This document shows positions 1-33,846 of a stretch of 33,846 bases of DNA, piece after piece. How positions within the stretch are numbered: the first letter of the stretch is position 1; every line of letters begins with the position of its first letter. This DNA is from Bacillota bacterium (GTDB lineage: Bacteria; Bacillota; Bacilli; Alicyclobacillales; SLC66). Location of the stretch: positions 1 through 33,846 of the forward strand of contig JAJZEE010000035.1 of the NCBI GenBank assembly GCA_021805735.1, written 5' to 3'. Below the pieces are notes generated by a model. It was given only the letters and a program-made list of their open reading frames with translations. It ran no database searches and was not told the origin of the DNA. Made by a program: the position numbers and the translations under genes.

Positions 1-418
1 TCCGATCTGTCAGCACTGTGACCGCGTCACGCACTGGTTTGGCGAGCCCACCGGAATCCCCTCTCGTTCCCATGCTCCTGATGAACACGGATGGATCGGT
101 CGCATGCCGATTCATCCGCACGCGGTCCCCCAACACCGCGCCGCCGGTAAAGGGGCTGCTGGGGTCCACCGCCAATACAGCCACGCGTTTGCCGAGCGCC
201 CGCAAGCGGGAGATCAGTTGGTCACTCAGCGAACTCTTCCCGGCTCCCGGCGGGCCTGTGAGTCCAATCACATGAACAGGCGCACCGATGGCCGCTATGT
301 GTTCGCGCAACCGAGCCAGCAACTGGCGGGCAGAGTCTCCCCCTTCTTCTATCTGGGTGATCGCCCGCGCGACTGCGCGGCGGCGCGCCGCCGCAATTTG
401 AGTGACCAATTCGTCCAC
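1..418 (-). CDS. meaB: MeaB/ArgK-type GTPase (methylmalonyl/isobutyryl-CoA mutase chaperone), N-terminal part, truncated by window edge
   Basis: Minus-strand translation from GTG at 418: VDELVTQIAAARRRAVARAITQIEEGGDSARQLLARLREHIAAIGAPVHVIGLTGPPGAGKSSL.DQLISRLRALGKRVAVLAVDPSSPFTGGAVLGDRVRM...; Walker A GPPGAGKSS and the DPSSPFTGGAxLGDRxRM motif are typical of MeaB/ArgK. Open at the edge, so absent from the ORF track. Confidence 0.88.
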   Translation of the reverse strand, partial: MDELVTQIAAARRRAVARAITQIEEGGDSARQLLARLREHIAAIGAPVHVIGLTGPPGAGKSSLSDQLISRLRALGKRVAVLAVDPSSPFTGGAVLGDRVRMNRHATDPSVFIRSMGTRGDSGGLAKPVRDAVTVLTDR

Positions 419-475
419 TGCGCATCCAAACCCCTTTTGCCAGCGGTCTACCCTGCCGATCGAACGTACCCGTTG

Positions 476-1618
476 CTACTCTTTTAATACATGACCGGCG
501 ATCACCATGCGCTGAACTTCATTGGTGCCTTCGTAGATTTGCGTAATTTTGGCGTCACGCATCATACGCTCTACGGGATAGTCGCGCGTAAACCCATACC
601 CCCCATGAATTTGCACCGCTTCCTCCGCCACTCGCATCGCTGTGTCCGAGGCCATCACTTTAGCCATGGCCGACGCCTTTCCGTACGGCATCCCATGATC
701 CTCCAGCCAGGCTGCCTGATACGTGAGCAGGCGCGCCGCTTCTGTGGCCGTCGCCATATCGGCGAGCTTGAACTGAATCGCCTGAAACTCTGTGATCGGC
801 CTGTTAAACTGGGTGCGCCCCTTGGCGTACGTGAGCGCGGCATGCAACGCCCCGTCAGCGATCCCTACCGCCTGCGCAGCAATGCCGTTGCGCCCACCGT
901 CCAGCGTCATCATGGCGATTCTAAAGCCAGCGCCCTCCTGCCCCAGTACATTTTCCGCCGGAACTGCGCACTGGTCAAAAATCAGTTCTACCGTCGGGGA
1001 GGATCGAATCCCCATCTTCTTCTCTTTCTTGCCAAATGTAAAGCCCGGCATTCCTTTTTCTACGATAAATGCAGTGACGCCTTTGGACTTGGCCGCGGCG
1101 TCGGTAGTCGCAAACACGACGTATATATCCGCTTCGCCGCCATTGGTTGTAAACAGTTTGGTGCCATTTAGAACATAATGATCGCCCTGCTTCACGGCGG
1201 TTGTCCGCAAACTCGCCGCATCCGTGCCGGCGCTCGGTTCAGTGAGACCATACGCGCCAAGCTTCTTCCCCTCCGCGAGCGCCCGCAGATAGGTCTGCTT
1301 CTGTGCTTCCGTGCCAAACTTGTAGATGGGCCAAGAAGCGAGAGAGACGTGCGCAGACAGCGTAACACCCGTTGAGGCGCACACGCGCGACAACTCTTCG
1401 ACGGCAATCACGTAACTCATGAAGTCCAGACCAGCGCCACCGTACTCTTCCGGCCAGGGGATGCCCGTCAAGCCGATCCTGGCCATCTTTGCAAAGATGG
1501 CGCGGTCAAACATTTCCTCCTCGTCGCGCACCGCCGCCGATGGCGCCACCTCGCGTTCGGCAAAATCCCTCACCACTTTGCGCAATGCCAACTGCTCATC
1601 CGTGAGCGTAAAATTCAT
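476..1618 (-). CDS. acyl-CoA dehydrogenase (short-chain type)
   Basis: 380 aa ORF with acyl-CoA dehydrogenase motifs ([47 protein letters not shown]). Confidence 0.95.
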
Positions 1619-1630
1619 CGTGTCTCCCCC

Positions 1631-2782
1631 TCAATCAAGCGCCAGACGCGCCAACGCCTTGGCAATGACGATCCGTTGAATCTGATTGGTGCCCTCATAA
1701 ATCTGCGTCACTTTCGCGTCGCGCATATACCGTTCCACAGGGAAATCCTTGGTGTATCCATAACCCCCGAACAATTGCACCGCGTCCGTCGTCACGCGCA
1801 TTGCGGTGTCTGTCGCGTACAGTTTGGCCATCGATGCTTCCATCGTACAGGGCAAATGCGTCGCCCGCAAGGTGGCCGCCCTGTAAGTCAGCCATTTGGC
1901 TGCCTCAATCTGTGTCGCCATATCGGCCAACATGACTTGAATAGCCTGAAAGTCAGCAATGGGTCGGCCAAACTGCTTGCGGGTCAGGGTGTACCCTTTC
2001 GCGGCGTCAAACGCGGCGCGGGCAATGCCGAGCGCCTGCGCGGCGATGCCGATCCGGCCGCCGTCCAGCTGTGACATCGCGATGCGAAAGCCGTCGCCCT
2101 CCTCGCCAAGCCGATTTTCCGCGGGCACCACCGCCTCATCGAAAATAAGCTCAGCCGTGGCTGATCCATTCAGCCCCATCTTGCGCTCTTTCTTCCCAAT
2201 GATGAAACCCGCAGTGCCGCGAGGCACAATGAACGCTGACATCCCGTGCGCTCCAAGGCCCGGATCAGTCACCGCGAACACCGTATAGATGTCCGCCTCG
2301 CCGCCATTGGTGATGAACACCTTGTTGCCAGAAAGCACATAGCGATCGCCCAATCGAACCGCTCGGGTCTGGATGCTCTGAGCGTCCGATCCCGCGTTTG
2401 GCTCAGTGAGCGCGAACGCGCCCAGCAGTTCGCCTGCGGCCAGTTTGGGAACATACCGTTCCTGTTGCTCTGGCGTGCCGAAATGAAGAATCGGCATGGT
2501 TCCTACCGAGGTATGAACCGCAAGAATCACTCCGATAGCCGCACTGGCGTATGAGATCTCCTCAATGGCCAGCATGTAGGAAACATAGTCAGCGCCGACG
2601 CCGCCGAACTCCTCCGGTATGGGGAGCCCCAGCAGTCCGAGTTCCCCCATTCGCCGGACAATGTCACGCGGAAATTCATCCCTGTCGTCAATTCTTTGCG
2701 CCTGTGGAACAATCACCCGCTGCGCGAAGTCGCGGACCAGTTTGCGCATCGCCTCTTGTTCAGCGCTCAGTCTAAGATCCAC
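1631..2782 (-). CDS. acyl-CoA dehydrogenase (second, paralogous copy)
   Basis: 383 aa ORF with FALTEPNAGSDAQS and [32 protein letters not shown]. Confidence 0.95.
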   Translation of the reverse strand: MDLRLSAEQEAMRKLVRDFAQRVIVPQAQRIDDRDEFPRDIVRRMGELGLLGLPIPEEFGGVGADYVSYMLAIEEISYASAAIGVILAVHTSVGTMPILHFGTPEQQERYVPKLAAGELLGAFALTEPNAGSDAQSIQTRAVRLGDRYVLSGNKVFITNGGEADIYTVFAVTDPGLGAHGMSAFIVPRGTAGFIIGKKERKMGLNGSATAELIFDEAVVPAENRLGEEGDGFRIAMSQLDGGRIGIAAQALGIARAAFDAAKGYTLTRKQFGRPIADFQAIQVMLADMATQIEAAKWLTYRAATLRATHLPCTMEASMAKLYATDTAMRVTTDAVQLFGGYGYTKDFPVERYMRDAKVTQIYEGTNQIQRIVIAKALARLALD

Positions 2783-2812
2783 GGTAAGTCCTCCTTCGTC
2801 GCGCCGCGTTCT

Positions 2813-3667
2813 CTAGCTGTAGACGTAAAATCCGCGCCCGGATTTCTTGCCAAGCCATCCTGCCGCCACATATTTTCTTAGCAGTGGACAGGGGCGGTAT
2901 TTGGAATCTGCGAAGCCCTCATAAAGGACTTCCATGATATAGAGACATGTGTCGAGTCCAATGAAATCAGCCAGTTGCAGCGGTCCCATCGGGTGATTCA
3001 TGCCGAGTTTCATAATCTCGTCGATGGCCTGAGGTTCGGCCACGCCTTCAAAAACGCAATAAATGGCCTCATTGATCATTGGCATCAGGATGCGATTGGA
3101 GATAAAGCCGGGAAAATCCTGTACGGCCACAGGGGTCTTGCCCAAGTCAGCCGCGAACTGGCTGACGGCGGCATACACCTCGTCCGACGTCTGCAGGCCG
3201 CGAATCACTTCCACCAGTCTCATCAGGGGAACAGGATTCATAAAATGCATGCCGATCACTTGCCGGGGCCTGCCTGTGACTGCGGCAATCTCCGTGATCG
3301 GCAGCGATGACGTATTGGACGCGAGGATCGCATGCGCCGGAACCACATGATCCAGTTTGCGAAATATGTCCTTCTTGAGTTCCATCTGTTCTGTCGCCGC
3401 TTCGATCACAATGTCCACGTCCACGGCCCTGGTCAGGTCAGTCGTCGTCTCAATGCGTTTTAGCGCGAGCGCCGCATCTTCTTCTGTCATCTGCGCCTTT
3501 TTCACGAATCGTTGCAGGCTGCCCTGAATCGTTGCAACGCCCCGTTCCGCATATGACTGCTGCACGTCCTGCAAAATCACGCTGCACCCCGCCTGAGCCG
3601 ACACCTGCGCAATGCCGCTCCCCATCTGGCCAGCGCCGATCACCATCACACGCTTAATCGTTGCCAT
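2813..3667 (-). CDS. hbd: 3-hydroxybutyryl-CoA dehydrogenase
   Basis: 284 aa; N-terminal [17 protein letters not shown] Rossmann motif, [37 protein letters not shown]. Confidence 0.94.
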
Positions 3668-3672
3668 AATCC

Positions 3673-4860
3673 TTACTGCGCACCTCCTTTTACCTCCAGG
3701 AGCACCGCGTCCCCCTGGGCCGCCCCACTGCAGATGGCGGCAATGCCAAGACCGCCGCCGCGCCGCCGAAGTTCATAGATCAACGTCATGATGATACGCG
3801 CGCCGCTGGCGCCAATCGGGTGTCCAAAAGCGATGGCGCCGCCATTGACATTGACAAGTTCCGGGTTCCACCCGACAATGGTCTGGCTTGTCAGCGTGAC
3901 CGCCGCAAATGCTTCATTGACTTCAAACAGACGAATGTCATGCACCGAAAGCCCCTGCTTCTTCAGCAATTTCTGCACGGCCAGTCCGGGGGCTGTCGCA
4001 ATATACGGCGCATCCTGCGCCACTTCCGCGTGACCGATGATGGTGGCCAAAACCTCCTTCTGCTCGCGTCGCGCCCGCTCCTCGCTCATCACGACAAGCG
4101 CCCCTGCTCCATCATTGACCCCCGGCGCGTTGCCCGCGGTGATGGTGCCCTCTGCGTCAAAGACGGGCGGCAGTTTCGCCAGTTGGACAAGACTCGAGTC
4201 GCGACGCGGCGCTTCATCGGCATCGACCACCGCTTCGCCTTTCCTGGTCTGCACGGTGACGGGAACGATCTCCTCTCGCAATCTGCCCGCGTCCATCGCG
4301 GCGAGGGCCCGTTCCTGCGAGCGCAGCGCCCACTCATCTTGCGCACTACGCAAAATCCCGTACTCTCTGGCCACCGCAGAGCCGTGAACGGCCATATGCA
4401 CACCATGAAATGAGCAGCGCAGTCCGTCGTGGTACATCAGGTCCACCAGCGCCGCGTCGCCCATGCGCAATCCGAACCGGGCGCCAGGCAAAACGTATGG
4501 GGCGTTTGACATGCTCTCCATGCCCCCGGCGACGGCCACTTCGATGTCGCCGGCGCGAATCAGCCCATCCGCCATCGTCACGGCGCGCAGTCCCGACGCG
4601 CACACTTTGTTGATCGTTTCCGTAGGCGTTGTCCACGGTAATCCGCCAAGTCGCGCGGCCTGACGCGAAGGGATCTGCCCGGCGCCGCCCTGGAGCACCA
4701 TGCCCATAATGACTTCGTCCACCGCGTCAGGCGCGACGTCAGCACGCAGCAAAGCCTCTCGAATCGCCGCACCGCCCAAGGCAACGGCGGGCAGCGATGA
4801 AAGCGCTCCCCCCAACTTTCCAAAAGGGGTCCTCGCCGCGCCAACAATAACACTTCTCAT
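3673..4860 (-). CDS. acetyl-CoA acetyltransferase (thiolase)
   Basis: 395 aa; [65 protein letters not shown]. Confidence 0.95.
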
Positions 4861-4887
4861 ACTACCGCCTCCGGTACGCGCTCTGGT

Positions 4888-4903
4888 GACTGAGCGTTCA
4901 GTC
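4888..4903. promoter_or_regulatory. candidate TetR-family operator (GACTGA-GCGT-TCAGTC)
   Basis: 16-bp dyad with perfect 6-bp arms, between the thiolase start (4860) and a TATGAT -10-like box on the minus strand (4925..4920). Confidence 0.45.
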
Positions 4904-5025
4904 TAGTCAGACCCAGCCTATCATATTTGCTGTATCACGAACAGGGATTTATCCGGCGTCCGGGCACTGTGAGTCGTAGGCCAGTATGCCAAGGCGTATG
5001 ACATCTCGCGCGGCCTGGCCTGGCG

Positions 5026-5829
5026 TCACGGAAAGGGCAAACGAACCCGCTCAGGATGAGTATACACAGTAAAGTCGCCCTCTCTGACAAATCCGACGAC
5101 GGTCACGCCGAGGTCCTGGGCCATCTGCAGCGCCAGTTCGGTGGGCGCAGACTTCGACAACACCGTTCCCAACCCCATCCTGGCCGCCTTGAGAAGCACT
5201 TCCGATGACACTCGGCCACTAAACGCCAGCACAAGTCCGGCGGCGGAACGCCTCTCCGTGAGCAGATATCCATAGAGTTTGTCCAAGGCGTTATGCCGAC
5301 CGATATCCGTGCGGATGGCGATGATGGAGCCAATAGGATCACACAGAGCCGCGTTGTGCGTTCCGCCAGTAATCTGAAATAACTGCGACTCTCGCTGCAG
5401 TGCGTCCGCCAACCGTAGAATGGATTCCGGTTGCAAAGCCGGGCCCGTGTCCATGATAGGCGCCGTCTGCGCGTCATTGTAGAAATAAAAAGACTGGCGG
5501 CCCTTCCCACAGCAGGAAGCAATGTACCGCTTGGCGAAATGCGCCGGATCGAGCAACACCGGCGAACAGAGCCTTACATAAGCGGCGCCGTCATCTCCGG
5601 CAATATGCAGACTTCGAATATCTCCACGCGCCTTGATGATCCCTTCCGACGCCAGGAACCCCACGGTCAGTTCCTCAAGATCTGCAGGCGTACAGACCAC
5701 CGTTGCAAATTCCTGACCGTCCACAAACACGGTCAGGGCGTATTCCGTAGCCACCTCAACCGTGGTTTGTCCATACGCGCCCGCGCGATACGAATACGCC
5801 CTGCGGACTTTGCTGATGGGCAGATCCAT
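5026..5829 (-). CDS. fdhD: formate dehydrogenase accessory sulfurtransferase FdhD
   Basis: ORF 5026..5859; likely start MDLPISKVRRAYSY at 5829. FdhD-like motifs EYALTVFVDGQEFATVVCTPADLEELTVGFLASEGII, SCCGKGRQSF, TGGTHNAALCD, DIGRHNALDKLYGYLL, FSGRVSSEVLLKAARMG. Confidence 0.9.
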   Translation of the reverse strand: MDLPISKVRRAYSYRAGAYGQTTVEVATEYALTVFVDGQEFATVVCTPADLEELTVGFLASEGIIKARGDIRSLHIAGDDGAAYVRLCSPVLLDPAHFAKRYIASCCGKGRQSFYFYNDAQTAPIMDTGPALQPESILRLADALQRESQLFQITGGTHNAALCDPIGSIIAIRTDIGRHNALDKLYGYLLTERRSAAGLVLAFSGRVSSEVLLKAARMGLGTVLSKSAPTELALQMAQDLGVTVVGFVREGDFTVYTHPERVRLPFP

Positions 5830-5891
5830 CCTCCGCCACCTCGCCACACATCGGATCATGCGCCACTTCTGACTTGCTTAACGCCATCGAC

Positions 5892-6030
5892 GGAATGAAA
5901 AAGCGCCTACGGCGTTTTTCAGGAAGGAAAGTGCCTCGCCTGGACGGATCGTGCGTTGTACTGCAGCGAGTTTTGCGGCCTTTCGGCCGCACCTGTTTGA
6001 GCGGCAGTACAACGCACGATCCGTCCAGGC
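5892..6030 (-). repeat. palindromic repeat element, copy E (27-bp perfect stem, 39-nt loop with inner 7-bp hairpin)
   Basis: Arms 5938..5964 and 6004..6030 are perfect inverted repeats (GCCTGGACGGATCGTGCGTTGTACTGC). Loop 5965..6003 contains TGCGGCC-TTTC-GGCCGCA. 5' flank carries a second hairpin GAAAAAGCGCCTACGGCGTTTTTC. Near-identical to 22358..22496. Confidence 0.92.
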
Positions 6031-6056
6031 ATAGCAGGAACCATCGCACGCACGGG

Positions 6057-8051
6057 CTAGACGGCCTCCAGCAACAGTTCCACCACATCCAGCGTGTCCA
6101 CCCGGTCTTCCGCACCTGTGGTCTTCGCGCCATCAATCATCATGGTCATGCAGTAGGGACAGGCGGTCGCGATTGTTGACGCGCCCGTCTCCAGGGCCTG
6201 CTCTGTGCGCAACACGTTGATGCGGCGATCACCGGTTTCCTCTTTGAACATAGAGCCGCCGCCCGCTCCACAGCACATACTCTTGTTGCGGCTACGTTCC
6301 ATCTCCACCAGTTCGAGCCCTGGTATCTTGCCCAGGATATAGCGCGGCGCATCATAGATCCCATTATAGCGCCCCAAGTAACAGGAGTCATGGTAGGTAA
6401 CCTTGCGACTGACGGCATTGACTGGATTCAGACGCCCCTCGTCGATCAGTCTCGCCAGCAGTTCCGTATGATGAACGATTTCGGCGGTGAATCCGAAATC
6501 CGGATATTCTTTGAGAAATGCGTTGTACGCGTGCGGGTCGGTCGTTACAATCTTTTTGACTCCGTACGACTGGAAGATTTCGATGTTTTTCTCCATCAGT
6601 TCCTGGCTCAGAAATTCATTGCCAAGCCGACGCGCTGAATCGCCGTCACTCTCTTCTTCATTGCCAAGAATGGCGAAGCTGACGCCCGCCTTTATCAGCA
6701 ACTGCGCAAACGCGCGGGCAATCTTTTGATTTCGCGGGTCAAAGGAGACCGCCGTGCCCACGTAATAGAGATATTCGACCTGTCCCTCAGTTTCAGCCAT
6801 GGTCTTAACGTCGAGGCCCTGCGCCCATTCGCCGCGCGTCGAACGGGGACGACCCCACTCGTTCGACTGTCGTTCGAGGTTGGTAAATGTACGGTTGACC
6901 TCTCCCGGCGCCTTTCCCTCTGTCAACACGAGGTTGCGCCTCATATCGATGATCAGGCTGACATGCTCGTTGAAGACCGGGCAGGCTTCTTCACACGCGC
7001 GACATGTCGTGCACGCCCAGATCTCATCTTCCGTGTAGACATCGCCGATCATGGCAGTCTCATTAGAACCCGTCGCGACTGACTGATTTTCCGCGCCCGC
7101 CGCCATCTTTTGCTGGGCGAGCAGACTTGGCGCCGTTTCAATCAGATGATCTTTCATTTTCAAAATCAGATATTTGGGCGACAGGTCTTTCCCGGTTAGC
7201 GTCGCCGGACAACTGACATGGCATCGTCCACACTCTGTACACGCATAGCCGTCAAGAAGCTGCTTCCAGGTAAACTGGGTGACCTGCGCTGCGCCGAACT
7301 GCTCCACCGACTCATCGGTCAAGTCGAGTTTGCGTATTTTTCCGACCGGCCCCAGATTGCGGTAGTAGGTGTTGAACATCGCCCCGATCATATGCAAATG
7401 CTTGGAGCGCGGGATAAATACGAGGAATCCCAGTATGGCCAGTACATGCGCCCAAAAAGCAATCTGACTTATGACGCCGGCCGTAGCCGCACTCACTCCC
7501 GCAAACGCATTGGCGACAAGGCCTGACACGGGAGCGCCCGGACCAAGAGGCGCACCTTGCTGCAACGCGTCGAACCCGTTGACAATATACAGAGTGACTA
7601 CGATTACAAAAATGAGCAACAGAATAAAGCCCGCTTCAAATGTCGGCTCAAGCCTCATCGGACGCCATACGTAGCGACGCAACGCCGCGACAATGACCGC
7701 CACCATCACAAAGGCGGCGAACAATTCCTGAACAAATGTGAACCATGGCGCCGTAAAACCCGGGAGGTGAACGCCGAACAGTCCGTACGAAAAAAAATCC
7801 AGTTCCCCGAAACCAAGGACGATAAACCCCCAAAAAATAAAGAAGTGGCCTATCCCGGACGGTTCGGCGAGCACCTTCCCCTGACCGAGAACATACGTGA
7901 CAAAGGAACGTATCCGTTCCCCTCTGTTGTCCGATCGATTCTCCTCCTGACCGAGACGGAGAAACTGATACCGCTGATACACGCCGGTGAAAAATCCATA
8001 TAGGGCCGCCGCCAGCAAAATACCGAAAGCGATAATGTCCAGCACATTCAC
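6057..8051 (-). CDS. membrane-bound Fe-S / heterodisulfide-reductase-like oxidoreductase (FadF/YwjF-like, putative ETF:menaquinone oxidoreductase)
   Basis: 664 aa; N-terminal membrane segments, two 4Fe-4S motifs (CTECGRCHVSCP; CTTCRACEEACP), CCG-domain motifs (YHDSCYLGRYNGIYDAPRYIL, MCCGAGGGSMF). Located next to acyl-CoA dehydrogenase genes. Confidence 0.87.
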   Translation of the reverse strand: MNVLDIIAFGILLAAALYGFFTGVYQRYQFLRLGQEENRSDNRGERIRSFVTYVLGQGKVLAEPSGIGHFFIFWGFIVLGFGELDFFSYGLFGVHLPGFTAPWFTFVQELFAAFVMVAVIVAALRRYVWRPMRLEPTFEAGFILLLIFVIVVTLYIVNGFDALQQGAPLGPGAPVSGLVANAFAGVSAATAGVISQIAFWAHVLAILGFLVFIPRSKHLHMIGAMFNTYYRNLGPVGKIRKLDLTDESVEQFGAAQVTQFTWKQLLDGYACTECGRCHVSCPATLTGKDLSPKYLILKMKDHLIETAPSLLAQQKMAAGAENQSVATGSNETAMIGDVYTEDEIWACTTCRACEEACPVFNEHVSLIIDMRRNLVLTEGKAPGEVNRTFTNLERQSNEWGRPRSTRGEWAQGLDVKTMAETEGQVEYLYYVGTAVSFDPRNQKIARAFAQLLIKAGVSFAILGNEEESDGDSARRLGNEFLSQELMEKNIEIFQSYGVKKIVTTDPHAYNAFLKEYPDFGFTAEIVHHTELLARLIDEGRLNPVNAVSRKVTYHDSCYLGRYNGIYDAPRYILGKIPGLELVEMERSRNKSMCCGAGGGSMFKEETGDRRINVLRTEQALETGASTIATACPYCMTMMIDGAKTTGAEDRVDTLDVVELLLEAV

Positions 8052-8070
8052 AACCGATTCCCTCCCGTTC

Positions 8071-8814
8071 TCAGCCCACTGTACGCTTTACCATCTCGTT
8101 GACGATAAACGAAGCGACCTCCGGAGCCAAAGTTCCCGATCCAAACCCGGCGTCGTAACCAAGTTCAAGGGCCAGTTCATGACCAAGGCGCGGTCCGCCG
8201 CACACCAGCACAATCTTGTTGCGAATGCCCTGGGCCTCCAGAAGTTCCACCAGTTCCCCCAGGTTGGGAATGTGGACATCCTTTTGCGTGACCACCTGCG
8301 AGACCAGAATCGCATCCGCTTTCAGTTCAAGCGCCTTTTTGACGAGTTCTTCATTTAACACCTGACTGCCCAGATTATAGGCTTCAATCTCAGGATAGCG
8401 CTCTAAACCATACTCTCCCGCATATCCCTTCATATTCATAATAGCATCGATGCCTACCGTATGCGCGTCCGAACCCGTGCACGCGCCGAGTACGACGATT
8501 TTGCGGCCGATGCGATCCCGGATAAACTGGTTGATTTCATAAAAATCCATCACCGGACTCTCTACTTTTGGCACTTTGATCGCCGTATAGTCAATGTCAT
8601 GGGGCGCCTTTCCGTACACCACAAAGAACGTCATGTCTTCACCAAGGTCGGCGGCATGCACCACCTGAGGTTCCAGCACACCCATTTTGGCGACAAACTG
8701 TCGCGCCGCCTCCCTGGCTTCTTCCCCATGTGGCACTGGCAACGAGAAGCTGAACTGGACCATTCCATCGTCCAGCGTATCCCCGTACGGTCTCACATGC
8801 CGCAAGTCACGCAT
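8071..8814 (-). CDS. kamE: lysine 5,6-aminomutase beta subunit (B12-binding)
   Basis: Likely start MRDLRHVRPYGDTLDDGMVQFSFSLPV at 8814, overlapping the kamD 3' end. TGSDAHTVGIDAIMNMKGYAGEYGLERY and a B12-domain C-terminus; adjacent to kamD. Confidence 0.92.
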   Translation of the reverse strand: MRDLRHVRPYGDTLDDGMVQFSFSLPVPHGEEAREAARQFVAKMGVLEPQVVHAADLGEDMTFFVVYGKAPHDIDYTAIKVPKVESPVMDFYEINQFIRDRIGRKIVVLGACTGSDAHTVGIDAIMNMKGYAGEYGLERYPEIEAYNLGSQVLNEELVKKALELKADAILVSQVVTQKDVHIPNLGELVELLEAQGIRNKIVLVCGGPRLGHELALELGYDAGFGSGTLAPEVASFIVNEMVKRTVG

Positions 8815-10453
8815 GTCCGCCAACCTCCCTGCCCTCCGATTCCCTGCCGCCCGGCTCTCTGCCCTTCGGCTCCAACCTGCCAACGTTCGCCGAAGGAAGA
8901 CCCAGGGCGCCGCGCAAGGCGGTTTCGATGGGATTGTAATAATCGTCCGCCCGGATCAGGACCCCCTTTAGTCCCTTACCGCCAGTCAAGCTGCGCTTCA
9001 CATCGGCAAACTGACCTTCGCCCAGAGCTCTGAACAGGCCCCTGGCTTCAATTTCCCGCAACAGGTCCTTCGCTTCATGCACTACTTCGCGGGCCCGCCG
9101 CACCATCTTGCCATCTTCCCTGAACTCCAGCTCATCCCGCAAATGGCGCGCATTGTTAAAAATGTACCGCGCCGCTTCAATCGCGAGCTGACGATCGTGA
9201 ATGAGCGGAGTATGGATCGCTTCGGTCATCATGCCGAGCAACTGAATACCCTGCCCCGTCGCTATGCCAATCAGGTTGAACAGAGCGTCCTGAACGTGCC
9301 CGCGAAAGATATTGCCCGTCATGTGTTTCGTTGGCGGCATATATTTTAGCGGGGCGTCGGGAAATATCTCCCTTGCCATGAGCGCCTGCGCCCACTCAAA
9401 CAAAAAACCGTCTTCCAGCATGGGATCCATTTCAAACGCATGACCCAGCCCCATTTGAGCAGGCGGCAACCCCGATCGCAGAGCAAGCTGCTCGTTGACA
9501 AGTTGAGAAGCAAGCACAGTATGGGCAGCCTCCACGGCGTCGGCCGTCGTCAGATAGTTGTCTTCCCCGGTATTGATGATCACACCCGCATAAGAGTTGA
9601 TCATCCGGCTAAAATTCTGGTCGATCAGGGTGCGTTGCATATTGATATCCCGAAACAGAATTCCATAGAGCGCGTCGTTGAGCATGACATCCAGACGTTC
9701 CAGCGCGCCCATGGCGGCTATTTCCGGCATGCAGAGTCCGGAGCAATAGTTGCACAGCCTGATGTACCGACCGACTTCCTCGCCCACTTCATCGAGGGCC
9801 GCGCGCATAATCCGAAAATTCTCCTGTGTCGCGTAGGTGCCTCCGAACCCTTCCGTGGTGGCGCCATAGGGAACGTAATCGAGCAGGCTCTGCCCGGTGC
9901 TGCGAATCACAGCGATGATATCCGCTCCCTGACGGGCGGCGGCGCGCGCCTGAATCACATCTCCATAGATATTGCCAGTCGCTACGATCACATAGATGTA
10001 GGGCTGCGGACCTTCTCCGAGACGGCTCAGATAGTGATTACGCGCTTCCCGGTTACGATTTATGCGAGAGAGGGCGATCTGCGCCTCTTCCTGTCCGCGC
10101 GCAAACATCTCAGCGTCTGGTCGCGGCGGCAAGGCGAGCAGATCGAGTTCTCCGGCGGCTACCGCTTCCCCGATCGCCTGAATGCCAAGACCTGTATGCA
10201 ACATCGCGTTGATCACGTAGCGAGCGACGCCACGATGCAGTTGACCGCGTTCATGAACATGATCGACCACGACGTTTGGCAACGGTACATAGTCCGCGTC
10301 TACGCCGTCCAGGGAAAGTAACCGCAACACAGTCCTCTCGATCGCCACGGTCGTCTTGTCCGCAATAAATGCGACGACATCATCGGCGATCGCGGATGCG
10401 AGCGAACGCGCCTCGGCAATCTCCTCTTGATCCAGGTACAGTTTGCTATTCAT
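8807..10453 (-). CDS. kamD: lysine 5,6-aminomutase alpha subunit
   Basis: 548 aa; KamD-like N-terminus and body (IEAMAxGE-like AIGEAVAAGELDLL; GATTEGFGGTYATQENFRIMRAALDE; YCSGLCMPEIAAMGALERLDVMLNDALYGILFRDINMQRTLIDQNFSR; PPTKHMTGNIFRGH). Confidence 0.94.
   Translation of the reverse strand: MNSKLYLDQEEIAEARSLASAIADDVVAFIADKTTVAIERTVLRLLSLDGVDADYVPLPNVVVDHVHERGQLHRGVARYVINAMLHTGLGIQAIGEAVAAGELDLLALPPRPDAEMFARGQEEAQIALSRINRNREARNHYLSRLGEGPQPYIYVIVATGNIYGDVIQARAAARQGADIIAVIRSTGQSLLDYVPYGATTEGFGGTYATQENFRIMRAALDEVGEEVGRYIRLCNYCSGLCMPEIAAMGALERLDVMLNDALYGILFRDINMQRTLIDQNFSRMINSYAGVIINTGEDNYLTTADAVEAAHTVLASQLVNEQLALRSGLPPAQMGLGHAFEMDPMLEDGFLFEWAQALMAREIFPDAPLKYMPPTKHMTGNIFRGHVQDALFNLIGIATGQGIQLLGMMTEAIHTPLIHDRQLAIEAARYIFNNARHLRDELEFREDGKMVRRAREVVHEAKDLLREIEARGLFRALGEGQFADVKRSLTGGKGLKGVLIRADDYYNPIETALRGALGLPSANVGRLEPKGREPGGRESEGREVGGHA
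8821..8880. repeat. degenerate 15-bp minisatellite (4 units) in the kamD C-terminal codons
   Basis: Units caacctccctgccct / ccgattccctgccgc / ccggctctctgccct / tcggctccaacctgc; encodes the pentapeptide series GRLEP-KGREP-GGRES-EGREV-GG in KamD. Confidence 0.75.
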
Positions 10454-10475
10454 GACCGATCACTCCCCGCCCTTA

Positions 10476-10600
10476 TCTCGAAAATGCGTCTGCTCTGCAG
10501 GGATCGTGTGCTGTGCCGTCTTTCGGACACGGCCGCGCCGAACTCGCCTCGGCACAGCACACGATCCCTGCAGAGCGAGTGTTCCCTACTGCTGGCGCTC
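10476..10600 (+). repeat. palindromic repeat element, copy D (26-bp perfect stem, 33-nt loop)
   Basis: Arms 10492..10517 and 10551..10576: GCTCTGCAGGGATCGTGTGCTGTGCC / GGCACAGCACACGATCCCTGCAGAGC. Loop GTCTTTCGGACACGGCCGCGCCGAACTCGCCTC matches the loops of the copies at 15861-16192. Confidence 0.9.
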
Positions 10601-12244
10601 CAGCCGTCTCTTGGCCCGCTCAATGACGTCCTCACTAAGACCCAACCACTGCGCGACAGCCAGTCCTTCACTCGGGGATGCGCCATCTTGCGCTGGCACG
10701 ATCGTAAAATCCATCGCTTCACTCAAGCGCGCGATTCCTTCAGAAGCTGACGCAGGTCCGTGGCGGGCATCCAAGAATCCCCGCTTTACCCCCTGCATAC
10801 GAAAGTAGCCCACCATCTGAGCTGGCAACACGATCGTAAAGTGAGTGGCGCAGACCGTCATTTGACGCCTTGTGTCAAGGAGAGTCTCCAGCAGCCCGGT
10901 GACAAGCGCGGCCCCTTCTGCCGGATTGGTGTTGCGCCCGACCTCATCGAGACAGAGAAATGCCCCGTCAAGGCTGATCGCCTCCTGCAGAGCCACAACT
11001 TCCGCGCCAAAGGACGACAGTCCAGACAAAAGGGACTGCGCGTCGCCGCCCACATACCGCAGCGCGGTAAAAAGCGGGGCGCTGACAGAATCAGCGGGCA
11101 CAGGATAACCGTATTGGTGACAGGCGAGCGCAAGCAGGACCGTTTTCAAAGTAGCCGTTTTGCCTCCCATGTTCGGCCCTGTAAGCACCGATACAGCGCG
11201 ATCAAGGGTCACTGTACACGGAGTCCAGCCCTGACGACGATCAGGCTGGTACACTCCGGCGAGAACTGCTGCGCCGCCCGAGCTCAACTGCGACCAAACC
11301 CAGCCTTCGTCGCAAGCGACAGACACACGCGCGCACACATCATCCAGGCGGCCGATGGCTTGTGCGCACACAGCCAGCGCATCCGCGTACGGGTACAGCA
11401 TGGCGCTGACCATTTGCAACGTTCTCTCTTCACCGATTGCGAGTTCTTCTGTAAGAACATCCTCATCCGCTCGCAGTTGCCGCACTTCCTCCGGCCAGAC
11501 CGGTTCCAGAACAACTTCGAACGCCGTTCGCTGCAACAACTGCAAGCGCGGGTCTGAAGACGCCCTTTCAGCAGCCAGTGGATCGTCGACGGAGACGATC
11601 AGCGTATGATCCCGGCGGACAGGCGCGCGATACTCAGCGCAGAGAGCGCGCGTGAACCCATTCTCTGCGGACGCACGGCGTACGCGGACACCCTGCAAGG
11701 CCGCGTACAGATTCTTGACCGCGTCATCCGCGACATCGTGGAGAGAAAAGCTGTCGTTGAAAGACCGTCTGATCGTTTCTTCATCGCTGCAGTCCGTCGC
11801 TGTCATTCTGTCCTCCCCGCTCAAACGAGCATGGACCTGGACCAACACCGCGGCGTTCCACCACGGTCTTCGCGCACTGACATCGGCCAGCAAGCGGTCA
11901 ATGCGCAGCCCGATCGCCGCAAATCGCTTCAGGTTTGCGCACTGTTCAGTACGAAACGCTTCCCGCTTTTGCAACAGTTGCGCCACCGTCTGTATGTCCG
12001 GCAGCGCTGCAAGCGCCGCGCGCACCATGCGCCCAAAAGTGCTCTGATCGCCGCACGCCTGAGAAAATACGTCGCTGAACTGCGTCAGATCCTCGCGATC
12101 ACTCTGCCACTGCTCTTCCTGACCGCGCAAAAAGGGCGTGCGCTCACGTTGATAGCGCACCCCGTAGGGCGTCGGAGCGCGCATGCGCTCCTTGACTCGC
12201 AAAAAACCGATCTGCTCTTCTGTCCATGGATTCATGAATGACAT
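10586..12244 (-). CDS. kamC: MutS-domain ATPase, lysine 5,6-aminomutase reactivase ATPase (KamC)
   Basis: 552 aa; MutS-like Walker A LTGPNMGGKTATLKTV, FLCLDEVGRNTNPAEGAALVTGLLE, TVCATHFT; lies between kamD and kamB. Confidence 0.82.
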   Translation of the reverse strand: MSFMNPWTEEQIGFLRVKERMRAPTPYGVRYQRERTPFLRGQEEQWQSDREDLTQFSDVFSQACGDQSTFGRMVRAALAALPDIQTVAQLLQKREAFRTEQCANLKRFAAIGLRIDRLLADVSARRPWWNAAVLVQVHARLSGEDRMTATDCSDEETIRRSFNDSFSLHDVADDAVKNLYAALQGVRVRRASAENGFTRALCAEYRAPVRRDHTLIVSVDDPLAAERASSDPRLQLLQRTAFEVVLEPVWPEEVRQLRADEDVLTEELAIGEERTLQMVSAMLYPYADALAVCAQAIGRLDDVCARVSVACDEGWVWSQLSSGGAAVLAGVYQPDRRQGWTPCTVTLDRAVSVLTGPNMGGKTATLKTVLLALACHQYGYPVPADSVSAPLFTALRYVGGDAQSLLSGLSSFGAEVVALQEAISLDGAFLCLDEVGRNTNPAEGAALVTGLLETLLDTRRQMTVCATHFTIVLPAQMVGYFRMQGVKRGFLDARHGPASASEGIARLSEAMDFTIVPAQDGASPSEGLAVAQWLGLSEDVIERAKRRLERQQ

Positions 12245-12251
12245 TGGCGAT

Positions 12252-13418
12252 CTACTCCATCACATCCCAGACTGGAACATCTGTCAGCGCCTCTATGCGC
12301 TGTCTTAACGTCGCGCGATGCAGCGTTACGCCGCGCGGAGATACGGGGTTGATCGTGACGCCGATCAGCTTCGCGCTTCGCCTGACCATAACCGCGTGAC
12401 CTTGACGCGTGTACTGACGCCATACGCCCTCGGACAAAAATACATGCGCCGGACTCTCAGCGACCAGCAAACTGGGGAATGGTCTAAGCAGAATGCTTTG
12501 CGCGGCCGCATCCGTCACCGCTCCGCTATAATAAAACACGCGGTGCCGCTCCGTCACATCGGCCGCAGCCCTTATATCGTCTGTAAATGCCGTGGCGCCG
12601 GGATAACGTCTTATATCGCTGAGCGCCGCTCGCGACCATTCGGGCGTCCGATTTCCGTTTTCCCCGGAGACGCGTGCGGGGGCAGGTTCCGCAACGTCGG
12701 TCGGAACCGCAGGAAACTCGGCCACCGCGACGGCAACGCCGTCAAACCCAACTTGCAAAGCGCAAAACCGCGCGACGGCGCCTTCAGCCAACCCAATGCC
12801 CACCTTGCGCAGCCCCTGCCTTGTCGCGCGCACCACGTCTTCCACGTTTCCGACAACTGCGCCGGTGGCAAGAATGACCCCTTCCACCGCATCAGGATGC
12901 ATGGCAATCATACGCGACAGCGCGCCGTCATAGAGCACGTGATCCGCTCCCAACGAACGAAACCGCGCTCGCAGTAACAGCAGATGCGAAAGTTGCCGTA
13001 CACCCGCCAGACTGATCATTCCCGAAGCCGCCGCCCGTCCAACCCACACCTCGCCAAACGGTGAGGATATGCCCGTCGGCTCGATCCACTCGACAGGCGA
13101 CGATGCTTCCTTCATGGCGCCGATGGCTGTGGCAAACAGAGTGCCTGTCGGCACCGGGATGGGCGGCTTCGGAGTTCCGAGCACACTATCCGCCCGTTCT
13201 CCATCCACGCCCACACTGGCGACGCCAAGACGTCGCCCGGTACGGGAGGCGTCCTCGATCAGGCGAACGAGGGCTGTGGTTTTTCCCGCGTGTTTGCTGA
13301 CTCCGACGATGGCCAGATCACGTACGCCAAGAGCGTCCACGCGTTCCCACAACGGCATGATTCCCGCGTGCGCCATCAGGATCCCCACCCTGTAAATCCG
13401 AGTTACCTGCCTTGTCAC
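12252..13418 (-). CDS. kamB: lysine 5,6-aminomutase reactivase subunit (KamB)
   Basis: 388 aa; P-loop-like LAIVGVSKHAGKTTALVRLI near the N-terminus; located between kamA and the MutS-like gene as in known lysine aminomutase clusters. Confidence 0.78.
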   Translation of the reverse strand: MTRQVTRIYRVGILMAHAGIMPLWERVDALGVRDLAIVGVSKHAGKTTALVRLIEDASRTGRRLGVASVGVDGERADSVLGTPKPPIPVPTGTLFATAIGAMKEASSPVEWIEPTGISSPFGEVWVGRAAASGMISLAGVRQLSHLLLLRARFRSLGADHVLYDGALSRMIAMHPDAVEGVILATGAVVGNVEDVVRATRQGLRKVGIGLAEGAVARFCALQVGFDGVAVAVAEFPAVPTDVAEPAPARVSGENGNRTPEWSRAALSDIRRYPGATAFTDDIRAAADVTERHRVFYYSGAVTDAAAQSILLRPFPSLLVAESPAHVFLSEGVWRQYTRQGHAVMVRRSAKLIGVTINPVSPRGVTLHRATLRQRIEALTDVPVWDVME

Positions 13419-13424
13419 ATTGCC

Positions 13425-14729
13425 CTATTCGCTCGACTCATTATGGTGGTGAGCCACCACGCGTTTTAGCCCTTGCGGTTCCAGACTGACGGCCTGGTTA
13501 TGCAACAGTCTGGCCACACCGATCGCCTCTTGTTCGTGATCGTGCGTGCAGGACGGTGGGCAGCCCGCGTCTTCATACGTTGGTTCATGATACACAGAGA
13601 TAACGCCTTCGAAATTGCGCAGGATCACCTTGCCATGGCCCTGGGAAATCAGGTACTGGGGCATGACCGGTATCTTTCCGCCGCCGCCCGGAGCATCCAC
13701 GACAAAGGTCGGAATGGCATAGCCTGACGTGTGACCGCGCAGTTCCTCCATAATCTCGATGCCTTTGGAAACTGTGGTGCGGAAATGTTCGATGCCCTCG
13801 GATAGATCGCACTGGTAAATATAATAAGGGCGAACGCGCATTTTTACCAACTCATGCAACAGTTTCTTCATCACGTGCGAACAGTCGTTGACTCCGCGCA
13901 GCAGCACGCTCTGGTTGCCGACGGGCACGCCCGCGTCCACCAGCATCTCACACGCGCGTTTGGCTTCAGGCGTGATCTCATCGGGATGATTGAAATGTGT
14001 ATTGAGCCATACCGGATGGTACTTCTTCAGGATGTTGCAGAGATTCTCTGTGATTCTTTGCGGAAATACAACGGGCGCGCGAGTGCCGATGCGGATGATC
14101 TCCACATGGGGAATCGCACGCAAGCTGGAGAGGATGTATTCGAGAATACGGTCATTGACGAGCAGCCCGTCCCCGCCGGATAGCAGTACATCCCGCACTG
14201 CCGGAGTTCTGCGGATATAGTCGATGGCGGCGTCAAGCTGAGGCTTAGGCACGGCGTGGCCGACCTGGCCCGAAAACCGCCGTCTCGTACAATGCCTGCA
14301 GTACATCGAACACTGATTGGTGATTAAAAACAGCACGCGGTCAGGATAGCGGTGCGTGAGTCCCGGGGCAGGCGCATCCTCGTCTTCGTGCAGCGGATCT
14401 TCCATATCCCACGGGGAACGGTTCATCTCGTTAGAAATGGGCACAGCCTGAAGTCTGACCGGGCAACCGGGATCGTCCGGGTCCATCATCATCGCATAGT
14501 AGGGGGTGACGCGCAGTGGTATGGAATTCTTGCCGGCCGCCGCCACTCCGCGAATTTCCGTCTCCGTCAAATTGATCACTTGCCCCAGGTCTTCGATGGA
14601 GTTAACGGTGTGGGTCAACTGCCATTTCCAGTCGTTCCATTGCTCGTCGGTCACGTCTTTCCAAAGTGGTATATCCCGAAAACTCCGCTGTTTTTTGCCA
14701 TACAGGATATCGTGCTCTGCCAGACTCAT
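13425..14729 (-). CDS. kamA: lysine 2,3-aminomutase (radical SAM)
   Basis: 434 aa; radical SAM CxxxCxxC in TNQCSMYCRHCTRRRFSG, LLSGGDGLLVNDRILEYILSSLRAIPHVEIIRIGTRAPVVFPQRI, YYIYQCDLSEGIEHFRTTVSKGIEIMEELRGHTSGYAIPTFVVDAPGGGGKIPV. Confidence 0.97.
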   Translation of the reverse strand: MSLAEHDILYGKKQRSFRDIPLWKDVTDEQWNDWKWQLTHTVNSIEDLGQVINLTETEIRGVAAAGKNSIPLRVTPYYAMMMDPDDPGCPVRLQAVPISNEMNRSPWDMEDPLHEDEDAPAPGLTHRYPDRVLFLITNQCSMYCRHCTRRRFSGQVGHAVPKPQLDAAIDYIRRTPAVRDVLLSGGDGLLVNDRILEYILSSLRAIPHVEIIRIGTRAPVVFPQRITENLCNILKKYHPVWLNTHFNHPDEITPEAKRACEMLVDAGVPVGNQSVLLRGVNDCSHVMKKLLHELVKMRVRPYYIYQCDLSEGIEHFRTTVSKGIEIMEELRGHTSGYAIPTFVVDAPGGGGKIPVMPQYLISQGHGKVILRNFEGVISVYHEPTYEDAGCPPSCTHDHEQEAIGVARLLHNQAVSLEPQGLKRVVAHHHNESSE

Positions 14730-14751
14730 GCCAGCATCTCCTCTCTTTCAA

Positions 14752-15780
14752 TTACCCGCACTTGTGTACATAGGCGGCAAGCAGCACCGGCTCTGCGCGG
14801 ATCAAATCCAGCGCCAGATCAGCGTGGCCGCTGGCGTACCCGTTGCCAATCATCATGTCGACATCTTTACCGAGTCCTTCAGCGCCGAGTGCTGCGGTGG
14901 TAAAGCTCGTTGCCATGCTAAAAAAGTAAACCAGGCCTCGGTCGCGTGTTATCATTATCGATGCAAGTTCCGTGCCAGGAACACTGACACAGTTAATGGC
15001 GACATCGGCAAGCTGCGTTCCCACCGCCTGCTCGAAGACCTCAAGCGTTTGTACGGGATTTTGCGCATCGCACACCAGAACATCATCCGCATAGCCAAGT
15101 GCCCGGATGGTTTCCGCCGATTTTTCGGCGTATTCCAGGGCAATCAGGCGGCCTGTCGCGCCGAGATTTCGGCGAGCCTGCGCCAGAACCATCATGCCAG
15201 ACTTACCCCCGGCCCCGAGCACCGCAACGGTCTGGCCCTCCTTTACAATCCGCGCGGTCTGAGCAGGCGCGCCGCATACGTCGCAGACTGCAAGCGTCAC
15301 CCTGTCGGGCAAATCGGTCGGCATCCTGACACAGATCCCACTGTCAAACAAAATGGCCTGGCCGGTAATCTTAACCTGTCCGCTGGAGAGATCGATATGG
15401 TTGATCTCATCGATTGCAAGCGGCGTCAAACTCAGAGATACCAGCGTCGCGATACGATCTCCGACAACCAGATTGCGTTTGGATGAATTCGGTCCGATCT
15501 GTGCAATGGTTCCGATCAGCATACCCCCGGACCCGGTGACGGGGTTGTGGTGTTTTCCCCGCATCGCAACGATCTCCCGCATGCGGTTTGCCACCGCTTC
15601 AGGGTCGGTTCCAACGGCTTCTTTGATCTGCGTAAAACTCGCCGCATCGATGTTGAGAATGTCGACGTCGATCAGCATCTCATCGTCCCCACAGCGCATG
15701 CTGTTGTCGAGTTTCCATGCGGGTTGCGGCATGGCCCCGACTGGTTCAATCACTCGTTTCAAACCGTATGGATCGCCCAC
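14752..15780 (-). CDS. kdd: L-erythro-3,5-diaminohexanoate dehydrogenase
   Basis: ORF 14752..15807; likely true start GTG at 15780 (VGDPYGLKRVIEPVGAMPQPAWKLDN) preceded by GAGAGGAG. KDD-like N-terminus and NAD domain; first gene of the kam cluster. Confidence 0.88.
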   Translation of the reverse strand: MGDPYGLKRVIEPVGAMPQPAWKLDNSMRCGDDEMLIDVDILNIDAASFTQIKEAVGTDPEAVANRMREIVAMRGKHHNPVTGSGGMLIGTIAQIGPNSSKRNLVVGDRIATLVSLSLTPLAIDEINHIDLSSGQVKITGQAILFDSGICVRMPTDLPDRVTLAVCDVCGAPAQTARIVKEGQTVAVLGAGGKSGMMVLAQARRNLGATGRLIALEYAEKSAETIRALGYADDVLVCDAQNPVQTLEVFEQAVGTQLADVAINCVSVPGTELASIMITRDRGLVYFFSMATSFTTAALGAEGLGKDVDMMIGNGYASGHADLALDLIRAEPVLLAAYVHKCG

Positions 15781-15837
15781 TGACGGCACTCCTCTCAACC
15801 ACTTCACCAGGCCATTGCGTTAGTCAGATACTCAGCA

Positions 15838-15853
15838 AGCAAGATCTATGCCA
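15838..15853 (-). promoter_or_regulatory. sigma-54 (-24/-12) promoter for the kdd-kam operon
   Basis: Minus strand reads TGGCATA-GATC-TTGCT: GG and GC dinucleotides separated by exactly 10 nt, matching the TGGCACG-N4-TTGCW pattern; about 58 nt upstream of the likely kdd start. Confidence 0.75.
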
Positions 15854-15860
15854 CCATTCC

Positions 15861-16012
15861 ATCCCGGAAAATGTCCCTGCCTGCCGGATTCATATGCTGT
15901 GCCCCTGCTCAGACACGGCTGCGCCGAACTCGCGACGGGCACAGCATATGAATCCTGACGAGCGGGTTTTTCATTCCCGGTTATTGGTGGCGCGCAAGCT
16001 CCATGAAGGTCT
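15861..16012 (+). repeat. palindromic repeat element, copy A (18-bp perfect stem)
   Basis: Arms 15887..15904 GATTCATATGCTGTGCCC and 15937..15954 GGGCACAGCATATGAATC; flanks ATCCCGGAAAAT and TTCCCGGTTATTGGTGGCGC. Confidence 0.9.
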
Positions 16013-16192
16013 ATCCCGGAAAATCGATCATCTCTGCCCGCCGGAATCGTATGCTGCGCCGCTTCTCAAACACGGCTGCGCCGAACTCGCCTCGGCACAG
16101 CATACGATTCCGGCCAAGCTGGTTTTTCTTCCCGGTTATTGGTGGCGCGAAACGGTGAGATTTTGCTTCGCAAAACTCAGACATGAAACTCG
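16013..16192 (+). repeat. palindromic repeat element, copy B (20-bp stem, one mismatch)
   Basis: Arms 16041..16060 CCGGAATCGTATGCTGCGCC and 16094..16113 GGCACAGCATACGATTCCGG (single C/A mismatch); same flanks as copy A. Confidence 0.9.
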
Positions 16193-16300
16193 ATCCCGGA
16201 AAATCGCACGGCCGTTCCTGCCAGTCGGATTCCTATACTGTGCCCCTGCTTGAAACCGTCTACGCCAAACTCGCGTACAATTTCAAAATCCTCCCTTGCC
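16193..16300 (+). repeat. decayed/truncated palindromic repeat element, copy C
   Basis: Begins ATCCCGGAAAATCG, left arm GGATTCCTATACTGTGCCC, diverged loop TTGAAACCGTCTACGCCAAACTCGCG; right arm is recognisable only as degenerate TACAATTTCAAAATCC and the 3' flank is missing. Confidence 0.8.
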
Positions 16301-16492
16301 ACATTCCTGATGATCAAGGAAAATAAAGCTGTCCGCTGGCAAATGGCCGCGCATTGATACTAATGGCTCCTGCGCAAACGGGAGGGCGCAATAGCATGTA
16401 TACCTCCATACTTGTTATTTTCCATAGGACGTTCATGGCCTTCTGTAGATTATGACCCGTTCGACAATGCCTAACACCAAGGGGGAGTCATA

Positions 16493-17416
16493 GTGGGTGA
16501 AGGATACCATCATTTTTCAATCGAAACCGTTGGTGATGGAGTTTATGTAGCGATTCCTGACGGAGGCAGTAATGCAGGGATCGTGAATCTTGGTGACAAG
16601 ACCTTGATTTTCGACACCTTTACCACAATTGGTCCAGCCAGAGAACTTAAAAAAGCGGCTGAGCGCCTCACGGGTCGCCCACCTTCCCTTGTTATCAATA
16701 GCCACGCTCATGCCGATCATTATCAAGGGAATGTTGTTTTTGCCGATGACGCGATACTTATTGCCTCGATCAAAACCAGAAATGCTATCGCAGAAGAAGG
16801 TCTGTTCCGATTGGAACGCATGAAAAATTCCATGATGGAACAAGCGAACAGCCTTCGGAAAAAGTTGGGGCAAACATCTAATGAAAACGAAAAGATTCAG
16901 CTTGACGCAATCTTAAATGAATATGACGAGTTCTTTGAAGACTATCCCCACCCCAAAGACATTCGCCTCCCTGTACTGATTTTCGAACAATCGCTTACCT
17001 TTCAAGGTTCTCGTCGAATGGCAAAGTTAATGACATTTGGTGGAGCACACTCACCCTGCGATGCAGTATTGTGGTTACCGGATGAAAAAATCTTGTTTGC
17101 TGGCGACTTGATTATTCCTAACGACAACCTGATTTTAAGTCAAGGGAATCCAGAGAATTGGCTACCCATCCTGAAGCAGTTGGAAGCTCTAGGACCAACT
17201 ATCATTGTGCCTGGCCACCGTGGAATCATCCCGGCGGATGAAGGATTTGCTTGGGCGCGATACTATCTGAACTATGTTACTGATCTGGCAGATGAGTTGA
17301 GTCCTTGCGGAAATTCTACAGTATCACTTGAAGATTTAGCAGCCCCACCGGGATGTCGTCACAATTGGTTTATACAGAATATGGACTTTCTAATTAAACG
17401 ACACTCGTTAAACTGA
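16493..17416 (+). CDS. metallo-beta-lactamase-fold hydrolase
   Basis: 307 aa from GTG preceded by AAGGGGGAG; HAHADH motif (INSHAHADHYQGN), later GDLIIPNDN and PGHRG motifs. Confidence 0.9.
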   Translation: MGEGYHHFSIETVGDGVYVAIPDGGSNAGIVNLGDKTLIFDTFTTIGPARELKKAAERLTGRPPSLVINSHAHADHYQGNVVFADDAILIASIKTRNAIAEEGLFRLERMKNSMMEQANSLRKKLGQTSNENEKIQLDAILNEYDEFFEDYPHPKDIRLPVLIFEQSLTFQGSRRMAKLMTFGGAHSPCDAVLWLPDEKILFAGDLIIPNDNLILSQGNPENWLPILKQLEALGPTIIVPGHRGIIPADEGFAWARYYLNYVTDLADELSPCGNSTVSLEDLAAPPGCRHNWFIQNMDFLIKRHSLN

Positions 17417-17462
17417 GAGATGCCATTGCACAACCATTGGATGAAAGATCAGGTGAGCGCCG

Positions 17463-18002
17463 ATGCAAGTAACATTTGTAGAATATAGCCAGTCAGACCA
17501 AGACGGAATTGTTCATTGGTTGACATCTGAAACGTGGGAATATTTCGAGACACCGTCGCCAACGCAAGAAATGGTCGTAAATTGGGTATCAAATGGGCAT
17601 TTTCATGGTGAGCGTGCGAGGTCATTTTGGATTCAATCGGAAATCGGAGAGAATGTTGGGTTTATTTCAGTGTTTGAGATACGGGATCCAGTTCCAAGAA
17701 TCGATCTTCGAGTCAGTGCATCCTATCGTAGGATGGGCATTGGAAAGCAGGCACTTCGCTTCATCGCTGATTTTATATTTCGGGAGTTCCCAATGGCCTT
17801 GCGAATTGAAGGTAACACAAGGCAAGATAACATCGCGATGAGAAAGACATTTGCAGCTTGCGGATGGGTGAAGGAATCACACTACCGAGCATTGTGGAAA
17901 ACAGACACAGGAGAGTATGTAGCATCTATTGGATATGCAATTATAAAACAGGATTGGTTGAATGGAACCGTGACGGCAGTAGACTGGAACGATGAACCAT
18001 GA
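17463..18002 (+). CDS. GNAT-family N-acetyltransferase
   Basis: 179 aa; central VSASYRRMGIGKQALRFIADFIF (acetyl-CoA-binding R/QxxGxG/A-like motif) and NxRQDNIAMRKTFAACGW. Confidence 0.85.
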   Translation: MQVTFVEYSQSDQDGIVHWLTSETWEYFETPSPTQEMVVNWVSNGHFHGERARSFWIQSEIGENVGFISVFEIRDPVPRIDLRVSASYRRMGIGKQALRFIADFIFREFPMALRIEGNTRQDNIAMRKTFAACGWVKESHYRALWKTDTGEYVASIGYAIIKQDWLNGTVTAVDWNDEP

Positions 18003-18017
18003 GTCGGCAAACAAACA

Positions 18018-18035
18018 GGGAACCCGAAGGTTCCC
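18018..18035 (+). terminator. short hairpin just downstream of the GNAT gene (weak terminator candidate)
   Basis: GGGAACC-CGAA-GGTTCCC, 7-bp perfect stem; no strong U-tract. Confidence 0.35.
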
Positions 18036-18087
18036 CGAGACGATGGAATTGATGACTGCCGGGATGCCACATTCATATTATAGAAAA

Positions 18088-18128
18088 GCTAAATCAGACG
18101 CGGAAACAACTCTAGAGTTGTCTTTAGC
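18088..18128 (-). terminator. nested hairpin terminator candidate for the sigma-54 activator
   Basis: Minus strand GCTAAA-GACAACTCTAGAGTTGT...TTTAGC followed by TTTTCTATAAT; contains the 16-bp perfect palindrome ACAACTCTAGAGTTGT (18106..18121). Confidence 0.5.
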
Positions 18129-18253
18129 ACATCCCTCCAGCTTCTTTATGAAGTGGACAAGCTACCCTCCGTCAAGTGCTCCGTTCCGTTTTCCAACGCA
18201 ACCACACCCTCTCTTCCATCGTCAAACAGTATCGTGCCCCGGGTCCAGTCACT

Positions 18254-19708
18254 TCATTCGCGATGGTGCTGCCATAGCCCATATTTTTTCATCTTGGATT
18301 GCAATGTCTGGCGCGGAATTCCTAAGATGGCTGCGGCGTTTGCGATATGTCCGCAGCTTTTTGTCAATGCTTCCTGAATCCACAGGCGCTCGCTGCGAGC
18401 GAGCCGCTCTGACAAAGATAGGATCAGAGCACCGTCCGTGCCAACCACATCGTCAGTGACCGTATTCGGTTGATCATTCACTGGGCGAAGGTCGCGAAGC
18501 AGGTACGCCGGCAAATGATGACGTTCTATAAGGTCGCCATCCACCACGATCATCGCCGCCTCGATGGCATGTTTCAACTCTCTGACGTTGCCGCGCCACG
18601 AAGCGTTCACAAGAATACTCTGGGCATCCTCGGCCAAGGCGCGCACGGATTTTCCAAAACGCCTGTTATAGAGCGCGATAAAATGATCGATCAACAGCGG
18701 AATATCCGCAGGCCGTTCTGCAAGCGGAGGCAGGCGCAGCGCGGCCACCCTCACCCGATAGTAGAGATCCGCCCGCAACTGGCCTGATCTTACAGCCTCC
18801 TCCGGGTCGACATTCATGGCGGCCACAATGCGGACATCAACGGGTATGGACTTATTGTCACCCAAACGGCGAACCTGTTGATCTTCCAAAACTCGTAAAA
18901 GTTTAGCCTGTAAGTCTGGCGGCATGGAATTCAGTTCGTCGAGAAACAGAGTGCCGCCATGTGAAAGCTCAAAAAGACCCGGACGGTTCTCCGCGCCAGT
19001 AAAGCTGCCCTTGACGGTTCCAAAGAGGATCCCCTCCAGCAACGCCCCAGGCAATGCTGCGCAATTTTGCGCGATAAAGGCGCAGCCCGATCGGGCGCTC
19101 GCACTGTGAATCCCCTGCACAAGCAGTTCTTTCCCGGTGCCCGTTTCTCCGTACACAAGCACGGGAGACGATGTCTCCGCCACCTTTTTTGCCATCTCCA
19201 CCACACGTGAAACCTCAGGAGTGGCCGTCAACAGGTCCGCCAACGACCAGACCACGCCGCTGACACCGCGTGCGCCTTTGCCTTTGGCGCCGGGCTGTGA
19301 TAGGCGTGCTGCCTGGAGGTCGACGACGCGTTCAGCCAGGTGCTTCATCTCGGTCATGTCCGCAGCGATCTCGAGCGCCCCGATCAATCGATCGCCCGCA
19401 TATACCGGTCTGGTGGTATTTGTCGTATGCACTTCGTCGCCCCGGTAGTTTGTGTAGGTCTGTCGGCGATATGAGATTGTTTCCTGTGAGCGTAAAACGC
19501 GCAGCAGTGAACTTGTCTCTTCATTGAGCGACGGGAATACATCAAGCAGATGCCGTCCGACCACCTCGTTTGTCTGCAACCCGTCCAGCCGACCCGCGCT
19601 GTCATTGTAGTAGATTGTAAAGCCACGAATATCAACAGCGTGGACGCCGACATCGACCCCTGACAAAACGGCTGTCAACCAGGCATGATCATTCGCTTGC
19701 TCCGTCAT
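18254..19708 (-). CDS. sigma-54-dependent transcriptional activator (PAS-AAA+-Fis HTH, RocR/Rtp-like)
   Basis: 484 aa; N-terminal PAS, Walker A GETGTGKE, GSFTGA variant of the GAFTGA loop, LFLDELNSMPPDLQAKLLRVLE, C-terminal Fis HTH ANAAAILGIPRQTLQSKMKKYGL. Confidence 0.95.
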   Translation of the reverse strand: MTEQANDHAWLTAVLSGVDVGVHAVDIRGFTIYYNDSAGRLDGLQTNEVVGRHLLDVFPSLNEETSSLLRVLRSQETISYRRQTYTNYRGDEVHTTNTTRPVYAGDRLIGALEIAADMTEMKHLAERVVDLQAARLSQPGAKGKGARGVSGVVWSLADLLTATPEVSRVVEMAKKVAETSSPVLVYGETGTGKELLVQGIHSASARSGCAFIAQNCAALPGALLEGILFGTVKGSFTGAENRPGLFELSHGGTLFLDELNSMPPDLQAKLLRVLEDQQVRRLGDNKSIPVDVRIVAAMNVDPEEAVRSGQLRADLYYRVRVAALRLPPLAERPADIPLLIDHFIALYNRRFGKSVRALAEDAQSILVNASWRGNVRELKHAIEAAMIVVDGDLIERHHLPAYLLRDLRPVNDQPNTVTDDVVGTDGALILSLSERLARSERLWIQEALTKSCGHIANAAAILGIPRQTLQSKMKKYGLWQHHRE

Positions 19709-21035
19709 GCAACCAGTCCTCCGGACATAACACTCGCTCTATTTTGACTTTACGATCCCGCACTGCTTTCACGATGAAGGACTGCTCAGACAACTCATGG
19801 GAGCGACCGCTTTCATCAAACAGGTAAATCTGTTCGGAACTTCGTCTGACTGTTCCCTCTGCTGCTGCTGCAGAGGCTGCCGTGTCATGGTCATCCAATC
19901 CTGCAGGCGATACGTAGGCATCCTGATACGCGTGACTCGCAGCAGTGTCATGGACGACGTAGAACTCCGGCGGAACACCTTTCATTCGCGCTTTGTGTTC
20001 CAAAACCTCCATCATGCGAAGGCGCTGTGACTCGTCTTTCACATCGACGCCGCGAAAGACTTTTCTGTTTAGCAAGCGCTGCGCAAGATCCCGCAGCACG
20101 TCATCGGCGTGGCTTGACCACAGATGCATCGCTGTCCATAACACGCCGTCATCCAGTTCCAGATATTCTGCCGTTCGCGCGTTGTCGGTCGCGTCAAGCG
20201 ATCCGTCGAGCAAAGCGTTCAGGCCGCTGAATCCGGGCAAATACGCACCGATCATCTGGGCTCTTTGCAGCAGTTTCTCGATCATGACTTCGGCAGCGCG
20301 AGTCGCTCCGTGGAAATACACATGCAAATACATGTAATAGCGACACATGATGTAGTCTTCGGCGATGCTCTGCCCTTTGTGGAGATCCAGACCAACTTCC
20401 GGTTCCCCCGCGACTTCGCCGATCCGCATGACGTGAATGAGCCACTCCACATCGAACGTTCCGTACCCAGCCCCTGTCATCAGTGCATCGCGCAGGAGAT
20501 AATCGATCCGGTCCGTATCCAGTTGACTGGACAGCAACTTGACAACCGCCCGTGAGGGTTCAAATCGCTTCTCGACAATCTGGGCCACCTGTTCGGAAAA
20601 TCCGGACTCGTAACCCTCCAGCACCTGATGCACTTCCGTCAACGGAGATCGGATGATCGCGGTCGTCCACAATTCGTGACGTTGTGAGGTTACGGCCTCC
20701 AGCGCGTGGGAAAAAGGCCCATGTCCGATATCATGAAGCAGGGCAGCGGCAATCGCCGCGTTGCGATAGGCCCTGACATCTGCCCGCAATTCGCCGTAGT
20801 TTACCGCCCCCCGCCATTCCGCAGAGGCGTCAAGCACCCGTCGCATGAGGTGCGCCACACCGAGGGAATGCACAAACCGCGAATGTTCCGCGCCTGGATA
20901 AGCGATGTTCCCAAGGCCCAGTTGTCTGATCCTGCGCAACCGTTGGAATTCAGCCGTATTGATCAAGTCGATCACCAAACGGTCGCTGTCGTCGAACGCA
21001 ATGAGGTTGTGCACCGGGTCGCGAAAGCTCTTCAC
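19689..21035 (-). CDS. HD-domain phosphohydrolase (YwfO/dGTPase-like)
   Basis: 448 aa; KSFRDPVHNLIAFDD, HSRFVHSLGVAHL, LLHDIGHGPFSH, DTDRIDYLLRDALMTGAGYGTFD. Confidence 0.93.
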   Translation of the reverse strand: MKSFRDPVHNLIAFDDSDRLVIDLINTAEFQRLRRIRQLGLGNIAYPGAEHSRFVHSLGVAHLMRRVLDASAEWRGAVNYGELRADVRAYRNAAIAAALLHDIGHGPFSHALEAVTSQRHELWTTAIIRSPLTEVHQVLEGYESGFSEQVAQIVEKRFEPSRAVVKLLSSQLDTDRIDYLLRDALMTGAGYGTFDVEWLIHVMRIGEVAGEPEVGLDLHKGQSIAEDYIMCRYYMYLHVYFHGATRAAEVMIEKLLQRAQMIGAYLPGFSGLNALLDGSLDATDNARTAEYLELDDGVLWTAMHLWSSHADDVLRDLAQRLLNRKVFRGVDVKDESQRLRMMEVLEHKARMKGVPPEFYVVHDTAASHAYQDAYVSPAGLDDHDTAASAAAAEGTVRRSSEQIYLFDESGRSHELSEQSFIVKAVRDRKVKIERVLCPEDWLHDGASE

Positions 21036-21178
21036 TGAGGATCCCCTTTTGAGCGCTTGTTTGTATCTTCACTCTACCAATAACCCTCGGTAGCGTAAAG
21101 CAGGAAGTCGCCCCTGAACCGCGAATGTAGTTGTAAAGGTAGTCTGTGCGAGGACAGACTGCGAAGCGAGGTGCGAGT

Positions 21179-22150
21179 GTGAACGCCTATGAACAGAGTG
21201 TGCTCAAAGAATGGATGGTAGCCGCAACCGCGCCGCAACCGTTCACAGTGACTTTGACAAGACGCCTTACAGGCAAAGCGCGCGCCGTTATGAACCTGGC
21301 GGCGCACGTCGCCCCCGTTCGCGGATCCGCCTTGGCGGATCGACTTCGCGACACTGTCCGTGACATGATCGTCCGAACGCTCGAACAGGCGGCGACAGCC
21401 CATCAGTACGCAAAGGTGGAGCAGACAATTCGAACCCTCGGCGGCGCTGCCACATCTGCCAGCGAGATACGACTTTTGCCTCTTGAAGTTAAAGATGAAA
21501 CCGCTCGGCTTATGGCGCGCGGACAGACCTTTGCAGTATCGATTGAAGGAGCGACCGCCGGATTCGTGACATCGCTGTTCGAAGTCATTCCTGGCCTTCA
21601 GGCCTGGGTGATTCCCACGATTCTCGCTGATCTGTACGCAACGCTGTCATTGATGGCCCAAAACGCTGTGCAAATCGGATACAGTTACGGCTATTCTCTG
21701 CAAAATCCGGAGGATCTGCCTCATATTCTGGTCGCCATGGCCCCGTGTGAAGAGGACGCCCAGATTGTTGAGGCCAAAGTGGCCGCCCATTTGGCCATGC
21801 GAAGTGCAGGCAGCGTACTCGCCCGAACAGCGGGCGAACACCTGTCTCTGCGCTTGGCCGCCGGAGCTTCGCCCGCCGTCGCGCAATTGCTCGACGTGCT
21901 CGCAACCAGACTGGCCCTGGCATTCGCGGAAAAAGAAGTGGCCGTACTGGTTCCGTTCCTGGGCGCTGTGGTTCAGGGCTCCGTCAACGCCGCCTTTGCC
22001 AAAGCGAGTTACCATGGCGCAAAACGCTATTTTCAAAAATTGCATATGATCGACCGCTACGGAGATGACTATGTGCTGCAGCAATCGCGGAGAATGGAGG
22101 ATGGTCACAGGCGACAGCCGACCATCAATCCCGATTCGGCGGCAGGATGA
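21179..22150 (+). CDS. EcsC-family-like protein
   Basis: ORF 21146..22150; likely start GTG at 21179 (VNAYEQSVLKEWM). Motifs suggestive of EcsC (ADLYATLSLMAQNAVQIGYSYGY; VPFLGAVVQGSVNAAF). Confidence 0.65.
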   Translation: MNAYEQSVLKEWMVAATAPQPFTVTLTRRLTGKARAVMNLAAHVAPVRGSALADRLRDTVRDMIVRTLEQAATAHQYAKVEQTIRTLGGAATSASEIRLLPLEVKDETARLMARGQTFAVSIEGATAGFVTSLFEVIPGLQAWVIPTILADLYATLSLMAQNAVQIGYSYGYSLQNPEDLPHILVAMAPCEEDAQIVEAKVAAHLAMRSAGSVLARTAGEHLSLRLAAGASPAVAQLLDVLATRLALAFAEKEVAVLVPFLGAVVQGSVNAAFAKASYHGAKRYFQKLHMIDRYGDDYVLQQSRRMEDGHRRQPTINPDSAAG

Positions 22151-22181
22151 CCGCCCCTGCCGAGCGACCCCGTTACACCTG

Positions 22182-22309
22182 CTAGGGGAGCAGTGATAAA
22201 CCCAATTTAGGCATGCGCACAGCGGTAGATATAGCGTCCGACTGAAGCCTCGGACGCTATATCTGGAGTGACCGCGCCTGCTTTGCGGACTTTATCACTG
22301 CTCCCCTAG
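22182..22309. repeat. 128-bp palindromic/MITE-like element with 19-bp perfect terminal inverted repeats and internal 15-bp hairpin
   Basis: TIRs CTAGGGGAGCAGTGATAAA (22182..22200) and TTTATCACTGCTCCCCTAG (22291..22309); inner arms AGATATAGCGTCCGA (22227..22241) / TCGGACGCTATATCT (22250..22264). Confidence 0.88.
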
Positions 22310-22357
22310 TCGGCTGCATCATAGGAGACCCGCATGCCGCCGCGCGGCACCGCCAAT

Positions 22358-22496
22358 GGAATGAAAAAGCGCCTACGGCGTTTTTCAGGGATGAAAGTGA
22401 CTCGCCTGGACGGATCATGCATTGCACTGCAGCGAGTTTTGCGGCCTTTCGGCCGCACCTGTTTGAGCGGCAGTGCAATGCATGATCCGTCCAGGC
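22358..22496 (-). repeat. palindromic repeat element, copy F (27-bp perfect stem, 39-nt loop)
   Basis: Arms 22404..22430 and 22470..22496 (GCCTGGACGGATCATGCATTGCACTGC); loop identical to the copy at 5892..6030; same total length of 139 bp. Confidence 0.92.
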
Positions 22497-22529
22497 CTGG
22501 CACTGATGTCCGTATCTTCCGGTGTAGCG

Positions 22530-22970
22530 TCAGAACGCTTGCGACCACGTGAGCAGAATGCGTGTGCGCACGTGGGATTCAGTGCGCGCATCAAAGTTGA
22601 TCACCGCGTCAATCGCTGCCTGTAATTCACCCGATTCCTGCAGCACGTCAAGCCTGTGCGTGACGATCGTAAAAGTGAGCACTCCTTCGGCGAGTCTGTA
22701 ATGTCCTTTCGTAGGACCTGACAGCGCAAACTGCGTGTAACTCTCCAACGCACCCTGCCGGAACACTTCCACGCGCCGCTCCGCCCCTGCGCCGAGGAAG
22801 CGTACGCTCGTGACCGCCCCCGCAAAATCTTCACCCGGTTCAAGAAATACCGCTTCACGGCAGTATCCATCCACAAAATGAATGGAGGCCTGCGCCGAAA
22901 CCTCGGCGGCGCCAGACAGTATGCGGATCGTTCCGTCTAAAGTTCTCCCGTCCTGCCTTTTATGAGTCAT
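22530..22970 (-). CDS. ywiB: DUF1934 / YwiB-like beta-barrel protein
   Basis: ORF 22530..22991, likely start MTHKRQDG at 22970; DUF1934-like body (FLGAGAERRVEVFRQGALESYTQFALSGPTKGHYRLAEG); next to speB-speE as in Bacillus. Confidence 0.78.
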   Translation of the reverse strand: MTHKRQDGRTLDGTIRILSGAAEVSAQASIHFVDGYCREAVFLEPGEDFAGAVTSVRFLGAGAERRVEVFRQGALESYTQFALSGPTKGHYRLAEGVLTFTIVTHRLDVLQESGELQAAIDAVINFDARTESHVRTRILLTWSQAF

Positions 22971-22980
22971 CGATTGGCAA

Positions 22981-23865
22981 TTACAGCGCAAAAGAAAGCA
23001 GCGCTTCGCGGATCAGTTTCGCGGCGACGATCTGCGTTTGTTCAGTGGGGTCAAGGACCGGCGCCACTTCGACCAAATCGAAGCCGACCACCTGCAGATC
23101 CTTCATGGCGTGAACGGCGGCGAGCAACTCCCTGGAAGCGACGCCGCCCGCCTCAGCCGTACCCGTACCCGGCGCGAAAGCGGGATCCAGAACATCGATG
23201 TCAATCGTCACATAACAGGGTTTTTGCCCAATCTCCGCCAGGACCGACTGCAGCGGCTCAAGGACTTGAAACGGATGAAAGTTGGTGTGTTCTCTGGCGT
23301 AGGCAAATTCTTCACGGGTTCCTGAACGGATGCCAAACTGATAGATACGTTTGGGCGGAATCAGGTCTGCGATTTTTCGGATCACAGCCGAATGCGACAG
23401 CGGCTCTCCTTCATACTGCTCGCGCAGGTCCGTATGCGCGTCGAAATGCAGAATGCGCACATCGGGAACCCGCTCCAAAACAGCGCGCGCCGCACCAAGA
23501 GTAACCAGATGTTCTCCGCCCAGACCGATGGGCAGTTTCCCGTCGTCCAGCCAGCGGCCAACATATTCGCTGATCATGTCGAGGCTGCGCCCCGGATTGC
23601 CAAATGGCAGCGGGATGTCCCCCGCGTCGAAAAAAGCTACATCCTCCAAGTGTCGATCCAGGTACGGGCTGTACTCCTCAAGTCCTACGGACACCTCGCG
23701 GATACGCCGCGGCCCGAGCCTGGTTCCTGGGCGAAACGATGTGGTCCAGTCCATGGGCATCCCGTAGATGATCGCCCTGGCCGAATCGTACGAGTCAGTC
23801 GCTCCGATAAACGTGTTGCCAGAGTAAGCAGGATCGAAAGCTGCGCGGTGTGAGTGAGCGGTCAT
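22981..23865 (-). CDS. speB: agmatinase (ureohydrolase)
   Basis: 294 aa; [74 protein letters not shown]. Confidence 0.95.
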
Positions 23866-24695
23866 CGCGCCGTCAGCTCCTGTACGAAACGCGGCAGTTG
23901 AAATGCGGCCGCGTGAAGTTCTGGCGTGTAGTAGCGTGTCTGGAGCTCGCCTGTTCGTTGCTGATCGGCAATCACAGCCGGATCATGGAGCTTTGACCCT
24001 ATGGTAAAGCTCCAGAGCCCGCTCGGATAGGTGGGAATCGCCGCCAGATAGAGTTTTGTCACCGGGAAAATATCCGCCACATCGCTTTGCACTCGGCGGA
24101 TCAGATCCCCGTGCAAAAAGGGCGATTCACTCTGTGCCACGAAAATGCCGTCCGGTTTTAGCGCGCGACTGATCGCCTGGTAAAATTCCTTGGCAAACAG
24201 GCCCACTGCAGGCCCGATCGGATCTGTGGAGTCTACGATAATGACATCGTATTCATCCACCTTATCACTCACATGAGCGATGCCGTCAATGACGCGCACA
24301 TCCACTCGCGGGTCGGTCAACGCAACGGCGATCTCCGGCAAATACTGCTTGGAAAGTTCGATGACACGTCCGTCAATCTCTGCCAATACAGCCTTCTTCA
24401 CCGTATGGTGTTTGATAATCTCACGCATGACTCCACCGTCTCCACCGCCTACAACCAGGATGTTCTCCGGCTTGGGATGCGCCGAAAGGGCTACATGCGC
24501 AATCATTTCATGATACACAAACTCATCGCGAAGAGTGGTCATGACACAACCATCGAGAACAAGCATACGTCCCCATTCCACGGTTTCAATCATGGCCAGA
24601 TCCTGAAACTCCGTGCGTTCCGTATGTAGCGTGTGGGTTATCTTCGCCGTAATCCCATAGTCTGGTGTCTGTTTCTCTGTAAACCAAAGATCCAT
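23862..24695 (-). CDS. speE: spermidine synthase
   Basis: 277 aa; [88 protein letters not shown]. Confidence 0.97.
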
Positions 24696-24727
24696 ATATT
24701 ACCACTCCTTCTGGGCAATCCGTTGGT

Positions 24728-24733
24728 ATTATA
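24728..24733 (-). promoter_or_regulatory. extended -10 promoter element for speE-speB-ywiB
   Basis: Minus strand TGATATAAT, upstream of the speE start at 24695; no convincing -35. Confidence 0.45.
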
Positions 24734-24831
24734 TCATGCTGGTCGCCAAAATAAACCGCATGCGCAGATTCATCGGGCGTTTGAACAAGGTCTTGCAAGG
24801 TGATAATGGGTACCGTCAAGGGGGTGCCTCT

Positions 24832-26904
24832 ATGAGCAAATCCACCCGGGTTCTTCTACGTCTGCCCCGTCTCGGACCCATAACGCTGCCAGCCCTGCTG
24901 GGCGTTTTGCAGTTCATGAAACCCATGCGTCTGCACAGCTTGCCGGCGGCTGCGGCAACCGGCATTGGCCTGATCGTCGCAGGCGTCGGATACGTTCTGT
25001 TTGCACCATTGCCGCTGGCTATCGGGTCCGATCCTTCTCGGGTTACGGCGCAAAACGGCGAAGTCATTGGCGATCTGGTGAGTGCTGGCGTCACTCGCCG
25101 CGAGGCCAGTTTAAGCGAGATTCCAAAGTATTTGCAGGAAGCGACGATTGCTGTAGAGGATGCTTCCTTCTATCAGCATCGCGGTCTCAATGTGAAGGGC
25201 ATCGTCCGCGCCTTGTTGGCCGACATCCGCGCCCGTCATATCGTCCAGGGCGGATCCACCATCACCCAGCAACTCGCCAAGAACCTCTTTTTAAATGGTG
25301 ATCGCACATTATGGCGCAAAGCGCGGGAAGCCATCTACGCACTCCAGTTGGAATGGCACTATTCGAAACAGCGCATTTTGGACGACTATCTAAACGCGAT
25401 CTATTACGGTGACGGAGCGACCGGAGTGGCTACGGCCGCCCTCTATTACTTTGGCAAGCCTGTGCAGAGTCTGGATCTGGCCGAGTCAGCACTCCTTGCG
25501 GGTCTTCCGAAAGGACCGAGTCTCTATTCCCCGTTCGCGGATTACAACGCCGCGAAAAATCGCCAGTGGCAGGTTCTCCATGCGATGGTCCGCAGTGGTT
25601 ACTTGACTGCAAGCTCAGCTCATGCGGCTTATGCAGCGCCGCTCCATTTCGCCCACCACCGCACGGCTGAAGCGTTTGCACCCTACTTTGCCGACGCTGT
25701 GGCGCGAGAGGCTGAGCAACAACTGCACCTGTCCAGAGATGAACTGTATCGCGGCGGGCTCGACATTCATACGACTCTCAACATGACATTGCAAAAGGCC
25801 CTTGATCAGGCAGTCGCCCGCTACATCCCGCGTTCTTCCGATTTGCAGGCGGCAGCCGTGGTCATGGATCCCCGCACAGGCAATATCGAGGCGTACACTG
25901 GCGGCGTCAATTATCGGTTCAGCCCATACGATCGCGCAACAGCCATGAGACAGCCCGGTTCCGCGTTCAAACCATTCGTGTACGCCGCCGCCCTGGATCG
26001 GGGCTACACGGCTTCCCTGCACATGAAAAGCGAGCCCACGACGTTTATTTACGACCACTATCACAGATACTCCGTCCACAACTTTGGCGATGACTATGCC
26101 TACACTCAGATCGATATGAAACAGGCGATCGCGCATTCAGACAACGTTTTTGCGGTGAGCGCCAATCTGGCGGTGGGTCCCCAACGCGTTCTGCAGGAAG
26201 CTGAACGCTTCGGACTCCCGCAGAATATGAAGCCGTATCCCTCTCTGGCGCTTGGCGTATTTCCGGTATCCGCGCTGCAGTTGGCCCGTGCCTACAGTGT
26301 TTTGGCCAGTGGCGGCTATCTCTCGACACCCCACTTTATCGAGAGCGTTCAGGACGCCTCCGGACATAGCCTGTACAGAGAACAGCCTAACTCGTTGATG
26401 GTGGAGTCGCCTGAGACGTGCTACATTTTGACGGACATGCTGCAAAGTGTCATGCACCCTGGCGGAACCGGATACCGCATTGCCCGGTCCATCCCCGGTC
26501 CGGTCGCGGCAAAGACAGGAACGACAGACACCGATGCCTGGATCGTCGGATATACGCCAAAGACGGTCTGCGCCGTATGGGTCGGTTACGATCGAATGAA
26601 GCCGATCAATGGCGTGGAATCCCATATGGCAGCGCCCATCTTTGCGGCAGTAATGAAAGCCGCGTACACAGACCAACCTCAGGGAGCATGGCAACAACCG
26701 AACAATGTGGTGAACATTGCCATTGACCCCAGCACCGGCGAGCGCGCTACGGCATCCTGCCCCCTGCAGGAACAGGATGCTTTCGTTGTGGGCACCGCTC
26801 CCGCTGCGCCGTGCCATCTTCATCCCGCCCCGGAAACCGGGCTGGCGCAGCGTGTCGGCGGCGCGCTCCAGTCGATCTGGGGTTGGTTGACCGGACGAAA
26901 GTGA
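24832..26904 (+). CDS. class A penicillin-binding protein (transglycosylase/transpeptidase, PbpG-like)
   Basis: ORF 24736..26904, likely start ATG 24832 after AAGGGGGTG. GT51 EDASFYQHRGLNVKGIVRALLAD, GGSTITQQLAKNLFL; transpeptidase SAFK, SDN and KTGTTD motifs. Confidence 0.95.
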   Translation: MSKSTRVLLRLPRLGPITLPALLGVLQFMKPMRLHSLPAAAATGIGLIVAGVGYVLFAPLPLAIGSDPSRVTAQNGEVIGDLVSAGVTRREASLSEIPKYLQEATIAVEDASFYQHRGLNVKGIVRALLADIRARHIVQGGSTITQQLAKNLFLNGDRTLWRKAREAIYALQLEWHYSKQRILDDYLNAIYYGDGATGVATAALYYFGKPVQSLDLAESALLAGLPKGPSLYSPFADYNAAKNRQWQVLHAMVRSGYLTASSAHAAYAAPLHFAHHRTAEAFAPYFADAVAREAEQQLHLSRDELYRGGLDIHTTLNMTLQKALDQAVARYIPRSSDLQAAAVVMDPRTGNIEAYTGGVNYRFSPYDRATAMRQPGSAFKPFVYAAALDRGYTASLHMKSEPTTFIYDHYHRYSVHNFGDDYAYTQIDMKQAIAHSDNVFAVSANLAVGPQRVLQEAERFGLPQNMKPYPSLALGVFPVSALQLARAYSVLASGGYLSTPHFIESVQDASGHSLYREQPNSLMVESPETCYILTDMLQSVMHPGGTGYRIARSIPGPVAAKTGTTDTDAWIVGYTPKTVCAVWVGYDRMKPINGVESHMAAPIFAAVMKAAYTDQPQGAWQQPNNVVNIAIDPSTGERATASCPLQEQDAFVVGTAPAAPCHLHPAPETGLAQRVGGALQSIWGWLTGRK

Positions 26905-26928
26905 ATGCGCTGCGGGAAGTGACTATGC

Positions 26929-26934
26929 TACAAT
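26929..26934 (+). promoter_or_regulatory. extended -10 element (TGCTACAAT) upstream of the aminotransferase
   Basis: TATGCTACAATAGAATG 40 nt upstream of the ATG at 26974; weak -35. Confidence 0.4.
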
Positions 26935-26973
26935 AGAATGAGTTTTTGATATGCGGATTTTGGAGGAGAAGCC

Positions 26974-28173
26974 ATGCTGCAGCGATCAGATCGCGCCAAC
27001 GCCATTTCGGCGTCGCCCACGCTCACCATTGACTCCAAAACAAAAGCCCTGGTGGCTTCTGGCGTCGATGTCGTCAACCTGAGCGTAGGGGAACCGGATT
27101 TTCCAACGCCTGAACGGGCGTCACTTGCGGCGATCGCCGCCATTACAAGCAACTTTACGAAGTATACCGCTGTGGGCGGGATCGTCGAACTGCGGCGGGG
27201 CATCGCTGAGAAACTGTGGAAAGACAATCAGTTGCAGTATGATCCTGATGAGATTATTGTATCATCGGGCGCCAAGCAGTCGCTCTATAACATTTTCATG
27301 ACGATTTTAAACCCAGGTGACGAGGTCATTTTGCCCTTGCCCTATTGGGTCAGTTACCCTGAGCAGATAAAGCTCTGCGGAGGTGTGCCGATACCCGTTC
27401 ACACGGATGAAAGCACCGGATTCAAAATCACTCCAGAGCGTTTGCGCGAGGCGTTCAGCGCGAAAACAAAAGCAGTGTTGATCAATTCTCCCAGCAATCC
27501 GACGGGCGCCGTCTATACGCCCGATGAGATCCGCGCCCTCGCTCGCGTGATCGAAGAATACCCGGTCTATGTGGTGAGCGACGAAATCTATGAACAGTTG
27601 ATCTACGATGTGGAGCATTTCAGCATCGCGAGATACAGCGATACACTTCGCGCCCGCACCTTTGTTGTCAATGGGTTTTCAAAGACGCACGCCATGACAG
27701 GATGGCGTGTCGGCTATGTCGCCGGACCGCGGGAACTGGTGGAATCGATGTCCAGTTTCCAGTCCCATACGACAGCCAATCCTTCGTCCATTTCTCAAAA
27801 AGCAGCCTTGGGCGCCCTCGGCACGTTTGACCTGAACACGCGACACGAGTTTCAGCAACGGCGCGACTACGTTCTCGCGCAGATCGAACAGTTGCGTGGA
27901 CTCTCGTGTTCGCGCCCGGACGGCGCATTTTACATCTTCCCCAACGCAGGGTCGCTCGTTGGAGCCTCCCTACGCCTAAATGACGGGAAGCGCGACAAGA
28001 TCGATTCCGTCGATCATCTGTGTGAACTTCTCCTCTCCGAGGCTCATGTGTCCGTGGTTCCAGGGGCTGGGTTCGGGGCTCCAGACAATTTTAGAATCTC
28101 CTACGCAACGTCCATGCCCAATTTGCAGACAGCCATGCAACGGATCTCCTCTTTTCTCGCCCGCCTGAACTAG
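26974..28173 (+). CDS. PLP-dependent class I/II aminotransferase (AspB-like)
   Basis: 399 aa; VVNLSVGEPDFPTPE, INSPSNPTGAVYTPDEI, YVVSDEIYEQLIYD, NGFSKTHAMTGWRVGYVAGP. Confidence 0.95.
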   Translation: MLQRSDRANAISASPTLTIDSKTKALVASGVDVVNLSVGEPDFPTPERASLAAIAAITSNFTKYTAVGGIVELRRGIAEKLWKDNQLQYDPDEIIVSSGAKQSLYNIFMTILNPGDEVILPLPYWVSYPEQIKLCGGVPIPVHTDESTGFKITPERLREAFSAKTKAVLINSPSNPTGAVYTPDEIRALARVIEEYPVYVVSDEIYEQLIYDVEHFSIARYSDTLRARTFVVNGFSKTHAMTGWRVGYVAGPRELVESMSSFQSHTTANPSSISQKAALGALGTFDLNTRHEFQQRRDYVLAQIEQLRGLSCSRPDGAFYIFPNAGSLVGASLRLNDGKRDKIDSVDHLCELLLSEAHVSVVPGAGFGAPDNFRISYATSMPNLQTAMQRISSFLARLN

Positions 28174-28236
28174 TCCGGAACGCCGAGCAGGCGGGGCTGA
28201 CCCTGATTCACAGGTTTACCTACACCAACATGCGCC

Positions 28237-28276
28237 CACTCCCATATGATATGAAAGAACGCCTTATATGGGAGTG
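28237..28276 (+). promoter_or_regulatory. 11-bp perfect hairpin overlapping the Shine-Dalgarno of the downstream ORF
   Basis: CACTCCCATAT (28237..28247) pairs with ATATGGGAGTG (28266..28276); GGGAG is the apparent SD 9 nt before the ATG at 28284. Confidence 0.6.
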
Positions 28277-28283
28277 ATGCAGC

Positions 28284-29048
28284 ATGGTTACCCCGTCGCG
28301 CCGAAAACCGCAGTCCAAGGAAGAACGACTGGAAAGGTTGAACGCCAAACTGCGATTGCTTGATCCACAAGTTCCTCTCCACGCCCGCGAGCGGGAATTG
28401 CTGCAAAAAGAGATTCGCTTGGTGAAAGCGCAAAACACCCGCTCGGGCGCTGCTCGAAAGAGCAAGCCCGCCATGCGGAAAAAGACGCGCGTCCAGGATG
28501 TCAAACGCAAGTCGGGCGCCGCGCCCAAAGCAGCAACATCCCCTGACTCTTCAGGAAATCTGGGGAATCTCGGAAAAATCTTGACGCCAAAAAATTTCCA
28601 GGAATCCATGAACAGCATCACAAGCTTGCGCGGGTTTTTCAAACAGGTCTCCAAATACGTGCAGCAGGCGGACAACTTGCTGGACACCCTGTTTGTGACC
28701 GCCAATTCGCTGCAAGAATCTGGCGTACTGAAAAAACTGGCGGAATCCAAGGGTAAAAAACTCGGCACCTCCGATTTGACCAACATCCTCATGGCGCTCA
28801 TGAATTCCCCGCTCGGCAGCAATATCTTCAAACGGATAGGCAGCGGGGACGAGGCAAAGGCGGAGGAACCGGCGCAAACGCAGACGGTGACGGCGCAGGC
28901 ACCGCCGCCCGCAACGTCGCCCGCAGCCCCGCCCAGACCTGCGGGTGGACCGCCGCCCATGGCTCTTCCGCCCGCGCCACAAAGGGTGACGCCCCAGTCA
29001 TCGGGCGCGATACGCCCAGGATTCCCCGGCGCCGGACCTGTGCGTTAA
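28284..29048 (+). CDS. hypothetical basic, Pro/Ala-rich C-terminal protein
   Basis: 254 aa with SD GGGAG; basic N-terminus, helical middle (YVQQADNLLDTLFVTANSLQESGVLKKLAESKGKKLG), P/A-rich tail; no confident family. Confidence 0.7.
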   Translation: MVTPSRRKPQSKEERLERLNAKLRLLDPQVPLHARERELLQKEIRLVKAQNTRSGAARKSKPAMRKKTRVQDVKRKSGAAPKAATSPDSSGNLGNLGKILTPKNFQESMNSITSLRGFFKQVSKYVQQADNLLDTLFVTANSLQESGVLKKLAESKGKKLGTSDLTNILMALMNSPLGSNIFKRIGSGDEAKAEEPAQTQTVTAQAPPPATSPAAPPRPAGGPPPMALPPAPQRVTPQSSGAIRPGFPGAGPVR

Positions 29049-29063
29049 TCCGGCGCCGTTTTT
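29027..29063 (+). terminator. intrinsic terminator overlapping the 3' end of the hypothetical CDS
   Basis: CGGCGCCGGA (29027..29036) / TCCGGCGCCG (29049..29058) followed by TTTTT; the stop codon lies in the loop. Confidence 0.8.
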
Positions 29064-29100
29064 AATGCCTCCATGGACGCACCGCAAGTTTCGCGGATTC

Positions 29101-30573
29101 TTACCAGAGACCAAGTATCTTCCACCATATGCCGCCAATCACAAGCCAGATGATGATATCAACGACGGAAACGACGAGGCCCAACGTCCACCATTTCGCC
29201 TGCGTTACATACCCGGAACCGAAAAATACCGGAGATACCCCCGAGCCGTAGTGGGTTGTTGCGGCAAATAAGTTGCTGAAGAACGCAAGCAGCAGAGCAG
29301 AGAGCATAGGCGGAGCCCCGGCTGTTATCATCACGACCAAAAATGCTGCAAACATGGCACTGATATGGGCGGTATTGCTCGCAAAAAAGTAATGGGCATA
29401 AAAGTATACAAGCAATAGAATGATGGACGACAGAACCCAAGGCATACCGCTGACGGAAGCCTTTATCAGTTGGCCAAACCATGAGACCAAGCCCAGTTTG
29501 TCCAGATACGTTGCCATCATGACCACTGCCGAAAACCACGTCAATGTGTCCCAGGCGCCTTGTTCTTTCTTCACATCATCCCATGTCAAAACCTGCGTCA
29601 AAAGCAGGATCGCCAAACCGATAAAAGCGGTTGTCGTGGGATCGATGTTCAACTGGGTTCCAAAAATCCATAAAATCAGAATGAGCGCAAACACGAGCAA
29701 CATAAACTTCTCCGCACGCTTGAGAGGCCCCATTTCCTTAAGTCTTTTACTGGCCAGTATGGGAGCGTCCGGCGTTTCCTTAATTTCCGGCGGATACATT
29801 TTATAAAGCAGGTAAGGAACGACGAACAGACTCACGACGCCGGGAACAGCGGCTGCAATGGCCCATCCAGTCCAAGTGATGTTCACCCCCGCAACATCCT
29901 TTGCAAGCTTGGCGCTCAAGGGATTCGCCGCCATCGCAGTCATGAACATGGTCGAAGTGATCAGGTCGCCCTGAAATCCTGCTATCGTCAAGAAAGAGCC
30001 AATTTTTCGCTCAGTTCCATCCTCTGGCTTGGAACCAAACGTTTCTGACAAGGAGCGAATGATCGGAAAGATAATCCCTCCCGCCCGCGCTGTATTGCTT
30101 GGTATGGCGGGCGACAGCGCCAAATCGCCGATCAACAGTGAATAGGACAAACCGAGCGTTTTTCTCCCAAATTTCTTGACGAACAGGTAAGCGATTCTTT
30201 CGCCCAGTCCCGTTTTGATAAAGCCGCGGGAAATAAAGAAGGCGATGACGATCAGCCAAATAACGGTATTCCCAAACCCACTCAATGCCTCTTTAATGCT
30301 GAGCGTGTTTGTAAGTGCTGTGACCGCGATCCCCATGATGGCCACAGACCCCATCGGAAGCGGCTTCAGGATAAAACCAATAATCGTTGCGACAAAGATG
30401 GCAAACAAATGCCATGCCTGAATGTTTACTCCTGTTGGCGGGCGAATGACCCAGAGGTCTATACCGACCATTGCGGTGATCAGCAATGGCGTCAGTCGAA
30501 CATCGCTGAAGATTTGCTTCCCGTCTCGCAAGGCAAAATCACCGCCTATAGCATAACTCCATCCCAACTGCAT
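29101..30573 (-). CDS. DASS-family (SLC13/CitT-like) dicarboxylate/anion transporter
   Basis: 490 aa polytopic; ALSGFGNTVIWLIVIAFFISRGFIKTGLGERIAYLFV, SPAIPSNTARAGGIIFPIIRSLSE, FASNTAHISAMFAAFL. Confidence 0.92.
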   Translation of the reverse strand: MQLGWSYAIGGDFALRDGKQIFSDVRLTPLLITAMVGIDLWVIRPPTGVNIQAWHLFAIFVATIIGFILKPLPMGSVAIMGIAVTALTNTLSIKEALSGFGNTVIWLIVIAFFISRGFIKTGLGERIAYLFVKKFGRKTLGLSYSLLIGDLALSPAIPSNTARAGGIIFPIIRSLSETFGSKPEDGTERKIGSFLTIAGFQGDLITSTMFMTAMAANPLSAKLAKDVAGVNITWTGWAIAAAVPGVVSLFVVPYLLYKMYPPEIKETPDAPILASKRLKEMGPLKRAEKFMLLVFALILILWIFGTQLNIDPTTTAFIGLAILLLTQVLTWDDVKKEQGAWDTLTWFSAVVMMATYLDKLGLVSWFGQLIKASVSGMPWVLSSIILLLVYFYAHYFFASNTAHISAMFAAFLVVMITAGAPPMLSALLLAFFSNLFAATTHYGSGVSPVFFGSGYVTQAKWWTLGLVVSVVDIIIWLVIGGIWWKILGLW

Positions 30574-30586
30574 ATCTCCACTGGCT

Positions 30587-32041
30587 TCACACTAACGGCA
30601 AATGAATGGAGATGACTGCTCCGTGGCTTTCTGAATTTGCTGCAGATATTGTTCCTTTGTGAGCTTGAACAATACGCTGTGTGATCGCCAATCCAAGGCC
30701 CACCCCACCCGTGCTTCTGTTCCTGGATTTATCACCACGGTAGAAGGGTTTGAATATATGCTCCAGGTCTACGGCCTGAAACCCTGAACCTGTATCTTCA
30801 ATCGCAAATAACAACTGGTGATTCTCCATAGTGCTGCGCAGTGTAATGCTGCCGTTCTTCGGGGTGTAATGAAGGGCGTTATCAAGCAGATTGGAAATCG
30901 CTCTTGTCAAAAGTTGTGGATCAGCAGACAGCAAGATGGACGAATCGATGTGTTGATGAACCAGTTCCACATTCTTTTCGCTTGCCATCAATTGAAATCC
31001 TTCAAGAACCTGATGGATAAGCAGTACCCAGTCCACATGTTCCAGGTGCAGGGGTTGATCAAGATTGTCAAGTCTTGAAAAGACGAAGAGATCTGAGACC
31101 AACTGGTTTAGCAAGAGCGACTTGTCCATACAAATCTTCAAATACTCCGCCACTTTTTCAGGGCGTTCGGCGATCCCCTTTTGCATGCCTTCCAAGTGTC
31201 CGATAATTGTAAATATGGGCGTCCGCAGGTCATGGATGATGGAGGCTATCATGATTCTCTTTTCCTGCTCGATCTCGTCTCGCCGTAAGAGTGCCGCGTT
31301 CAAATGATCTCTCATCATGGATAGGGAAATCGACAATTCGTTCACTTCCCGGATGGCCGAGGTTGGAAGGGAAATTTCGAAATCTCCAAGACTGATTTTT
31401 CGTGCAGCTTGCGACATCCCTTTCATCTTGGACACAAATGATTTTCCGATCCATACCATGATTAAAGAGAAAGCTGTGGCAAAGCAGAAGATCCATAAGT
31501 AAAACCCTCCCGGCCCATTGGTGAGCCAGCCGTGAAAACTCTGGTGTGCTTGTGTATTTACGGGAGGTCCATTTACAAGGAATGGTGCACGGATTTCTGC
31601 AATACCCACCAACTTGTTTCGTTCATAAATGAAGTGTTTCTGAACCATCCAGACGGAGGGGTGGTCTATGTAAAGATTCATCTCGTTCGCGAGGAGATTG
31701 GATTGTGGATAATTCTCACTCTTCTTCTTTTCCTCTTGACCCGGCGTATATGTGAAGATGGTTTTGTTTTTTGAATCCAGCAGGCGAACCTGAACGGAAG
31801 AAGCAGAGAGCAGGGCCCTTAATCTGGATTGCCATGCACGATCTGTCCAGGATCCAACATGATTCAAAATCATTCCGGTGTATTGTATGCCTTCTGGTTG
31901 TTGGGCATGTCTGTTTGGTGAAGAGGGGATCGTGACAACGAGTACGATCATGGAAGGAGCCAGCAACAGAAATAGAAATGCAACTATAAACCACACGCGC
32001 AGTGACAGACGCTTTCTTACATCCTTCATGTCCGTTTCCAT
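30587..32041 (-). CDS. sensor histidine kinase
   Basis: 484 aa; TM segments, HAMP-like region, H-box ASIIHDLRTPIFTIIGHLEG, N-box RAISNLLDNALHYT, G-boxes EDTGSGF and GVGLGLAI. Confidence 0.95.
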   Translation of the reverse strand: METDMKDVRKRLSLRVWFIVAFLFLLLAPSMIVLVVTIPSSPNRHAQQPEGIQYTGMILNHVGSWTDRAWQSRLRALLSASSVQVRLLDSKNKTIFTYTPGQEEKKKSENYPQSNLLANEMNLYIDHPSVWMVQKHFIYERNKLVGIAEIRAPFLVNGPPVNTQAHQSFHGWLTNGPGGFYLWIFCFATAFSLIMVWIGKSFVSKMKGMSQAARKISLGDFEISLPTSAIREVNELSISLSMMRDHLNAALLRRDEIEQEKRIMIASIIHDLRTPIFTIIGHLEGMQKGIAERPEKVAEYLKICMDKSLLLNQLVSDLFVFSRLDNLDQPLHLEHVDWVLLIHQVLEGFQLMASEKNVELVHQHIDSSILLSADPQLLTRAISNLLDNALHYTPKNGSITLRSTMENHQLLFAIEDTGSGFQAVDLEHIFKPFYRGDKSRNRSTGGVGLGLAITQRIVQAHKGTISAANSESHGAVISIHLPLV

Positions 32042-32730
32042 TCAAATTTGTATCCGACGCCCCAAACGGTGTGAATCCATTTGGTTTTCATCGGATCCTT
32101 TTCGATTTTGCCGCGGATGCGAGCAATATGAACCCGTATCGTTTGCGGATCGTCGCCCTCGACACCCCATACGCGCCGGAATAACTCTTCGGTTGTGAAC
32201 ACTCGTTTGGGATGATCAGCCAATAACTTGAGCAGTTGAAACTCCTTTGTCGTGAGACTGATTCTCTCATTTCCCATCCACACCTCGTAAGCATCCGGAT
32301 GAATGGTGAGTTCCTCAAAACAAAGCGGCGCAGCAGAGGATGCCGTCTGTTTTTCTTGGGAGCGCTGAAACAAACGAAGTGTCGCCTTGACTTTTGCCAC
32401 AATTACGCTGGGCGTGGTGGATTTGACGATATAGTCATCCGCGCCCAGTCCTAGTCCCCTGATCCTATCGTGATCCTCCTGTCTTGCGCTCAGAAAAATC
32501 AGAGGGATGTCGTGTGTCTTGCGAATCTTTCGGCAGATTTCAAATCCCGATTCGCCAGGCAGCATAATATCAAGCAAAACCCCGTCTACATGCGTTCTCT
32601 CCAGCAGGGAGAGGGCCACCAACCCATTTTTGGCGGTCAAGACGTTAAACCCGTCCGACTCCAAAAAGTCCTTCATCAATCCCAGTATCTCATCTTCATC
32701 ATCCACCACCAGGATCGTTGGATGCTCCAT
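32026..32730 (-). CDS. OmpR-family response regulator
   Basis: 234 aa; ILVVDDEDEILGLMKDFL, DGVLLDIMLPGESGF, IVKSTTP, winged-helix C-terminus (VWGVEGDDPQTIRVHIARIRGKIEKDP). Confidence 0.96.
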   Translation of the reverse strand: MEHPTILVVDDEDEILGLMKDFLESDGFNVLTAKNGLVALSLLERTHVDGVLLDIMLPGESGFEICRKIRKTHDIPLIFLSARQEDHDRIRGLGLGADDYIVKSTTPSVIVAKVKATLRLFQRSQEKQTASSAAPLCFEELTIHPDAYEVWMGNERISLTTKEFQLLKLLADHPKRVFTTEELFRRVWGVEGDDPQTIRVHIARIRGKIEKDPMKTKWIHTVWGVGYKFEWKRT

Positions 32731-32752
32731 CTTCCCCCTCCTCCGTGTATAA

Positions 32753-33841
32753 CTAGTACTGGCTGAGCGCTTTGAGAATATCCTGTTTCGAAGCCCACGC
32801 CCCGGCTGACCAGCTAGCCAACAGTCCGAGGACAGGACTTACAAGTATGGTACCGTAAATCCATGAAAATGGGAATGAGACTCCACTTGTTCGTGTAATG
32901 GACAGTAGTACGAGATAGGCAAATATGCCTCCGGAGAGGATGCCCAATGTCCCCCCAAAAATCGAGGTCATCATGCCCTCGGTGAAAATCAGCCTGACCA
33001 TTTGGAACTTCGTCATTCCAATTGCTCTCAAAGTGGCAAGTTCACGGATTCGTTGCCTGATGCTGCTTGCAGCATGGTTCATTAGGCCGAGGGTGGCGAT
33101 CCCTGCGATGATGAAAATGGTGGCAGCCAGAACGATGCTGAACAACACGGTTGGTTCCTGTGCTGCTTGTTTTTCTTTCATTTTGTTGATGAGTTGCACG
33201 TTTTGATAGAGGGGGTTTTGCAGCAGGCCCTGCAGGGTTTGGAGTATCTTTTGCGGATCGCCGCTGGTGATCTTGATCTGAATGCTGGAGAGATTACGAA
33301 TTGAAAAGTCGCGTTCCATCACAGATGAATTTGTAAACGACTCAACTTCGACCCCCTTCAACTTCCGAACTTGATTCGCCAGGTCCGGAGAAAACCCGCG
33401 TGTTACGTCAACTGCGCGAAGGATAATATCCTGTGGATAATTGAAATTGATCATTCGTGTCTGTCCTTCATCGATAACCTTTACTACGATCATACCCGCC
33501 ATGCCAACGGGAACGGCTAACATCAAGGCCCCGACACTCAGCGCGCTTCTGCGCTTGTAGCGGATGAGATTACGGCTGGCCAACAGGATATTGGAACCAA
33601 ATAAAGGCTTTAGGATCCATGCAAAGAGATGGGTGAAGGCCTGCATGCATTGGGGAATCCACATATACATCCCAATCACGAACCCCAGTCCACAAAATAG
33701 ATAAATCAACGAATCGAGCCTCATGATGCGCGTCAGAATGAATAGTACAAGACTTAGCCCTAAGCATACAGGCGCCAAAGACAACGACGGAGGTCCATTC
33801 GAAAGGTCACCTGAAGGCTCTGCGGTACGGTATGCCTCCAA
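32753..33841 (-). CDS. FtsX-like ABC transporter permease (probably N-terminally incomplete)
   Basis: 362 aa; LLASRNLIRYKRRSALSVGALMLAVPVGMAG and C-terminal RQRIRELATLRAIGMTKFQMVRLIFTEGMMTSIFGGTLGIL; abuts the window edge. Confidence 0.85.
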   Translation of the reverse strand: MEAYRTAEPSGDLSNGPPSLSLAPVCLGLSLVLFILTRIMRLDSLIYLFCGLGFVIGMYMWIPQCMQAFTHLFAWILKPLFGSNILLASRNLIRYKRRSALSVGALMLAVPVGMAGMIVVKVIDEGQTRMINFNYPQDIILRAVDVTRGFSPDLANQVRKLKGVEVESFTNSSVMERDFSIRNLSSIQIKITSGDPQKILQTLQGLLQNPLYQNVQLINKMKEKQAAQEPTVLFSIVLAATIFIIAGIATLGLMNHAASSIRQRIRELATLRAIGMTKFQMVRLIFTEGMMTSIFGGTLGILSGGIFAYLVLLSITRTSGVSFPFSWIYGTILVSPVLGLLASWSAGAWASKQDILKALSQY

Positions 33842-33846
33842 AGGTG

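Follow-up and report, generated by a model that had tools for sequence, protein, structure and literature searches.

A palindromic repeat family of a Bacillota genome may act as a folded RNA strand around a conserved internal loop

The window (the whole 33,846-nt stretch of DNA that was analysed) carries two copies of a palindromic element whose stems differ by paired changes, which raises the question of what keeps the arms of such an element complementary while their sequence changes. The original prediction had offered selection for a folded RNA or single-stranded DNA (ssDNA), or arm-to-arm correction, as answers. Direct comparison of the sequences bore out both 139-bp copies at their predicted positions (Table 1), together with the identity of their 39-nt loops, and of the nine differences between them three fall in the 5′ flank and the other six in the stem. 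These six form, exactly as had been claimed, three compensated pairs (5951/6017, 5955/6013 and 5959/6009), and the stem stays perfect. In copy 1 this perfect stem encloses a loop at 5965-6003, which is identical in the two copies as predicted but is not a plain loop, since inside it a mismatch with two G-C pairs leads to an asymmetric internal loop, which is conserved, and this in turn to a 7-bp apical hairpin. Folded as RNA, copy 1 reached -85.9 kcal/mol (z = -9.8, with 0 of 200 shuffles as good), and its 93-nt palindrome folded as DNA gave -46.8 (z = -13.8 against shuffled sequence). The satellite hairpin at the 5′ end also stands alone in the genome, where BLAST returned a 100% match at C2:19425-19456 and more on contigs C34, C3 and C61.

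Table 1. Positions of the repeat copies in the window and of the parts of copy 1.
Feature	Position	Strand	Remarks
Copy 1	5892-6030		139 bp; 5′ satellite hairpin, long stem and inner loop
5′ satellite hairpin GGAATGAAAAAGCGCC-TAC-GGCGTTTTTCAGG	5892-5923	.	32 nt; separate module, terminator-like in looks
5′ arm of the 27-bp outer stem, copy 1	5938-5964	+	From fold and covariation
Internal-loop strand A, GC-GAGTT	5966-5972	+	Columns (nearly) invariant in 29 copies; common to all subfamilies
Apical hairpin TGCGGCC-TTTC-GGCCGCA	5974-5991	+	Helix 2; 98.5% of cells paired, one compensated pair
Internal-loop strand B, TGTTTGA-GC	5994-6002	+	TGTYTGAGC over all subfamilies
3′ arm of the 27-bp outer stem, copy 1	6004-6030	+	From fold and covariation
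Stretch exactly missing at the orthologous G001 site	5878-6037	.	160 bp; no target-site duplication
Subfamily-2 copy, 27-bp arms, module GCGAGTTCGGCGCGGCCGTGTCCGA	10492-10576	-	Sense to both flanking genes; in G001, not in G002
Subfamily-4 copy	15886-15955	-	Member of local array
Subfamily-2 copy	16040-16114	-	In array with 15886-15955
Truncated copy	16215-16290	-	One arm lost; third array member
Copy 2 (twin of copy 1)	22358-22496	+	Architecture as in copy 1; no counterpart at the orthologous G001 site

Many copies exist beyond those originally noted. The host genome is a 3.76-Mb, 170-contig Bacillota MAG, with the window as contig 152. In it a BLAST search with the element gave 49 matches, and a covariance model built from 29 copies found about 30 strong and about 30 weaker loci, many of which also score on the opposite strand. 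The pattern GCGAGTTN{8,20}TGTYTGAGC matched exactly at 70 sites against 0 for the reversed pattern; the spacer limit of this pattern excludes the window's own subfamily (spacer 21 nt), and the genome therefore holds about 100 copies altogether, about 30 of them close and about 70 in sister subfamilies. The sister species G001 and G002 have their own expansions of the repeat, and in G010, from another genus of the family, a subfamily keeps the module on an unrelated but paired stem. Outside the genus, 15 other genomes (251 genomes of the class searched) had 1-2 pattern matches each, near the level of the reversed control, and the expansion in this direct topology is therefore confined to this genus, with the related G010 subfamily. 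Searches of plasmids with the element (BLAST) and for the hairpins of loci L182 and L255 gave no match. Two observations concern the surroundings of copies. The spacer of the local array in the window contains a small hairpin, TGAGTTTTGC-GAA-GCAAAATCTCA at 16153-16181, that is also present in spacers at, for example, L015, L117, L129 and L137. In G002, composites at L117, L122, L125, L137 and L142 begin with a subfamily-3 hairpin whose 3′ arm is partly lost, and a subfamily-1b hairpin comes immediately after it.

Comparison of the copies showed that the sequence of the stem is free to vary yet is kept paired. Across 36 pairs in the 29 copies, 97.8% of cells were paired against a shuffled mean of 92.7%, and changes on both sides were found at 18 pairs and in 49 cells, far above the 4.9 and 10 obtained with shuffles, whereas slid controls collapsed. 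In the outer stem, 17 of the 29 pairs had changed on both sides. Some of the compensated changes are transversions (A-T to T-A in 9 copies and A-T to C-G in 4), and compensated changes are also found between orthologous copies of the sister species, although the approximately 10 orthologous pairs, read by eye, mostly have one-sided changes, with three compensated ones (C-G/T-A, G-C/A-T and A-T/C-G). Orthologous stems gather unpaired changes in place, which counts against a reading as an RNA fold. What does not vary with the stem is the internal loop GC-GAGUU / UGUYUGA-GC, fixed while its surroundings change. Every subfamily has GC-GAGTT and TGTYTGA-GC with the GC/GC ends pairing and two adjacent G·A oppositions (tandem G·A), flanked on one side by the outer stem, which varies, and on the other by a short apical hairpin. 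A kink-turn identity of this module was considered and is not claimed, the unpaired residues being unlike the 3-nt-bulge pattern of kink-turns.

The pairing constraint is visible on one strand. On the GCGAGTT...TGTYTGAGC strand, G·U exceeded A·C by 42 to 16 distinct subfamily-position cells (p = 0.0009) and by 94 to 17 in total, counted over the inner 20 pairs of 149 copies from three species, the copies being related so that distinct cells are not fully independent. The unpaired flanks had no excess of changes of the G·U-making kind (39:46 and 39:64; loop 1:20), so the G·U excess is not a general mutation bias. Of the original alternatives, a folded single strand is thus supported by the covariation and by the G·U excess on one strand, while arm-to-arm correction is unlikely to account for everything, since correction should not favour one strand. 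The three findings that had been named as refuting the original prediction were looked for and none turned up: copies are numerous, changes in their stems are paired, and Rfam gave no matching family.

Orientation bears on whether such a strand would be RNA or DNA. Copies between co-directional genes are overwhelmingly sense, with 38 sense and 3 antisense in this genome (p = 1e-8; counted over 805 kb around the elements with simple home-made gene calls) and 70:13 in the three species together. Third-position GC skew tells leading from lagging genes well, and among elements outside leading-strand co-directional gaps 5 point leading and 12 lagging; the orientation is therefore not set by the direction of replication. 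Because the sense bias goes with transcription and not with replication, a fold in RNA is preferred to one in ssDNA. Several placements count against an RNA role: copy 1 is antisense to both of its neighbours, one of three antisense copies in this genome, copy 2 sits between convergent genes, and some copies lie between divergent genes. That antisense copies might simply be young was rejected, since two of the three in this genome are also present in G001, and age therefore does not explain them.

With middling confidence, and from sequence comparison, we favour a BIME-like interspersed repeat whose functional unit would be a folded single strand of about 100 nt, most probably acting in RNA. 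A fold in RNA is favoured because pairing, strand asymmetry and sense bias combine in the window's family. Transcripts that read through the intergenic region would adopt the long hairpin fold, the tandem-G·A internal loop of which would be recognised by a factor of the cell. The duplex of about 27 bp would then alter the fate of the mRNA, either through double-strand cleavage of the RNase III type or through protection or separation of the flanking cistrons. The copies themselves may spread in a larger mosaic unit with small satellite hairpins and may often be lost by deletion.

The copies are not conserved between sister species, which also counts against the RNA-fold reading. G001 exactly lacks the stretch around copy 1 (Table 1), and G002 is likewise without copy 1 but retains CATGGCAG|GGACCATCG, which looks like the 3′ edge of the element. 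At copy 2, the gap in G001 is what a deletion between GCAG repeats would leave, other 'empty' sites retain half-palindromes, and several absences resemble deletions at short direct repeats (GCAG, GCAC). A recent insertion of the window copy was therefore not accepted as proven, given the apparent 3′ edge in G002 and the fit of the copy-2 gap to a GCAG deletion, and these comparisons do not tell gain of copies from loss. A separate palindromic element occupies 22182-22309, with inverted ends GGGAGCAGTGATAAA, an inner palindrome and CTAG on either side, and has many near-identical copies in G001 and G002; it looks like a clean insertion of the MITE type because G001 has a single CTAG and no element at that site.

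The core of the repeat also recurs in other taxa, joined the other way round. The same two strands closed on the other side, TGTTTGAGC-GNA-GCGAGTT (TGTYTGAGC-GNA-GCGAGTT), were found at at least 80 loci in IMG/VR, a count that overstates independent cases because many of the matches are near-identical relatives of few loci (some are also without a clear stem); two control patterns with one base changed had 2 matches each. Among 300 Bacillota genomes the rejoined core was found at least 45 times, in 11 genomes of eight genera, against 0 for the reversed pattern. It sits on long hairpins in other Bacillota, in phage contigs and in Variovorax, and in 36 of 55 distinct contexts it forms the top of a clear, often very long stem. 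Its single-mismatch variants are mostly TGTC, the T/C variant also seen in the window's family; a double variant that recurs, GAAC-GNA-GTGA, represents a compensated change of G-C to A-T. In 20 copies from G069 and G313, two genomes of one genus, the core is invariant, whereas as many as four Watson-Crick pair types occur at a single position of the stem; of the 280 stem cells, 254 are Watson-Crick, 10 G·U and 3 A·C, and the closing pair is G-C in 15 copies and A-T in 5. A swap in the side of closure with the internal loop unchanged is what would be expected of a folded module recognised in three dimensions. In other Bacillota, however, the rejoined core is antisense in 10 of 10 cases in one genus, or unbiased, so a universal role as sense RNA does not hold; in those Bacillota, the core may accordingly be read as ssDNA, or the rejoined form may work differently.

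The arrangement and surroundings of these hairpins were also recorded. A Variovorax plasmid has an inverted pair of rejoined-core hairpins about 400 bp apart, as in G069 and G313. Overall, loci L368-L374 (G069, G313) and L388 (Variovorax) form inverted pairs 300-460 bp apart, with one at about 900 bp, each within a single intergenic region, in two phyla. A second recurrent internal loop (GTTAAG / TTTTAGC) is carried by many long hairpins (L266-L295, L368-L379) of several Bacillota genera and phage contigs. In the draft genome G248 many contigs (L381-L387) stop no more than about 50 nt from the core, as would happen if the assembly broke at the hairpin.

The family had not been recognised by name in the original prediction, and within what was searched this holds, with the qualification that its core recurs elsewhere, possibly including the BRE repeats. 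Rfam at the gathering cut-off returned nothing relevant for the window and 34 related or module-bearing loci apart from one tRNA, and the matches below the cut-off were almost all to miRNA hairpin models. A literature search for the literal core sequences found no paper. In arrangement the element is like BIMEs and other hairpin repeats, yet it lacks the tag and length of REP and the target duplication of MITEs. REP elements are palindromes of 20-40 nt with a GTAG or CGTC tag at the foot, and their folded strand is read by TnpA-REP. Like the REP/BIME system with its RAYT, the present family consists of high-copy intergenic palindromes in mosaic arrays and clusters, with several subfamilies per genome. 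Unlike REP, its palindrome is about 93 nt long, its foot has the consensus TCGCC...GGCATGGCAG (29 copies) without a GTAG or CGTC tag, and its conserved part is the internal loop where that of REP is the foot and tag. Palindromes derived from IS200/IS605 likewise form hairpins without target duplication, and Y1 genes are present in this genome; no left and right end pair was found here, however, and orientation is independent of replication. Integron attC sites carry R′ GTTRRRY and R″ RYYYAAC boxes at the hairpin base, whereas direct reading of the sequence and consensus found no GTTRRRY at the foot. The elements bcr1 (Bacillus cereus group), NEMIS and YPAL are comparable as interspersed non-coding hairpin repeats of 70-300 bp, but are described as MITEs, and the repeat was set apart from them by description, having no target duplication; the combination of terminal inverted repeats and target-site duplication that marks a MITE is absent, with no duplication at 5878/6037 in G001. 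Elements such as bcr1 are described as MITEs with terminal inverted repeats, often near coding sequences and transcribed (PMC3733652). BRE is a repeat of about 90 bp, intergenic and with tandem copies, in betaproteobacterial genera, with Comamonadaceae among the families from which it is reported, and in B. pertussis one element lies at 3605317-3605401 (PMC3110155). It resembles the present repeat in length, intergenic location, tandem copies and spread across genera, and the Variovorax locus with the permuted module falls in Comamonadaceae; it differs in phylum and in topology from the window's element. BRE is possibly the likeliest named relative of the rejoined form, judged on taxonomy and the Variovorax locus only, and a core shared with it is to be taken only as a lead.

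It is possible, but in our view doubtful, that the element is instead an ssDNA substrate, that is, a non-autonomous mobile element moved by a HUH (Y1)-like enzyme that reads the folded strand, with the sense bias reflecting exposure of the non-template strand during transcription. The mosaic units and arrays, the presence and absence between species without target-site duplication, and the inverted hairpin pairs in another genus and in Variovorax all agree with such a substrate, and the permuted module contains GCGNAGC, an unusually stable DNA mini-hairpin. The genome has 8 Y1 matches, but the two that were inspected have the look of common IS200/IS605 genes, one being next to a TnpB-like gene and the other a typical short TnpA, with no palindrome shown at their ends, and no enzyme linked to the repeat was found among the genes inspected. 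Lagging-strand targeting should moreover tie orientation to the direction of replication, which it does not follow, and several absences resemble GCAG/GCAC deletions, so that presence and absence do not by themselves indicate gain by transposition.

Improbable is a neutral palindromic repeat in which template switching or arm-to-arm correction equalises the arms, the loop being kept only through recent copying. Compensated transversions, and the few compensated pairs that arise between orthologues of close species, would suit such a process, but correction should be symmetric and G·U exceeds A·C on one strand, the sense bias is left unexplained, and recent copying cannot explain a loop module that is the same over the subfamilies and on the unrelated stems of a second genus and that recurs in other taxa. 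Very improbable, finally, is a bidirectional terminator or insulator between genes that is selected only as a strong hairpin: long G+C-rich intergenic hairpins, and a satellite hairpin AAAAAGCGCC-GGCGTTTTT that resembles a bidirectional terminator, speak for it, but no terminator-like or promoter site was scored in the region, the long hairpin lacks a T-run, most copies lie in one orientation in co-directional gaps and not in convergent ones, and the conserved internal loop is not something that a terminator requires.

To our knowledge, intergenic palindrome families of bacteria have usually been described genus by genus, with a separate sequence for each repeat. In the present case a two-stranded core of 16 nt persists while the long stems can be replaced, and in other families and phyla the core is found rejoined on unrelated hairpins, where it tolerates the same variant and its closing pair shows a compensated change. 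We tentatively propose that one module (UGUYUGA-GC and GC-GAGUU with tandem G·A) is the target of a widespread cellular factor, that unrelated interspersed hairpin repeats in Bacillota, phages and Betaproteobacteria acquired it independently of one another in two circularly permuted forms, and that the module alone is read while one stem can stand in for another. If one factor does read the core, many unnamed repeat families could be grouped under one mechanism and a single bait could find the factor; in this genus, the sense bias makes a role in RNA directly testable.
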